Assembly: GCA_030263535.1 (NCBI GenBank)
Contig: SZPB01000013.1
Span: forward strand, 1-62,518
Direction: 5' to 3'
Length of the DNA: 62,518 nt
Origin: Cytophagia bacterium CHB2
Lineage (GTDB): Bacteria; Zhuqueibacterota; Zhuqueibacteria; Zhuqueibacterales; Zhuqueibacteraceae
Numbering within the stretch: position 1 is the first letter of the stretch; every line of letters starts with the position of its first letter. Shown piece by piece: positions 1 to 62,518 of the stretch. Both the position numbers and the translations under genes were made by a program. The notes under the pieces are model-generated. The model had not been told where the DNA came from. It worked only from the letters and a program-made list of their open reading frames with translations, and made no database searches.

Positions 1-1
1 G

Positions 2-871
2 CCGGACAATCCTTTTGCCGGCAACACCCAGGGTTTTCGCGAAGAAATTTTTGCTTACGGATTCCGCAATCCTTGGCGCTTCAACATCGATCATGTCACC
101 GGGAAAATCTGGGTGGGCGACGTAGGATTCGATAGCTGGGAAGAAATCAACGTCGTTGAGTGCGGCAAAAACTATGGCTGGAGCCAGACCGAAGGCATGG
201 GTTGCCGCCCGGGAGTAAATTGCGATATTGGCAAATACGATCCGCCGGTTTATGTTTATGCAAACCGCGACGTTGATTGTTCGATAACAGGCGGCGCCGT
301 TTACCGCGGCCCGGGCCGTCCCGAGCTTGCCGGAAAATATATTTACGGCGATTGGTGCTCCGGTCGCGTTTGGTCTCTGGAAGACAACGGCGACGGCTCT
401 TACACCAACACCTTGTTGACCGATGAAGACTTTCGCATATCATCCTTCGGCCAGGATGAGAATTATGAGATCTACGTCGTTGCGCTTAATTTTTCCAGCC
501 CGACAAAAATCTACAAGTTTGAGTCGGCGCCAACTTCCGTTGAGGAATCGGACCAAGTGGCGAAGTCATTTTCCTTGTTGCCGAACTATCCCAATCCGTT
601 CTGGAGCGCAGCGACATCCCGCTCTGCGGGAAACCCTTCTACCAGCATCGCTTATCAGCTTGAAATCGAAGCGGACTATGAACTGGCGATTTATGATATG
701 GCCGGAAGGCGGGTGCGATTGCTTGAAAGCGGACATAAGACGCCGGGATCGTATTCGTCGGTTTGGAACGGGCGGAATGATAACGGCGAATTGGTCGGCA
801 GCGGCGTCTATGCGATCAGGCTTGAAAGCGGTAACCGGGAGATCGTCAGAAGAGTGACGTTGCTGAAATAA
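2..871 (+). CDS. PQQ-type glucose/sorbosone dehydrogenase-like protein, secreted, 5' truncated
   Basis: The reading frame is open from base 2, so the gene starts before the window; 289 residues are visible. The first ~130 match the C-terminal part of the glucose/sorbosone dehydrogenase propeller (GFRNPWRF, then VGDVG and WEEIN, with a Cys-containing loop). Family members oxidise aldoses extracellularly with PQQ. The last ~90 residues form a FlgD-like type IX sorting domain (NYPNPF, AIYDMAGR, GSGVYAIRL, VTLLK). A 10-residue insertion splits NPF from NPSTSI (see the repeat at 602-631). Placed ahead of xylanases and a Weimberg-type route, it could make xylonolactone, but the substrate cannot be read from sequence and the PQQ-binding half lies outside the window. 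Confidence 0.8.
   Translation, partial: PDNPFAGNTQGFREEIFAYGFRNPWRFNIDHVTGKIWVGDVGFDSWEEINVVECGKNYGWSQTEGMGCRPGVNCDIGKYDPPVYVYANRDVDCSITGGAVYRGPGRPELAGKYIYGDWCSGRVWSLEDNGDGSYTNTLLTDEDFRISSFGQDENYEIYVVALNFSSPTKIYKFESAPTSVEESDQVAKSFSLLPNYPNPFWSAATSRSAGNPSTSIAYQLEIEADYELAIYDMAGRRVRLLESGHKTPGSYSSVWNGRNDNGELVGSGVYAIRLESGNREIVRRVTLLK
602..631. repeat. 30-bp in-frame palindromic insertion in the sorting domain
   Basis: Exactly 30 bases lie between the codons for NPF and for NPSTSI, where the usual motif is NPFNPSTxI. The right half is a perfect hairpin, TCCCGC-TCT-GCGGGA, and GAGCG/CGCTC forms an alternative stem. The length preserves the frame and adds ten residues. It looks like a small mobile palindrome tolerated in a surface loop. 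Confidence 0.6.
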
Positions 872-884
872 AGAAAGAGAGTTC

Positions 885-2810
885 ATGATGAAATGGCAAC
901 TCAACCAATATCGTAGCCTGAAGCATCAATGTGTTTTTCTTCTCCTTTGTTTGATTGTGTTCTTTTCGCAAGCAAATGCTCAGACATTATCCGTGCAAGG
1001 AAGAGTGACTGCTTCCAGGTTTGCGGTGCAAAATGCCTTCGTGACCTTTATCGACAATGCCGACACCACGATAAAATTTTCGGCTTTGACGGATGCTTCC
1101 GGGTTTTATCAGGTCGGCCTAATAACCTCGGTGGAATCCAATACCAATGGCCTGCCGGATAATTTTGAGCTGGGGCAAAGTTATCCAAATCCGTTTTCTT
1201 CAGCAGCGGCCATACCTTATCGGCTTGGAAAAGGTGCTGATGTTCAAGTGACGATCTATGACATTCTCGGCAGGGAAGCCAGAACGTTTGTAGTTGGCAG
1301 CCAAATCGCCGGCTTACATCACCTGTTCTGGGATGGCCGGGATAATTTTGGCAAAAGAGTCGCCGGCGGAATCTACTTTTACAAGCTTCAAGCCGGAGAT
1401 GAATCTCAGGTCAGAAAAATGATTTTTGATTCACGCGGCAGAAGTTCGGTATCACTTCCGCCCGCGTTTTCTTCACCAGTACTGCACATGAACAGGATTG
1501 CAGGGCATTATATTCACAATGGGAATTATTCGATTCGTATCGAAAATACAGACAATACCTTTCCAATAGTAGTTTCTCAACAAGTTGAGAACGTTCCGGT
1601 ACGGAATGATACAACGATTAATTTCAGTGTAAATGCCATCGCCACGACTGTGGTTAATTTGGACAGTGTTCAGCAGATTATCAGAGGCTTCGGCGCAGCC
1701 AACATACTGCAATGGCGGGCTGATATGACAGATGCTGAAATTGAGACCGCTTTCGGTACCGGAGAAGGCCAGCTCGGGTTTACGATTCTGCGCCTGCGTG
1801 TTCAACCGAATAGTAATGAATGGAACATTAACGTACCGACAGCCAAGAAAGCATACGACATGGGAGCAACGATTATTGCTTCACCCTGGTCTCCGCCTGC
1901 TTCCATGAAAACCAACAACAATTTGGTGGGTGGCGAGCTTAGAGAAGATGCGTATGATGACTATGCCGCTCATTTGGACGCATTTGCGGATTTTATGTCA
2001 GACAACGGCGTGCCGATATATGCCATATCGGTTCAAAATGAACCCGATGTTAATGTCACCTATGAATCATGTGACTGGAATCCGGAGCAGATGTTAAAAT
2101 TCATGAGGGAAAATGCGCAAGCGATTGGAACCAGGGTGATGGCGCCGGAATCGTTTCAGTTTCGGCGGCAACTGTCTGACCCGATACTCAATGATTCGCT
2201 GGCCACCGCAAATTTGGATATTCTTGCCGGGCACATCTACGGCGGCGGTTTAGCGCGCTATCCGCTGGCGGAAGAAAAGGGAAAAGAAGTCTGGATGACC
2301 GAGCATTTGTCCGGCGAGGGCAGTCAAGCCAATGATTGGTCATGGTGCTTGCCGGTGGCAAAAGAGATCAACGACGTCATGCAAGCCGGCATGAGCGCTT
2401 ATGTTTGGTGGTATATCGTCAGATTTTACGGACCCATCAGTGATGGCGAGAGAAACAGCGGCGCAAAAGGCTCAGTGACAAAAAAGGGTTACGTGATGTC
2501 GCAGTTCTCGCGCTTCATTCGTCCGGGGTATCACCGAGTCGACTCGAAGAGTTGGCCGACTACTGGCAATGTTTCCATCACGGCATATAAGGATAGTTCA
2601 TCCTCCAGGGTCGTTCTTGTTGCTGTAAATACAGGTTCATCACCCCTGGAGGTGGCCTTTAGAATAGAGAGTGGTGCCGTAAACAGCTTTTCGACTTACA
2701 CGACTTCGGCAGCTAAGAATGTTGTTCAAGGCGATGATGTCGATGTCATCGACGATAGATGCACTCTTAATTTGGAAGCGTCGAGCATAACGACATTAGT
2801 ATCGAACTGA
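885..2810 (+). CDS. GH30 family glucuronoxylanase-like glycosidase with N-terminal sorting-type domain
   Basis: This 641-residue protein has a signal peptide (1-33, ending ANA-Q) and a carboxypeptidase-regulatory-like beta domain (~34-85). A FlgD/type IX-like domain follows (~93-183: SYPNPF, TIYDILGREA, WDGRDNFG, GGIYFYKLQAG), and then a GH30 barrel from ~255. The acid/base Glu is E386 (SVQNEPD) and the nucleophile E473 (WMTEHLSG). GH30 subfamily 8 enzymes cut xylan next to methylglucuronate branches, which fits GH10, GH3 and GH115 nearby. It starts 13 bases after the preceding gene behind a purine-rich stretch. The sorting-like domain lies near the N-terminus instead of the C-terminus, so it may act as an adhesin/linker; that is inference. 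Confidence 0.87.
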   Translation: MMKWQLNQYRSLKHQCVFLLLCLIVFFSQANAQTLSVQGRVTASRFAVQNAFVTFIDNADTTIKFSALTDASGFYQVGLITSVESNTNGLPDNFELGQSYPNPFSSAAAIPYRLGKGADVQVTIYDILGREARTFVVGSQIAGLHHLFWDGRDNFGKRVAGGIYFYKLQAGDESQVRKMIFDSRGRSSVSLPPAFSSPVLHMNRIAGHYIHNGNYSIRIENTDNTFPIVVSQQVENVPVRNDTTINFSVNAIATTVVNLDSVQQIIRGFGAANILQWRADMTDAEIETAFGTGEGQLGFTILRLRVQPNSNEWNINVPTAKKAYDMGATIIASPWSPPASMKTNNNLVGGELREDAYDDYAAHLDAFADFMSDNGVPIYAISVQNEPDVNVTYESCDWNPEQMLKFMRENAQAIGTRVMAPESFQFRRQLSDPILNDSLATANLDILAGHIYGGGLARYPLAEEKGKEVWMTEHLSGEGSQANDWSWCLPVAKEINDVMQAGMSAYVWWYIVRFYGPISDGERNSGAKGSVTKKGYVMSQFSRFIRPGYHRVDSKSWPTTGNVSITAYKDSSSSRVVLVAVNTGSSPLEVAFRIESGAVNSFSTYTTSAAKNVVQGDDVDVIDDRCTLNLEASSITTLVSN

Positions 2811-2828
2811 AATGCGTGAAGTGCAACT

Positions 2829-2900
2829 GAAATGTCAGAAAAATGCACGGCGGAAAAATAAAAAGGAGCTTTATTTCTCTATCCCACATTTTTCTGCCAG
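2829..2900. repeat. Intergenic palindromic repeat, CAGAAAAATG...CATTTTTCTG type
   Basis: CAGAAAAATG at the left and CATTTTTCTGCCAG at the right form an inverted repeat around an A-rich centre. Related half-sites occur near 18800-18875, 38530-38630 and 41815-41895. Confidence 0.45.
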
Positions 2901-2937
2901 CGCTATTGCTTGAACGCGAAACGAAAGAGAGGTTCAA

Positions 2938-4773
2938 GTGAGATTTTATCTCGGCTGTTTTCTTTTCTGTTTGTGCTCAACAATCGTGGCACAACCCTCC
3001 GGGGGACCGTACGGCCCGATCCGGCAAACGTACAAACTGCCCGCCGGAGCGGGAAAAATTTATTATGTCGCGCCCGACGGGCAAGCCGACCAAACCGGCG
3101 AGTCACTAAGCACGCCAACAACCATCGAAGCAGCTATTGCACGCGTGAAGACCGGTGATGCGATCATCATGCGCGGCGGAACATATCGCACCGGCAACTT
3201 GATTTTGAATCAAGGCGTCACGATTCAGCCGTATGCAGATGAACTACCGATTTTGAAAGGAACATTTGTCGCTTCCGATTGGAAGAAGCAAGACAACGGA
3301 TTGTGGGTCAGCGAGTGGTCTCGTTTATTTCCATCCAGGCCGCAAGATTGGTGGCGGCGTCATCGCGAGGGTGCAAAAACGCCGCAGCATCGTTTCAATA
3401 ACGACATGGTGTTTGTTGATGGCAGGTTCCTGCAATCGGCGGGTTGGGAAGGCGAATTGGAGGAAAACACCTTTTTTATTGATTACGAAACCGGTTTAGT
3501 TTATCTCGCCGTTGATCCCACGGACAAACTGGTGGAGATCACCGCGTTCGATGTGGCCATTTTGAGAACAACGAAGGAGGCGCATGGCAAAACTTCGGAT
3601 CGCAAGGGTTATACTATTCGCGGCCTCACGTTCACGCAATATGCCTATCGAGCGCTCGAAATCGAAGGCACCGAGCCGGAAGGCATCTCACCCGAATCCC
3701 AACACGGCAAAGAAGTGGTGGGCACGACGCTGGAGCATTGCACAATTTCCTTTTGCTCGCGCGTTGCAGGTTATCTGCGCGGCGATCGCATGACGATTCG
3801 GCATTGCAAAGTGAGTGATACGAGCACGGAAGGCATCTACATTATTGCCTCCAACGACGTGCTGCTGGAAAGGAATATTTTCACGCGCAACAACATCGAG
3901 AACATCACCGGCTACTATCCCGCGGCGGTGAAGATTTTCAATCAGTCTTACCGCGTGACGTGCAATGATAATTTGGTGATCGAACATCCCAATTCCAACG
4001 GCATTTGGTATGACGTCGGCAATGTTGATGGGGTGTTTACCAACAATTGGATCGAAGGCGTCGGCCGCGTGAGCAACACATTTTCTACTGAAAATCTCTG
4101 GCCCAGTGATAACGGATTCTTCTTTGAAATCTCCCAAGGCGCGATTTGTGCCGGCAATGTCTTTGTCAACAATGATCATGGCATCATGGTGCTCAATGCC
4201 TCGAATGTGCAAATCTACAATAACACGTTTGTGAACAGCATGGCCTGTATTGGCCGCAATGCGCGCAGCGCGCAAGGCGATCACTTTGGCTGGCACCCAA
4301 GCACCGGGCCGGATGTTGGCGAGCGCGACGGCCACATCTTTTCCAACAACCTGCTCGTCGGCGATAAGGATTTCAATAGATCGTTGTTGTTCGTCTGGCA
4401 GCCGGCCTCGTTGTGCGAGAGGCTCAACAAGCCGCAAATGAAGCAGCTCGATTACAATGTGTACGTACGGGGTGCAGAAAGGATCTCTTATCCTTTGATT
4501 CTGTGGAGCCCGGCAGCGAATGAGAAGTGCCAAACGGGATTTGAGTCGTTGGAAGATCTGCGCAAGTCGTATCCGGAGTTTTCGAAGAACAGTCGGCATT
4601 TTTCGAATTATGATGGCCCGTTGTTCAAAGGCATTGAGTTGGGCAATTATCAATTATTGTCCGCATTTCCGGCGGCGGGATCAGCCATGCCGCTGCCGGT
4701 AGGAATCAAAAAACTCCTTGGCCCCTCCAAGAAAGGCGGTCAGTACGTTGGAGCATATCCTCCGATGCAGTGA
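2938..4773 (+). CDS. Secreted right-handed parallel beta-helix protein (polysaccharide-active, family unassigned)
   Basis: A GTG start sits 6 bases after GAGAGG. Of 611 residues, the first ~19 are a signal peptide (ending VAQ). From ~37 the motif KIYYVAPDGQ, then TIEAAIARVKTGDAI, is the usual entry of DUF1565/NosD-type parallel beta-helices. Coils repeat from ~220 to ~490 with stacked Asn (SNNLLV, VFTNNW, IYNNTFVN). Such helices occur in pectate lyases, GH120 xylosidases and GH141. I cannot assign a family or catalytic residues. Position between GH30 and GH10 suggests action on xylan side chains or on pectin. No C-terminal sorting domain is present. Confidence 0.72.
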   Translation: MRFYLGCFLFCLCSTIVAQPSGGPYGPIRQTYKLPAGAGKIYYVAPDGQADQTGESLSTPTTIEAAIARVKTGDAIIMRGGTYRTGNLILNQGVTIQPYADELPILKGTFVASDWKKQDNGLWVSEWSRLFPSRPQDWWRRHREGAKTPQHRFNNDMVFVDGRFLQSAGWEGELEENTFFIDYETGLVYLAVDPTDKLVEITAFDVAILRTTKEAHGKTSDRKGYTIRGLTFTQYAYRALEIEGTEPEGISPESQHGKEVVGTTLEHCTISFCSRVAGYLRGDRMTIRHCKVSDTSTEGIYIIASNDVLLERNIFTRNNIENITGYYPAAVKIFNQSYRVTCNDNLVIEHPNSNGIWYDVGNVDGVFTNNWIEGVGRVSNTFSTENLWPSDNGFFFEISQGAICAGNVFVNNDHGIMVLNASNVQIYNNTFVNSMACIGRNARSAQGDHFGWHPSTGPDVGERDGHIFSNNLLVGDKDFNRSLLFVWQPASLCERLNKPQMKQLDYNVYVRGAERISYPLILWSPAANEKCQTGFESLEDLRKSYPEFSKNSRHFSNYDGPLFKGIELGNYQLLSAFPAAGSAMPLPVGIKKLLGPSKKGGQYVGAYPPMQ

Positions 4774-4822
4774 AAAGTTGTATCCGTGTTCTTTTCGACA
4801 GATTCGTATGGAGGTTTGAACT

Positions 4823-6358
4823 ATGAAAATTGAGAAGATTTTTCTAAAGCAGCGCCGCGCTGCAATCTTTGCTTTGCTTTTCTGTGCAACCGGACTATCG
4901 CCGCAACTCTCATTTGCCCAGCTTGCCGCCAACAAAAGCAAGTTTGTGGGTAACATCATCGGCAACGGCTTTAGTATTCGGGAAAACAACTTTAAGAGAT
5001 ATTGGAATCAGGTTACTCCCGAGAATGCGGGAAAATGGGGAAGTCTCAACTGGCAGCAGCTCGACAATATCTACAATTTTGCGAAGAATAACGGCTTTCT
5101 TTATCGCCATCACACGCTGGTTTGGGGAAATCAAGAACCCGGGCATATCGCCGGCCTTGATTCCGCGAGCCAGTATCAGGAAGTGGTAAACTGGATCTCG
5201 GCAGTGGGGCAAAGATATCCCGACATGGATTACTGCGACGTGGTCAACGAGCCGCTGCACGCGCCGCCATCTTACAAACGAGCACTCGGGGGCGACGGCG
5301 CAACGGGTTGGGATTGGGTGATCAAAGCTTTTGAACTGGCGCGGCAATATTTGCCGGCGAAAACGGAATTGCATTTGAACGAGTACAGCGTCATCAACGA
5401 CGGCAATGCCAACGCGCGCTACATTCAAATCATCAATCTGCTCAAAGAAAGAGGATTGATTGACGGCATTGGCGTGCAAGGCCATAATTTTGAAGTGAAC
5501 GGTGGCGCCTCGACGACGACGTTGCACAACAATTTGACCAATCTCGCCGCCACCGGGCTGCCGGTTTACATCACTGAATTCGACATTAACGTTCAAGACG
5601 ACAACACACAGTTGCAAAGGTATCAAACCATATTTCCGGTGCTCTATGAACATCCGGGAGTTTATGGCATAACATTATGGGGCTACATCCGGTATGAAAT
5701 CTGGCAGCAGGAGGCATACTTGCTCAATGAGCGTTTGGCCGAACGCCCGGCGATGCAATGGCTGCGCACGTATCTCGCCAGCCCGCTGCGACCGGCGCTG
5801 ATTTCGCCCAACGGCACGATGGAAGAACCGCGAAATCCTCTTTTGATGTGGCATCCTTCGGAGTCAGCGAATTCCTACCAGGTCCAGGTTGCCACTAACA
5901 GAACGTTCACCTCAATTGTGGTGGATTCCACTGTCGCCGATACGCTGCTGCAATTGAGTCCGCTGGCCGCAAACACGCAATACTATTGGCGCGTGCGCGG
6001 CGTGAACGAACATGGAACGAGCGCCTATTCAACTCTGGCAAGTTTCACCACCCGAGATGAGAGCTCGGCTGTCGAAGAGTTTGCCGAGATTCCGGTGGCG
6101 TTCCGGTTGCTGCAAAACTATCCCAACCCGTTCAATCCCGTTACCAGTGTGACGTACGAGGTCGGCGGCCGGCAACATGTGAGCTTAAAAGTCTATGACA
6201 TCTCAGGGCGCGAGGTTGCCACGTTAGTGGATGAGAGCAAGTCTGCAGGCCGTTATCACGCCACGTTTGATGCGAGTGGTTTAAACAGCGGCGTATATTT
6301 CATCAAATTATCGGCCGGAGAATTCGTCGATATGAAAAGAGCGGTGCTGATCCGTTGA
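4823..6358 (+). CDS. Endo-1,4-beta-xylanase, GH10, with fibronectin III and type IX sorting domains
   Basis: GGAGG lies 8 bases before the ATG. Of 511 residues, 1-33 are a signal peptide and ~34-320 a GH10 barrel: HHTLVWG, acid/base E143 in DVVNEP and nucleophile E252 in ITEFDIN. A fibronectin type III domain (~325-415, YYWRVRGVN) follows, then a full sorting domain (~425-511: LLQNYPNPFNP, VYDISGREVATLVD, SGVYFIKLSAG). The enzyme cuts the xylan backbone outside the cell or at the surface. No carbohydrate-binding module is visible. The GPH symporter follows after 145 bases. Confidence 0.95.
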   Translation: MKIEKIFLKQRRAAIFALLFCATGLSPQLSFAQLAANKSKFVGNIIGNGFSIRENNFKRYWNQVTPENAGKWGSLNWQQLDNIYNFAKNNGFLYRHHTLVWGNQEPGHIAGLDSASQYQEVVNWISAVGQRYPDMDYCDVVNEPLHAPPSYKRALGGDGATGWDWVIKAFELARQYLPAKTELHLNEYSVINDGNANARYIQIINLLKERGLIDGIGVQGHNFEVNGGASTTTLHNNLTNLAATGLPVYITEFDINVQDDNTQLQRYQTIFPVLYEHPGVYGITLWGYIRYEIWQQEAYLLNERLAERPAMQWLRTYLASPLRPALISPNGTMEEPRNPLLMWHPSESANSYQVQVATNRTFTSIVVDSTVADTLLQLSPLAANTQYYWRVRGVNEHGTSAYSTLASFTTRDESSAVEEFAEIPVAFRLLQNYPNPFNPVTSVTYEVGGRQHVSLKVYDISGREVATLVDESKSAGRYHATFDASGLNSGVYFIKLSAGEFVDMKRAVLIR

Positions 6359-6503
6359 GTAAGGGTAGGCGTCAGCCGCTGGAGAATTCACTGATATCGC
6401 TGACATCCAAGTCAACTTGAAAGTATAAAAACGAACCCGGCTTTTTCTGTTTGAGAACAATCCCGGTACAAAGCAACGAACCTTTGCAAAAAGGAAAAGA
6501 ACC

Positions 6504-7901
6504 ATGCCGCCTGAAACAGAGAAGCTTTCCGTAAAAGAGAAGATTGGCTATAGCCTGGGCGACACCGCCTCCAATTTGTTTTTTCAAACGTTCATTTTGT
6601 TTCTCCCGATTTTCTATACCGACGTCTTCGGTTTGCCCGCGGCTGCGATGGGAACGATGTTTTTGGTCACGAGAATCTTCGACGCCGTCAACGATCCCAT
6701 CATGGGCACGATTGCCGATCACACGAAGATGCGCTGGGGAAAATTTCGCCCGTATATTCTTCTCTTTGCCATCCCGTTTGGCATCATGGGCGTGCTCACG
6801 TTTACGACGCCTGGTTTCGATGCCACCGGCAAACTCATCTATGCTTATATCACGTACAATCTTCTGATGGTTATGTACACCATCGTGAATGTTCCTTATT
6901 CAGCACTCATGGGAGTGATAACGCCCAATTCTCTGGAACGCACGGAAGTATCGTCATTCCGTTTTGTTGCCGCTTTTGTTGGCGGTTTGATTGTGCAGGC
7001 GGCGACTATTTCCCTGGTGAAATATTTCGGTCAGGGAAATGACGCCGTGGGTTGGCAATGGGCGATGGGATGTCTTGCCGGCTTGGCGGCAGTTTTACTC
7101 TTTATCACATTTGCCACCACTAAGGAAAGAGTGCAACCGCCCAAAGAACAAAAGAGTCAGTTCAAAAGGGATCTCAAGGATTTGTTTTCCAACGCCCCCT
7201 GGTTGATGATCGCCGGAGCAACGGTTTGCCAATTGACGTTTATTGTCATGCGCCAATCTTCGGTTGCCTACTATTTCAAGTACTATGTCCGCGATCAGCA
7301 GCTCAATCTCTTCGGCAACGTCATCAACCTTTCCTACGAGACTTTCACCTCATCCTTTTTGCTGGCGGGCAGCGTTGTGACCATCATCGGCGTCGTGCTT
7401 ACCAAGTGGTTTTCGAAGCTCCTTGATAAGAAAAACACCTACGCCGGATTTCTCATCGCCGCGGCCGTGGTGAACGCTGTGTTATATGTCGTACGTCCAC
7501 AGGATGTCATTCTCATTTATGTGCTCAATCTGCTTTTCTCATTCTTCGTCGGGCCTGTGTCGGTGCTGCAGTGGGCCATGTACACCGACACCGCCGATTA
7601 CTCGGAATGGAAAAACAACCGGCGCGCCACCGGTTTGTTGATGGCGGCCTCATTGTTTGCGCTGAAGCTCGGCTTGACTTTGGGGGGGGCATTTGTGGGG
7701 TGGTTGCTTGCCTATTACGGGTTTGTTGCGAATCAGGAGCAAACGCCGGAGGCCATGAACGGCATTGTGAAGCTGTTGAGCATCTTTCCGGCGATCTTTG
7801 GCATTGCCGGCGGCCTGTTGATGATGCGTTACCCCCTGACAAATAAAATGATGGTTAAAATCGAGGAAGATTTAACTGTTCGAAGGCAGGAAGCGCGGTA
7901 A
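6504..7901 (+). CDS. GPH-family sugar:cation symporter (xyloside/oligosaccharide uptake)
   Basis: The 465-residue membrane protein has about 12 hydrophobic segments. It begins EKIGYSLGDTASNLFFQ and contains DAVNDPIMG and KFRPYI(L), signatures of the glycoside-pentoside-hexuronide family (XynP, XylP, MelB). AAGGA lies ~9 bases upstream of the ATG. GPH carriers bring short xylosides or uronides across the inner membrane with Na+ or H+. It sits between secreted GH10 and a GH3 without a signal peptide, which fits uptake of xylo-oligosaccharides for internal hydrolysis. No SusC/D importer is present here. Confidence 0.88.
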   Translation: MPPETEKLSVKEKIGYSLGDTASNLFFQTFILFLPIFYTDVFGLPAAAMGTMFLVTRIFDAVNDPIMGTIADHTKMRWGKFRPYILLFAIPFGIMGVLTFTTPGFDATGKLIYAYITYNLLMVMYTIVNVPYSALMGVITPNSLERTEVSSFRFVAAFVGGLIVQAATISLVKYFGQGNDAVGWQWAMGCLAGLAAVLLFITFATTKERVQPPKEQKSQFKRDLKDLFSNAPWLMIAGATVCQLTFIVMRQSSVAYYFKYYVRDQQLNLFGNVINLSYETFTSSFLLAGSVVTIIGVVLTKWFSKLLDKKNTYAGFLIAAAVVNAVLYVVRPQDVILIYVLNLLFSFFVGPVSVLQWAMYTDTADYSEWKNNRRATGLLMAASLFALKLGLTLGGAFVGWLLAYYGFVANQEQTPEAMNGIVKLLSIFPAIFGIAGGLLMMRYPLTNKMMVKIEEDLTVRRQEAR

Positions 7902-7944
7902 AATTCATTGAGCTAATTCAGAATCTTTTTCAAGTACGACGAAT

Positions 7945-10239
7945 ATGCAAACCAAAGCACTTTATCAAGTTCCGGATCTACCGATAGCAGAGCGTGTCGC
8001 GGACTTGCTTTCGCGCATGACGCTTGAAGAAAAAGCTGCCCAAATGATTTGCGTTTGGCAGGATAAGAACCGGACACTCGTGGATGAGACAGGCAGATTT
8101 GATTTCGAAAAGGCCAGCTTCCATTATAAAGAGGGATATGGCTTGGGTCAGATTGGTCGCCTCAGCGATACCGCTGGCGGCATTAACGCCAGAGAGCAAG
8201 CCGAACTGTCCAACACGATTCAGAAATTTTTTATTGAAAACAGCCGCCTCGGCATACCGGTGGTTTTTCATGAAGAATGTTTGCACGGCCAGGCGGCGGT
8301 TGACAGCACAAGTTTTCCGCAGCCCATTGGGTTGGGCGCCACGTTCGATTCCGATCTGATTCGACGGCTGTATGAAATGACCGCGGAAGAAGTGCGCGTG
8401 CGCGGCGTGCATCAAGCGTTGACGCCGGTTCTGGATGTGGCGCGCGATCCGCGCTGGGGGCGCGTGGAGGAAACGTTCGGAGAAGATCCCTATCTCGTGG
8501 CGCGTTTGGGCGTTGCCGCGGTGCAAGGTTTTCAGGGTGACGGCGCGTTCAAAAACAGAAAAAGCATCATTGCAACGCTGAAACATTTCGCCGCGCACGG
8601 CCAGCCGGAATCCGGCACGAATTGCGCACCCGTGAATGTCTCCGAGCGCGTTCTGCGCGAAGTTTTTCTCTATCCTTTTAGAGAAGCCATTCAAAAAGGC
8701 GGCGCAATGAGCGTGATGGCATCGTACAATGAGATTGACGGTGTGCCCTCGCATGCCAACCAATGGCTCTTGCGAAAAGTTCTCCGTAAAGAGTGGGGCT
8801 TCAAAGGATTCGTGGTTTCCGATTATTACGCCATTCGCGAGCTTGAAATCCGGCCTGATTTTGGTCTCGGCAATCATGTTGCCAAAGACGGCAAGGAGGC
8901 GGCGCTGCTGGCTGCACGTGCCGGCGTGAATATCGAAATGCCCGAACCGGATTGCTATAAGCACCTGGTCGAGTTGGTGCGTGAACGCCGTTTGGAAGAA
9001 TCTGTTCTTGATGAACTCGTCGCCGCAGTACTGATTTACAAATTCAAGCTGGGGTTGTTCGAAGATCCCTATGTTGATCCTGCCGCCGCCGAACGCATTG
9101 TCGGTAGCAAGGCCAATCGCAAGCTGGCCTTGCAAGCCGCGCGCGAAACCATCACGCTGCTCAAGAACGATCACGGCGTCGCGCCGCTTGATCTCAAAAA
9201 GATCAAAACCCTTGCTGTTATTGGCCCCAATGCCGATCGCGAATTGCTCGGCGGATACAGCGGCAAGCCCAAGCAAGTTTCAACCGTGTTAAGCGGCATT
9301 CGCGAGCGCGCGGGCGCTGCCGCGCAGATTCTCTATCACGAAGGTTGCAAGATTACAATTGGCGGGTCATGGCATCAAGATGAAGTTGTGCCCAGCGATC
9401 CGGAGGAAGATCGCAAAAGCATCGCCGAAGCTGTGAAGGTTGCGCAACAAGCGGATGCCATTGTGCTGGCCATCGGCGGCAACGAACAAACCTCGCGCGA
9501 GGCCTGGGCGTTGAACCATCTCGGTGATCGCGCAGATTTGGAAATGGTTGGCCGGCAGGACGAGCTGGTGAATGCCATTGCCGCGCTCGGCAAGCCGGTC
9601 ATTGCCCTTCTCTTCAACGGTAGGCCGCTCTCCGTGCGCAATCTCGTTGAGAAAGTGCCGGTGATTTTTGAATGCTGGTATTTGGGTCAGGAAACCGGTC
9701 AGGCAGTGGCGGACGTGTTGTTCGGAGAGGTGAATCCCGGCGGCAAGCTGCCGATCACGATCCCGCGTTCGGTTGGACATATTCCGGCTTACTACAATTA
9801 CAAGCCCTCGGCGCGCCGCGGTTATCTCTTCGAATCTGTAGAGCCGTTGTTCGCTTTTGGCTTTGGACTCAGCTACACACAGTTTCGCTTCAGCCCACCG
9901 CGTTTGGATAAAACCGCAATTCGCCCGGAAGAATCGACCCGCGTGACCGTGGAGGTGACAAACGCGGGCAACCGGGCCGGCGATGAAGTTGTGCAGATGT
10001 ATATTCGCGACAAAGTCAGCTCCGTGACGCGCCCGGTGAAGGAACTGAAAGGATTCCAGCGGATCAGCCTGCAGCCGGGCGAGGCCAAGACCGTGGCGTT
10101 CGATATCACCCCGGAGCATCTGGCGTTTTACAATATCGATATGAATTATGTGGTGGAACCCGGCGATTTTGAAATCATGTTGGGGAATTCCTCGCGTGAT
10201 CAGGATTTGCAAAAAATTCTGCTCACGGTGGAGGGATAG
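7945..10239 (+). CDS. GH3 beta-xylosidase/beta-glucosidase, probably cytoplasmic
   Basis: At 764 residues with no signal peptide, this is likely intracellular. It has the complete GH3 layout: N-terminal barrel with KHFAAHG (K213-H214), nucleophile D293 in VVSDYYAI, the (alpha/beta)6 sandwich domain (ending near the RPLS and GEVNPGGKLP motifs), and the C-terminal fibronectin III-like domain (GDEVVQMYIRD). GH3 members remove terminal xylose or glucose from oligosaccharides. The upstream symporter ends 43 bases earlier, so the pair likely imports and cleaves xylo-oligosaccharides. Which sugar is preferred cannot be decided from sequence. No strong ribosome site precedes the ATG. Confidence 0.9.
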   Translation: MQTKALYQVPDLPIAERVADLLSRMTLEEKAAQMICVWQDKNRTLVDETGRFDFEKASFHYKEGYGLGQIGRLSDTAGGINAREQAELSNTIQKFFIENSRLGIPVVFHEECLHGQAAVDSTSFPQPIGLGATFDSDLIRRLYEMTAEEVRVRGVHQALTPVLDVARDPRWGRVEETFGEDPYLVARLGVAAVQGFQGDGAFKNRKSIIATLKHFAAHGQPESGTNCAPVNVSERVLREVFLYPFREAIQKGGAMSVMASYNEIDGVPSHANQWLLRKVLRKEWGFKGFVVSDYYAIRELEIRPDFGLGNHVAKDGKEAALLAARAGVNIEMPEPDCYKHLVELVRERRLEESVLDELVAAVLIYKFKLGLFEDPYVDPAAAERIVGSKANRKLALQAARETITLLKNDHGVAPLDLKKIKTLAVIGPNADRELLGGYSGKPKQVSTVLSGIRERAGAAAQILYHEGCKITIGGSWHQDEVVPSDPEEDRKSIAEAVKVAQQADAIVLAIGGNEQTSREAWALNHLGDRADLEMVGRQDELVNAIAALGKPVIALLFNGRPLSVRNLVEKVPVIFECWYLGQETGQAVADVLFGEVNPGGKLPITIPRSVGHIPAYYNYKPSARRGYLFESVEPLFAFGFGLSYTQFRFSPPRLDKTAIRPEESTRVTVEVTNAGNRAGDEVVQMYIRDKVSSVTRPVKELKGFQRISLQPGEAKTVAFDITPEHLAFYNIDMNYVVEPGDFEIMLGNSSRDQDLQKILLTVEG

Positions 10240-10268
10240 CGTCACGCAAGAACTTTTTTAGCGCCGCC

Positions 10269-10295
10269 CCGGGACGGTCGCAACGGCCGTCCCGG
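10269..10295. terminator. GC-rich hairpin after the GH3 gene
   Basis: A perfect 9-bp stem CCGGGACGG/CCGTCCCGG with a 9-base loop lies 30 bases after the GH3 stop and is followed by a short T-rich run. It is either a terminator or a repetitive palindrome; the weak T-tract leaves this open. Confidence 0.45.
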
Positions 10296-10457
10296 TTGTT
10301 CTTCGCCGTTACTGTGCGTGTTCGTATTAACGCCTTCAGGTGTTCAAAGTTTGACAAAGAGCAAGTGACATCATCGGTTTTGGTGTTCTTAAGGATGCGA
10401 AATGAACAGGACGAAACCTCCCACGAGTTTTTGTTTGCATTCAATCAAGGAAGAACA

Positions 10458-13088
10458 ATGCGAGCACTTGTTTTCAGCCTGTTATTGAGTTGTCACCTCC
10501 TCGATGCGCAAGAAATGAACAACCAACTTGAGTACCTTGATCACACGCTGCCCATGGCAAGGCGTGTCGATGATTTGATCTCCCGCATGACGCTGGAGGA
10601 AAAGATTTCGCAAATGGGGCACAGCGCCCAGGCCATTCCGAGGTTGCAGATACCCGAATACAATTGGTGGAATGAATGCTTGCATGGCGTGGCGCGCGCG
10701 GGCACGGCCACGGTGTTTCCGCAAGCCATTGCGCTGGCCGCAACCTGGAATACGGACTTGATGCGCCATATCGCCGAAGTGACTTCGACGGAAGCGCGCG
10801 CCAAACATCATGAATATGCGCGGCAGGGTGATCGCGATATTTACAAAGGATTGACGTTTTGGAGTCCGAATATCAACATCTTTCGCGATCCGCGCTGGGG
10901 CCGCGGCCAGGAGACGTACGGTGAAGATCCTTATCTCACCAGCCGCATGGGCGTGGCGTTTGTGAAGGGTTTGCAGGGCGATGATCCCAAATATTTCAAA
11001 GTCATCGCAACGCCGAAACACTATGCCGTGCACAGCGGCCCGGAGCCGGAGCGCCACGCCTTTGACGCCGTTACCAACAACCGCGATCTTTACGACACCT
11101 ATCTGCCTGCTTTCGAAGCCTGCATCAAAGAAGCAGGCGCTTTTTCCGTGATGTGCGCCTACAATCGTTACATGGGCGAAGCGTGTTGCGGCTCGCCGCG
11201 CTTGTTGCAGAAGATCTTGCGCGCAGATTGGGGCTTTCAGGGCTATGTGGTCTCGGATTGCGGCGCGATTGCCGATATTTTTGAATATCACAAAATTTCA
11301 AAAACCGGCGCAGAAGCTGCGGCGCTCGCGGTGAAATCCGGCACAGATTTGAATTGTGGCAGCGTCTATCAATCGGCCCTGCTCGAGGCCGTTCAACAAA
11401 AACTGTTGCCGGAAGAAGAGATCAATACTGCGGTGCGACGTCTGTTTACGGCGCGCTTCAAGCTGGGCATGTTCGATCCGCCGGAATTGGTCAAGTATGC
11501 CAGCATACCATTCGAGGTGAATGACTCCCCGGAGCATCGCCAACTTTCGTTGCGCGCGGCGCAGGAGTCCATCGTCCTGCTCAAGAACGAGAACAATCTT
11601 CTGCCTCTCAAAAAGGATTTGAAACGGATTGCCGTCATCGGGCCAACGGCGAATTCCTATTTGATGCTGCTCGGAAATTATCACGGCACGCCTTCACGAT
11701 ATGTCACGCCTCTGCGCGGCATTCAGAACAAAGCCGGGCGCACCACCGAGGTGGTTTATGCCAACGGCTGTGATCTGATTGAAGAAGACAAGATCATCCA
11801 CAATCTGTCTTCGGAGAACTTGAGCGCCGGAGGCAACCCCGGATTGCAGGCGGAATACTTTCGCAGCACAAACCTGGAAGGTGAACCGTTCTTCACAAAA
11901 ATCGATCCCATTGACAATGCTAACTGGATCTACGGCACGCGTCTTCCCAATCTCAGAAAAGAACCGAAATTCTCTATCCGCTGGAGCGGCATGTTCACCG
12001 CGCCGGAAACCGGAGATTACAAATTTACCATCGCGGGTGATGACGGCTATCGTCTGTTCCTCGACGGAAAGGCCATCATCGAAAATTGGACCGAACACGA
12101 CGCGGCGGCCTCGAAAAGCAATCGCCTGTCTCTGGAAAAAGGCAAAGCGTATCCGCTGAGATTGGAATTTTTTCACAACTCCGGCCGCCCGCAGTTGTTC
12201 GTGCAATGGGAGTTGTTGAACTTCGATTATTTCAATCAAGCGATCGAACTGGCTAAGCGCGCGGAGGTGGTTATTTTTGCCGGCGGGATCACCGCGCAGT
12301 TGGAGGGCGAGGAAATGCGGGTGGATTACGAAGGTTTTCGCGGCGGCGATCGCACGAGCCTTGACTTGCCCAAAGTGCAGGAACGTTTGCTCAATGCTCT
12401 ACATGCCACCGGCACGCCGGTTGTCCTTGTGCTCAGCAGCGGCAGCGCGCTGGCTGTGAATTGGGCCAACGAAAACATTCCGGCCATCATTCAGCTTTGG
12501 TATCCGGGGCAGGAGGGCGGAACCGCGCTGGCTGACGTACTTTTCGGAGATTATAATCCTGCCGGCAGATTGCCGGTGACGTTCTACAAATCCGTTGAGC
12601 AACTGCCGCCCTTTGCAGATTACAATATGAAGGGCCGCACCTACCGGTATTTTGAAGGCGAGCCGCTGTTTCCATTTGGATACGGCTTGAGTTATACGAA
12701 ATTCGAATATCGCAATCTCTCGCTTCCTGATGAAATCAAAGCTGGAGAGGAGACAAAAGTTTCTGTCGAAGTGCATAACACGGGAATGCGGGCGGGCGAT
12801 GAAGTGGTCCAACTTTATGTCAAAAATTTGACCGCCTCCGCGCCCGTGCCGTTGCGTGCATTGCAGGGCTTCAAACGCATTCATTTAAAGCCGGGCGAAA
12901 CGCAGGTTGTCGCGTTTGTTTTGCAGCCGAGGCAACTCGCGCGCATCGATGAGAAGAATCAATTTGTAGTTGAACCAGGCGGGTTTGAAATAGCCGTGGG
13001 TAGCGTACTTCCGGGGACGGCAGCCGCAACGACCGGAACTCTTACAAAAGAAATAAGAATTACCGGCGAAAGCTACTTGGTGAACTGA
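10458..13088 (+). CDS. GH3 beta-xylosidase with PA14 domain, exported
   Basis: I chose the ATG at 10458 because AAGGAAG lies just upstream and the protein then begins with a signal peptide (ALVFSLLLSCHLLDAQ); the frame is open further upstream without support. Of 876 residues, the GH3 barrel holds KHYAVHSGPEP and nucleophile D267 in VVSDCGAI. A PA14 domain (~460-590: LQAEYF, DDGYRLFLDG, VQWEL) is inserted in the C-domain, and a fibronectin III-like tail ends it. PA14-GH3 proteins trim beta-linked sugars in the periplasm or at the surface. HSGPEP resembles xylosidase-type GH3s. Its 3' end overlaps the convergent lacI-type gene by 16 bases. Confidence 0.9.
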   Translation: MRALVFSLLLSCHLLDAQEMNNQLEYLDHTLPMARRVDDLISRMTLEEKISQMGHSAQAIPRLQIPEYNWWNECLHGVARAGTATVFPQAIALAATWNTDLMRHIAEVTSTEARAKHHEYARQGDRDIYKGLTFWSPNINIFRDPRWGRGQETYGEDPYLTSRMGVAFVKGLQGDDPKYFKVIATPKHYAVHSGPEPERHAFDAVTNNRDLYDTYLPAFEACIKEAGAFSVMCAYNRYMGEACCGSPRLLQKILRADWGFQGYVVSDCGAIADIFEYHKISKTGAEAAALAVKSGTDLNCGSVYQSALLEAVQQKLLPEEEINTAVRRLFTARFKLGMFDPPELVKYASIPFEVNDSPEHRQLSLRAAQESIVLLKNENNLLPLKKDLKRIAVIGPTANSYLMLLGNYHGTPSRYVTPLRGIQNKAGRTTEVVYANGCDLIEEDKIIHNLSSENLSAGGNPGLQAEYFRSTNLEGEPFFTKIDPIDNANWIYGTRLPNLRKEPKFSIRWSGMFTAPETGDYKFTIAGDDGYRLFLDGKAIIENWTEHDAAASKSNRLSLEKGKAYPLRLEFFHNSGRPQLFVQWELLNFDYFNQAIELAKRAEVVIFAGGITAQLEGEEMRVDYEGFRGGDRTSLDLPKVQERLLNALHATGTPVVLVLSSGSALAVNWANENIPAIIQLWYPGQEGGTALADVLFGDYNPAGRLPVTFYKSVEQLPPFADYNMKGRTYRYFEGEPLFPFGYGLSYTKFEYRNLSLPDEIKAGEETKVSVEVHNTGMRAGDEVVQLYVKNLTASAPVPLRALQGFKRIHLKPGETQVVAFVLQPRQLARIDEKNQFVVEPGGFEIAVGSVLPGTAAATTGTLTKEIRITGESYLVN

Positions 13089-14122
13089 AGCTCGGGCTTC
13101 AAAACTTTTGTGGATTCTCGCACAATAAATTCCGTGTCCAAGACCACACGTTTAGGCGGCAGCAGCGTCGGCGATTCAATGTTTTCGATCAATATTTCCG
13201 CAGCTTTTTTGCCGATCTCATGCTGCGGCGCGCGAATGGTGGTCAGCGGTACCGGATAAATTTTAGCGTAATAAATGTCATCGTTGCCGATGATGGAAAT
13301 ATCCTCGGGCACGCGCAGTTTCAGTTCTTTCAAGGCTGTCAAAACCGCCAGCGCCTGCAAATCATTGAAGCAAACTATGGCGGTCGGATAGGTGTCGCGG
13401 CTTCTGCACTTGAAATAGTCCAGCGTTCTTGCAAAACTTTCTTCATAGTTCGAACCGACGGACACGATCATATCTTTGTGAAACGCCAGCGTGCTTTCGC
13501 TGAACGCATGCCGGAAACCCTCGATACGTTCCTGAGTGTGAGAGGAGTTGGGTGGGCCGGCAAAATGGACGATCTTGGTGTGGCCGCTGTCGATCAAGTA
13601 GGTCACGGCCCGTTTGATTGCTTTGGTATTGTCAATCGCGACGACGTTCGCCTGTATGCCTTTAACGTCTTCCAAAAGCACAAACGGGTAGTTGATCATT
13701 CTTAATTTGAACAGATGCTCGATTTCTGCCCGCCCCTCAACCGTGGGGGCGATGATGGCGCCCTTGATGTCTTTCGTCGAAAAAAGATGTGACAGCTCTT
13801 TCTCACGCTCGTGGTCGCTTTCGGAACTGGCAACAATAACCGAGTAACCCTTGCTGTTTGCATATTCCCGCGCGCCGGTTGCAATGGAAGCATAAAACGG
13901 ATAATTCAAATCCTTGATGATAACGCCGATACTTTTGTCTTGGCTGGTTTTTTTAAGATTTCGAGCAACGCCTTTGGGCCGGAAATTGAGTTCCTTCATG
14001 ACCTTCAATATGTGATCGCGAGTTTCTGGCTTGACCGAATTTTTTGAGTTGATAACCGCAGAAACTGTTCCTTTGGAATAGTTCGCGCGTTTTGCAACCT
14101 CTGCAATTGTGACTTTTCTCAT
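13073..14122 (-). CDS. LacI-family transcriptional regulator
   Basis: I place the start at 14122 (GGAGAA 6 bases upstream; protein begins MRKVTIAEVAKRANYSKGTV), although the frame extends to 14194. The 349 residues hold a LacI helix-turn-helix plus hinge helix in the first ~60 and a periplasmic-binding-protein-like sensor domain (NVVAIDNTKA, SGHTKIVHFAGP, GNDDIYYAKI, TTIRAP). LacI proteins bind palindromic operators and release them, or bind, on a sugar ligand. Located among xylan genes and divergent from GH115, it probably controls this block. Ligand unknown. Confidence 0.92.
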   Translation of the reverse strand: MRKVTIAEVAKRANYSKGTVSAVINSKNSVKPETRDHILKVMKELNFRPKGVARNLKKTSQDKSIGVIIKDLNYPFYASIATGAREYANSKGYSVIVASSESDHEREKELSHLFSTKDIKGAIIAPTVEGRAEIEHLFKLRMINYPFVLLEDVKGIQANVVAIDNTKAIKRAVTYLIDSGHTKIVHFAGPPNSSHTQERIEGFRHAFSESTLAFHKDMIVSVGSNYEESFARTLDYFKCRSRDTYPTAIVCFNDLQALAVLTALKELKLRVPEDISIIGNDDIYYAKIYPVPLTTIRAPQHEIGKKAAEILIENIESPTLLPPKRVVLDTEFIVRESTKVLKPELQFTK

Positions 14123-14160
14123 ACTGTTCTCCGATTCGGTTGCAGGGAAAACAAGGTCTT

Positions 14161-14172
14161 TGAAACGGTTCA
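14161..14172. promoter_or_regulatory. Candidate LacI-type operator
   Basis: TGAAACGGTTCA has central CG and 10 of 12 symmetric positions, the usual LacI-operator form. It lies 38 bases ahead of the regulator's start in the space shared with GH115, consistent with autoregulation. A related half-site, TTGAACCGAA, occurs at 14218-14227. Confidence 0.45.
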
Positions 14173-14291
14173 TTTTTACAGAAGCAAGATACAAAATTTT
14201 TAGTTATAAACCAACGATTGAACCGAATACAGCTCTACTTTTTTGTGTAATTCGAAAAACTTCATGCCCACAATCAGCCTGAGGTAATGCC

Positions 14292-17276
14292 ATGCGAAAG
14301 GTGAGTATTGGTTGTACGATCCCTTTTTGTTTGATATTTTTAGCCACTGAACACGTGTGCTCCTCTGGTTTGACCGATGCAGAGCCGCCTAGAGACAGCC
14401 CGGTTGCGGCATTTTCAAATGAAGTAAACTCCTACATCTTAACCAAGAACGAGAAGGGCGCCTTTGCCCTTTCCTCCTCCGGCCGGTCGGCGCCATTACA
14501 CATCAGCTCGCAGGATTTCCCCGGCGTGCTGCGTGTGCTGAAACACTTGCAGAGCGACATTGCCCGCGTCACGAATGCCTCGCCCGACATCGCGATGGAT
14601 AAACTTCCCGCTGCTAAGGAAATCGTGTTGGTTGGCACTTTGGGCAAAAACCCGGTGATCGACAAACTCGTGCAGCAGAAAAAGCTTGACGTGAACGGCA
14701 TCGCGGGGAAGTGGGAAACTTTTCTTATTCAGGTTATTGAAAAGCCGCTGCCCAACATTGATCGTGTCTTGATCATTGCGGGCAGCGACAAGCGCGGCAC
14801 CATCTTCGGCATGTATGATCTTGCCGCGCAAATCGGCGTTTCGCCGTGGTACTATTGGGCCGATGTGCCGGTGAAGAAAAAGTCCGAAATTTATATCAAA
14901 CCCGGCCGGCACACGCTCGGCGAGCCGGCAGTGAAGTATCGCGGCATCTTCATCAATGATGAAAATCCGGCACTGCTGGGTTGGGTTAATAAAACCTTCG
15001 GCGGGTTCAATCATCAATTTTATGAAAAAGTTTTTGAATTGATCTTGCGCATGAAGGGAAATTTTCTCTGGCCGGCGATGTGGGGAAAAGCATTTTATGA
15101 TGACGATTCGCTCAACGCGCCGCTGGCCGACGAGTATGGCGTGGTGATCAGCACTTCGCACCACGAGCCGATGATGCGCGCGCATGTGGAATGGCAGCGC
15201 TACGGTTCCGGGCCGTGGAATTATGAAAAGAATGAAGCCAAATTGCGCGAGTTTTGGACGCAGGGCATCAAGCGCATGCGCAATTATGAAAGCATTGTGA
15301 CTCTCGCGATGCGCGGCGACGGCGACGAGCCGATGACGGAAGAAGCGAATATCGGATTGCTGCAGAGAATCGTTAAAGATCAGCGTGAAATTCTTGGGCA
15401 AGTAACGGGCAAAGAAGTAACGAGCATTCCGCAAGTTTGGGCGCTTTACAAAGAAGTGCAGGACTATTATGATCACGGCATGCGTGTGCCGGATGACGTG
15501 ACGCTGTTGTTGTGCGATGATAATTGGGGCAACATTCGCAAGCTTCCCCAGCGCGATGAAAAGCCGCGGCCCGGCGGTTACGGAATCTATTATCATTATG
15601 ATTACGTCGGCGGTCCGCGAAATTACAAATGGCTCAACACCAATCAAATTTCGCGTGTGTGGGAGCAAATGCATCTGGCATATCGTTATGGCGCTGATCG
15701 CATTTGGATTGTAAATGTCGGCGACATCAAGCCGATGGAGTTTCCCATCGAGTTTTTTTTGGATTACGCCTGGAATCCGGAACAATGGCCGGCTGAGCGT
15801 CTGCCGGAGTACACCCGACTCTGGGCAGAACGGCAATTCGGGCCGGAACATGCGAACGATATTGCCGATATTTTGACGCAATACACTAGATTCAATTCAC
15901 GCCGGAAGCCCGAACTGCTCGCGCCAGACACTTACAGTCTGGTCAACTATCGCGAAGCAGAAACCGTCGTGGCTGAATACAACGAGCTGTCTGCGCGCGC
16001 CCGGCGCATCAGTGATTCCTTGCCAGCGAAATACAAAGATGCTTTCTATCAACTCGTCTTGCACCCTGTTGAAGCCTGCGCGAATTTGAATGAGCTTTAT
16101 GTCACGGTTGGCAAAAATCGCTTGTATGCACAACAAGGACGGGTGGCCGCCAATACGCTGGCGCAAAAAGCCAGAGAATTGTTCAAACGTGACGCTGAGA
16201 TCACCCATTACTACAACAATGTGATGGCCGACGGCAAGTGGTCGCACATGATGGATCAGACGCACATCGGCTACACTTACTGGCAGCAGCCAGACAGCAA
16301 TTCCATGCCCGCCGTCAAAGAGAGCGTCATTCCAGCCGCCGCAGAAATGGGCGTTGCCATCGAAGGTTCGGCACAATGGTGGCCGAATGAAAAACGCGAA
16401 GCCGTTCTGCCGGAGTTCGATCCCTATCACCAGCAAAATTATTATATCGAAATCTTCAATCGCGGGCAAACGTCTTTTGAGTATTCAGTGCAAGCCGGAG
16501 AACCGTGGGTTAAAGTTGAACCCGCAAAGGGAAATATCGAAACAGAAAAGCGTTTGTGGATCAGCATTGATTGGAAAAACGTTCCAATTGGCAAACAGCG
16601 CGTTCCGATTACGCTTGCTGGCCCCAACAATCGCCGCGTTGTTGTGCAAGTCGTCATCAATAATCCTTCGGCTCCGAAACGCGATGAGATTGCCGGCTTT
16701 GTTGAGAGCAATGGTTATGTTTCAATCGAAGCGGAGCATTACACGCGCAATGTAGCGCAGGCGTCCTCGCCTGCATCTGCAGACAAGATGTCTGCGCTAC
16801 GGTGGCAGCGCATTCCGGATTTGGGGCGCACGCTCTCGGCGATGACGCCGGTGCCGGTCACCGCACCGCCACAAACGCCCGGCGGCGACAGCCCGCGCTT
16901 GGAATATCAAATTTATTTCTTCAACAAAGGCGAGGTGAAGGTCAAAGCGTACCTGTCGCCAACGCTGAATTTCCACAACAATCAAGGTTTGCGCTACGCG
17001 ATATCGTTTGACGATGAAGCGCCGCAGAGTGTCAACATGCACGCGAACAAAAATTTTCAAGACTGGGAAGAATCCGTGCGCAACAACGTCACGATTGAAG
17101 CATCGAAGCACGTGATCAATGCGCCGGGGAAACATGTTTTGAAATTTTGGATGGTTGATCCCGGCGTCGTTCTGCAAAAACTGGTCATCGAAACCGGTGA
17201 AGTCAGGCCCAGCTATTTGGGACCTCCAGAGAGTTATCAACGGCTTGGAACAGATGGCTCGGAGGGGTTGCAATAG
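14292..17276 (+). CDS. Xylan alpha-1,2-glucuronidase, GH115
   Basis: GAGG precedes the ATG. The 994-residue protein has an N-terminal signal-like segment (FCLIFLATEHVCSS) and the GH115 core: GTIFGMYDLAAQIGVSPWYYWAD, KYRGIFINDE, RMKGNFLWPAMWGKAF, STSHHEPM, RGDGDEPM and LCDDNWGN. GH115 enzymes release (4-O-methyl-)glucuronate from internal or terminal xylose units of xylan. The C-terminal region (~790-990) is the usual beta domain with IEAEHY and RWQRIPDLGRTLSAM. A 49-bp palindrome (16752-16800) inserts about 16 residues between these two motifs. Its product may feed both UxuA and the methyl-transfer module. Confidence 0.93.
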   Translation: MRKVSIGCTIPFCLIFLATEHVCSSGLTDAEPPRDSPVAAFSNEVNSYILTKNEKGAFALSSSGRSAPLHISSQDFPGVLRVLKHLQSDIARVTNASPDIAMDKLPAAKEIVLVGTLGKNPVIDKLVQQKKLDVNGIAGKWETFLIQVIEKPLPNIDRVLIIAGSDKRGTIFGMYDLAAQIGVSPWYYWADVPVKKKSEIYIKPGRHTLGEPAVKYRGIFINDENPALLGWVNKTFGGFNHQFYEKVFELILRMKGNFLWPAMWGKAFYDDDSLNAPLADEYGVVISTSHHEPMMRAHVEWQRYGSGPWNYEKNEAKLREFWTQGIKRMRNYESIVTLAMRGDGDEPMTEEANIGLLQRIVKDQREILGQVTGKEVTSIPQVWALYKEVQDYYDHGMRVPDDVTLLLCDDNWGNIRKLPQRDEKPRPGGYGIYYHYDYVGGPRNYKWLNTNQISRVWEQMHLAYRYGADRIWIVNVGDIKPMEFPIEFFLDYAWNPEQWPAERLPEYTRLWAERQFGPEHANDIADILTQYTRFNSRRKPELLAPDTYSLVNYREAETVVAEYNELSARARRISDSLPAKYKDAFYQLVLHPVEACANLNELYVTVGKNRLYAQQGRVAANTLAQKARELFKRDAEITHYYNNVMADGKWSHMMDQTHIGYTYWQQPDSNSMPAVKESVIPAAAEMGVAIEGSAQWWPNEKREAVLPEFDPYHQQNYYIEIFNRGQTSFEYSVQAGEPWVKVEPAKGNIETEKRLWISIDWKNVPIGKQRVPITLAGPNNRRVVVQVVINNPSAPKRDEIAGFVESNGYVSIEAEHYTRNVAQASSPASADKMSALRWQRIPDLGRTLSAMTPVPVTAPPQTPGGDSPRLEYQIYFFNKGEVKVKAYLSPTLNFHNNQGLRYAISFDDEAPQSVNMHANKNFQDWEESVRNNVTIEASKHVINAPGKHVLKFWMVDPGVVLQKLVIETGEVRPSYLGPPESYQRLGTDGSEGLQ
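16752..16800. repeat. In-frame GTAG...CTAC palindromic element inside GH115
   Basis: The ends GTAGCGCAG and CTGCGCTAC are inverted. Inside lie two hairpins, GCAGGCG-TCCT-CGCCTGC and GCAGACA-AGA-TGTCTGC, giving a cruciform. It encodes a short Ala/Ser-rich loop between conserved GH115 motifs and keeps the frame open. Confidence 0.7.
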
Positions 17277-17361
17277 TTCTTTTAGCGCGCGCACTATTTT
17301 AAAAACAGAAAAAGGGAAATTCTATAAGACGATGAAGACAACTAAAACTGGATGATGACAC

Positions 17362-17853
17362 GTGCATATATCACTCACGAATTTTGCTTACATTATCGGC
17401 CGGTGGGAGGGAAGTGGCCGTGCGGAGTATCCGACCATCGTTCCTCGCGATTATCGCGAAGAACTCGTTTTTGCAGTGAACGGCAAGGATACCACGATTC
17501 ATTTTGAACAACGCACCTGGATCAAATCTGCGGATGAGCGCAATGGTGAGCCGCTGTTCTGGGAATCTGGTTTCCTGCTTGACAAGGGCGAGGGATTATT
17601 CGAAATGGTCAGCGCACAAAAAAGCGGACGAGTAGAAATTCTGCGAGGCGGCGCGCAAAAAACGGATGAAACGATAATCAAACTTGACCTGGCCAGCGTT
17701 GCGATTCTCAATGATGATCGCATGATCCGAGCGGGCCGGATGCTCCATTTCCATGGAGAGACTTTGGAGTATGAGTTATGGATGAGTACGACCAAGAACA
17801 TCGCCTACCAAAGGCATCTGGTCGCGCGACTGACACATAAAGGAAGACCGTAA
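17362..17853 (+). CDS. Nitrobindin-like (FABP/THAP4 heme-binding-like) protein
   Basis: The 163-residue protein has a GTG start (a stop lies two codons upstream in frame). It begins with an FAYIIGRWEGSGRAEYP motif typical of the nitrobindin/DUF1794 beta-barrel (GxWxGxG), followed by a lipocalin-like strand pattern ending HLVARLTHKG. Some relatives bind heme through a C-terminal His; here H157 in RHLVA is a possible ligand. The gene abuts an esterase (2 bases). Its role in a xylan operon is unknown; it could act in redox sensing or be a hitch-hiker. Confidence 0.7.
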   Translation: MHISLTNFAYIIGRWEGSGRAEYPTIVPRDYREELVFAVNGKDTTIHFEQRTWIKSADERNGEPLFWESGFLLDKGEGLFEMVSAQKSGRVEILRGGAQKTDETIIKLDLASVAILNDDRMIRAGRMLHFHGETLEYELWMSTTKNIAYQRHLVARLTHKGRP

Positions 17854-17855
17854 TA

Positions 17856-18791
17856 ATGCATAAGTTGATCCGAACATTCAAGCTTTGTGCGCTGCTTGCA
17901 GTTTGTGAGGTGAGCTTTGCTCAAACGCAGACTCCTGGCGCCGACAAATGGGTGGACTACGCTGCGGGCGAATATGAAATGCTGCCCAACATCACCTATG
18001 CCACTGCAAACAATACGGAGTTGAAACTCGATCTCTATCTGCCCAGAGATCGCAGCGTGCCGCTTCCCACGCTCATTCTTTTTCACGGCGGCGGTTGGGT
18101 GGCGGGAATGAAAGAGCGCAATGTGTTTTGGTTGCTTCCCTATTTATCCATGGGATGGGCAGTAATCAATGTGGAGTATCGCATTGCGCAGAACTCGCTG
18201 GCGCCGGCCGCGGTGGAAGATTGCCGCTGTGCATTAAGATGGGCGACCTATAACGCCGGGCGGTATAACTTGGATGCTTCCAAGTTTGTGCTGACCGGCA
18301 CTTCGGCTGGCGGACACCTGGCCTTGATCACCGGCATGTTGCCGGCGTTGAATGTTTTTGACCGGCAGTGCCCAACGAATGATAGCACACGCTGGGCAAA
18401 AGGAACGGAGCCGGAAACAAAAGTTGCCGCCATCGTCAACTGGTTCGGCATTACGGAGGTCGCTGATCTGCTTGATGGGCCGAATGCCAAACACTACGCT
18501 ATCGAATGGTTCGGCAGCATGAGCAACCGGCTGGAACTCGCGCGGCAAGTTTCACCGCTCAACTACGTGCGCGCCGGGCTGCCGCCGATCATCACGATTC
18601 ACGGCGACCAGGATAACATTGTGCCCTATAATCACGCCGTACAGTTGCACGCCGCTTTGGACAAAGCCGGTGTGCCGAATCAGCTTGTCACGATTCGCGG
18701 CGGCAAGCATGGCGGCTTCAATCGGCAAGACTTTGTGAACAGCTTTGCAACCATCAGAGAGTTTTTGCGCAAGAATAGTGTTTTAAAGTGA
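17856..18791 (+). CDS. Secreted alpha/beta-hydrolase esterase (acetyl-xylan-esterase-like)
   Basis: GGAAG lies upstream of the ATG and the protein starts with a signal peptide (cleavage near SFAQ). The 311 residues show FHGGGWV (oxyanion hole), nucleophile Ser in TGTSAGGHL, Asp in HGDQDNIVPY and His in GGKHGGF: the BD-FAE/carboxylesterase type used for acetyl or feruloyl groups on hemicellulose. Neighbouring CE4 and GH43 genes support deacylation of xylan. The ester removed is not known. Confidence 0.82.
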   Translation: MHKLIRTFKLCALLAVCEVSFAQTQTPGADKWVDYAAGEYEMLPNITYATANNTELKLDLYLPRDRSVPLPTLILFHGGGWVAGMKERNVFWLLPYLSMGWAVINVEYRIAQNSLAPAAVEDCRCALRWATYNAGRYNLDASKFVLTGTSAGGHLALITGMLPALNVFDRQCPTNDSTRWAKGTEPETKVAAIVNWFGITEVADLLDGPNAKHYAIEWFGSMSNRLELARQVSPLNYVRAGLPPIITIHGDQDNIVPYNHAVQLHAALDKAGVPNQLVTIRGGKHGGFNRQDFVNSFATIREFLRKNSVLK

Positions 18792-18799
18792 GGTGATTG

Positions 18800-18875
18800 A
18801 CAGAAAGATGATTGGCAGAAAAATCTTAATCACTCGGCTTTATTTTTCCGCCAGTCATTTTTCTGTCATAGCTTT
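18800..18875. repeat. Intergenic palindromic repeat, GGCAGAAAAAT...CATTTTTCTG type
   Basis: GATTGGCAGAAAAATC and GCCAGTCATTTTTCTGTC form an imperfect inverted repeat. It belongs with the similar sequence at 2829-2900. It lies in front of the deacetylase, inside the open frame that extends upstream of the chosen GTG. Confidence 0.45.
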
Positions 18876-18912
18876 TATTCAGACCAACCTAACCCTGCAA
18901 AGGCAGAATAGA

Positions 18913-19719
18913 GTGAAATTCAAAACTCCAATCTTTCTTCAAATCACATCACTGCTCTTTTTGTCCGGATTTGGATTTGAAATGAACGCCCAAGAAAAAA
19001 GTTTATGGCATGGTAAAACGTGCGCCGTGTCGCTCACTTATGATGACGCGCTCAATGTGCATTTGGACAATGTCATTCCTGCTCTCGACTCTTTGGGTTT
19101 AAAAGGCACGTTTTATTTGTCGGGATATTTTCCCGCTTTTCGCCAGCGCGTGGCCGATTGGAAAGCGGCGGCGAGCAAAGGGCATGAGTTGGGCAATCAT
19201 ACTTTATTTCATCCGTGTACGGGAAAATTGCCTGGCAGAGAATGGGTGCCGCCCGATTATGACTTGGGAAATTACACGATGCAACGCTTGGTCGATGAAA
19301 TAAAAATGGCAAACACGCTTCTCGAGGCGCTCGACGGCAAAACGAAAAGAACGTTTGCATATCCTTGCGGCGATGTGAAGATCGGCGACGAATCGTATGT
19401 TGATAAAATCAAAACCAAATTTGTTGCCGCGCGCGGCGTGAAAAGCAGAATGCCGAAAATTTCTGAAATTGATTTGTTCGATGTCGATGCTTATGTCATC
19501 AGTGGGCAATCGGGTGAAGAACTCATCGCGTTGGTCAGGCAAGCGATGCAAAATAATGCCTTGATCGTTTTTCTCTTTCATGGCGTTGGCGGCGAGCATT
19601 CAATCGACGTCTCGTTGAGCGCCCATCACCAGCTTTTGCGCTTTCTCAAGCAGAACGAAAAAGACATTTGGATCGCGCCTTTGGTGGATATTGCGGAGCA
19701 CGTCAAAGAAAACAAATGA
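18913..19719 (+). CDS. Polysaccharide deacetylase-like protein (CE4 / NodB fold)
   Basis: The GTG at 18913 is chosen because a signal peptide (FLQITSLLFLSGFGFEMNAQ) follows at once; an earlier GTG at 18793 would add a repeat-derived tail. The 268 residues carry the NodB signature: SLTYDDA (Asp pair), GTFYLSGYF, and HELGNHTLFHPC with the two metal His. The region FAYPCGD and a C-terminal FLFHGVG complete the active site. CE4 enzymes remove acetyl from xylan or chitin-type sugars. Its stop overlaps the next ATG, so translation of GH43 is probably coupled. Confidence 0.85.
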   Translation: MKFKTPIFLQITSLLFLSGFGFEMNAQEKSLWHGKTCAVSLTYDDALNVHLDNVIPALDSLGLKGTFYLSGYFPAFRQRVADWKAAASKGHELGNHTLFHPCTGKLPGREWVPPDYDLGNYTMQRLVDEIKMANTLLEALDGKTKRTFAYPCGDVKIGDESYVDKIKTKFVAARGVKSRMPKISEIDLFDVDAYVISGQSGEELIALVRQAMQNNALIVFLFHGVGGEHSIDVSLSAHHQLLRFLKQNEKDIWIAPLVDIAEHVKENK

Positions 19720-21494
19720 GAACCATGCCTAATCAACAAAAAATCTCCCGCAAAGACACAGAGACGCAAAGAATGCGCAGAGATATTCTTTGCGTTCCTT
19801 TGCGCCTTTGCGTCTTTGCGTGCGCTGTTGCTTTTTGCATTTGGGATTGCCGATCGACGGCTTGTGGCCAGAATAGCGCGAGTTTCACCAACCCCATTTT
19901 AGCCGGCTTCTATCCTGATCCCAGTATTTGTCGCGTCGGCAGCGATTACTATTTGGTGACTTCGTCATTTTCCTATTATCCCGGCATCCCGATTTTCCAC
20001 AGCAAGGATTTGGCGAACTGGAAGCAATTCGGGCACGTGATGGATCGGCCGGAGCAATTGGATTTGGACGGCCTCGGCGTTTCGCGCGGTATCTTCGCGC
20101 CGTCGATTCGATATCATGATGGGATGTTTTATGTCACCTGCACATTGGTTGACAAGGGCGGCAACTTCCTCGTCACCTCGAAAAAAGCCGAAGGGCCGTG
20201 GTCAAATCCGGTTTGGATTCCCGAGATTAACGGCATCGATCCTTCCATGTTTTTTGATGAGAACGGCAAGGCTTATGTCGTTTATAACAGCATTCCGCCG
20301 GACGACAAGCCGCTTTATGACGGGCATCGCACATTGCGGATGTATGAATTTGATATCGCCAATCTGAAAGTGACCGGTGAGGAAATGCTGCTCGTCAATG
20401 GCGGCGTCGATCTCAGCAAAAAACCGGTCTGGATTGAAGCGCCGCATATTTTTCAAAAAGACGGTTTTTATTATTTGATCGCAGCCGAAGGCGGCACTGG
20501 CGATCAACATTCCGAAGTCGTATTCAGAAGCAAAGCCGTTGCCGGTCCGTATGTTCCTTACGAGAAGAATCCGATTTTAACCCAAAGGCATTTGGATCCG
20601 AAAAGAAAAAATCCCATCACTTCCACCGGCCATGCGGATTTTGTCGAGACCGAAAGCGGCGATTGGTGGGCCGTATTTTTAGGCTGCCGGCCTTATGATG
20701 ATGATTTGTACAACACCGGCAGAGAAACTTTTTTAGCGCCGGTGCAATGGCAAAATGGTTGGCCGGTCATCAATCCGTATCATGTGGAAGTGCAGTATCA
20801 TTGTCCCATCTCTACAAAAGTATCGGCGGAGAAATCCGAGATTCAGTACAGCGGCAATTTTATATTGAAGGATGAATTCGAATCGGATAAGCTGAGTTAC
20901 AGTTGGCTTTTCTTGAGAACGCCGCGAACACAATGGCATAGCTTGTCACAACGCAAAGATTATTTAACCCTGCAACTGCGGCCCGAGACGTGTGCGGAAA
21001 ATGTCAATCCCAGTTTCTTGGGACATCGCCAACAGCACTTGCAGGGCGAAGCCAGCGCCGCGTTGGAGTTTATGCCAAAAGCTGAAAATGAAAAAGCCGG
21101 TTTGTTGGTCTTTCAAAGCGAAAAGCACTTCTATTTTCTCTGCAAATCTTTGGAAGGCGGCAAGCCTGTCGTTCAGCTCTATAAATCCAGCGAGACTCCT
21201 CCGCAAATGGAACTATTGGCGTCACTAATGCTTGACGACGATCAAGCAAAACAAAAACTGTTGCTGAAAATCGAAGCGCGCCGCAGCACGTATTCATTTT
21301 TGTATGCCAGCAATTCGGATAAATGGAATCTGCTGAAGGAGAATGTCGACGCCAAATTTCTAAGCACTAAAGTTGCCGGAGGTTTTGTGGGATGCGTTTA
21401 TGCGTTGTATGCAACTTCTCTGGGCAAGCCCAGCGACAACGCCGCATACTTTGATTGGTTTGAATCGCGGGGAGATGATGATGTTTATAAATGA
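19716..21494 (+). CDS. GH43 family beta-xylosidase/arabinofuranosidase, exported
   Basis: The ATG at 19716 overlaps the deacetylase stop (ATGA); a second ATG is at 19725. The 592-residue protein has a long N-terminus whose hydrophobic part (LCVPLRLCVFACAVAFCIW) is encoded by a CGCAAAG-type repeat. The GH43 five-blade propeller follows with Asp in NPILAGFYPDPS, Asp in GIDPSMFFDE and Glu in WIEAPHIF. The C-terminal ~200 residues are a GH43-type beta-sandwich (DEFESDKLSYSWLFLRTP). Activity is likely xylosidase and/or arabinofuranosidase on xylan fragments. Confidence 0.88.
   Translation: MRTMPNQQKISRKDTETQRMRRDILCVPLRLCVFACAVAFCIWDCRSTACGQNSASFTNPILAGFYPDPSICRVGSDYYLVTSSFSYYPGIPIFHSKDLANWKQFGHVMDRPEQLDLDGLGVSRGIFAPSIRYHDGMFYVTCTLVDKGGNFLVTSKKAEGPWSNPVWIPEINGIDPSMFFDENGKAYVVYNSIPPDDKPLYDGHRTLRMYEFDIANLKVTGEEMLLVNGGVDLSKKPVWIEAPHIFQKDGFYYLIAAEGGTGDQHSEVVFRSKAVAGPYVPYEKNPILTQRHLDPKRKNPITSTGHADFVETESGDWWAVFLGCRPYDDDLYNTGRETFLAPVQWQNGWPVINPYHVEVQYHCPISTKVSAEKSEIQYSGNFILKDEFESDKLSYSWLFLRTPRTQWHSLSQRKDYLTLQLRPETCAENVNPSFLGHRQQHLQGEASAALEFMPKAENEKAGLLVFQSEKHFYFLCKSLEGGKPVVQLYKSSETPPQMELLASLMLDDDQAKQKLLLKIEARRSTYSFLYASNSDKWNLLKENVDAKFLSTKVAGGFVGCVYALYATSLGKPSDNAAYFDWFESRGDDDVYK
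19749..19824. repeat. CGCAAAG-type palindromic repeat overlapping the GH43 signal sequence
   Basis: Runs of CGCAAAGAC on the left and CTTTGCGTCTTTGCG on the right make a long imperfect inverted repeat. Similar tandem CGCAAAG motifs are widespread in bacterial intergenic DNA. Here the repeat encodes the charged and hydrophobic parts of the export signal. Confidence 0.65.
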
Positions 21495-21506
21495 AAGGAT
21501 TTCACC

Positions 21507-23756
21507 GTGATCTCCAAAATTTGTGGTAATGGCATATTGCGCGTTGTTGCCATGATCGTCCTGTACGGAACGGTGGTCAATGGTCAGAACGCGCGCGATG
21601 TGGTCAAAGGCAACTTGATCCAGTTCAACGATAACGGCGCGTGGTGCTGGTATCAAGACGAGCGCGCCGTCGTTGACAAAGCGCGCGGCAGGCTGATCGT
21701 CGGCTCTGATGCGAGCGATAATGGCGTCGGCGGCTCGCCCCGTAACGGCGATATTGATGCCGTCATCTTCGATCTGCAAAATAGACAAGCAGAGCGCTAT
21801 GCGCTTATGGAAGGCGGAACCAACTTCGGCGGCTGCGATGACCATCACGCGCCCGCGTTCCTCGTTATGCCAGATGGCAGATATCTGGCCTTTTATGCCG
21901 GACATAACAGCAATAACAATTCCTATTGGCGTTTTTTTTACACCGACCGCTGGGGAATTGAGCACGCCTTTAATTGGAACAATATCCCGGGCGGTACTGA
22001 TTTTCGCACCACCTACTCCAATCTTTTTTACCTGGCGGCTGAGGATAAACTTTACAACATCGCCCGCACGTACGCGCGCAGTCCCAATCTTATGGTTTCC
22101 ACCGATTCTGGCCAAAATTGGTCTTATGGCGGACTGTTAACCGAGCCGGACGTGAGCATTGGCTACGTGAACGGCTATTTCAAATACTGGAGCAGCGGCG
22201 TCGATCGTATTGATTTCGTCGCGACCGAGCATCACCCCCGCGATTACAACACGAGCATTTATCACGGTTACATGAAGAACGGCCAGTCTTTCAAATCCGA
22301 TGGCACGCTGCTGGACAGTGATATTACCGACAAAACCGCTCCCAAGCCGGCGGATTTCACGCTGGTTTTCGGCGCCAACACAAGAGTCAATGGCGATCTC
22401 ATGTCCCGGTGCTGGGCGATTGATCTTGCAGCGTACGATGACGGCACGATCGCCACGATTTTCAAAGCGCGGGTGAATGATGATCCCAATCATCCCTCGA
22501 ATGACCCCGATCATGCGTTTTTTTATGCACGCTATGATGGCGCAACCTGGACCTCGACCTATTTGGGCAAAGCGGGCAAGAAAATGTATTCGAGTGAACA
22601 AGATTATGTCGGTTTAGGCGCGCTGCATCCAAACGATCCCGAAGTCATTTTCATTTCAACGCCTTTCGATCCGCGCGACGATGCGGCTCTCGGCGTTCGC
22701 GAAATCCTCAAAGGCGTCACTGCCGACCACGGCGCGACGTGGACATGGACGCCGATTACGCAGAAATCTGTGCGCGACAATTTCCGCCCGATTGTTCCGA
22801 GCTGGGATGAAAATAACACGGCGTTGTTGTGGTGGCGGGGAACGTATCTCTCGGCGCAAAATTTTGATGCGGCGGTTGTCGGCATTATCGAATGCAACTC
22901 CGAAACCGTGGAGCGAATGCATTACGTAGATGCCACTGCCGCGAACACTTTTTTGACAAACGGATCACCGCTCATCACGACGGGACCGGATGCCAATATG
23001 GGCGCGGCGGACGACAGATGGCATGAGCGCACGGGTTTCGGCAATGGCAATTCCGTTTTGACTTCCGCTGAGGTGAGCGGCGAGAATGCGCCCGTCCTCA
23101 AGACTCAAATGATTGTGTCCGAAGCCGGAACCTATGACGTGTGGATCAACTTCTGGGCGAATCCCACGGCGGATTGGCGAATCAAAGCCGGACTTGCTGC
23201 CGACAGAATGCAATTGTTCCGCCAGATGGCCTGCAAACAAGTCGAGGCCGACGATCATGATACTGCGCTCACCCTGACCAGCAGCGGCAATACTTTTCTT
23301 TATCAAGCCTATCTCGGTCGTGTGAGGGTTGCAGCGAACGAGACGCTGAATGTGTATGTGGACGACCACGCGATTCAGACCGGCACCTCCGGCACTCGCA
23401 TCGGCAACACGGCCCGCACGTGGTATGATGGCGTGAGCTATGCCAAAGTGAATACCGCCGTCGTCAGTGTTGCAGAGCACAAGAAGATTTCGAACGAGTT
23501 TGTTTTGCGCCAAAACTCTCCGAATCCCTTCAAGCCCTCGACAACCATCACTTATTCACTGCCCAAGGCTGCCCATGTGACCGTGAAAGTTTACAATCTG
23601 CTCGGACGAGAAGTGGCGACGTTGACAGATCAACAGACCCCGGCCGGAACGCATCAGGTGATCTGGAATGCGCAGAGCGCGCCTTCCGGGATTTATTTCT
23701 ACAAAATTTCAGTTGGCAATTTTTCCAAGACCAAGAAAATGATCTTGCTGCAATGA
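21507..23756 (+). CDS. BNR_4-type beta-propeller protein (lyase or rhamnosidase-like) with type IX sorting domain
   Basis: AAAGGA lies 8 bases before a GTG start. The 749 residues comprise a signal peptide (to VVNGQ), a beta-propeller of the BNR_4 type (~30-470), a beta-sandwich (~480-650) and a C-terminal sorting domain (~665-749: NSPNPFKPSTTI, VYNLLGREVATL). The conserved CDDHH...AGHN segment carries His residues 20 apart, reminiscent of the His pair in propeller ulvan lyases (PL24/25); related propellers also include rhamnose-glucuronate-active enzymes. GH105 follows with overlapping codons, so a lyase role is plausible. The exact substrate is unknown. Confidence 0.7.
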   Translation: MISKICGNGILRVVAMIVLYGTVVNGQNARDVVKGNLIQFNDNGAWCWYQDERAVVDKARGRLIVGSDASDNGVGGSPRNGDIDAVIFDLQNRQAERYALMEGGTNFGGCDDHHAPAFLVMPDGRYLAFYAGHNSNNNSYWRFFYTDRWGIEHAFNWNNIPGGTDFRTTYSNLFYLAAEDKLYNIARTYARSPNLMVSTDSGQNWSYGGLLTEPDVSIGYVNGYFKYWSSGVDRIDFVATEHHPRDYNTSIYHGYMKNGQSFKSDGTLLDSDITDKTAPKPADFTLVFGANTRVNGDLMSRCWAIDLAAYDDGTIATIFKARVNDDPNHPSNDPDHAFFYARYDGATWTSTYLGKAGKKMYSSEQDYVGLGALHPNDPEVIFISTPFDPRDDAALGVREILKGVTADHGATWTWTPITQKSVRDNFRPIVPSWDENNTALLWWRGTYLSAQNFDAAVVGIIECNSETVERMHYVDATAANTFLTNGSPLITTGPDANMGAADDRWHERTGFGNGNSVLTSAEVSGENAPVLKTQMIVSEAGTYDVWINFWANPTADWRIKAGLAADRMQLFRQMACKQVEADDHDTALTLTSSGNTFLYQAYLGRVRVAANETLNVYVDDHAIQTGTSGTRIGNTARTWYDGVSYAKVNTAVVSVAEHKKISNEFVLRQNSPNPFKPSTTITYSLPKAAHVTVKVYNLLGREVATLTDQQTPAGTHQVIWNAQSAPSGIYFYKISVGNFSKTKKMILLQ

Positions 23757-25012
23757 TGATAAGAAAATTTTTGATGTGCATCTCGGCTTTTGTTCTCATC
23801 TGCCTTGGATTCTATTGCAACTCTCAGCCCACGCGGGACCAAAGATCGGCAGATACGGAAACAGTGATTCGCGCCGTGGCAGATGGCGTGCTCAAAGACG
23901 CCACCTTTCAGTTCGTCGATCAAAAAAGCGGAAAGCGTTTCACCTCTCCGGAACAGGCGCCCAGTGATGCACAACTGCGGCCGGAAAGTGCTTACACGGA
24001 TTGGCGCTATTGGAATGGCGTGCTCAATATCGCCATGATCGAGTTGGGAGAAACGCTTAATGAACCGGCTTATATCGAGTTGGCGCGCAAGAACGTCGCC
24101 TTCGGCTTCGACAACTATCGCTACTTTGAAGGCAAATACAAAGGCGAGGACAAATGGAGCTACCCCTTCGGCCAGCACTTCATCATGAAAGAACTCGACG
24201 ACTGCGGCGCGGTGGGCGCAAGTGTTATCGAAGTGCATCGCCGCGATCAGCAAGAGCGTTACCGCGCTTACCTCGATCAGACTGCCAATCACATTCTCAC
24301 ACATCAGAGCCGGCTCGATGACGGCACGCTGGTGCGCTCGTTTCCGCATCAGTGGACGCTTTGGGCGGATGATCTTTACATGAGCCTCTCGTTTCTGAGC
24401 CGCATGGGTGAATTTACCGGCGAGGCGCGTTACTTCGATGAGGCCGCGCAGCAGGTTATCAATTTTCACCAGTATCTTTTTGATGATCAGAAGGGACTCA
24501 TGCATCACTGCTGGTATTCGGATGTTAATCGACCTGGTGTGGCATTTTGGGGACGCGCGAACGGCTGGGCAATGGTGGCGCAGGTGGATCTGTTGGATCG
24601 GCTGCCGCAAAACCATCCGCAACGCGACACCTTGCTGACACTACTTCGGCGCCATATTTTAGGCATCGCGCAATATCAGAGTGGCGAGGGTTTGTGGCAC
24701 CAGCTTCTCGACAAGGTGGATTCATATCTCGAAACCTCTTGCAGCGCGATGTTTATTTACACCATCGCGCGCGCAGTCAACAAAGGCTATATCGAACCGC
24801 GTTATGCCTCAATTGCGCAACGTGGCTGGGAGGGTGTGAGGTCAAAGATTCGTTCCGATGGACAGGTCGAAGGCGTTTGTACGGGCACCGGCGTCAGTGA
24901 TGATTTGGTATTTTACTATCGTCGCCCAACGCCGATAAATGATGTGCACGGCATCGGCACGATACTGCTGGCCGGCGCTGAAGTTTTGTCCGTCATAACA
25001 AAACCGGAATAA
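23753..25012 (+). CDS. GH105 unsaturated uronyl hydrolase
   Basis: The ATG overlaps the preceding stop (ATGATGA). The 419 residues start with a signal peptide, then an (alpha/alpha)6 barrel: YWNGVLNIAM, the catalytic-type Asp in TLWADDLYMS, HHCWYS, FWGRANGWAM, and VSDDLVFYYRRP near the end. GH105/YteR enzymes remove the 4,5-unsaturated uronate left by polysaccharide lyases, from rhamnogalacturonan, ulvan or arabinogalactan-type fragments. Coupled to the BNR_4 protein, it suggests a lyase plus hydrolase pair. It ends 4 bases before the sugar-acid dehydratase. Confidence 0.88.
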   Translation: MMIRKFLMCISAFVLICLGFYCNSQPTRDQRSADTETVIRAVADGVLKDATFQFVDQKSGKRFTSPEQAPSDAQLRPESAYTDWRYWNGVLNIAMIELGETLNEPAYIELARKNVAFGFDNYRYFEGKYKGEDKWSYPFGQHFIMKELDDCGAVGASVIEVHRRDQQERYRAYLDQTANHILTHQSRLDDGTLVRSFPHQWTLWADDLYMSLSFLSRMGEFTGEARYFDEAAQQVINFHQYLFDDQKGLMHHCWYSDVNRPGVAFWGRANGWAMVAQVDLLDRLPQNHPQRDTLLTLLRRHILGIAQYQSGEGLWHQLLDKVDSYLETSCSAMFIYTIARAVNKGYIEPRYASIAQRGWEGVRSKIRSDGQVEGVCTGTGVSDDLVFYYRRPTPINDVHGIGTILLAGAEVLSVITKPE

Positions 25013-25016
25013 CGAT

Positions 25017-26621
25017 ATGAAAGATGTAAAAAAACTCCGTAGCCAGGAATGGTTTGGCGGCAATGACAAGATGGGCTTCGTCCATCGCTCGTGGCTGCGC
25101 AATCAGGGTTACCCCGACGATCACTTCCGCGGCCGGCCGGTCATCGGTATCTGCAACACCTGGTCCGATCTGACGCCCTGCAACGGCCACTTGCGCGATT
25201 TTGCCGAGATTGTCAAAAAGGGCGTACTGGAGGCGGGCGGATTTCCGCTGGAATTTCCCGTGACCTCGATGGGCGAAACCATTATGCGGCCCACGACCAT
25301 GTTGTTCCGCAATCTCGTCAGCATGGACGTGGAAGAATCGATCCGCGCCAATCCGCTCGATGGCGTCGTGCTACTAACGGGCTGCGACAAGACGACGCCT
25401 TCAACGTTGATGGGCGCGTGCAGCGTCGATCTCCCCACCCTCGTCGTGCCCGGCGGGCCGATGCTCAATGGCCGCTTTCGAGGAGAATGCATCGGCTCCG
25501 GCTCATTCAACTGGATGATCAAAACGAAGCAAACGGCCGAAGGATTCTCCGCCGATGATTTGTTGGAAGCGGAAATCTGCGCGGCGCGCAGCAGCGGCCA
25601 TTGCAACACCATGGGAACTGCCTCGACCATGGCGACGATGGTTGAAGCTTTGGGTCTGACATTGCCCGGCGCCTCGGCGATTCCCGCCGTTGATTCCAGG
25701 AAAAAAGTCATGGCGACCAATTTGATCATTCATTTGTTGGCCATCGCCGGCAGGATTGGTGTAAAATTAAACCTCGAAGATTTTGACAAGCTCGGTAGCA
25801 AAATTCCGTTGTTGGTCAACTTGATGCCCTCGGGAAAATTCCTGATGGAGGATTATTTTTATGCCGGTGGCCTGCCGGTTGTGATCAACGAACTCGGCGA
25901 CCGTTTGCATCAAGATGCGATAACCGTCAACGGCAAAACGCTGCGCGAGAACAATGCCAAAGCCGAATGTTTCAACCGCGAAGTGATTGCCAGCATCGAT
26001 AAACCGTTACAGCCGGAAGCAGGTATTGCCGTGCTCAAAGGAAATCTCTGCGAAAACGGCGCGGTGATCAAACCCTCGGCGGCAACGCCGGCACTCATGA
26101 AACACCGCGGCCGCGCCGTCGTGTTTGAGAGCATGGAAGATTATCATGCACGCATTGACGATCCGAATTTGGATATCGACGAATCGTGCGTCATCGTGCT
26201 GAAGAGCGTCGGCCCGAAAGGCTATCCCGGCATGCCCGAAGTGGGCAACGTTGATCTTCCCGCGAAATTGATACAGAAAGGTGTGAAGGACATGGTCCGC
26301 ATCTCGGATGGAAGAATGAGCGGCACGGCTTACGGAACGGTGGTGTTGCATATTTCACCCGAATCCGCCATCGGCGGCACACTGGCGTTGGTAAAAGACG
26401 GCGACTTCATCGAGCTTGATGTTGCCAATCGCAGGTTGCATCTTGATGTCTCCGACGAAGAGTTGAAGCGACGCCGAGCCACGTGGTTTCCTCCCGCGCC
26501 GCATACAAACCGAGGTTACGTGCGCATCTATTTGGAGCACGTGCAGCAAGCCGACCAAGGCGCCGATCTGGATATTCTCATAGGAAAATCCGGCGCGGTG
26601 GTGAAAGGGGATTTGCATTAA
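25017..26621 (+). CDS. IlvD/Edd-family pentonate dehydratase (xylonate/arabinonate), with internal deletion
   Basis: The 534 residues match L-arabinonate/D-xylonate dehydratases, which dehydrate the pentonate to its 2-keto-3-deoxy acid using a [2Fe-2S] cluster and Mg2+. Likely cluster Cys are C55 (TPCNGH), C123 (TGCDKTTP) and C196 (SSGHCNTMG), with the catalytic-Ser motif DGRMSGTAYG. The family is usually ~575-580 residues. Here KKVMA is followed directly by TNLIIHLLAIAG, so about 39 residues normally ending in a GGSTN motif are missing around base 25713. Reading frame is intact. It sits with the FAH and ALDH genes of a Weimberg-type route. Activity of this shortened form is uncertain. Confidence 0.85.
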   Translation: MKDVKKLRSQEWFGGNDKMGFVHRSWLRNQGYPDDHFRGRPVIGICNTWSDLTPCNGHLRDFAEIVKKGVLEAGGFPLEFPVTSMGETIMRPTTMLFRNLVSMDVEESIRANPLDGVVLLTGCDKTTPSTLMGACSVDLPTLVVPGGPMLNGRFRGECIGSGSFNWMIKTKQTAEGFSADDLLEAEICAARSSGHCNTMGTASTMATMVEALGLTLPGASAIPAVDSRKKVMATNLIIHLLAIAGRIGVKLNLEDFDKLGSKIPLLVNLMPSGKFLMEDYFYAGGLPVVINELGDRLHQDAITVNGKTLRENNAKAECFNREVIASIDKPLQPEAGIAVLKGNLCENGAVIKPSAATPALMKHRGRAVVFESMEDYHARIDDPNLDIDESCVIVLKSVGPKGYPGMPEVGNVDLPAKLIQKGVKDMVRISDGRMSGTAYGTVVLHISPESAIGGTLALVKDGDFIELDVANRRLHLDVSDEELKRRRATWFPPAPHTNRGYVRIYLEHVQQADQGADLDILIGKSGAVVKGDLH

Positions 26622-26625
26622 ATGA

Positions 26626-26766
26626 TCATTCTCTTTTTTCTGGGTCGTCACGCAGTTATCCGGCATGGACGTGAAAACCGGCTACCGCCTGCACAGCCTG
26701 GGCACGTTCATCATGGGGGTTTCAGCGGCGGTATTTTTGTTCTTGTTTCATCTGGCGATTGTTTGA
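26626..26766 (+). pseudogene. C-terminal remnant of a GntP-type sugar-acid permease
   Basis: Right after the dehydratase stop, one frame stays open for 46 codons to a TGA and reads like the last segment of GntP gluconate permeases: FFWVV, GMDVKTGYRLHSLGTFIMG, then a hydrophobic helix. No start codon or upstream membrane helices exist, so only the 3' end survives. Its place next to a pentonate dehydratase suggests a former xylonate/arabonate importer. Confidence 0.55.
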
Positions 26767-26778
26767 AAGTGAATGTTC

Positions 26779-26837
26779 GTAGTGGCGCCTTTAGGCGCAC
26801 ATCGTCCGGAACATCGTGACCCTAAAGGGTCTACTAC
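26779..26837. repeat. GTAG...CTAC palindromic element upstream of the FAH gene
   Basis: GTAGT and ACTAC bound two hairpins, GGCGCC-TTTAGGCGC and GACCC-TAAA-GGGTC. The same architecture occurs at 16752-16800 and 35880-35961. Confidence 0.6.
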
Positions 26838-26853
26838 AAACAAGATTCTAAAA

Positions 26854-27690
26854 TTGAAACTCTACAAAATAAAAACCGGCGTCGTCATTGAAACAGATCA
26901 CGGCTTTCATTTGTTGGAAGGCGAAAACTGGGATACTTTCGTCAATGACGACAATCTCTTTGGCAAACTCGCTGCAATCGTGCGCGCGGTTGAACCGATA
27001 GAGAACGGCCAACAACTTCTGAACTCCCGTTTGGAAGCCCCAATTCAATCTCAGGAATTATGGGCAAGCGGCGTCACGTACATTCGCAGCAAAATTGGCC
27101 GCCAAGAAGAGTCAAAAAATTCCGGCGGCGGGGAATTCTACGCGCGCGTTTATGAAGCGGAACGTCCCGAATTGTTTTTCAAAGCGACTTCGCACCGCGT
27201 CGTTGGTTCGGGCGGCAAAGTGAGAATTCGCCAAGATTCCAACTGGAATGTCCCAGAGCCGGAGCTGACTTTGATGATCACCTCCAGCGGCAAGATTGTC
27301 GGTTACACCATCGGCAATGACATGAGCTCGCGAAGTATCGAAGGCGAGAACCCGCTTTATCTGCCGCAAGCCAAGACGTATGACGGCTGCGCTGCCCTCG
27401 GCCCGTGCATTTACGTGACGGAAGAACCTTTGCCCGCGGACACGATCATTCATCTTGAAATTGCAAGAAACAACGCGCCGGTCTTCACCGGCAGCGTAGA
27501 CATTAAACAAATGAAGAGAACGCCGGAAGGGTTGGTTTCCTATTTATATCGGGAATGCTCTTTTCCGCACGGCAGCTTGCTCATGACCGGAGCCGGCATT
27601 ATTCCGCCGAGTGATTTTAGCTTGCAAAGCGGTGATGAGATTCGCATTACGATTCAACCAATAGGCATGTTAGTAAATACCGTGAAATAG
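26854..27690 (+). CDS. FAH-family 2-keto-3-deoxy-pentonate dehydratase (probable)
   Basis: I take the TTG at 26854 as start (278 residues, [12 protein letters not shown]); the frame is open to an ATG at 26773 but that part is the palindromic element. The fumarylacetoacetase fold is clear: [11 protein letters not shown], acidic ligands in [43 protein letters not shown]. Some FAH proteins dehydrate 2-keto-3-deoxy-xylonate/arabinonate to 2-oxoglutarate semialdehyde. Position between the pentonate dehydratase and the semialdehyde dehydrogenase supports that role; isomerase or hydrolase activity is the alternative. Confidence 0.8.
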
Positions 27691-27733
27691 TAATGCCTGA
27701 CTTCATATCATTGATTTAAGCGAAGACCAAGTA

Positions 27734-27939
27734 GTCCCGAAGGGACTTGTGAAAATAGCCCCGCCATTTATGGCGGGGATTTGAAGTCATGGTTTTGCAC
27801 AAGTCCCGCGAGGGACGATTGAATTCTCACGATCAACGCGCACTTCTCATTCGTCCCTTGCGGGACTTATGAGGATATGTTGGCATGTTGACCCCGCGAT
27901 AAATCGCGGGGCTATTTTCATCTGTCCCTTTGCGGGACA
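27734..27939. repeat. Six-hairpin composite palindromic element (two inverted copies)
   Basis: Six perfect or near-perfect stems lie in a row: AGTCCC-GAA-GGGACT (27734), CCCCGCCA-TTTA-TGGCGGGG (27760), GTCCC-GCGA-GGGAC (27803), GTCCCTTGCGGGAC (27853), CCCCGCGA-TAAA-TCGCGGGG (27892) and TGTCCCTTTGCGGGACA (27923). The second trio is the reverse complement of the first in order and in flanking GAAAATAGC words, so two copies face each other. It fills most of the 282-base gap before the ALDH gene. Confidence 0.7.
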
Positions 27940-27972
27940 GATCATGGCGCTTTTCTTACGTGAAATAATAAT

Positions 27973-29550
27973 ATGGAACTCACCGGACTAAATTTTATCG
28001 GCAACGAGCAATCGGGAAAAGGCAAAATCACTTTTCATGCTGTCAATCCTGCCACCGGCGCTGAGATGTCGCCGGCATTTCATGAGGCTACGCCGCAGGA
28101 AATCGATGAAGCCATTCTCAAAGCCGAAGCAGCTTTTCTTACATACAGCAAAAAGAGCGGACCGGAACGCGCCTTGTTCCTCGAAACCATCGCAGATGAA
28201 ATCGTCGCGCTCGGGGATGGTTTGATAAAAAGATGTGGCGAGGAAACCGGCTTGACTGAGGGAAGACTGACCGGCGAACGAGGAAGAACGGTGAATCAAC
28301 TGAGACTTTTCGCCAGTCTTCTGCGCGAAGGTTCTTGGGTGGATGCGCGCATCGATACGGCAGATCCGAATCGTCCGCCGGCGCCCAAGCCTGATATCAG
28401 AAGCATGCAGAAGGCTTTGGGTCCGGTCGGAATTTTCGGCGCGAGCAATTTTCCATTGGCTTTTTCCGTGGCAGGCGGAGACACGGCTTCCGCGTTGGCC
28501 GCCGGTTGCACGGTCGTTGAAAAGGCGCATCCGGCGCACCCCGGCACTTGCGAGATGATCGCGCACGCCATTGTGAGAGCCGTTGAAAAATCCAACATGC
28601 CGAGCGGAACATTTTCCATGGTGCATGGCCATTCCACCGAAGTCGGCATGGCGATGGTAAAACATCCGTTGATCAAAGCCATCGGCTTCACCGGATCTTT
28701 TAGAGGAGGAAAGGCGATCTTCGATGCCGCCGCGCAGCGGCCAACGCCGATTCCGGTTTATGCCGAGATGGGCAGCACCAATCCCGTGTTCATTTTGCCT
28801 GGCGCATTGCGGGAGCGAAAAGCAGAGATTGCGAAAGGATTGACCGCTTCCGTCACACTGGGCGTCGGCCAATTTTGCACAAACCCTGGGTTGGTTGTCT
28901 TCGAAGAGTCTGCCGACGCTGCACAATTTCAACAACTCGCTACCGCCAATTTTCAAGAAGTCGCTGCAGCAACCATGCTCACGTCACAGATTCATCGCGC
29001 CTACGTAAACGGGATCGAGAAATTGCGCCAGCAAGCAGGCGTTGCGATGTTGGCAAAAGGCAAAGCTGAGGAGGAAGGGTTCCAGGGCGTTGGTTATCTG
29101 TTTCAAACCAACGCCCGGAATTTTTTAGCCAACGCGCATCTCGAGGAAGAAGTTTTTGGACCTTCCACCCTGGCGGTGACCGCAAGTAACAAGACTGAGC
29201 TTATTGGCGTTGCACAAAGACTAAAGGGCCATCTGACGGCAACACTTTGGGCGACAGATGACGATTTCAAAGAGTATGCGGATCTCATCGCCATTCTCGA
29301 ACGCAAAGCCGGCAGGTTGATCATCAACGGTTTTCCCACCGGCGTCGAAGTTTGTCATGCGATGATTCATGGCGGGCCGTTTCCGGCGACGACGGATAGC
29401 CGCTCGACTTCCGTCGGCACGGCAGCCATCACACGGTTTACCCGGCCGGTCTGTTATCAGAATTTTCCAAATGCTATATTGCCGGATGAACTAAAGAATG
29501 AAAATCCGCTGGGCATCTGGAGGTTGGTCAATGGCGAGAGGAAGAAATAA
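27973..29550 (+). CDS. Alpha-ketoglutarate semialdehyde (2,5-dioxovalerate) dehydrogenase
   Basis: The 525 residues form an NAD(P)-dependent aldehyde dehydrogenase of the 2,5-dioxovalerate type. Catalytic C302 lies in GVGQFCTNPG, the general-base motif in VYAEMGSTNPVF, and the cofactor region in GIFGASNFPLAFSVAGGD. The enzyme oxidises alpha-ketoglutarate semialdehyde to 2-oxoglutarate, the last step of the Weimberg pathway for xylose or arabinose. The dehydratase and FAH genes precede it. The semialdehyde also arises from glucarate or hydroxyproline breakdown, but the context favours pentoses. No strong Shine-Dalgarno is seen after the hairpin element. Confidence 0.88.
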   Translation: MELTGLNFIGNEQSGKGKITFHAVNPATGAEMSPAFHEATPQEIDEAILKAEAAFLTYSKKSGPERALFLETIADEIVALGDGLIKRCGEETGLTEGRLTGERGRTVNQLRLFASLLREGSWVDARIDTADPNRPPAPKPDIRSMQKALGPVGIFGASNFPLAFSVAGGDTASALAAGCTVVEKAHPAHPGTCEMIAHAIVRAVEKSNMPSGTFSMVHGHSTEVGMAMVKHPLIKAIGFTGSFRGGKAIFDAAAQRPTPIPVYAEMGSTNPVFILPGALRERKAEIAKGLTASVTLGVGQFCTNPGLVVFEESADAAQFQQLATANFQEVAAATMLTSQIHRAYVNGIEKLRQQAGVAMLAKGKAEEEGFQGVGYLFQTNARNFLANAHLEEEVFGPSTLAVTASNKTELIGVAQRLKGHLTATLWATDDDFKEYADLIAILERKAGRLIINGFPTGVEVCHAMIHGGPFPATTDSRSTSVGTAAITRFTRPVCYQNFPNAILPDELKNENPLGIWRLVNGERKK

Positions 29551-29551
29551 T

Positions 29552-29620
29552 CTTTGCGTATTACGCATTACGTTTTACGGGTTACGTAACGAGTAATGCG
29601 TAATCCGTAAAACGCAAAAA
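29552..29620. repeat. TTACGCATTACG-type palindromic repeat
   Basis: TTTGCGTATTACGCATTACG and, inverted on the right, GTAATGCGTAATCCG with GTAAAACGCAAA surround a TTACGTAAC centre. It lies directly after the ALDH stop and reaches the ribosome site of the next gene. Confidence 0.55.
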
Positions 29621-29632
29621 GGTGAATTGAAC

Positions 29633-30616
29633 ATGGAATATCGCGAACTTGGACGCACCGGATGGAAGGTTTCGACGTTGAGCTTCGGCGCATGGGCGAT
29701 TGGCGGTACTTGGGGCGCGGTGGATGATCAGGAATCGCTGGCGGCGCTGCATCGCGCGCTCGATCTGGGGGTGAACTTCTTCGACACTGCCGATGTGTAT
29801 GGCGATGGACGAAGCGAGCGTTTGCTGGCGCAGCTTCGCCGTGAGCGGCCGCAGGAATTTTATATCGCGACCAAAGCTGGTCGCCGCCTCAATCCGCATG
29901 TTGCCGCCGGCTACACGCGGCAGAATCTCATGGCATTCGTCGAACGCAGCCTGAAGAATTTGGAGACGGAAGCAATTGATCTCTTGCAATTGCATTGCCC
30001 GCCCACAGATGTTTATTACATGCCGGAAGTGTTTGGCGTGCTGGATGATTTGGTCGATGCCGGCAAGCTGCGTTATTACGGCGTGAGCGTGGAGAAAGTC
30101 GAAGAAGCATTGAAGGCCATCGAATATCCGAACGTGCAATCGGTGCAAATCATTTTTAATATCCTCCGGCAGCGCCCGGCTGATCTCTTCTTTAGTGAAG
30201 CGCAACGCCGCCGCGTTGGAATTCTGGCGAGAGTACCGCTTGCTTCAGGTTTGTTGAGCGGCAAATTCACGCGCGCCAGCATATTCGCGCCGGACGATCA
30301 CCGCGCTTTCAACCGGCACGGTGAAGCATTTGATCGCGGCGAGACTTTTTCCGGACTGGACTACGACGTCGGTCTGCAAGCGGTCGAAGCATTACGCCCG
30401 TTGGTGCCACGCAATTGGACGATGGCACAACTGGCGCTACGCTGGATTTTGATGTTTCCGGCGGTGACGTGTGCCATCCCGGGGGCCAAGCGCCCGGCTC
30501 AGGTCGAAGAGAACCTCAAGGCGGCAAGTTTGCCGCCGCTTTCAGACGAAACCATTGCTGCAATACGTGGCATCTACAATCAGTATGCACGTCCACATGT
30601 ACATCAATTTTGGTAG
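29633..30616 (+). CDS. Aldo/keto reductase
   Basis: AAAGGTGA lies 7 bases before the ATG at 29633; a TTG two codons earlier is less likely. The 327 residues have the aldo/keto reductase barrel: RELGRTGWKVSTLSFGAW, FFDTADVYGDGRSE (catalytic Asp/Tyr), TKAGRR (Lys), LLQLHCPP (His), and the C-terminal AIPGAKRPAQVEEN cofactor motif. Such enzymes reduce or oxidise sugars, with NADP. In this cluster it could be a pentose or uronate dehydrogenase/reductase, or act on rhamnose; the substrate is not visible. Confidence 0.85.
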   Translation: MEYRELGRTGWKVSTLSFGAWAIGGTWGAVDDQESLAALHRALDLGVNFFDTADVYGDGRSERLLAQLRRERPQEFYIATKAGRRLNPHVAAGYTRQNLMAFVERSLKNLETEAIDLLQLHCPPTDVYYMPEVFGVLDDLVDAGKLRYYGVSVEKVEEALKAIEYPNVQSVQIIFNILRQRPADLFFSEAQRRRVGILARVPLASGLLSGKFTRASIFAPDDHRAFNRHGEAFDRGETFSGLDYDVGLQAVEALRPLVPRNWTMAQLALRWILMFPAVTCAIPGAKRPAQVEENLKAASLPPLSDETIAAIRGIYNQYARPHVHQFW

Positions 30617-30642
30617 AATTAAATCGTGGAGATGTTTTGATC

Positions 30643-31806
30643 ATGAAAACAAAATCTACGTTAACTCGCCACTATGCCGGCAGGATTGCCCTTGCTGCTG
30701 TTTATCTTTTTCTCGCTGTTTTTTCGATTGAAGTTCTGAATGCTCAGGAAAAGAAGAGCATGGATGTCGCTTCATCACCGCCACGAGTGGAGATCCCCGG
30801 CTCGCAATTGCAGAAGATCACCTCTGCGATTGTCGGGCAGGAATACGATTTATATATCCATTTGCCGAGAAACTACGGCAGTAAAGATCAAAAGCATCCC
30901 GTGCTCTATTTGCTCGATGCACAATGGGATTTTCCTTTGGTCACTGCCATTTTTGGCCAGCAATTCTATGATGGTTTTTTGCCGGGCCTCGTCATTGTTG
31001 GAATTACCTGGGGAGGAAAAAATCCCAACCATGATTCGCTGCGCGCGCGAGATTTGACGCCGAACAATGCGGCGCCGTTGCTCCAGTCCGGCGGTGCGCC
31101 AAAGTTTCTCGCTTTTATCAAACAAGAGCTCATCCCTTTTATCGAGTCCAAATATCTCGTCTCGGGCGACCGCACGCTAATGGGCAGCTCGTTCGGCGGC
31201 CTTTTCACATTGTACGCCCTTTTTAGTGAAACAGAATTATTTCAACGCTACGTTTTGACCAGCCCGGCGGTGGGCTGGGCAAATGAAGGCATTTATGCTT
31301 TCGAAAAGAACTATGCAGACAAGAAATCCCAACTTCCAGCCCGGCTTTTTATGGCTGTGGGAGAACTGGAAGACGTTGCCGGTTTTCAGAAATTTGCGGA
31401 TCAGTTGAAAGCGCGGAATTATGATGGCCTTGCGCTGCAAACCCGGGTGCTGGAAAACACCGGCCATTCCGGCACAAAAGCCGAAGGCTACACCAGAGGC
31501 TTGCAGTTTGTGTTCGCGCGGCCGTCATTAAAACTTGCAGCAGCAATCTTGGCGCAATACGTTGGCACCTTTGAGCCTAATCCTGAAACTAAAGTTTTGA
31601 TTTCAGTGGAAAATGATCATCTTATCGCGCAGGGCCCGTACAATACAAAACTTGTATTGCATGCTGAGACCGAACAAGATTTCTATGTTCCGGGCCAGTA
31701 TCTATTCGCCCGTTTCAAGAAGGATGAGCAGGGAAGGGTTACCGGTTTTCAACTGGCGCAATTTGGAGGAGAAGTCTTTGCGCGAAAGGTTGGAGCACCC
31801 GACTAG
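30643..31806 (+). CDS. Secreted CE1-like esterase with C-terminal DUF3471-like domain
   Basis: The ATG at 30643 gives a signal peptide (ALAAVYLFLAVFSIEVLNAQ); an open frame further upstream overlaps the aldo/keto reductase. The 387 residues contain an esterase D/Fes-like hydrolase: VLYLLDAQWDF, nucleophile in LMGSSFGGLF, and a C-terminal His in NTGHSGTK. The last ~85 residues (YVGTFEPNPETKVLI to VFARKV) resemble DUF3471. Enterobactin-esterase-like folds include acetyl-xylan and feruloyl esterases. The context supports ester removal from hemicellulose, but this is inference. Confidence 0.78.
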   Translation: MKTKSTLTRHYAGRIALAAVYLFLAVFSIEVLNAQEKKSMDVASSPPRVEIPGSQLQKITSAIVGQEYDLYIHLPRNYGSKDQKHPVLYLLDAQWDFPLVTAIFGQQFYDGFLPGLVIVGITWGGKNPNHDSLRARDLTPNNAAPLLQSGGAPKFLAFIKQELIPFIESKYLVSGDRTLMGSSFGGLFTLYALFSETELFQRYVLTSPAVGWANEGIYAFEKNYADKKSQLPARLFMAVGELEDVAGFQKFADQLKARNYDGLALQTRVLENTGHSGTKAEGYTRGLQFVFARPSLKLAAAILAQYVGTFEPNPETKVLISVENDHLIAQGPYNTKLVLHAETEQDFYVPGQYLFARFKKDEQGRVTGFQLAQFGGEVFARKVGAPD

Positions 31807-31845
31807 TACGCTGACAGCCTTATTTGCACAAGTACTTTGTTTTGT

Positions 31846-31924
31846 CATCACGTAGGGATCTTTTGAAGTACTTGGTGCTGCACTTAAAATTTCACAAGAT
31901 CCTGCCGGGCGGGACGACATACAG
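31846..31924. repeat. CCTGCCxGGCGGGA palindromic element, copy A
   Basis: GGATCTTTTGAAGT on the left and ATTTCACAAGATCC on the right form the stem, bounded by GTCATCACG and GGACGACAT. Its reverse complement closely matches copy B at 38961-39032. It lies in a 229-base gap that shows no gene. Confidence 0.6.
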
Positions 31925-32035
31925 AAGAAATGGACAAGGTTTTCGACATCTGAATGCAATAGAGTGGCCGCGTCAGCCAGGAAGATCAGTTAATTCAAGT
32001 GATAGGAAGAATCAATCAAAGGAGTTCTTAAACGT

Positions 32036-32794
32036 ATGGCAGTCATGTATGATGATCTCATTGGCAAGCATGTTCTGGTTACCGGCGGCGCAAGTGGACT
32101 CGGCTATGCCATCGCCAAGGCGTTTATCGCGAATCAGTCGAAAGTTGTTATCGTCGGCAGAGATGCGGAAAAGCTCGCGCGTGCTCAAAGTGAGTTGGGC
32201 GAGAATGCGCGTGCCATTGCATTTGATTTGAACGAGATAGATCGCTATCCGGAATTGCTGGCGCAGATCCAGAATGCCGTTGGTGCGATCGAGGTGCTGG
32301 TAAACAACGCGGGCATCAATTTGAAGAAAGAGGCGCTGACGGTTTCCAATCAAGAGTATCAGGCAATTGTGCACACCAACCAGACCGCGGTCTTCGCGCT
32401 TACGCGAGAGATCGCGCAGACCATGGTGGGCCGGGGTGGCAACATCATCATGATCAGCTCGATGGCCACGCACTATGGTGTTCCCAAAGTTGTCGGTTAT
32501 GCCGCTTCGAAATCTGCGGTCGAGGGCATGACGCGCGTGCTGGCAGTGGAGTGGGCGCCGCATGGCATTCGCATCAATTGCATCGCCCCGGGTTTTATTG
32601 CCACGGCGATGTCTGCGCAAGCTTTTGAAAACGATCCGGAGAGAAAAGCGAGAGCGCTGGCGCGCACGCCCATGGGAAAATTCGGCGAACCCTCGGATGT
32701 GGCCAATGCAGCGCTGTTTCTGGCATCAGCACAGGCGAAATATATCACCGGCGTCGTGCTTCCGGTTGACGGCGGCAATTCCATTGGATTTTGA
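32036..32794 (+). CDS. SDR-family NAD(P)-dependent sugar/sugar-acid oxidoreductase
   Basis: AAAGGAG lies ahead of the ATG. The 252 residues show TGGASGLGYAIA (cofactor), NNAGIN, ISSMATH (Ser), the Tyr-Lys pair in VGYAASKSA, and a C-terminal DGGNSIGF, a classical SDR like gluconate 5-dehydrogenase or glucose/xylose dehydrogenases. It starts the corrinoid block and its stop lies 5 bases before the activator gene, so it may be co-transcribed. If methyl ethers of sugars are the substrate, an oxidoreductase next to the methyltransferases would make sense; alternatives are pentose dehydrogenase or fructuronate reductase. Confidence 0.85.
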   Translation: MAVMYDDLIGKHVLVTGGASGLGYAIAKAFIANQSKVVIVGRDAEKLARAQSELGENARAIAFDLNEIDRYPELLAQIQNAVGAIEVLVNNAGINLKKEALTVSNQEYQAIVHTNQTAVFALTREIAQTMVGRGGNIIMISSMATHYGVPKVVGYAASKSAVEGMTRVLAVEWAPHGIRINCIAPGFIATAMSAQAFENDPERKARALARTPMGKFGEPSDVANAALFLASAQAKYITGVVLPVDGGNSIGF

Positions 32795-32799
32795 AAACC

Positions 32800-34437
32800 A
32801 TGAGCGTTGAGCTACACTTCAATAATGAACATGCCAGCGTCGCGCCCGGCTCTTCGCTTTTCGAATATGCCGAGTCTTTGGGCATTCGCGTGCCGACTTC
32901 GTGCTTCAAGCAGGGAAAGTGCAAGGAATGCCTGGTTGAAATCGTTGCGGGCGTGGAATGCCTTTCCGCACCGGTGACGCAGGAAGAACACTTGCGCGAG
33001 AACTTCCGGCTTTCCTGCCGCACGCGCATTGTCACAGACACCGGCGTGGTACGATGCCATACATTGCGGCGCGGCGACATGCGCATCGAAAAACGCGCGT
33101 TGCGGCTTCCGGTGGCTCATGAAAACCTGCAGATCGATCCTGCAGTAACGCGCGATGGCGAGCGGATTCTGCTGGATGGCGAAGAAATCGATCGCAGATT
33201 GGGTCCCATTCACGGGCTGGCTGTGGATCTGGGAACGACGACTGTCGTCATTCGCCTTTTGAATTTGGAAACTGGAGAAATCATCGCGGATGCGGCTTTC
33301 GAAAACCCGCAACGATTCGGCGGCGCCGAAGTGATGTCACGCATCCATTATGACTCCACGCACCGCGGCAAGCTGCTGCAACGCACGCTCGCGCGCTATT
33401 TGAATCATGCTATTGAAGAGTTTCCGGTGGACCCGGCCTCGATCTACGAAGTTGTCGTTGCGGGAAATTCCACCATGCGCGATTTGTTCTTTCGGCTCAA
33501 TGTGTATTCCATCGGACAAAGTCCTTACCAATCTATCACTGAGTTGGAAAGGGCAGGCGGCCAGCGGACCGCGACGAGTGTCACTGCACCAGCGAGACGC
33601 CTGCTCTTGCGGCTGAATCCCAAAGCGCGCGCTTATGGCCTGCCCATCATCAGCGGTCACGTGGGCGCGGACGCCGCCGCTTGCATGCTCGCTGTGGATA
33701 TTGCGAATGAAGAGCGTTTGGTCGCGATCATGGACATCGGCACCAATACTGAGTTGATTGTCGGCAACAAGGATAGAATTCTCGCGGCCTCTTGTCCCGC
33801 CGGACCGGCATTCGAAGGCGGTAACATCTCCTGCGGCATGCCGGGATTGCCGGGCGCCATTGAAAGAGTGAGAATTAACGACGAGGGAAAAGGCGATTTC
33901 AGCGTCATCGATGGCAGTGAGCCGGAAGGGATCTGCGGCTCTGGACTGATCGATTTGTTGAGCGAGCTGCTTAGAACCGGGCGCATCAATACTCTCGGAA
34001 GATTCGAGCAGGGTGACAAGCGCTTTGTCTTGCTGGAGAACGGCGCTCGCCCAATTTATTTGAACGAAAGCGACATCAACGAATTGGCTCAGGCCAAGGG
34101 CGCCAATGTTGCGGGCTTGCAAATTGTGTTTGACGAGTATGGGATTGGATTTGAAGATTTGGATGTTTTTTATTTGGCGGGAGGATTTGGCCGCCATTTG
34201 AATGTCGAGGCTGCCAAACGGATTGGCCTGATTCCCAATATCGACAATGCCAAAATCCTGCAAGTCGGCAATGCCGCGATCGAGGGCGCCTGCACTGCGC
34301 TGCTCTCGCAAACAAAACGTGACGAGTTGGAGAATTTGGTGAATAAAATCAGGCATTGCCGCCTGGAGACGCACCATGGATTTTTCGACTACTTTGTGGA
34401 AGGTTGCCAATTCCATCCGCTTGTATCGTCAGGATAA
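32800..34437 (+). CDS. Reductive activator of corrinoid proteins (2Fe-2S ferredoxin + ASKHA/DUF4445)
   Basis: I use the ATG at 32800 (545 residues). The first ~90 residues are a ferredoxin-like domain with Cys ligands in SCFKQGKCKEC and a fourth in LSCRTR. From ~140 the ASKHA fold begins: GLAVDLGTTTVVIRL, VVAGNSTMRDLF, MDIGTNTELIVG, GICGSGLIDLL, LAGGFGRHLN. These proteins (RACE/RamA-like group) use ATP to reduce inactive Co(II) corrinoid back to Co(I). Its presence argues that the corrinoid methyltransferases downstream are functional. It follows the SDR with 5 bases between. Confidence 0.92.
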   Translation: MSVELHFNNEHASVAPGSSLFEYAESLGIRVPTSCFKQGKCKECLVEIVAGVECLSAPVTQEEHLRENFRLSCRTRIVTDTGVVRCHTLRRGDMRIEKRALRLPVAHENLQIDPAVTRDGERILLDGEEIDRRLGPIHGLAVDLGTTTVVIRLLNLETGEIIADAAFENPQRFGGAEVMSRIHYDSTHRGKLLQRTLARYLNHAIEEFPVDPASIYEVVVAGNSTMRDLFFRLNVYSIGQSPYQSITELERAGGQRTATSVTAPARRLLLRLNPKARAYGLPIISGHVGADAAACMLAVDIANEERLVAIMDIGTNTELIVGNKDRILAASCPAGPAFEGGNISCGMPGLPGAIERVRINDEGKGDFSVIDGSEPEGICGSGLIDLLSELLRTGRINTLGRFEQGDKRFVLLENGARPIYLNESDINELAQAKGANVAGLQIVFDEYGIGFEDLDVFYLAGGFGRHLNVEAAKRIGLIPNIDNAKILQVGNAAIEGACTALLSQTKRDELENLVNKIRHCRLETHHGFFDYFVEGCQFHPLVSSG

Positions 34438-34450
34438 GTATGGATTGTTG

Positions 34451-34528
34451 CATCAGCGGTTGATGAAGATATCATCTCATCATGGCGGAATCTTGTTTCA
34501 ATTCCGCACGATACCCGGTTTTGCCGGG
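34451..34528. other. Structured 145-base gap with three hairpins
   Basis: CATCA-GCGGT-TGATG (34451-34465), GCGGAAT...ATTCCGC (34485-34507) and CCCGG-TTTTG-CCGGG (34514-34528) follow one another before the 421-residue gene. CATCAGCGGTT recurs at 36194 in the other leader of this block. This could be a leader RNA or repeat DNA; no known riboswitch was recognised. Confidence 0.4.
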
Positions 34529-34582
34529 CCAGTATCATCATGACAGATTGGTTGTTCCCAGGAACTGACGCCTTAAAAACGC

Positions 34583-35848
34583 ATGCTTGAATTTTACGAC
34601 ACACAACCCGAGACAAATGTTCAGGAAACTGAATACAAACGTCTTTTGGGTTATCCTGTAGAGTTTGATCTCACCGGCCGCGCACGCGAGCTGGCTGACT
34701 GGGCAAGACGGTGGTACATCGAGAATGGCAAACCGTGGATCTATGCCCGGCAAATCAATCGCCTTGATCTGCTCGACGGAAAGCTCATGATCGCCGGCGT
34801 GGAGTTCTCCTCGAAAAAGTTACATGCACAATTGCTCAGGGCGCAAGCGCACGCGGCGGTCGTGGTGGCGGTGAGTGCCGGCAGGGAATGCGAAGAAAAG
34901 GCGCGCCAGCTTTGGCTGGAAGAAAAACCGGATGAGTACTTCTTTTTGGAAATCTACGGCTCTGCAGTCGTTGAACATTTGATTACGAACGCAGGCGCGC
35001 GGTTATGCGCTTGGGCGGAGCAACAAGGCCATGCGATTCTGCCCCATTACAGTCCGGGTTATTCGGGGTGGGAGATTGAAGATCAGAACAAGCTCTTGAA
35101 CTTGATTTGTCAAAAAAACTTTCGGGAGGAAATTCATGTTCTCGAAACCGGCATGTTGTGGCCCAAGAAATCCCTGCTTGCCGTATTTGGCATCACACAG
35201 CATGTCAATCAAGTTCGACGCCTCCGGGAATTGGTGCCGTGTGAAAGCTGTTCCATGCCGTCGTGCCGGTATCGCCGCCTGCCGTATGGCCGTGCGCGCA
35301 AACTCATGGAAGAAGTAAGCCAATTGCAGGCGCGTGTTGATCGAATCTCCAACGGTGCGGCCCAGAGCAAATCGATCCTTGATCACCATGGGAAATACTC
35401 CATCAGCGTCCGCGCTCTGCAAAAGTGGTCGCAGGAACGGCTGCACCTAAAAGTTCTTGCGGACCGTTCGGTGCAGGCGCGATTCCGCTATGCGGGCACC
35501 ACTTGTTCGAATTTAGGGCGGCCACTGGAGTATGACTATCATCTCAAGCTGGCCTCAGCAACAGAGGGTTACAAAATCATCGAGATGAGTTGTGCGCCGG
35601 CGCCGGGTGATGCCGGCCATGCCTACATGTGTGAATATATCCGCAACGGTGAGAAGCTTGCACGGGACATTGCCGGTGAAAAGCCGCTGCTGGGCTGCTC
35701 ACTCAATGAGGTGTTGAATTGGAATCGGCAGTTCAGCCCGTCGGGATGCTTTTGCGACGCAGTAAGCCGTGAGCACAAGTGGGGACTGGTGCTGGAAGTG
35801 CTTCACTACGCATTGGTGCAGAATGAAAAGAGAAGGAATGCTGTTTAG
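34583..35848 (+). CDS. MetH-activation-domain-like protein with Cys cluster (corrinoid-associated)
   Basis: The 421 residues contain a segment (~75-185: VEFSSKKLHAQLLRAQAHA, EIYGSAVVEHLITN, LPHYSPGYSGWEIEDQ) resembling the B12-dependent methionine synthase activation domain. A Cys group CESCSMPSCRYRR at ~220 could bind metal. The C-terminal third (~265-415) is an unrecognised domain with four more Cys (TTCSNLGR, MSCAPAPGD, GCFCDAV). It likely helps handle or reduce the corrinoid partner, but no function is established. It follows the activator gene after 145 bases. No strong Shine-Dalgarno is seen. Confidence 0.7.
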   Translation: MLEFYDTQPETNVQETEYKRLLGYPVEFDLTGRARELADWARRWYIENGKPWIYARQINRLDLLDGKLMIAGVEFSSKKLHAQLLRAQAHAAVVVAVSAGRECEEKARQLWLEEKPDEYFFLEIYGSAVVEHLITNAGARLCAWAEQQGHAILPHYSPGYSGWEIEDQNKLLNLICQKNFREEIHVLETGMLWPKKSLLAVFGITQHVNQVRRLRELVPCESCSMPSCRYRRLPYGRARKLMEEVSQLQARVDRISNGAAQSKSILDHHGKYSISVRALQKWSQERLHLKVLADRSVQARFRYAGTTCSNLGRPLEYDYHLKLASATEGYKIIEMSCAPAPGDAGHAYMCEYIRNGEKLARDIAGEKPLLGCSLNEVLNWNRQFSPSGCFCDAVSREHKWGLVLEVLHYALVQNEKRRNAV

Positions 35849-35879
35849 GAAGTGCGCAAAATCAACTTGGAATTTTGTT

Positions 35880-35961
35880 GTAGCCCTGCCCCCTTTACGG
35901 GGCACTGTTGTGATGCCGGATTTACTGGTTACAACAGCGGCCAGCAAATGGCCTGGACTAC
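35880..35961. repeat. GTAG...CTAC palindromic element in the 434-base gap
   Basis: Between GTAG and CTAC lie TGCCCC-CTTTAC-GGGGCA, CTGTTGT...ACAACAG and GGCCA-GCAAA-TGGCC, a three-armed palindrome like 26779-26837. The rest of the gap 35849-36282 shows no gene apart from the hairpin at 36190-36220. Confidence 0.55.
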
Positions 35962-36189
35962 GTCAAATGGTAATTTATTTTTTGCGCGACCGATTAGATG
36001 ATTAATGTGCATGACCAGCAGAAGAGATAGAGTCAAGATCATTATGGTCAAAATGAGTAAAAGCTTTTGAATGATTTTGTCCCAAATCATTTTGATGAAT
36101 GGCTTTCGGCTCTCGCCTATTTCGACTGGTCATTCGCATTATTCAATTCTTAAACCACGCGTGAACGCGCATTGAACGTAGCCAACCCG

Positions 36190-36220
36190 CTCCCATCAGC
36201 GGTTCAAAAGGCTGATGGAG
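36190..36220 (+). terminator. Hairpin plus T-rich tract upstream of the small corrinoid-block gene
   Basis: CTCCCATCAGC and GCTGATGGAG pair (10 bp, one bulged C) around GGTTCAAAAG, then TTGCCTTTTGTTTCTC. It ends 62 bases before the next ATG, so it could end upstream transcription or act as an attenuator. Confidence 0.45.
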
Positions 36221-36282
36221 TTGCCTTTTGTTTCTCTTGATAATTCGACAAACGGAATAAGACAAATCTTGGAGCCTCAGTC

Positions 36283-36627
36283 ATGACGAAACTTTGTGAT
36301 CTCAATCAAGCGGCAAAAGAGAAATTGTTGCCGGAAGTCAACGACAAATCCGGCATTGGCGTGCATTACATCGATGCCTTCATCAAACCCATGAACACGA
36401 CGCTTGCGGACGGCACCCGCGTGTCCTGCAAACGTAAAGGTCTGAAGATCACCCTGGCTGCCGGCACGATAAAAGGCGAGGGCTTGATGCGAAGGCTGGA
36501 GGTCGGCAAAGACCCAGTCGTGATGCTGCAAGCAGCGTTGCAGGAGGCGGCGAAAGCGGCGGGAGTTGAAATGAGCATCACGGACACCGAGATATTTATT
36601 TCAGGATTTCTAAAACAATTGCCTTGA
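36283..36627 (+). CDS. Small conserved-looking protein of unknown function in corrinoid block
   Basis: GGAG lies 9 bases before the ATG, which supports translation. The 114 residues have no signal peptide or membrane segment. I do not recognise a family. An N-terminal part (LNQAAKEKLLPEVNDKSG) is followed by a basic, beta-rich segment (RVSCKRKGLKITLAAGTI) and an amphipathic helix (VMLQAALQEAAKAAGVEM). It sits 32 bases before the UroD-type methyltransferase, so it may be an accessory or regulatory subunit; this is inference from place only. Confidence 0.6.
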   Translation: MTKLCDLNQAAKEKLLPEVNDKSGIGVHYIDAFIKPMNTTLADGTRVSCKRKGLKITLAAGTIKGEGLMRRLEVGKDPVVMLQAALQEAAKAAGVEMSITDTEIFISGFLKQLP

Positions 36628-36659
36628 CCCCCAAACGCATTTCTGAGAGGAAATAAAAC

Positions 36660-37706
36660 ATGAAGCCAGCACAATGGGAGATCTTCAAGAAGGCAGCCCG
36701 TCTGGAAAAATTGGAGCAGGTGCCCATGGCGCTGATTATTGACAGCCCGTGGATACCCGGTTATTTGGGCTTGCATCACATGGATTATTATCTCGATCCC
36801 GAGCTATGGTTCCAGTCCAATTTGAAGATCCATGAGGAATACCCGGATATCATCTTTGTTCCCTCCTGGTGGATGGAATACGGCATGGCGGCGGAGCCTT
36901 CGGCTTTGGGAGCGAAGATCAAATTTTGGCAGAACAACACTCCCAGCGAATATCATACACTTTATCACATCGAGGATATCGACAACTTCCCGGAATATGA
37001 AGTGGAGTGCGACGCTTTCATGGCAATGACGCTACACCGCATCAAAATGCAGAAACAGCGCATTCTGGAACAAGGCGAGATCCTGCCGATGGTCACCTCG
37101 CGCGGTCCGCTGTGCACCGCCGGATTTGTGCGCAGTACCACAGAGTTCATGATTGACATTGTGGAAAAACCCGAATGGGCGCACAAACTGATCGATCGCT
37201 GCACCAATCTCATCATCGACTGGTTGAAGGCGCAGGTGAAAATCATGGGCGATTCGGTGGAAGGCATTTTCATTCTGGACGACATTGTAGGCTTCATCAA
37301 TGAAGAACATTACATGGAATTTGCTCATCCTTATTTGAAGAGAATCTGTGATGCCTTTCCCAAAGATTGGGTCAAGCTCTATCACAATGATGCCGAAATC
37401 GCCGCGTGTTTGGATCATTTGCCGGACTGCGGCTTCAATGTTTTGAATTGGGGCAAGCAAACCGACATTGCTGAAGTGAAAGCACGCGTCGGCGACCGCA
37501 TGTGCCTCATGGGCAACGTCAATCCTTTGGAAATTGGAGTACGCGGCACTCCGGAGGAGGTGCGCGCAGCTACATTGGAAGTTTTGGAAAAAAGCGGTGG
37601 CGAAGGAATCATTCTCTCCGTCGGTGGAGGCGTGAGCCCGGGCATGCCGCGCGCCAACATTTTGGCCATGCAAGAGGCTTTAGCAGAGTTCAATTCCAAC
37701 CGATAG
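36660..37706 (+). CDS. UroD-family corrinoid/cobamide methyltransferase
   Basis: AGAGGAAA precedes the ATG. The 348 residues belong to the uroporphyrinogen-decarboxylase-like group that includes MtaA/MtbA and substrate methyltransferases of O-demethylases. Features are SRGPLCTAGFVRSTTEFM, ILDDIVGFINEEHYMEF, KLYHNDAEI (likely Zn ligand region), LNWGKQ, LMGNVNPLEIG and GGGVSPGMP. It is unlikely to make heme because the N-terminal RQAGRY-type motif of HemE is absent. With the corrinoid protein downstream it probably moves a methyl group between a methylated substrate and Co(I). The substrate is unknown. Confidence 0.85.
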   Translation: MKPAQWEIFKKAARLEKLEQVPMALIIDSPWIPGYLGLHHMDYYLDPELWFQSNLKIHEEYPDIIFVPSWWMEYGMAAEPSALGAKIKFWQNNTPSEYHTLYHIEDIDNFPEYEVECDAFMAMTLHRIKMQKQRILEQGEILPMVTSRGPLCTAGFVRSTTEFMIDIVEKPEWAHKLIDRCTNLIIDWLKAQVKIMGDSVEGIFILDDIVGFINEEHYMEFAHPYLKRICDAFPKDWVKLYHNDAEIAACLDHLPDCGFNVLNWGKQTDIAEVKARVGDRMCLMGNVNPLEIGVRGTPEEVRAATLEVLEKSGGEGIILSVGGGVSPGMPRANILAMQEALAEFNSNR

Positions 37707-37873
37707 AAGCAGCCCGGATTTGCCGTGTAACGGCGATGAGGAGGTGGAAATGATGATGTCAGAAGAGAATGGCGCCCGCCGCCGGGCAGGCGGGAAACGC
37801 CAAGAAAAAGCGGAGAAAACGCAAAGAAATTCTGGCCTGGTTTGACACATTCATCTTGCGGAGAAAGCGACAT

Positions 37874-38515
37874 ATGCCTGATTATGCCTTGATGAACCAA
37901 TGCCTTTACGAAGGCAAAGCTAAAGAAGTCGAGCAAATGACCAAGGACGCGCTCGCCGAAGGACGCAGCGTTCAAGAAATTTTGAACGAAGGATTAATTG
38001 CCGGTATGAGCGTGGTCGGCGAAGACTTCAAACATAACATTCTTTATGTTCCCGAAGTGCTGATTGCCGCACGCGCCATGAAGGCCGGCATGGCGGTGCT
38101 CAAACCGCTACTGTCGGCGCATGATTCGAATGTTCAGCCGCCCGGCGTGATCGTGATGGGAACCGTGCGCGGCGATCTGCACGACATCGGAAAGAATCTG
38201 GTGTGCATGATGGCCGAGGGCGCCGGATTCAAAGTTCACGACATTGGTGTGGATCAGAGTGTCGAGAAATTTTTTGCCGCGGCCGAGCAACACAAGCCGG
38301 ATATCATCGGCATGAGCGCGCTGCTCACCACCACCATGACATACATGAAGACTGTCATTGATGGATTTGAGGAAAAAGGACTAGGCCATATCAAAATGGC
38401 GGTCGGCGGCGCGCCCATCAGTCAGATGTTCGCCGACGAAATCGGCGCCGACGGATATGGCGCGGACGCTTCCAGCGCCGTCGATCTATTCCTGAAATTG
38501 GTTGGGAAGGGATAG
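37874..38515 (+). CDS. Corrinoid (B12-binding) methyl-carrier protein
   Basis: The ATG at 37874 gives 213 residues of the standard MtaC/MtbC/MttC layout; an upstream extension to 37769 is non-conserved, GC-palindromic DNA. Residues 1-85 form the helical cap (GLIAGMSVVGEDF, LYVPEVLIAARAM). The Rossmann B12 domain holds GDLHDIGKN with lower-ligand His H103, SALLTTTM and GGAPIS. It carries the methyl group on cobalt between methyltransferases. It lies after the UroD-type enzyme and needs the activator at 32800. This is the core of the methyl-transfer module. Confidence 0.94.
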   Translation: MPDYALMNQCLYEGKAKEVEQMTKDALAEGRSVQEILNEGLIAGMSVVGEDFKHNILYVPEVLIAARAMKAGMAVLKPLLSAHDSNVQPPGVIVMGTVRGDLHDIGKNLVCMMAEGAGFKVHDIGVDQSVEKFFAAAEQHKPDIIGMSALLTTTMTYMKTVIDGFEEKGLGHIKMAVGGAPISQMFADEIGADGYGADASSAVDLFLKLVGKG

Positions 38516-38529
38516 CGCATTCGACAAAA

Positions 38530-38630
38530 ACTCATGGCAGAGAATCATTATCCGGCAGAATGATTTTTGTGAAGAATGCAAAATTGGAAAATTTACTCTG
38601 CCGTTGAATCATCCTGCCAATTTCAAACTG
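38530..38630. repeat. GGCAGAATGATT-type repeat region
   Basis: CATGGCAGAGAATCATTATCC, GGCAGAATGATTTTTGTG and then TCTGCCGTTGAATCATCCTGCC alternate in both orientations. They fill most of the gap between the corrinoid protein and the small gene at 38653. GGCAGAATGAT recurs at 41818. Confidence 0.45.
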
Positions 38631-38652
38631 ATTTTTGTATTGAGGCCCGATC

Positions 38653-38910
38653 ATGGCGTTTTACCAGATACTCTTTTGGCAAGATATCCCCTCGCAGGTA
38701 AAAGCCTGGGATGATTTTGATGAGGTCAAAATCGAAATGCCGCCCCGCTTCACGGGTCGCATCGACCAGGAAGCCCAAGCCCAGGGCCTCGTCGAGACTG
38801 ATGATTATCTCCAACAATGGCGTTGGAGCGAGATCATGGAGCGTGAGGGCGCGCCGGAGGAAGTCGCCAGTGCCATAAGAAAGGAATTGGAGGCCTCTGC
38901 CGGAGACTGA
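38653..38910 (+). CDS. Small Virulence_fact-family (PF13769-like) protein
   Basis: GAGG lies 7 bases before the ATG. The 85 residues match the 'virulence factor' small family: YQILFWQDIPSQVKAWD, IEMPPRFTGRIDQEA and ETDDYLQQWRWSE. Despite the name, no virulence role is implied. I recall relatives next to MetF C-terminal-like and pterin-binding methyltransferase genes, as here, which suggests a structural partner for C1 enzymes. Biochemical function is unknown. Confidence 0.75.
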   Translation: MAFYQILFWQDIPSQVKAWDDFDEVKIEMPPRFTGRIDQEAQAQGLVETDDYLQQWRWSEIMEREGAPEEVASAIRKELEASAGD

Positions 38911-38960
38911 TAGGGCACTCGACCAGAAGAAATTCTTATGCAAGAACACAGACGAAATCT

Positions 38961-39032
38961 CATCCTGCCCGGCGGGATCTTGTGAAGTACTTGGCAATCT
39001 GCCCGCAACTTCACAAAATCCTTGCTGGATGA
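38961..39032. repeat. CCTGCCxGGCGGGA palindromic element, copy B
   Basis: GGGATCTTGTGAAGT and ACTTCACAAAATCC make the stem; CATCC and GGATG close the outside. Copy A at 31846-31924 is inverted relative to this one. The 202-base gap holds no other gene. Confidence 0.6.
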
Positions 39033-39112
39033 CATTCAAAGATGGATAAGACTTTCAAGGTAATCATGTACTAAAACGGATGATTTTTCCTTTGTAGTTT
39101 TACCGGGTTGGT

Positions 39113-40786
39113 GTGACTGACGGTGATTGCTTGATCTGCTTCTGTGTTAGGAAGCAATACTTTGGTGTTTATGTGCAAAAGACTCTTCGCGAAAAACTCT
39201 TTCAGACCAAAGATTTTCTCCTGGGCGTCGAACTGTTGTCCATTCGCGGCTCGATGACGGAGAAAAGCGCGGTGAAAGCGCGTGATTTTGCCAACGATTT
39301 GGTGGCGTGCCCGGCCGTCGATTGGATTTCGATTACGGACAATGCCGGCGGCAATCCCAAGCTGGCGCCGCACGCGCTGGGCAAACCCATTTTGTATGCG
39401 GGCAAAGAAGTTGTCATTCACATGACGTGCAAGGATCTCAACCGCAACGGGCTTGAAAGTGAAGCCTGGGTTTTGAGCAGTGAGGGTTTTCATAATATTT
39501 TGGCCATGACCGGCGACTATCCGGTTGCCGGCGGTGGGGGCATGGCAAAGCCGGTTTTCGACCTCGATTCCATTAGCTTGATCGCCATGCTGAACAAGAT
39601 GAATCACGGCTTCGAATATCGCAAGAACGGCGCTCAGAACAACACCGAGCGTCTTGGCGAAACCCAATTCTTGATTGGCGCGGTAACGAGCAATTTCAAA
39701 ATGCGCGAAGGCGAAGTTGTGCCGCAATACCTCAAACTGCAAAAAAAAATCGAATGCGGCGCGCAATTCATCATCAATCAAGTCGGCTTCGATTCCCGCA
39801 AGATTCATGAATTGCGGATTTACATGGATCAGCACGCGATGAAGCATGTTCCCTTGATCGGGAATGTCTACGTATTGAATCCCAGAGTCGCCCAAATCTT
39901 TCATGATCGGAAAATCCCCGGCATTGTGGTGACGCCGCCGCTGCTGGCGCTTTGTTTGAAGCAGCGACAATCCGCTGACGAGGGCCGGGCATTCTTTTAC
40001 GAATTTGCGGCCAAACAGATTGCTATCTATCGCGGCTTAGGATATCGCGGCGCCTATCTGGGCGGCATTTATGATTTTGCCGCGATTGAAAGAATTTTGG
40101 AAATCGAACGTTCGTTTTCTCGTGATGATTGGAAGCAATTTGCGCGTGAAATCAGATACTCGCGGCCGGGAGAGTTTTTCTACTACTTGGAAAATTCTGA
40201 AACCGGATTGGCAGATTCTTCAGTTCGGAGTCCGGCTTCTGAGAAGAAAAAGTCCAAGCATGTTGGCCTGGTGTATCATTTATCCAAAATGACACATGAG
40301 CTTATGTTTGCGTCGGATGGCGCTTTTGCAAAATTGGGCAGGAGGTTGTGCCAACATGCACACGATCCCAGCCAGGGACCTGGCTGGATGCGCCTTACGG
40401 AGCGCTGGAGCAAAATGGTTCTGTTCGATTGCCGGGATTGCGGCGACTGTTCTTTGCCGGAAATCGCGTACTTGTGCCCCGAGTCGCAATGTGCCAAGAA
40501 TCAGCGCAATGGTCCGTGCGGCGGAACGAAAGACGGGCTTTGTGAGGTCGATGGCTTTGGCGATTGTATTTGGCTGCGCGCGTATGAGCGCCTTAAACAT
40601 GATGCCAAGGAGCTGGAGTTGTTGCGCCACGTTCCTGTGTTGCAGGATCAGGCGCTGCGGGGGACTTCTTCCTGGGCGAACAATTGGCTGGGACGCGATC
40701 ACGCGGCCAAAACGGTCGATCAGATCTGCACATCTGAAGTGAAGAAACGGAACGCTGAAGAGCATGAACTGCAACTCACGCCATAA
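39113..40786 (+). CDS. Methylenetetrahydrofolate reductase-like protein with Zn/Fe-S C-terminal domain
   Basis: The frame allows a GTG at 39113 (557 residues) or a GTG at 39173 giving MQKTLREKLF, which looks closer to family N-termini; neither has a clear ribosome site. Residues ~35-330 form a MetF-type barrel (FLLGVELLSIRGSMTEKS, WISITDNAGGN, ILAMTGDYP, GAQFIINQVGFD). The C-terminal ~150 residues are the MTHFR_C/Zn-binding type: FDCRDCGDCSLPE, LCPESQCAKNQRNGPCGGT, ending with DCIWLRAYERLK. It likely reduces methylene-THF or oxidises methyl-THF, linking the corrinoid module to C1 metabolism. The reverse direction is plausible for methyl oxidation. Confidence 0.85.
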   Translation: MTDGDCLICFCVRKQYFGVYVQKTLREKLFQTKDFLLGVELLSIRGSMTEKSAVKARDFANDLVACPAVDWISITDNAGGNPKLAPHALGKPILYAGKEVVIHMTCKDLNRNGLESEAWVLSSEGFHNILAMTGDYPVAGGGGMAKPVFDLDSISLIAMLNKMNHGFEYRKNGAQNNTERLGETQFLIGAVTSNFKMREGEVVPQYLKLQKKIECGAQFIINQVGFDSRKIHELRIYMDQHAMKHVPLIGNVYVLNPRVAQIFHDRKIPGIVVTPPLLALCLKQRQSADEGRAFFYEFAAKQIAIYRGLGYRGAYLGGIYDFAAIERILEIERSFSRDDWKQFAREIRYSRPGEFFYYLENSETGLADSSVRSPASEKKKSKHVGLVYHLSKMTHELMFASDGAFAKLGRRLCQHAHDPSQGPGWMRLTERWSKMVLFDCRDCGDCSLPEIAYLCPESQCAKNQRNGPCGGTKDGLCEVDGFGDCIWLRAYERLKHDAKELELLRHVPVLQDQALRGTSSWANNWLGRDHAAKTVDQICTSEVKKRNAEEHELQLTP

Positions 40787-40853
40787 CTCAACCCCGCAGG
40801 AGTTAAGCAGCCGCTCACGCAACTGAAATGCAGCATCTCAAAAGGAAAGCAAA

Positions 40854-41798
40854 ATGGCTGAAACAAAGCTGCGCCTCATCGGCGATTTGATCAACAATGC
40901 CTATGCCCGGGCGCGCAATGCATTCGCGGAACGAAATGTGGCGGGCTATCAACAGCTCGCGCGATTGCAGGCAAACCTGGGCGCGGATTATTTGGATTTG
41001 AATATCGATGCCACGCGCCAGGTTCAGGTAAAGTTGGCCGACATGCTGAGTTTTCTGCCGGAAGTTATTCCTGCGATTCAAGAGGCGACGCCCCTGCCGC
41101 TTTGCATCGACAACCCCTCGGTGGAGTATCACAAAGTCGCGCTGAAATATTATGATCGCAGCAAAGGTGCGCCCATCCTGAATTCTCTTGCTGCCTCGCG
41201 TGAACGTTTGGAAGAAATGATCGAGTTGGTCGCGGAATACGATACCCTCGTCATTGTCATGGCTTCTGAAAAATTTGGCGACGATGGTACGGAGCAATGT
41301 CTGCACCCCAACGATGTTCACGCTGCTGCTAAACATTTCGTTGAGTTGTTGGCGACCAAAGCGAACCGCAGCAACGACAAGATCATCATCGATCCGGGAC
41401 TCGCGCCGGTTGGCGCCGATACCTACGGCCTGGTGAACATCGGCTTGGATGCCATGCGCCTTATCCGGCAAGATCCCGATTTGCGTGGTGTACATCTCAC
41501 CGTGGGCTTGTCGAATTTTGCCTGGGGCACGCCCAAGTACATTCGCGAAAATTTGGAACGAGCCTATTTGACTCTGGCGGTTGGGGCCGGATTGGATTTC
41601 GCAATTGCCAATCCGGAAAAATCACCGGTACCATTGCCCGCAGACCACCCGATTGTGCAGCAGCTTCGCCACGCCCTGGAGCAAGGCAGGCCGGGAGAGG
41701 GGGAGAGCCAGGAAACCGCGGGATTTCGCCAGGCCGAGGCCGTGATGGAGTTGTGCAAAAATGCTGCGCCCGCGGATGATTGCCCCGGAGAATCTTGA
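40854..41798 (+). CDS. Pterin-binding (DHPS-fold) methyltetrahydrofolate:corrinoid methyltransferase
   Basis: AAAGGAAAG precedes the ATG. The 314 residues have the dihydropteroate-synthase barrel of AcsE/MtvA/MtrH types: LGADYLDLNIDA, LCIDNPS, APILNSLAA, VIVMASE, IIDPGLAPVGADTYG, HLTVGLSNFAWG. Such enzymes move methyl groups between tetrahydrofolate and the corrinoid protein. It is not folate-biosynthetic FolP, because it sits with the corrinoid genes and has the MeTr-type motifs. With the UroD-type enzyme, corrinoid protein and activator it completes a four-part demethylase system. Confidence 0.87.
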   Translation: MAETKLRLIGDLINNAYARARNAFAERNVAGYQQLARLQANLGADYLDLNIDATRQVQVKLADMLSFLPEVIPAIQEATPLPLCIDNPSVEYHKVALKYYDRSKGAPILNSLAASRERLEEMIELVAEYDTLVIVMASEKFGDDGTEQCLHPNDVHAAAKHFVELLATKANRSNDKIIIDPGLAPVGADTYGLVNIGLDAMRLIRQDPDLRGVHLTVGLSNFAWGTPKYIRENLERAYLTLAVGAGLDFAIANPEKSPVPLPADHPIVQQLRHALEQGRPGEGESQETAGFRQAEAVMELCKNAAPADDCPGES

Positions 41799-41814
41799 TT
41801 GACGGAACAATTGA

Positions 41815-41895
41815 GAGGCAGAATGATAATATTTGAAAAAGGCTTCTCATGGCTGCAGCCAGTTAGCGCCAAATTCAAAGAGATAGTCATCCTGC
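41815..41895. repeat. GGCAGAATGAT repeat region
   Basis: GAGGCAGAATGATAAT at the left and CATCCTGCCGAAAGCC...CTGCCGC at the right echo the half-sites at 38530-38630. Nothing else was seen in this gap. Confidence 0.35.
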
Positions 41896-41920
41896 CGAAA
41901 GCCTCTACTGCCGCAAGAAA

Positions 41921-43189
41921 ATGATCATTCCAGAAGCTTCCAACAAACGCTGTATCTGGCTGCGTGTCGGTACGCTGATCGATGGTGTCAGCACGAAGCC
42001 TTTGAAAGATGTTCATTTGGTTTATGATGCACAGTCGATACGATACCTGGGCGATTTGCCGCCTGCCGATTTGTTGAATCCCGGCCAAGTTCGACCGGAT
42101 GCGGTGTTGCACGAATATGTTCTTTTGCCCGGCTTGATCGAAGCGCATGCGCATTTGTTTCTGGAAGGCTCGGAGTTGGATCTGGCAAAACGCAGCGCTC
42201 ACCTCAAACAAACTTCCCAAGAATTATTGAGGGCGGCACGCGCGCGCTTAGAGAAGCTTGTTCGGCTCGGCATCATCGCGGTTCGCGATGCGGGCGACAG
42301 ACACGGTGTCGGGTTGGCGCTCGGCAAGCTTTATGCGCACGAAGACAAACCGGTGATGCCCTATGTCGACAGTCCGGGCGCGGCGATACACCGCCAGGGT
42401 CGATACGGCAGCTTTATGGCGGAGCCTCTTGAAAATTACCCTTCTCTCAAAGCATGCGTGCATTCCAGGATTCATGCGGGCGCTCATCGGATTAAGTTAA
42501 TCGCTACCGACATCATAGATTTCAAAGAAGGTCGAGTTAATAAAGAGCCGCAAATGACCACCGACGAAGTAACAGAGCTGGTGCGCGCGGCACAAGAACT
42601 CGGCAAACAGACTTTTGCGCATGCCTCCGGCGATGACGGCATCGAGTGTGTCATTTCCGGTGGAGTCGATTCGGTCGAACATGGATTCTTTATTCGTACA
42701 GACCAATTGGCGAGAATGCGCGATCGGCGAATCGCTTGGGTGCCGACCATTGCGCCGGTGCAAAAGCTGACCGAATATGCCGCGCGCCTGGGTTGGGATG
42801 AAAGAGTCGTTTCAAATCTGCACAGGATTCTCGAACAACATACGGCGAGCCTGCAAAAGGCGCATGAAATGGGTGTGCCGATCATTGCCGGCAGCGATGC
42901 CGGCTCCTACGGTGTCGCTCACGGTTTTGGTCTTTTGGAAGAATTGGAATTGCTGGAACATGCGGGACTTTCGGCAATATCTGTGATCAATGCTGCAACC
43001 GGAACCAGTGCGCAGCGGCTGGGCTACAAAGAAAGGTTTGGCCAAATCAAACCGGGATTTCGCAGCCGCTTTATTCTCACAATGCATTCGCCGCTGAACG
43101 GCATTTCAAATTTGCGAAGACCCAAATATGTCGTGTTCGATGGCGTGGTATACGATTCCACCATGAACTTCGACACTTCAGGATTGTGA
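41921..43189 (+). CDS. Amidohydrolase-family metal enzyme (imidazolonepropionase-like)
   Basis: The 422 residues show the amidohydrolase barrel with metal ligands: HAH in LIEAHAHLF, Lys in RIKLIATDI, His in FAHASGDD and SVEHGFF, and Asp in IAGSDAGSYG. A beta-sandwich (N- and C-termini, TLIDGVS, FDGVVYDS) flanks it. It resembles the imidazolonepropionase/dipeptidase-like group with unknown substrates. It lies 3 bases before mannonate dehydratase and near an M20 peptidase. Perhaps it hydrolyses a lactone or amide made in sugar-acid breakdown, but I cannot tell. Confidence 0.78.
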   Translation: MIIPEASNKRCIWLRVGTLIDGVSTKPLKDVHLVYDAQSIRYLGDLPPADLLNPGQVRPDAVLHEYVLLPGLIEAHAHLFLEGSELDLAKRSAHLKQTSQELLRAARARLEKLVRLGIIAVRDAGDRHGVGLALGKLYAHEDKPVMPYVDSPGAAIHRQGRYGSFMAEPLENYPSLKACVHSRIHAGAHRIKLIATDIIDFKEGRVNKEPQMTTDEVTELVRAAQELGKQTFAHASGDDGIECVISGGVDSVEHGFFIRTDQLARMRDRRIAWVPTIAPVQKLTEYAARLGWDERVVSNLHRILEQHTASLQKAHEMGVPIIAGSDAGSYGVAHGFGLLEELELLEHAGLSAISVINAATGTSAQRLGYKERFGQIKPGFRSRFILTMHSPLNGISNLRRPKYVVFDGVVYDSTMNFDTSGL

Positions 43190-43192
43190 CTC

Positions 43193-44386
43193 ATGGCGCT
43201 TGAACAAACGTGGCGGTGGTTTGGCCCGGCCGATCCCATCTCTCTCAAGGAGATCAAACAAACCGGCGCCACCGGCATTGTCACGGCATTGCATCAGATT
43301 CCCGTTGGCGAAGTCTGGCCAGTCGAAGAAATTCTAAAGCGGAAAGCGATCATTGCCTCGGAAGGACTGACCTGGTCCGCGGCTGAGAGTGTTCCGGTTC
43401 ATGAAGATATAAAAAAGAGAAAAGACAACTATCGGCGCGGTCTGGAGAATTATGCTCTGTCGATACGAAATCTGGGAAAATGCGGCATTGACATTGTGTG
43501 CTATAACTTCATGCCGATTCTCGACTGGTCGCGCACCGATCTTCAAGTGGAATTCAAAGACGGCTCGATCACCACGAAATTTGAAACAAAGGCGTTTGCC
43601 GCGTTTGATCTCTTCATCCTGCAGCGGCCGCAGGCAGAACACAGTTATAGCACTGTTCAAATTCGGCAAGCACGGCAATATTTCTCCGGCTTGAGTGAGA
43701 GTCAAAAAGAGAAACTCAAACAAACCGTGCTGCTGGGGCTTCCCGGTTCGCTGGAAACCTACACATTGGAAGAACTGCGAACGGCTGTGCGTGGCTACGA
43801 AGAAATCGGAGAGGGTGAGTTGCGCGAAAACTTGATCGCGTTCATCAAAGAAATCGCGCCGGTTGCCGAGGAGGCGGGCGTGCTGCTGGCCATCCACCCC
43901 GATGATCCGCCCTGGCCGCTGTTAGGTTTGCCCCGAGTGGTGCGCAACAATGCAGATATCGAACAGGTTTTGCAGGCCTGTGATTCACACGCGAATGGAT
44001 TGACGTTTTGCACCGGCTCGCTGGGCGCAGGCTTTGACAATAATCTTGTTGAGATGGCAGAAAATTTTGCAAATAGGATCAATTTCATTCATCTCCGAAA
44101 TGTCTCGTGCAATCCAGAAGGCGACTTTATTGAAGACAATCATCTGGAGGGCAACGTGGATATGTTCGGCGTGATGCGGGCGCTCTTGCTCGAGCAAAAA
44201 CGCCGTATCGAGGCGGGAAGAAAAGACCACCGTATGCCCATGCGGCCGGATCATGGCCATCTCATGCTGCCCGATCAACCTCGGAAAAATATCTATCCGG
44301 GGTATTCCTTGTTTGGCAGAATGCGAGGACTGGCAGAATTACGGGGATTGGAGCTGGGGATTCAGCGCTCGCTTCAACTATCATGA
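43193..44386 (+). CDS. uxuA: Mannonate dehydratase
   Basis: The 397 residues match UxuA: MALEQTWRWFGP, GATGIVTALHQIP, VCYNFMPILDWSRTDL, LAIHPDDPPWPLLGLPR, FCTGSLGAG, IHLRNV, HRMPMRPDHGHLML. UxuA dehydrates D-mannonate to 2-keto-3-deoxygluconate in glucuronate catabolism, with a metal ion held by His and Cys residues. GH115 and GH30 upstream release glucuronate or its 4-O-methyl form. Uronate isomerase (UxaC) was not found in this window. The ATG is 4 bases after the amidohydrolase stop. Confidence 0.95.
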   Translation: MALEQTWRWFGPADPISLKEIKQTGATGIVTALHQIPVGEVWPVEEILKRKAIIASEGLTWSAAESVPVHEDIKKRKDNYRRGLENYALSIRNLGKCGIDIVCYNFMPILDWSRTDLQVEFKDGSITTKFETKAFAAFDLFILQRPQAEHSYSTVQIRQARQYFSGLSESQKEKLKQTVLLGLPGSLETYTLEELRTAVRGYEEIGEGELRENLIAFIKEIAPVAEEAGVLLAIHPDDPPWPLLGLPRVVRNNADIEQVLQACDSHANGLTFCTGSLGAGFDNNLVEMAENFANRINFIHLRNVSCNPEGDFIEDNHLEGNVDMFGVMRALLLEQKRRIEAGRKDHRMPMRPDHGHLMLPDQPRKNIYPGYSLFGRMRGLAELRGLELGIQRSLQLS

Positions 44387-44454
44387 GTAAGTTTTGTGTA
44401 ATTGATTAAACTCGCGAGGTTTTTGAATTTTTGATAGGCTTGGGAGTATGTCAC

Positions 44455-45582
44455 ATGCATCGCGCCGTTGCGCTTGCCAGAGAATTGATTGCCATCCCTT
44501 CCGTGAACCCCATGGGGAAAAATGTTTCAGGAGAAATCTATTCTGAAAAACAAATCGCTGCGTTTATTCACACCTTTTTGCATGCTCTGGCAGTTGATGT
44601 TCGTATTGAGTCCGTTGATCCGAATCACCCGAATGTGATTGCCATAATCGATGCCGGCAAAGCAGAGACCGTGCTGTTGGAGGCGCATATGGACACGGTT
44701 TCGCACGAAAACATGAGCATTTCCCCGTTTGATCCCAAAATAGAAAATGGATTGCTGTTTGGCCGCGGTTCGTGTGACACGAAATCGGCGCTGGCGGTTT
44801 ATTTGTATGCCGTCGAACAGATGCTGAAGCAGGGATATTCCTGGAAACGCAATTTGCTACTCGCCGCCGTCCATGACGAGGAATATTTGTTCGGCGGCGC
44901 GCGACAATTGGCGCAGATGAATCTCAATGCGACGTTTGCCCTTGCGGGTGAGCCAACCTCGTTGAACATCATTCACGCGCACAAGGGCGTTTGCCGATTT
45001 CTATTATCGACGCCCGGTAAAAGCGCGCATGCGGCGTTGCCGTGGCTGGGTGAAAACGCAATTTACAAAATGGGAGAAGTGATCAAGCGGTTGGAAGCGT
45101 ATGCGCAACGCTTGGTTGAAAAAAATCATGCCGAGCTGGGTCCCGCCACTATGAATATTGGAAGAATTTGGGGAGGCGAAACCGTCAATACCGTGCCGTC
45201 ATCCTGCACGATTGAGATTGACCATCGCCTGCTGCCGGGCGATAATTATGATTCTATCCGGACAGCCATTGAACAAGAATTGCAGGAAATTGCTGAATAT
45301 CGCCTCGATCCGCCGTATCTCGAAGCCCCGGGTGTTTACAACGACAAGAACAGTCTGGCCTGCTGCGAGCTTTTGTCTGCCTGCCAAGCAGCCGGGTGGA
45401 CGCCTGCGCTTAAAACGGCACACTACGCGACAGATGCCTCGATTCTAAATGCGGCAGGAATTCCCACGATTGTTTTTGGGCCGGGGGACATTGAAAAGGC
45501 TCATACGGCAGCAGAGTGCATTGCGGTGCGTGACATCGAAAAAGCGGCAGAAATCATGCTGGCGCTGCTGCGCGCCGCTTGA
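44455..45582 (+). CDS. M20-family metallopeptidase/deacylase (ArgE/DapE-like)
   Basis: GGGAG 10 bases upstream supports the ATG at 44455 over a TTG at 44431. The 375 residues have the dinuclear Zn site: HMDTV, GRGSCDTKSALA, VHDEEYLFGGAR, AGEPTS, and a dimerisation lid (KGVCRFLLSTPGKSAHA). Members remove acyl or succinyl groups from amino acids or cut small peptides. Its link to sugar catabolism is unclear. The stop TGA meets the reverse-strand stop of L-rhamnose isomerase in a shared TGATCA with no gap. Confidence 0.86.
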   Translation: MHRAVALARELIAIPSVNPMGKNVSGEIYSEKQIAAFIHTFLHALAVDVRIESVDPNHPNVIAIIDAGKAETVLLEAHMDTVSHENMSISPFDPKIENGLLFGRGSCDTKSALAVYLYAVEQMLKQGYSWKRNLLLAAVHDEEYLFGGARQLAQMNLNATFALAGEPTSLNIIHAHKGVCRFLLSTPGKSAHAALPWLGENAIYKMGEVIKRLEAYAQRLVEKNHAELGPATMNIGRIWGGETVNTVPSSCTIEIDHRLLPGDNYDSIRTAIEQELQEIAEYRLDPPYLEAPGVYNDKNSLACCELLSACQAAGWTPALKTAHYATDASILNAAGIPTIVFGPGDIEKAHTAAECIAVRDIEKAAEIMLALLRAA

Positions 45583-46851
45583 TCACATGCGTTTGCTCGT
45601 CACCTTCGCTTCATACGATTTCATTTCTGATAGCCAGGCCATACCCACCGGCACATTCATGCGCTCACAATATTGATCCCAAACAGCGCCGAAAGGCAGA
45701 GTTTTGATTTCTTCGAGCAAAGCAAGCCGGCTGCTGTAATCTCCGGCATGTTCATATTCCGCCAGTTTATCTGCCGGTTCCACGAGCGCGAGCAACAAGG
45801 CTTTGATAACGGCGCGAGTACCGATAACCCATGCGCCCACGCGGTGAATGCTGGCGTCAAAAAAATCAAGCGCGATATGAATGCGATCGATCATGCCGCT
45901 ATGCACGATTTCTGCGGTCACGGCGCGCACCTCGTCATTGAGCGTGACGACATGATCGCTATCCCAGCGCACACCGCGGCTGAGGTGCAGCAAGAGCTCC
46001 GGGGAGAATTGCAGAATCGCGGACAGTTTGTCGGCAACGGATTCGGTGGGATGAAAATGCCCCATGTCCAGGCAAATGATTTTTCCCCGAGTGAGGGCAT
46101 AGCCGAGATAGAATTCATGCGAGCCGACCACATAGGCCTCACTGCCAATGCCGAAAAGTTTGCTTTCAACTGCGTCTTTCATTGCGCTGGACGGGTATGA
46201 CACATTGAAGATTTCATCCAAAGCTTCACGCAAACGAAACCGCGGCCGCCAGCGGTCTGCAGGAATATCTTTGTAGCCGTCGGGTATCCAGAGATTGTGA
46301 AGGCAAGCGCCGCCCAATTCGCGGCCCATAACCGCGCTGATTTCGCGGCAGCGCTGCACATGCGCCATCCAAAATTCGCGAATCGCCTTGTCGCGATGGC
46401 TCAAGGTGAATCCCGACTCGGCTTTGGGATGTGAAAAACACGTGGCGTTGAAATCAAGTTTGAGATTTTGCTGTTTGGCCCATTCCATCCAACCCTTGAA
46501 ATGCTCCGGCCGGATTTGATCGCGCTCAACTTTTTTCCCGCCGAATTCACCGTACATCGCATGCAGGTTGAAGCGATGCCGCCCCGGTATCAAAGCGAAC
46601 GCTTTCTCCGCATCCATGCGCAACTCAGCTACCGTGCGTGCCTTGCCGGGATAGTTGCCCGTGGCTAAAATTCCGCCGCCGGAGAGTGCCGCCTCCGGCT
46701 TCTCAAACCCGCCGACATCATCGCCCTGCCAGCATTGCAGCGAAATCGAAATGTTTTGCAGGGTTTGCATCGCGGCTTCCGTATCGACGCCGAGAGCGGC
46801 ATATTTTTCCTGCGCCAGTTTATAAGCCGACTGATTTGCAGAGGTGTTCAT
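45583..46851 (-). CDS. rhaA: L-rhamnose isomerase
   Basis: I use the ATG at 46851 (AGGAA 7 bases before; 422 residues, typical of the family); the frame runs on to 47166 through the kinase gene. Motifs include ISISLQCWQGDDVGGFE, RFNLHAMYGEF, LDFNATCFSHP, LWIPDGYKD, IGSEAYVVGSHEFYLGYAL, CLDMGHFHPTE and WDSDHVV. The enzyme converts L-rhamnose to L-rhamnulose with Mn2+. It is last in the minus-strand rha group. Rhamnose could come from rhamnogalacturonan, arabinogalactan or ulvan-type glycans. Confidence 0.95.
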   Translation of the reverse strand: MNTSANQSAYKLAQEKYAALGVDTEAAMQTLQNISISLQCWQGDDVGGFEKPEAALSGGGILATGNYPGKARTVAELRMDAEKAFALIPGRHRFNLHAMYGEFGGKKVERDQIRPEHFKGWMEWAKQQNLKLDFNATCFSHPKAESGFTLSHRDKAIREFWMAHVQRCREISAVMGRELGGACLHNLWIPDGYKDIPADRWRPRFRLREALDEIFNVSYPSSAMKDAVESKLFGIGSEAYVVGSHEFYLGYALTRGKIICLDMGHFHPTESVADKLSAILQFSPELLLHLSRGVRWDSDHVVTLNDEVRAVTAEIVHSGMIDRIHIALDFFDASIHRVGAWVIGTRAVIKALLLALVEPADKLAEYEHAGDYSSRLALLEEIKTLPFGAVWDQYCERMNVPVGMAWLSEMKSYEAKVTSKRM

Positions 46852-46909
46852 GCTCCAGTTCCTGTTCATAAAGCGTGGTTCTGCGTTAACGCTGAATGCT
46901 TCACATTTC

Positions 46910-48382
46910 TCATTGCACCAGTTTGTGAAATCGCACAAACGCCTCGTTCCAGGCTTCTTGCTCCTGTGGCTCGAAATGTACGGGCGGAAAGGAAGTTGCC
47001 ACGACGCCGCGAATCTCCGCCAGAGATTGCACTTGCCCGGAGGCCAGAGCCTGCACCATGATATTGCCAATGGCAGTAGCCTCGGTTGGTCCGGCGAACA
47101 CCGGCAAACCGGTGGCGTTGGCAGTCCATTGGCACAGCAAAGTGTTGTTTGCGCCTCCACCGACAATGTGCAGCCGGCTTATCTTTTGTGGGTGAACTTG
47201 TTTCAGTTGCTCCAAAACCAGGCGGTATTTGAGCGCAAGACTTTCATAAACACATCGAATGATCTGAGCGTGAGATTGCGGAACTGCTTGCCCGGTGCGC
47301 AGGCAGTAGGCCTGTACTGCTGCAGGCATATCCGGCGGATTGAGAAACTCCGGGCTGTCGGGATCAATCCACGCCTTGCCCGGCGCAGCGCTGGCTGCCA
47401 ATTGCATGAGTTCCTCGTAAGTGTATTGACGTTGCGCTAGCCACGCCCGGCGGCATTGTTGTACCAGCCACAGCCCCATGATGTTCTTGAGCAAACGAAA
47501 CGTACCAGAAACTCCGCCTTCGTTCGTAAAGTTGAGTTGTTGTGTTTGCGCCGTGATTACGGGTGCATGAACTTCTACACCCATGAGAGACCAAGTTCCT
47601 GAGCTGAGGTATGCCCAATCCTGACCCTGCGCCGGAACTGCTGCCACGGCAGAACCAGTATCGTGACTGGCGCAGGCAACCACAGGCACTTGCTGCATGC
47701 CGGTTTCGCGGACAATAACAGGAAGCAGGACGCCAAGCCTGGTGGCAGGCGCAACAACTTCCGGCATGAGGGCCCGCGAAACGCCGATGGCCTTGAGCAA
47801 TTCTTTCTCCCAATCGTGCTTCAAGGGATTATACAATTGCGAGGTGGTGGCAAGTGTGAACTCGGATTTTTTTTCACCGGTAAGAAGATAGCTCAAGAGA
47901 TCGGGGATGAAAAGCAAATGCTGGGCGATTTGCAGCAGCGAGGAACGGTTGCGGGCCATGGCCAGCAATTGAAAGATGGTGTTGAACGGGAGCATCTGAA
48001 TCCCGGTGAGTTGATACAGCCGCTCCTGCGGCACCATCTTGAACATTTCCTCCATCATACCGGCGGTGCGATGGTCGCGATACGCAAAAGGCAATCCCAA
48101 AATGTCGCCCTCGCGGCCGACCAAGCCGAAATCCACGGCCCAGGTGTCAATCGCGATGCTGGCGGGTTTGTCCGTGTGTTGGGCAGCGCACGCTTGCAAT
48201 GCATTTTTGATCTCTTCAAATAGCCGGTATATGTTCCAGTGTAAATGGCCATTCACCTCCAGCGTGCCGTTGGCAAAGCGGCTGATCTGTTGAATGGTCA
48301 ATTGCCCATCCGCGAGCGCGCCCAGTATTGCTCGGCCGCTTTCCGCGCCAATATCAAAAGCGAGATATTGTGAAGTTGACAT
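46910..48382 (-). CDS. rhaB: Rhamnulokinase
   Basis: The ATG at 48382 has GGGAA close upstream; a TTG five codons earlier is less likely. The 490 residues are a FGGY-type kinase: YLAFDIGAESGRAILG, IAIDTWAVDFGLV, PFAYRDHRT, VACASHDTGSAVAAVP, YLSSGTWSLMGVE and LHIVGGGANNTLLCQW. It phosphorylates L-rhamnulose to rhamnulose 1-phosphate. It lies between RhaA (58 bases downstream) and the aldolase fusion upstream, giving a full pathway. Confidence 0.95.
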   Translation of the reverse strand: MSTSQYLAFDIGAESGRAILGALADGQLTIQQISRFANGTLEVNGHLHWNIYRLFEEIKNALQACAAQHTDKPASIAIDTWAVDFGLVGREGDILGLPFAYRDHRTAGMMEEMFKMVPQERLYQLTGIQMLPFNTIFQLLAMARNRSSLLQIAQHLLFIPDLLSYLLTGEKKSEFTLATTSQLYNPLKHDWEKELLKAIGVSRALMPEVVAPATRLGVLLPVIVRETGMQQVPVVACASHDTGSAVAAVPAQGQDWAYLSSGTWSLMGVEVHAPVITAQTQQLNFTNEGGVSGTFRLLKNIMGLWLVQQCRRAWLAQRQYTYEELMQLAASAAPGKAWIDPDSPEFLNPPDMPAAVQAYCLRTGQAVPQSHAQIIRCVYESLALKYRLVLEQLKQVHPQKISRLHIVGGGANNTLLCQWTANATGLPVFAGPTEATAIGNIMVQALASGQVQSLAEIRGVVATSFPPVHFEPQEQEAWNEAFVRFHKLVQ

Positions 48383-48433
48383 GGCGTTCCCGATCAATTA
48401 TGGTGTCGCGCCACTATCGGTCTTTATTCTTGA

Positions 48434-50515
48434 TCAACGCGTGAATGCACCCGCGTGGCCGGCATCGACGTTAAGGAGATTGCCCGTGGATTTTGCCGAA
48501 AGCTCCGAGGCAAAAAAGTAAATCGCCTCGGCAATGTCTTCCGGAAAGACATTGCGCTTGAGCATGCTGCGTTTGCGATAGAATTCTTCCAGCTCATCGG
48601 TGGAGAGATTATAAGCTTGTGCGCGTTCCTGCCGCCATTGACCGGACCAAATCTTTGAGCCGCGCAAAACCGCATCGGGATTCACCACGTTGGCGCGGAT
48701 GCCATAATCAGCGCCTTCGAGCGCGATGCAGCGCGCCAAATGCAGTTCTGCCGCTTTCGCCGTGTTGTAGGCCGCTGCTTTCGGAGAGGCTGCCAGCGCA
48801 TTTTTACTGCCCACAAACACGATTGATCCGCCCAATCCCTGCGTCTTCATGATTTGATAAGCTGCGCGCGACACGAGAAAGTAGCCGGTAGCCAACACGC
48901 TGACATTTTTGTGCCACAGAGCCAGAGTCGTCTCTTCGAAAGCAGCGGCGGAAGCCAGGCCGGCGTTTGACACTAAAACATCCAATCCACCGTATTCTTG
49001 TATCGCACGGCGGAATGCAAGTTCAACCGAGGCCTCATCGGTGACGTCGCTGACGGCCGCTCGCACCACATCCCGGCCAAATTCTTTCTGCAATTCCTTT
49101 TCAGCAACTTCAAGAGCATGCGCGTCGATATCCATTAAAACCACACAAGCACTTTCCTGCAAGAAGCGGCGCGCCGTGGCTTTGCCAATACCGCCTGCTC
49201 CTCCGGTGACCAGCGCGACCCGGCCCGCCAGACTTTTGGGTTTGGGAAGGCGTTTCAGTTTGGCTTCTTCGAGTAGCCAGTATTCGATGTTGAATGCTTC
49301 CTGTTCTGGAATACTGAGATAATCACTGACGCCCGTAGCGCCCCGCATCACGTTGATGGCGTTGACGTAATACTCGCCGGCGATGCGGGCCGTTGCTTTA
49401 TCTGAGGCAAACGTGAGCATGCCCACGCCGGGCAGAAGAATCACCACCGGAAAAGGGTCGCGCATGGCCGGTGAATCTTCGCGGCGGCAGCGTTCATAAT
49501 AGGCTTGATAACCCGCGCAGTATTCTTGCAGCATTGCATCGAGTTTGCTGATGACGCTTAGGGGGGAATCTGCCGCCGGATTCAAATCTACAAACAATGG
49601 CCTGATCTTGGTGCGCAGAAAATGATCCGGGCATGAAGTGCCGAGCGCAGCCAGCTCGCGGGCGCGCGTCGAGTTCACAAACTCCAGCACTTCGGGCGCG
49701 TCATTGAAATGGCCGATCTTGTGTTTTGCTGCGCTCAACTTGCCGCGCAGGGCCGGCATCAAAGCGATAGCAAAATCTTTACGCGCGGCATCAGATAACG
49801 ACTGGTGTTTTTGCCCGCCAAATACTTCGCGTTTGCTGTGCTGCTCAAGATAGGTCGTGGCTGTTTGGATGACGCGCAGAGTTTGTTCATAACATTCCTT
49901 CGCGGTTTTGCCCCAGGTGAACAGGCCGTGACCGCCCAGCAGAATGCCTTTGAGTTTGGGATTGGCCTGACACATGGCTTCGAGTTTCAATCCCAAATCA
50001 AAGCCCGGCCGTTGCCAGGGAAGCCACCCCAGTTCGCCGTGAAAGATTTCGCGCGTCAGGCGTTCGCCGTCCTTGGCAGCAGCAATCGCGATGATCGCAT
50101 CCGGATGGGTGTGATCAACATGAGGTTGCGGGATGAAAGCATGCAACGGCGTATCGATGCTCGCTGCGCGCGGATTGAGATTGAACGCACAATGCGGCAG
50201 ATATCCGACCATTTCATCTTCGTAGGCCAGGCCGCGGTAAAGTGATTTGAGCGTATGCAATTTGTCCATGTAAAGCGTTGCGAAACCGTCCAGCTTCATG
50301 CTGCCTAAATCACCGCCCGATCCTTTTACCCACAAGACGTCAACTTTTTTTTGTGAAAGCGGATCTGTCATATGAATCTTGGCGGAGGTGTTGCCGCCGC
50401 CATAATTCGTGATGCGCAAATCGGAGCCGAGGAGATTGGACCGATAAAGCAGCAACTGTTCTTCGGTGAAACCGGCGCAGGAAGAATCATTCCAGCGATT
50501 TTCAAGGGTAGTCAT
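48434..50515 (-). CDS. rhaEW: Bifunctional rhamnulose-1-phosphate aldolase / lactaldehyde dehydrogenase (RhaEW type)
   Basis: The 693 residues form a fusion. An N-terminal class II aldolase/adducin domain (~20-400: ITNYGGGNTSAKI, PQPHVDHTHPDAIIA, GGHGLFTWG) is followed by an SDR domain (~420-690: GRVALVTGGAGGIGKATA, VSNAGLASAA, Tyr-Lys in AAYNTAKAAE). Such fusions split rhamnulose 1-phosphate into DHAP and L-lactaldehyde and then oxidise the aldehyde. It sits upstream of RhaB in the same direction. The SDR end lacks the first-helix deviations that would suggest decay. Confidence 0.92.
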   Translation of the reverse strand: MTTLENRWNDSSCAGFTEEQLLLYRSNLLGSDLRITNYGGGNTSAKIHMTDPLSQKKVDVLWVKGSGGDLGSMKLDGFATLYMDKLHTLKSLYRGLAYEDEMVGYLPHCAFNLNPRAASIDTPLHAFIPQPHVDHTHPDAIIAIAAAKDGERLTREIFHGELGWLPWQRPGFDLGLKLEAMCQANPKLKGILLGGHGLFTWGKTAKECYEQTLRVIQTATTYLEQHSKREVFGGQKHQSLSDAARKDFAIALMPALRGKLSAAKHKIGHFNDAPEVLEFVNSTRARELAALGTSCPDHFLRTKIRPLFVDLNPAADSPLSVISKLDAMLQEYCAGYQAYYERCRREDSPAMRDPFPVVILLPGVGMLTFASDKATARIAGEYYVNAINVMRGATGVSDYLSIPEQEAFNIEYWLLEEAKLKRLPKPKSLAGRVALVTGGAGGIGKATARRFLQESACVVLMDIDAHALEVAEKELQKEFGRDVVRAAVSDVTDEASVELAFRRAIQEYGGLDVLVSNAGLASAAAFEETTLALWHKNVSVLATGYFLVSRAAYQIMKTQGLGGSIVFVGSKNALAASPKAAAYNTAKAAELHLARCIALEGADYGIRANVVNPDAVLRGSKIWSGQWRQERAQAYNLSTDELEEFYRKRSMLKRNVFPEDIAEAIYFFASELSAKSTGNLLNVDAGHAGAFTR

Positions 50516-50656
50516 AGGAAATGAAGACTCGATGGTTAAAATCGGGTGAGTGGACTTGTGTTGAAGCGCCGAAGCGGCTTCAGCTTTTCCGCATGAGGAG
50601 CGGGCATTTATATTTTGCGATTTAGGAATCAGAATTAAATAACTTTCGTATATCTC

Positions 50657-50727
50657 AAACCGCGAATAAACGCTAATAAACGCGAATTAGAAATAGATTA
50701 GCGTACATTCGCGTTAATTAGCGGTTG
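50657..50727. repeat. CGCGAATAAACGC-type palindromic repeat
   Basis: AACCGCGAATAAACGCTAAT and, inverted, ATTAGCG...ATTCGCGTTAATTAGCGGTT surround a TTAGAAATAG centre. It lies between PhyH and the aldolase fusion; the rest of this 253-base gap shows nothing else. Confidence 0.5.
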
Positions 50728-50768
50728 CAGGATATGGCTAGGTTATTTAAATGGCGTTCTTTATTTGA

Positions 50769-51665
50769 TCAACCCCTTTTTACCGTGGGCTTGACCTGCG
50801 CCGGATGCACGCATGGCACGAGTTGCAAGGCGTATTGATGCCAGTAAAATCTTAAAGAATCTTGTTTCCAATTTTTGTAGATGTTCTCCCAGCCGTGGTG
50901 TTGCATGTGCGGCCGGAAAGAATCCCAAACCACCTGCGGCGCGCTAAAGGGCTGATAGCGGAAATCGCACGAAAGGCGCAGTAAATCCGCCGTGGTATTG
51001 TCATAAGCTTTATGGACAGTGAGCGAATGAAACATGATCACATCGCCCAGAAAAAAATCGCCTTTGTGCCATTCGTATTTGCTCTCGTCAACATCGGCGC
51101 ACAAGCCGCCCGTGCCTTCCGCCTCTTTGGTGGGAAAGATGCCCGCGTGGTGTGAGCCCCGCGCAATGCCCAATCCTCCCAGCGCAACCGGACAATCGCT
51201 CAACGGAAACCAAACGGTGTAAACCTCCGGGCTTCCTTGAATGAAAACATAATCCTGGTGTGAAGGCGTTGTCATTTTGCTCGAGCCGGGCAGGGTGATG
51301 CGCGCGATGTTGCGGGCATGCGGAAACACCGGCCCGCCCAGCGCGGTTTCCAGCGTTTTTAGAATTTGAGGATCGTGCGCCAGGGCGTGAAAATTTTCGA
51401 GGTATTGCATCTCGCGATAGACCGGCGTGAACTCGAAATAACCGGAGTAAGCATCGGCTCGACCTTTGCCCTCCTCGAGCCTGGTCCCCGGCAACAGCCA
51501 ACCATGTTTTTGGCAAATTTCCAGGATTTCCATGCGCAAGCCCTGCAGACGCGCGCGATCCAACAAACCGCGCAGGAAAATATAACCATCTTCCGCCAGG
51601 CGCTGGCGCAACGCGCCGGGTTGATTGAGCAGATCTTGGGATTCGACCAACGGTTTTTCGATCAT
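50769..51665 (-). CDS. Phytanoyl-CoA dioxygenase (PhyH)-family Fe(II)/2-oxoglutarate oxygenase
   Basis: AAGGAGAAG lies 5 bases before the ATG at 51665. The 298 residues show the double-stranded beta-helix iron site: His-x-Asp in SHQDYVFI, distal His in VIMFHSLTVHKA, and Arg in RLSCDFRYQP for 2-oxoglutarate. Family members hydroxylate many small substrates. The gene leads the rha group on the minus strand. It might open a methoxy or deoxy sugar, but no substrate is visible. An O2-dependent enzyme suggests the host sees oxygen at least sometimes. Confidence 0.85.
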   Translation of the reverse strand: MIEKPLVESQDLLNQPGALRQRLAEDGYIFLRGLLDRARLQGLRMEILEICQKHGWLLPGTRLEEGKGRADAYSGYFEFTPVYREMQYLENFHALAHDPQILKTLETALGGPVFPHARNIARITLPGSSKMTTPSHQDYVFIQGSPEVYTVWFPLSDCPVALGGLGIARGSHHAGIFPTKEAEGTGGLCADVDESKYEWHKGDFFLGDVIMFHSLTVHKAYDNTTADLLRLSCDFRYQPFSAPQVVWDSFRPHMQHHGWENIYKNWKQDSLRFYWHQYALQLVPCVHPAQVKPTVKRG

Positions 51666-51768
51666 CAATTCTTCTCCTTGATTTCGAATGCCACCGCTTT
51701 CTCGGCCAGCACGCGGCCGGTTTGTTCGTGCGTTTGAATCTATCATGCTTGCAAAAAACAATTTTTTT

Positions 51769-51820
51769 GATCACGAAGGCGCCAAGAAAAAAACTCAGGG
51801 TATTCGTGACTCAGTGGCAA
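51769..51820. repeat. CACGAAGGCGCCAAG/ATTCGTGACTCAGTGGC repeat
   Basis: TCACGAAGGCGCCAAGAA and TATTCGTGACTCAGTGGC resemble a widespread family of intergenic repeats. It lies in the 359-base gap 51666-52024, which also holds the hairpin at 51944-51979 and no gene. Confidence 0.4.
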
Positions 51821-51943
51821 AAAAATGGTTCCGGCTTGTTCGGGTTAGGGTAAGCGATTTCGTCGCCGTTTTCCACAATTTTTTTTGCTTCTGTGAACGC
51901 GGGCCAGAATTACAGTGGACATACCCGATGCAAAACGATTATT

Positions 51944-51979
51944 GCAATGGCGTCTGGCACGCGGGCCGGACGCCATTGC
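51944..51979 (-). terminator. Perfect 11-bp hairpin after the glycosidase-like gene
   Basis: GCAATGGCGTC and GACGCCATTGC form an uninterrupted stem around a 14-base GC-rich loop, 45 bases past the stop of the minus-strand gene at 52025. The following bases in that direction are only moderately T-rich, so terminator or repeat are both possible. Confidence 0.5.
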
Positions 51980-52024
51980 ACTGCTGATATGTTTTTTGAT
52001 GTCGGCAGCGAGGTTTGAGAAACC

Positions 52025-54331
52025 TCAAACCTTCCACATGATGTTCATATCGATGCGCGGCTCGACGTGGCGATATTTTTCCACCAACTCGATTTTGCGC
52101 TGCAAAAGCTCGCCTAGATTTTCACCATAAATAAAACTCGTCTCGCCGGTTTTGGAAACCACCATGAAATTCACCGTACTGGTGTTCCACAAATCCAGCA
52201 AGTCCTTGGTGTTTTGCAGATCGCGCGTCATCATGTCATCAAGATACGCGCGCCAGCGTTTCTTTTGGGCTTGATTGTCAGTCCCGAGATAGCCGTGTAC
52301 GCCCGCCACCCAGGCCGACAGGCTGCGCAGCACGCCGATCCAGCAACGCAGGCCGCGCAAGCGTTCATATTGATCCACAAACACGCGCCGCGCTTGCTCG
52401 GTAAGCTGTTGATTGTGGGCTTGCGCCTTGGCGAGTTGCAGCACGCTTTCGAGCCGCGGGGTTACGTGCTCGTCAACCCGCTGCACAAATTTCTCGCCAT
52501 ACTCTTGCGTGACCAGATCAAAGAGCACATCTTTTCCCAGATCAACCAAGTTGGTGTTGTTAGCCGTGCTCACCATGAAATCTTCGTAATAGCGCCGTTC
52601 CGCATCGGGAATCGCCAGCAAATCGGGAACGATGGGCCGCACCCAGATTCGCAACCAGACGAAGCCGAAATTGGAAAACAAATACAGAATCGGCAAATGT
52701 TGAATCGTCTCATCGGTTTGCTGCCAAAGCGCAATGAGTTGCGCTGCAGCTTGCTCACCCACCCACTGCACGGCTTTGTGTTGCAACACTTCTTCCAGGC
52801 GCGCATTGGGATCGAGCATGAATGCGCGAAAAACTTCCTGGTTGATGTGATAAGGCGCCAGCCGCGAAGGCGTGAAACCGCCGAGATTGGCGGCATATTC
52901 CACCCCGGTTTTTTTCATTTCGTGCAGCTTTTGCCAGATCATCCCAGGATAGGGCAGGCCGAGAAGCGGCTCAAAATTGTAGCCATTGCCGTGCGAATAG
53001 ATGAGATGGGAGGCAATACCGCGTTTTTGATGTTCCTGGATGAGTTGTTTTTCTTGCGGATCCATGTTGAGATGATGCACACTGCCGGCGATGCCTATCA
53101 CATCGGGGTACTTGTCGTGATGATAAGGCAAATCATAACCACGCACCAGCAATGACGGCACTTCGAGATCGAGATGGTCGCCCAGATTTGACAGGATCAC
53201 GTCATGTTCAACTTTAAAAGGCTCGAGACGCAATGATACGCGGAAATCCGGATTCAGCTCGGCCGCCGCATCGCGCAAAACTTTCATGTAACGCACGACG
53301 TTTTTGCCGGCAACCTCGGCGATCTGTTCATGCGTGCGCCATTCGCGAATCAAATACGGGCCGCCGTTTCTGCCCACATACAGCGAGCTGGTGTATTCGA
53401 AACCCGAACCGCTGTCGTTGCTCCAGATGCTGAGATAAGCGAGATCCGGAACCGCGCGCAAAAGTTTCTGCATCATCTCGCGATAATGCGCCTGCACCAA
53501 GGGATGCGCAATCGTCATGGTAAATCGCGGCCGGCGGCTGCGAAAAGGGTGGTCGACGCGCGCGCCGCGCAGCGTGGGATATTTATAAAAAAACTTTTCC
53601 GGAACCGAACGCGGCTCGAAACACAAGAGGCCGGGTTCCAAGCCGTATTTCCTTCCCAATACGGCGTAACGCTTCAACAAATTCAAATTCGCGGTGAGAT
53701 GCTCGACGGGATAAATGCCTTTGTTTAGCTCACTGTGCACGAACTGATCCAGCGCCGGGCAATACGAATAAAATTGCGAATAGTATTCGCCCTCGACCGG
53801 ATCTTCGAACGGCACCGGCATGGCCAGGCCATTTACTTCAACGTGTGTGTAGCCGGCGCGCGCCAACTCGCGAATGTGTTCTTCTGCATTGAAATTGCGC
53901 GCCGTGCGCCAGGTTTGCGTCAGCAAATAATCGAACAATGGGCGATGCCATTTCAATGCGGCGGTATAGTATTTCCCTTTTTCGAACTCTGCGGCGGGAG
54001 AGTTGGCCCAATCCTCCAGCAATTGCAGGGTATAAGCGAAGAGCAGCGCGGGGTGAGAAACGATCAATTCGCCCGCGCCCTCCGGCGTTACTCGCACGTA
54101 GGCCCAGTGTTTGTTTGAGGGCGCTGCGGCCTTGATCTTGGCGATGTCGAATGAGGCATTCTGCGCGACCGCGAGGCGAAAGGCGGCTGCGGCCGGCGGG
54201 CCTGCGTCATGTACAACGTCGAGTTGCGGAAAGGATTTTTGGAATTCCGCTGCGCATGTTTCTTCAACGGGAAGGGCCTTTGCGGGAAGGTGCAATCGTT
54301 TGGTTTTGAGCAGAGCATTGTGAAAGTTCAT
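52025..54331 (-). CDS. Unassigned TIM-barrel glycosidase-like protein (GH20/GH67-like layout)
   Basis: The 768 residues lack a signal peptide. An N-terminal alpha/beta domain (~20-130) resembles the zincin-like domain before GH20/GH67 barrels. From ~140 a barrel follows: TYTxV-like ARAGYTHVEVNGLAMP, GLEPGLLCFEPRS, AYLSIWSNDSGSGFEY, SLRLEPFKVEHD and GIASHLIYSHGNGYNFE. The C-terminal ~220 residues are helical. I cannot place it in a numbered family or name catalytic residues with certainty; the paired acidic residues near SNDSGSGFE and RLEPF are candidates. It diverges from an MFS gene and GH88, so uronate-containing oligosaccharides are likely substrates. Confidence 0.55.
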   Translation of the reverse strand: MNFHNALLKTKRLHLPAKALPVEETCAAEFQKSFPQLDVVHDAGPPAAAAFRLAVAQNASFDIAKIKAAAPSNKHWAYVRVTPEGAGELIVSHPALLFAYTLQLLEDWANSPAAEFEKGKYYTAALKWHRPLFDYLLTQTWRTARNFNAEEHIRELARAGYTHVEVNGLAMPVPFEDPVEGEYYSQFYSYCPALDQFVHSELNKGIYPVEHLTANLNLLKRYAVLGRKYGLEPGLLCFEPRSVPEKFFYKYPTLRGARVDHPFRSRRPRFTMTIAHPLVQAHYREMMQKLLRAVPDLAYLSIWSNDSGSGFEYTSSLYVGRNGGPYLIREWRTHEQIAEVAGKNVVRYMKVLRDAAAELNPDFRVSLRLEPFKVEHDVILSNLGDHLDLEVPSLLVRGYDLPYHHDKYPDVIGIAGSVHHLNMDPQEKQLIQEHQKRGIASHLIYSHGNGYNFEPLLGLPYPGMIWQKLHEMKKTGVEYAANLGGFTPSRLAPYHINQEVFRAFMLDPNARLEEVLQHKAVQWVGEQAAAQLIALWQQTDETIQHLPILYLFSNFGFVWLRIWVRPIVPDLLAIPDAERRYYEDFMVSTANNTNLVDLGKDVLFDLVTQEYGEKFVQRVDEHVTPRLESVLQLAKAQAHNQQLTEQARRVFVDQYERLRGLRCWIGVLRSLSAWVAGVHGYLGTDNQAQKKRWRAYLDDMMTRDLQNTKDLLDLWNTSTVNFMVVSKTGETSFIYGENLGELLQRKIELVEKYRHVEPRIDMNIMWKV

Positions 54332-54369
54332 AGCAGGCGTCCTGAGGTTGGTGGCAAAACCGGCATCAT

Positions 54370-54390
54370 GAAATTAATTGATTTAATTTC
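54370..54390. promoter_or_regulatory. Palindrome near the glycosidase-like gene start
   Basis: GAAATTAA-TTGAT-TTAATTTC is a perfect 8-bp inverted repeat with a 5-base spacer, 38 bases ahead of the minus-strand ATG. It could bind a regulator, though its A+T richness makes chance possible. Confidence 0.3.
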
Positions 54391-54467
54391 ACATTATCCT
54401 TTCAAAAATCCATGCCTTTTCGGCAAAAAAAATTCGCCTTTCCTCTGCTTGCAAATTTGGGTAAAAC

Positions 54468-54481
54468 TGTTAACGTTAGCA
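54468..54481. promoter_or_regulatory. Candidate LacI-type operator in divergent promoter region
   Basis: TGTTAACGTTAGCA matches TG-N2-AACGTT-N2-CA with 12 of 14 symmetric positions, the classic LacI/GalR form. It sits midway between the divergent glycosidase-like and MFS genes. ACGTTAG recurs at 54565, right before the MFS start. Confidence 0.5.
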
Positions 54482-54572
54482 ATTTTAGAGCGGCGTTGGA
54501 AAACAAGACGGCGTACCGCCTTTGCCGTTTTCATTTTGCTCGATAGCTGTGGTTGAATATAGAAACGTTAGT

Positions 54573-56111
54573 ATGCGGCTACGTGATTTTTCTCCTTTTC
54601 ATTTTGACATATCTGAAGTAGAAGCCGGCTCAACAACCCACTTGCGCAGCATGCGCCTGTCATTTAGGGAAGGCATGCTCACGGGGATCATGGGTGTGTT
54701 TACCGGCGGCGTGGTGCTTACCGGTTTTGCGCTGAGTCTGGGCGCGAATGAATTTATGATCGGCCTGCTGGCCGCCATTCAAGTCGGCGTAAACTTGCTG
54801 CAAATCCGCGCCTTTCGCCGGCTCGAAAAGCACGGACAGCGCAAAGCCATGGCCGTGCATTTTGCCACGCTGGCAAGACTGATGTGGATTGCCATCGCCG
54901 CGGTGACGTTTATCCCGATTCCGGCGCTGCAGCCGTACAAAATCTGGCTTTTTTTCATTCTGTTTGCGATCAGCGCGGGGTTTGGCATTTTCAGTTTGGT
55001 GCCCTGGGTTTCTTGGCTCGTCGATCTCGCGCCGGAAAAAGTGCGCGGGCGTTTTTACGCGCAACGCAACTTTGCCGGAGGGGCGTTGGGCGTGATTCTC
55101 GGCGTGCTTGCGGGAAAATTCATTGATTGGTGGAACGCGCAGCAATTTGCCCCCGCGCCTTACGGTTTTGTCGTGCTCACCTCGTGCGGCATGATTTTCG
55201 GATTATGGGCGGTCAGAGTCATCAAGCAAATGCACGAGCCGCCTTTTACGCCGCCGCCTGCGCGGCTCACGTTTTGGGAATCGCTCAAAATCCCGTTTCA
55301 CGATCCGAATTTCCGCCGCTTGTTCTATTTTCGCATTACCTATGATCTTTCCATGGGCATTGCCGGCGCGTTTTATGGCGTATATATGCTCACCCAGGCG
55401 GGGTTGAGTTATTTTTTTGTGTCAGCCATGGCCATGCTGTCAACACTCACCAATCTGCTTGCCCTCAAACCCTGGGGTATCATTATTGACAGATTCGGCA
55501 ACAAGCCGGTTTTACAAATTTGCATGATTGGCAAAGCGCTTTTTGCCCTGCTCTGGATTTTCACGACGCCGGACACAATCTGGCTTTTTATTCTCGTGCA
55601 TCTTCTGGGCGTGTTCGACGCCGGCAATACCCTGGCCATTCCGAATCTCGTTTACAAGCTCGCGCCCGCCAATCGCCGCGCGAATTACATAGCTGTGGAC
55701 GGCACAGTCGTGGGCATTGCCGCGACCATTGCGCCGCTCATCGGCGGCGGCTTGGCGTTGCTGTTTTCCGGTTGGCAGCTCACGCTCGGTGGGTTTCATT
55801 GGGCGCATTTTCATTTTCTCTTTGTTACGGCCGCGCTGCTGCGCCTGGGCACGTTTGTGACGCTGCACTACGTGCATGAGCCGGTGTCGAAATCCATGAA
55901 GCATGTGATTCGCGTGTTCTGGCCCACGCGCAGCATCAATATTTTTGAAGGTTTTCAGCAGGCGCTGCATGCGTTGCTCGCGCCTTCGCGTTCCATGATC
56001 GAGAAACTGGTCGAGAGGCACAATGGCAAATCTTCGCGCAGAAGAAACGATGCCATAAAGGCAAAAAAAGAATACCTCGGCTACCAAGAAAAGCGCGAAG
56101 AGAATTTGTAA
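54573..56111 (+). CDS. MFS transporter
   Basis: I use the ATG at 54573 (512 residues, RLRDFSPFHFDISEVE); an upstream open stretch to 54522 is not typical. About 12 membrane helices are visible, with REGMLTGIMGVFTGG, LMWIAIAAVTFI, RGRFYAQRNFAGGALG, NTLAIPNLVYKLAPANRRANYIAVDG, and a basic cytoplasmic tail. The substrate is unknown; GH88 and SDR genes follow, so uptake of an unsaturated or uronic disaccharide is likely. The divergent operator candidate may control it. Confidence 0.83.
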   Translation: MRLRDFSPFHFDISEVEAGSTTHLRSMRLSFREGMLTGIMGVFTGGVVLTGFALSLGANEFMIGLLAAIQVGVNLLQIRAFRRLEKHGQRKAMAVHFATLARLMWIAIAAVTFIPIPALQPYKIWLFFILFAISAGFGIFSLVPWVSWLVDLAPEKVRGRFYAQRNFAGGALGVILGVLAGKFIDWWNAQQFAPAPYGFVVLTSCGMIFGLWAVRVIKQMHEPPFTPPPARLTFWESLKIPFHDPNFRRLFYFRITYDLSMGIAGAFYGVYMLTQAGLSYFFVSAMAMLSTLTNLLALKPWGIIIDRFGNKPVLQICMIGKALFALLWIFTTPDTIWLFILVHLLGVFDAGNTLAIPNLVYKLAPANRRANYIAVDGTVVGIAATIAPLIGGGLALLFSGWQLTLGGFHWAHFHFLFVTAALLRLGTFVTLHYVHEPVSKSMKHVIRVFWPTRSINIFEGFQQALHALLAPSRSMIEKLVERHNGKSSRRRNDAIKAKKEYLGYQEKREENL

Positions 56112-56180
56112 CCAAATCGACGAAATTTCCAACCTCGCTAATAAACCTGCTGGCCACTGTCCAAAGCTTGGAGGAATCCC

Positions 56181-57305
56181 TTGCCGCACGCCGCCTTAGT
56201 TGACAAATGCCAAAATGTTTTCCGTTTCGCAGAAAAGCAATTGCGCCACCTGATCACCGCGTATCCCGATTTTTTCCCCATGTACACCGTGAACGGCAAG
56301 TGGAAGCACGGCGGTGAAGTATGGACGAACTGGTGCGAAGGCTTTCTGGGCGGGCAAATGTGGCTGCTGTATGCGCACAATCAGGAGGCTTGGTGGCGCC
56401 AGCAGGCGGAACATTATTCACGCCTGCTCGAACACCGCAAGAATGATCGCAATGTGCACGATCTCGGTTTTCTGTTTTTCTCCACCTGGAAACGCTGGTA
56501 TGATTTGACCGGTGATACGAAGATCAACCAAACCGTGATCGACGCCGGCCGCACACTGGCCTTGCGTTTTCAAGAGAAAGGCCAGTATCTGCGTTCATTC
56601 GTGTCTCAAGAAAGCTTGTTTATCGATATTATGATGAACGTGGGCATTATCTTCTATGCGGCGCAACAAACAAATGATGAGAAACTCTGGCGCATTGCCA
56701 ATCAGCACTGCCTGACCACGCGCAAATACCTGGTGCGCGGCGATGGCAGCACCTCGCACGAAGGCATTTTCGATCTCGCCTCCGGCGAGTTCCTGCGCCA
56801 AACCACGCATCAAGGCTGGCGGCATGATTCCTCCTGGGCGCGCGGCCTGGCGTGGGCGCTGTACGGCTTCGGCACGGTGTATTCTTTCACCAAAGATGCG
56901 CGCTATTTGCAAACCGCGGAAGCGTGCGCCAATTTTTATATCGAACGCACGCCCGCGCACGGCGTCCCGCCCAATGATTGGGACGAGCCTGATCCTCAAA
57001 CACCCTATGAAAGTTCCGCGGCGGCCATTGCCGCCAGCGGCATGTGGAACCTCGCGCAACTCACCGGCGATCCGGCGCGCGGCCGCCTGTATCGCAATTA
57101 TAGTCTGCGCATTTTGGATACGCTCACCACACCGGAATTTCTTGCCACCGAAACCCCGGGCTGGGAGGGCATTCTCAAGCACGGCATTTATCACTGGCGC
57201 AAAAATCTCGGGGTGAATGAGAGTGTGATGTGGGGCGAGTATTTTTTTCTGGAAGCAGTAGCGAAGGTTCTGCAAGCAGCCCGTGAAAAAGACGCAATCC
57301 TCTGA
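56181..57305 (+). CDS. GH88 unsaturated glucuronyl hydrolase
   Basis: A TTG start follows GGAGG by 6 bases. The 374 residues, without a signal peptide, form an (alpha/alpha)6 barrel: [17 protein letters not shown], Asp in [11 protein letters not shown], Asp in [39 protein letters not shown] and [15 protein letters not shown]88 hydrates the 4,5 double bond of unsaturated uronates from lyase-cut oligosaccharides. The product collapses to 4-deoxy-5-keto-uronate, which the neighbouring SDR, PfkB and DapA-like genes could use. It ends 4 bases before the SDR ATG. Confidence 0.9.
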
Positions 57306-57309
57306 ACTC

Positions 57310-58080
57310 ATGAATCGCGTAGCCATCATCACCGGCAGCAGCCGCGGTATTGGACGCGTTGTTGCTTTGAAGCTGGCCGAACAGGGCTGGCGGGCCGTCG
57401 TCAATTATCGCAATGGCGCGGAGGCGGCCGCTGAAGTGGTCGCGGCCATTGCAGCAGCAGGCGGAACCGGACTGGCGGTCAAGGCGAATATCGCCGTTGC
57501 TGCAGAGCGTGAAGCGTTGCTGCATGAAACGCTGCGCCATTTTGGAAGAATCGATTTGCTCGTGAACAATGCCGGCATGGCGCCCCGGCAGCGTGTTGAT
57601 TTGCTGGAAACCACTGAAGCAAGCTACGATGAGTTGATGACGGTCAATCTCAAAGGCCCGTTCTTTCTCACGCAACTTGTGGCGAGAAAGATGATCGAAC
57701 TCAAACGCGCGGGCGCGATTGTGGATCCCAAAATCATCAACATCGGCTCGATGAGCGCCTACACCAGCAGTGTGAATCGTGCGGAATATTGTTTGTCCAA
57801 AGCCGGTCTTGCGATGATGACGAAGTTGTTCGCGCATCGCCTCGCCGCGGAGGGCGTCAATGTCTATGAAATCCGGCCGGGCATCATTGCCACCGACATG
57901 ACCAGTACGGTCAAGGAAAAATACGATCGCTTGCTGGAAGACGGGCTTACGCCTATTTCCCGCTGGGGTCAGCCGGCAGACGTGGCGCAAGCCGTCGCCG
58001 CGATTGCAGAAGGATACTTGCCTTTTTCCACCGGGGAAGTCATCAACGTCGATGGCGGGTTTCATCTACGTCGTTTGTGA
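57310..58080 (+). CDS. SDR-family oxidoreductase, candidate 4-deoxy-5-keto-uronate reductase
   Basis: The ATG at 57310 gives 256 residues; a GTG at 57283 would overlap GH88. The SDR motifs are clear: [32 protein letters not shown], Tyr-Lys in AEYCLSKAG, and [12 protein letters not shown]. It resembles 3-ketoacyl-ACP reductase-like enzymes, which also include reductases of 4-deoxy-5-keto-uronate (DEH). Its position after GH88 and near a sugar kinase and DapA-type aldolase fits reduction of DEH to KDG. That is inference. Confidence 0.8.
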
Positions 58081-58101
58081 ATCCAAAAACAAATCCCTGC
58101 C

Positions 58102-59535
58102 ATGAAATACCGCCGTATCGCATCACTCAAAACCCTCGTAGAGTTTCAGCGCTATCTCGCCGAATTGGGAATCGAGTTGCCCTGTGACGCTGAATTGCAG
58201 AGCGGGGCAAATTCACCTTTGGCGCAACCGTGTGTGTTGGATAATGGTTTCAAGATCGGCAATCGCTTTTGCATTTTGCCGATGGAAGGGTGGGATGGCA
58301 CAAGCGACGGACGTCCCAGCGAGGAGACGAGGCGGCGCTGGCAGCATTTTGGGGTCAGCGGGGCAAAATTGATTTGGGGCGGTGAAGCTGTTGCCGTGCG
58401 CCACGAGGGCCGCGCGAATCCCAATCAGCTTTTGATCAACGAAAAGAATTTGCGCGAGCTGGCAAAGTTGCGTGAGACTTTGGTGATGGTGCATGAGCGT
58501 GAATACGGCACGAGCAGCGACTTGTTGGTGGGATTGCAATTGACGCATTCCGGCCGCTATTGCAAGCCCAATCGCAAAGATTGCATGGAGCCGCAGATCC
58601 TTTATCATCATCCTGTTCTCGATCGCAAGCTGGGGTTGCAGCCCTCTTATCCGCTCATGGATGATGATGATATTTCCCGCCTCGCGGAGGATTTTGTCGC
58701 GGCAGCAAAACTTTCACAGCGCGCCGGTTTTGCTTTCGTCGATCTCAAGCATTGCCATGGCTATCTTGGCCACGAGTTCCTGAGCGCCGTGGATCGCGCC
58801 GGGCGTTATGGCGGCAGCTTTGAAAACCGCACACGGTTTTTGCGGGAGATCGTTGCCGGCATACACACGGAAGCGCCGGCGCTGCAAATTGCAGTGCGTG
58901 TGAGTGCGTTCGATTTCGTGCCTTACCGTTCCGGCGCGCAGGGCGTGGGCGAGCCTGAAATCGCAAACGGCGCGGAGTATCATTACGCATTCGGCGCTGA
59001 TGCCACCGGCTTGCAAATCGACCTCGCCGAGCCGCGCGCCTTTCTCGATTTGCTTGCTGCGCTCAGGATTCAACTCGTATGCATTACCGCTGGAAGCCCC
59101 TATTACAATCCGCATATTCAACGCCCCGCATTGTTTCCGCCTTCCGATGGCTATCTGCCGCCGGAAGATCCGCTCGCCGGCGTGGCACGGCAAATTGCAG
59201 TGACGGCCAAACTCAAACAATATCGCCCGGATTTGATTTTTGTGGGCTCAGGATACACCTATTTGCAGGAATGGCTGCCGCAGGTGGCGCAAAATGTGAT
59301 TCGCACCGGCCAGGCGGATTTTGTGGGTTTGGGAAGAATGGTGTTGTCGTATCCCGAAATGCCGGCGGACATTTTACGCGGCAAGCCCTTGCAGCGCAAG
59401 CGCATTTGCCGCACGTTCAGCGATTGTACCACCGCCCCGCGCAATGGATTGATTTCGGGTTGTTATCCGTTGGATGAGTATTACAAGAGCAAGTCGGAAG
59501 CGGAAGAATTGATGAGATTGAAGGGCAAAGCATAA
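58102..59535 (+). CDS. NADH:flavin oxidoreductase, Old Yellow Enzyme-like
   Basis: The 477 residues have the OYE barrel: [67 protein letters not shown], then [15 protein letters not shown] and a Cys-rich tail ([12 protein letters not shown]). These proteins reduce activated double bonds using FMN, and some carry an Fe-S cluster. The N-terminal ~45 residues are extra. Next to GH88, a role in reducing an unsaturated sugar or aromatic co-product is possible; the substrate is unknown. Confidence 0.82.
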
Positions 59536-59581
59536 CGATTACGCTTATCTTTTCCTCCCAGAAGACCTATCCCCGCTGTTA

Positions 59582-60658
59582 TTACCGCAGCCATTCCTCC
59601 AAATTCTCCATCACAAACACATCATCATTCAAATGCGGATAGGCTGCATGTACGCGATCGATCTCCGCGAGCTGGCCGGGAGACAAATCTTCATTGGGAT
59701 TCAGCGTCCAGCGGCCTTCCAGCAAACCCTGCCGCCGCAGCACTTCATGAATGCCGGCAATGCAACCGGCAAAGTTGTTTTGGGGATCAAAAAATGCGGC
59801 GTTGCAATCTGTGATTTGGATTGCCCGGGTTAGCAGTTCGGAAGGAATAGCCTGTTGCTTTTTCACCAGGGTATGAATTTCTTCCAGCAACTCCACTGCC
59901 TTTTTTGTCCACACCGCCCAGTGCCCCAGCAGCCCTCCCACAACGCGCAAAGCAACGCAGCTTTGTTCTAGCCCGAAGCGAAACGCGCTCAATAAATCCA
60001 ACACAATATTGTCATCGTTGCCCGTGTAAAGCGCAATCTCCCGGCCCCGGCCTGAGGCTGCAACCGCCCGCAAAACATCAATTGTGTAGTAGCGATTGAA
60101 CGGCGCCATTTTGATTGCTACAAGATTTTCGATTTCGGCGGCTTCCCTCCAGAAATCAAAACTGAGCACGCGCCCGCCCACCGCCGGCTGCAGGTAGAAT
60201 CCCATAATCGGAATGATTTCCGCAATGGCGCGCAAATGAGAAAGTAACTCAGTCGTGCCGGCTTCACGCAAAGCACCCAGACTGACCAGGCCAATATGAT
60301 AACCAAGATTAACGGCAGTTTTTGCTTCACGCACCGCTTGCGCCGTTGGTCCGGCAATGCCCGCAACTCGAATAAGGATTTTGCCGGTCGCCGCAACGAT
60401 GCCATCGAGTGTTTCCGCTGCGAGACTGAGTACCGGTTCATACAACCCAAATTTGGGTTCGCGAATTTCGAACTGCGTCGTGTGCACGCCAACGGCAACG
60501 CCGCCTGCGCCGGCAGCGCAATAGTAGCGGGTCAACGCACACTGGCGTTTTTCATCGAATTTGCGCTGTGCATTCAACGCCAACGGATGCGCGGGGATTA
60601 CAACTCCGCGGCGCAGCAGCGCGAGAATTTCAGGTGGTGGTAATGGAAAAGTTGCCAT
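59582..60658 (-). CDS. DapA-family class I aldolase/lyase
   Basis: The 358 residues match the dihydrodipicolinate-synthase family: VVIPAHPLALN, AAGAGGVAVGVHTTQFE, IIPIMGFYLQPAVGG (Tyr), and Schiff-base Lys in LVAIKMAPFN, followed by LYTGNDDNIVLDL. The protein is longer than lysine-pathway DapA (~290). Family members cleave or form keto-acids such as KDG, KDPG or sialic acid. Beside a PfkB-type kinase and an SDR, it could be a KDG/KDPG-type aldolase for uronate breakdown. No strong ribosome site was seen. Confidence 0.75.
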   Translation of the reverse strand: MATFPLPPPEILALLRRGVVIPAHPLALNAQRKFDEKRQCALTRYYCAAGAGGVAVGVHTTQFEIREPKFGLYEPVLSLAAETLDGIVAATGKILIRVAGIAGPTAQAVREAKTAVNLGYHIGLVSLGALREAGTTELLSHLRAIAEIIPIMGFYLQPAVGGRVLSFDFWREAAEIENLVAIKMAPFNRYYTIDVLRAVAASGRGREIALYTGNDDNIVLDLLSAFRFGLEQSCVALRVVGGLLGHWAVWTKKAVELLEEIHTLVKKQQAIPSELLTRAIQITDCNAAFFDPQNNFAGCIAGIHEVLRRQGLLEGRWTLNPNEDLSPGQLAEIDRVHAAYPHLNDDVFVMENLEEWLR

Positions 60659-60747
60659 ATTCCGTGTCTAAAGATTGCCTTGGGTGAGCGTGGTGAACTG
60701 AGATGGAGTATTGGAGTTTAATCTGCAATCCATCAATCCACTACTCG

Positions 60748-61782
60748 TCAGAACTTTCCTGTGCGCGTTTCGAAGTGGGTGGGCTTGGCGAGTGTTGGGC
60801 CGGAGATTTTCATCCAATGCGCGACCCATTGAATCATTTGTTCCAATGCGACTGCCGGATAGCCCAGCAATTCAAAGCAGCGACCGGCATCACTTAACAA
60901 AGCCGTTTCAGATTCTTCACCCGCAAACACCGGTGATTTGCCGAACAATGCGCCAAAACGTTCGGCCAGGCGGCGAATGGAAACGGTTTCCGGGCCGGTG
61001 AGGTTGAGCACCAACGGCGGTGTTTGCGTCAAGCCAAAACAGCGCAGGGCCATGGCATTGGCATCGCCCTGCCAGATGACATTGGCATGCCCCATGCTCA
61101 GATCGATGGTCTGGCCATGAAAGACTTTTTGCGCAACATCGAGCAGCACGCCATAGCGCAAATCAATGGCATAATTCAAACGCAGAATGACGCCCGGTGT
61201 TTGTTGCGCGCGGCAAAAGTATTCGAAGATGCGCTCGCGCGCCAATGCCGATTGCGCATATTCGCCAATCGGCCCGGTAGCGTCCGACTCTTTGCTGCCG
61301 CCGAATTTGACCGGTGTGAGTGGATAAACATTGCCGGTCGAAAACAAAACGATCCGTGAATTTTTGAATTTTTGTGTAACGATTGCGGGAATGTAAGCGT
61401 TGACGGCCCAGGTTTCAGCTTCGCGCCCGGTGCTGCCGAATTTCATGCCGATCATGTACATGACATTTTCGACGTCGGGTAATTGTTGAATGTCATGCGG
61501 ATTGAGCAAGTCGCAGGCAATCGTCTCAATGCCTGACTTGTGCAGCTCTTCTCGGGCCGCTGCATTCGAGAAGCGCGCCACGCCGATGACTCGCTTCTTC
61601 GCGCCGGCTTGTGTGATGGCTCTTTTTGCAAGCCGCGCGAGAGTCGGGCCCATTTTTCCGCTTACGCCGAGTATGAGAATGTCGCCGGGTGTTTGCACAA
61701 GAGTTTCGATTAAAGCCGGCGACGGCGTGGTCATCACGTCTTCGAGCTGGTCAACATTTTTAATGAAGTCGATAACAGGCAT
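60748..61782 (-). CDS. Extended SDR (NAD-dependent epimerase/dehydratase-like)
   Basis: GGAG lies 6 bases before the ATG. The 344 residues have a Rossmann motif (ILILGVSGKMGPTLAR), VMYMIGMKFGSTG, IVLFSTGNVYPLTP and a GPETVSIRRLAERFG tail. The usual catalytic Tyr-x3-Lys appears as YAQSALARER, so the Lys position is Ala. Either a different residue serves, or the protein is not a standard dehydrogenase. The neighbours suggest a role in sugar-acid metabolism such as uronate oxidation or epimerisation. Confidence 0.78.
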   Translation of the reverse strand: MPVIDFIKNVDQLEDVMTTPSPALIETLVQTPGDILILGVSGKMGPTLARLAKRAITQAGAKKRVIGVARFSNAAAREELHKSGIETIACDLLNPHDIQQLPDVENVMYMIGMKFGSTGREAETWAVNAYIPAIVTQKFKNSRIVLFSTGNVYPLTPVKFGGSKESDATGPIGEYAQSALARERIFEYFCRAQQTPGVILRLNYAIDLRYGVLLDVAQKVFHGQTIDLSMGHANVIWQGDANAMALRCFGLTQTPPLVLNLTGPETVSIRRLAERFGALFGKSPVFAGEESETALLSDAGRCFELLGYPAVALEQMIQWVAHWMKISGPTLAKPTHFETRTGKF

Positions 61783-61831
61783 TCAAAACTCCGGAATGAC
61801 AGATGGTGTATAGGTATATAAATCACGTTGA

Positions 61832-61844
61832 CATTGCAGCAATG
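61832..61844. promoter_or_regulatory. Short perfect palindrome between the PfkB and SDR genes
   Basis: CATTGC-A-GCAATG is a 13-base perfect palindrome, 49 bases before the extended SDR start. It may be a regulator site or chance. Confidence 0.25.
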
Positions 61845-61853
61845 CAGCGAGGC

Positions 61854-62518
61854 TTATTCTCGCTCCAGCACACCGGTGCATGCCGTTGCCCGCCAGGATT
61901 GGTCAAGAAAAGGTGTCGTCACCGGGTGCAGTTTTTTTAGCAAGAGTTCCGTCTCCGCCAGCGTGCCCACGCCGCTAACGGTATCGAGCGCGCGCAGGTT
62001 TTGCCAGCCCAGGCAGTTGCCGAATTGCAGAGTTTCTTCCAGAGATTTCGCATGCAGCAACGCCGTCAAAAATCCCGCGACGGCGCAATCGCCCGAGCCT
62101 GCAGCGGATTGAATATTTTCGTCTGCAAATGCGGCGCTCCACAATTCACGATTGGCCCAATTTTGATGCGCAGGCGCAGATAGTATCGAAATGCGGCGGA
62201 GGCGTTCAGCATCGGCAGTTTTTGCATAAATACCGCGCGCCCCGGCTTTCAACATCACGGCACCGCAGCCGAGCGCCAGCAAACCCCCGGCAATTTCGCG
62301 GTACAATGCGATCGGCGCCGAATCGACAATGCCGTTGCCGTGCCGGCGAAATTCACCCCACTGTTCACGATCCCACAACAACAGCATCTCTTCAATGCTC
62401 GGCATGAAGAAATCAACGTGCGGCATGACGTTGCGCAACCAGCCTTGCCAGTTCATGCGCCCGGCTTCGCTGTTGGGATCGGGCAGGGCCATGTCGAGCG
62501 AAGTCACGACTCCGAGTT
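61854..62518 (-). CDS. PfkB-family sugar kinase, 5' truncated by the window edge
   Basis: The frame stays open to the window edge; an internal GTG at 62507 is not a credible start because the sequence before it continues the fold. About 221 residues are visible, with the later half of a PfkB ribokinase fold: TSLDMALPDPN, HVDFFMPSIEE, AVMLKAGARGIYAK and the signature loop GSGDCAVAGFLTAL, where Ala of the usual GAGD is Ser. Such kinases phosphorylate KDG, fructose or ribose. Next to the DapA-family gene it may be a KDG kinase, but the N-terminal sugar-binding part is outside the window. Confidence 0.8.
   Translation of the reverse strand, partial: LGVVTSLDMALPDPNSEAGRMNWQGWLRNVMPHVDFFMPSIEEMLLLWDREQWGEFRRHGNGIVDSAPIALYREIAGGLLALGCGAVMLKAGARGIYAKTADAERLRRISILSAPAHQNWANRELWSAAFADENIQSAAGSGDCAVAGFLTALLHAKSLEETLQFGNCLGWQNLRALDTVSGVGTLAETELLLKKLHPVTTPFLDQSWRATACTGVLERE

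Follow-up and report, generated by a model that had tools for sequence, protein, structure and literature searches.

The 49-bp palindrome at positions 16752-16800 of the window, the whole 62,518-nucleotide stretch from Cytophagia bacterium CHB2 that was analysed, is best explained as a REPIN-like mobile element that consists of two inverted, head-to-head GTAG REPs and landed in a GH115 gene within the KSB1 family. A probability of about 90% is assigned to this reading. REPINs are made up of two inverted REPs that form one unit, for which mobilisation in trans by a RAYT is generally assumed, and the window element is like them in its two inverted REPs.

The host gene on the forward strand (14292-17276) encodes a GH115 alpha-glucuronidase of 994 aa, identified by Pfam matches of the ORF to Glyco_hydro_115 (5.7e-160, aa 210-542) and GH115_C (5.1e-64, aa 802-980). 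The palindrome is read in frame and without a stop as codons 821-837, giving the 17 residues VAQASSPASADKMSALR with five Ala and four Ser. It is flanked by ..EAEHYTRN and WQRIPDLGRT.. and lies near the start of, but within, the GH115_C domain. Around GH115, a carbohydrate-degradation locus extends over about 8000-21500 of the window, in which the neighbouring ORFs were named by eye only. These include a GH3-like ORF (10296-13088) with a partly similar sequence upstream of it, a LacI-like regulator on the minus strand, an alpha/beta hydrolase, and polysaccharide deacetylase-like and GH43-like ORFs.

The element has the sequence GTAGCGCAGGCGTCCTCGCCTGCATCTGCAGACAAGATGTCTGCGCTAC. Its ends, GTAGCGCAG and CTGCGCTAC, are exact reverse complements and form a 9-bp terminal inverted repeat around two hairpins with 7-bp stems, GCAGGCG-tcct-CGCCTGC at 16757-16774 (loop of 4 nt) and GCAGACA-aga-TGTCTGC at 16779-16795 (loop of 3 nt). 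As GCAG is common to the outer stem and the hairpins, the result is a three-armed fold of about 5 outer bp plus 7 and 7 bp. The DNA fold was calculated at -22.8 kcal/mol (z -3.6), and equal stability was reached in 1 of 200 shuffles. Both the three-armed palindrome and its translation into an Ala/Ser-rich loop of GH115, as proposed in the preliminary description, could be confirmed. A GTAG is found at each outer end, each on its own strand and directly at the foot of the hairpin, so that the element can be divided into REP unit A on the forward strand (GTAGCGCAGGCGTCCTCGCCTGC, 16752-16774, GTAG tag and 7-bp hairpin), a 4-bp spacer ATCT (16775-16778) and REP unit B on the reverse strand (GTAGCGCAGACATCTTGTCTGC, 16779-16800). 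An Rfam search around the element returned no family at E-values up to 1.

Homologues of GH115 were detected by protein search in 34 of 82 genomes of the phylum, and 23 sequences, including that of the window, were aligned. The segment is carried by three of them, belonging to the window genome (G000), a genome of the same species (G075) and one of the same family (G079). The other 20 homologues (G080, G078 and 18 more) have six variable residues from V to W instead of 16, as in the sequence AV-EPSPIE-WQRIPDLGR of G080, and the solved GH115 structure PDB 4ZMH likewise lacks the segment. The segment is hence derived and was inserted in such a way that the reading frame is preserved. On the DNA level, 21 nt (GTG + 18) in the empty sites stand against 49 + 2 nt in the filled site. 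The net change amounts to +30 nt and +10 aa with the frame kept, and is not a clean addition of 49 bp; judging from the aligned sequences, the host has probably lost some 19-21 nt, or these were overwritten. The occurrence of the segment in two genera of the family would also fit an ancestral GH115 loop that is palindromic by accident, in which case, according to the preliminary description, all homologues should contain it. This explanation is refuted by the 20 homologues and the 4ZMH structure without the segment. In addition, relatives carry the DNA of the segment at sites other than GH115, so that an ancestral loop is considered very improbable.

The full element is present in one copy in its own 7-Mb assembly. 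The spread of the palindrome suggested in the preliminary description is therefore not seen within this genome, which shows no sign of activity of the element, but its repeat family is multi-copy in relatives. The exact outer stem was counted 59 times in G081, ten times in G077, four times in G080, twice in G076 and once each in G075 and G078, with 0 matches for the reversed control; outside the family, it was found in none of the 82 phylum genomes searched. G081, a member of the same family, contains 156 half-units (reversed-pattern control 0), among which a very common unit is identical to REP unit B, and full-length copies with 89.8% identity are present in G081 and G077. The single copy in the own genome would be compatible with a palindrome that arose by chance or by hairpin-templated duplication on the spot, without any relation to mobile repeats. 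This is, however, refuted by the family-wide full-length copies and half-units and is further contradicted by the identity of REP unit A to REPs that flank a RAYT gene (described below); such an origin is thus hardly conceivable.

In a scan of GTDB, the outer stem was found in at least 120 stretches, from Opitutaceae, Anaerolineae, Hydrogenedentota, Acidobacteria, Gallionellaceae and others; since the outer stem alone served as the criterion, some of these matches are due to chance. Copies were counted as inside a gene if they lay within an ORF of at least 200 aa with 50 aa on either side, and were compared with random positions from the same loci. Only 2 of 27 copies in the KSB1 family were located inside long ORFs versus 52% of the random positions; for the GTDB sample, the corresponding values are 18 of 107 copies and 65%. 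The copies are thus mostly extragenic and avoid genes.

A GTAG leads to a TAG stop in only one of the three frames on either strand, and the element can therefore be read through. In the GH115 frame, it is translated as GTA GCG CAG (V-A-Q). All copies within ORFs are translated as VAQ... or xSA..., and the third frame, in which GTAG gives TAG, is never used. Besides GH115, five other in-frame copies could be assigned to recognisable genes. They are located in two leucyl-tRNA synthetases (L099, within the editing domain, and L122), a hydantoinase B (L145, Gallionellaceae STA_18), a Mur-ligase-family protein (L173) and a SAM methyltransferase (L021, from the family member G078). Another apparent in-gene copy (L162) was rejected as a probable chance match, as it reads like native ABC-transporter sequence. 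The hydantoinase ORF of L145 (842-4723, minus strand) contains more repeat-like in-frame stretches besides the REP, namely PHPGPLPEGEG, PPPPPFGKEG and PRPLSQGERG.

For the movement of the element, a RAYT, i.e., a single-strand HUH/Tyr transposase, would recognise the GTAG hairpins. Each of the eight family genomes contains RAYT-like genes, in four of them above the curated cut-off. An inspection of about 40 Y1_Tnp/RAYT loci of the KSB1 family showed no GTAGCGCAG units beside the gene, and a scan of 120 loci revealed no RAYT beside the repeats, a weak negative result given a profile built from IS200-like proteins. The RAYT search was also carried out with NF047646 in 19 other genomes reached through the GTDB loci. 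At a locus from Hydrogenophilales (L336), the RAYT gene has GTAGCGCAGGCGTCCTCGCCTGC on either side. These flanking units do not differ from REP unit A, the left half of the window element, and their translation VAQASSPASA is the same peptide as in GH115. A RAYT gene from Acidobacteria (L313) is accompanied by five and seven GTAGCGCAG-tagged hairpins on its two sides, the stem of which differs from that of the window element. The cleavage of GTAG hairpins by RAYTs has been published for REPs of E. coli and S. maltophilia (PMC8266576). From these flanks and the published cleavage we infer that mobility driven by a RAYT is the best explanation for the window element.

Two other repeat regions were observed in the window. 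A cluster of hairpins at 27734-27940 (CCCCGCCATTTATGGCGGGG, CCCCGCGATAAATCGCGGGG and GTCCC-GGGAC arms) resembles repeats around a Y1_Tnp gene in the same-species genome (G075:C125, L226) and is probably a non-autonomous IS200-type repeat array. At 29553-29611, a 27-nt inverted repeat with TACGCATTACG-like units and a loop of 5 nt is located just upstream of an ATG.

GTAG REPs are described by Di Nocera (2013, PMC3733652) as hairpins with a stem of 6-13 bp and a short loop that form head-to-head dimers with a variable short spacer. They are reported there as mostly extragenic, with some in frame in genes; the in-gene REPs are most abundant in O. terrae. The window element matches these REPs in the tag, the stem and the head-to-head heterodimer, the comparison being based on the architecture described for the 24 published GTAG families; KSB1, the phylum of the window, is not among the phyla named in the part of that paper used here. 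In-gene GTAG REPs were reported from several phyla in 2013 (PMC3733652), so the assumption of the preliminary description that in-frame palindromes are unusual outside Rickettsia is not supported, and the GH115 case adds to a known phenomenon. In contrast to REPINs (Bertels and Rainey 2011, PMC3116915), the own genome contains one copy and not a population, and the spacer has only 4 bp. In the 'double foot' REPs, which belong to TnpA-REP subclass 2.4, the 5' end reads GT[AG]G and the 3' end reads C[TC]AC, its complement, and in-frame REPs have been reported within tnpA-REP genes (PMC6006769). The window element has the same end pattern but is located in an unrelated enzyme gene.

A true Rickettsia palindromic element (RPE) would lead to the same outcome, a palindrome in frame in coding genes. 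The tag here is, however, GTAG, whereas CGTC is reported for the RPEs of R. conorii (PMC3733652); the two are set apart here by this described tag. Furthermore, REPs with the same body as the window element flank RAYT genes, whereas RPEs are reported to have no dedicated transposase (PMC3733652). Among the explanations considered, an RPE is the least probable.

The GH115 alleles differ in the state of the insert. In G075, a 6-bp in-frame deletion at the hairpin junction has removed two codons, i.e., the ATCT spacer and two further bases, while in G079 the length is kept and pairs are lost in the outer stem and in one hairpin. The computed minimum free energy of the insert as RNA is -28.7 kcal/mol in G000 and falls to -19.3 in G075 and -16.9 in G079. 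The gene as a whole has a dN/dS of 0.075-0.085 versus relatives. The frame is thus kept and the palindrome decays while the gene remains under purifying selection, as would be expected if the loop is a tolerated passenger, and neutrality is the most likely status of the insert. Within the REPIN-like reading, the element hit a variable stretch of six residues in the C-terminal domain, which is accessory, so that the enzyme tolerated about ten extra residues. Translation of the insert probably adds a loop that does no harm.

Selection could instead have kept the insert, either for a hairpin acting in the mRNA (stability, ribosome pausing) or for the loop in the enzyme. The insert is common to three genomes, and between G000 and G079 only 3 of its 15 synonymous sites are changed, so that it has diverged less than the remaining gene (dS 0.93). 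However, this low divergence is explained equally well by lateral exchange, given that the gene is mosaic, and the loss of stem pairs in G079 and of two residues in G075 argues against such retention. In addition, the dN/dS of the insert (0.24-0.38, resting on 1-3 changes per class) is above that of the gene. Retention by selection is therefore regarded as unlikely, if somewhat less so than the other alternatives.

In a tree of the GH115 proteins with the insert removed, two changes are needed to explain its distribution, and the data do not reject one common clade for the carriers (p-AU 0.15). As the identity along the GH115 genes is also mosaic among relatives, the insert may have been passed on between these organisms by lateral exchange. 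The region downstream of GH115 (17300-18000) is 99-100% identical on the DNA level to a locus of G078 (L042), which belongs to another genus, whereas GH115 itself shows only about 75-90% identity to it per 200-bp window. The downstream match is due to either recent exchange or shared assembly.

Furthermore, nine loci were found at which a whole RAYT gene is embedded in frame in a host enzyme. One of them is located in the own genome (G000:C230:1500-7300, L242/L345), where a complete RAYT lies within a 1280-aa frame encoding a DUF1156 and methyltransferase protein. The allele of the same species (G075:C566, L344) and a homologue in G036 have no RAYT and are continuous across the site. In the window genome, the gene of this protein also carries REP-like repeats of 27 nt, three of them in tandem, and additional palindromic inserts that keep the frame. 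The other host proteins are HsdR, the R subunit of a type I restriction system (G042, on a 2.6-Mb contig), an SNF2-type helicase (G029), an Eco57I-type methylase (G061), an EcoEI-type R subunit and an AlaRS (both G100, the latter L346), a uracil-DNA glycosylase (L336), and a second uracil-DNA glycosylase (L390) and a second AlaRS (L383), which were identified by alignment to L336 and L346, respectively. The nine loci include L341 and L347 (both HsdR), L342 and L343.

In the betaproteobacterial glycosylase pair (L336/L390), the RAYT and the host domain both have a dN/dS of 0.136 at a dS of about 0.5, and the embedded RAYTs retain an intact MPNHVH motif. The AlaRS inserts, which originate from two Verrucomicrobiota, occupy the same position. 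In the openly readable literature, no description of RAYT genes in frame inside host enzymes was found. Based on these sequence comparisons, it is conceivable, though slightly short of an even chance, that the REP/RAYT system lives in host proteins as translated in-frame passengers, in the form of REP loops and of stop-less whole transposase genes with the transposase domain under purifying selection.

With the GH115 insert, KSB1 and an enzyme of carbohydrate degradation join the known cases of in-gene REP insertion. Since the GH115 alleles of related genomes are filled, decaying or empty, the fate of an in-gene REP becomes traceable, and recurring odd peptides in predicted proteins (VAQASSPA..) can be explained as translated mobile DNA. 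If the passenger lifestyle holds true, the embedded RAYTs would occupy an intein-like niche without known splicing and, if functional, would represent a way for a transposase to persist in genes that would otherwise be disrupted.
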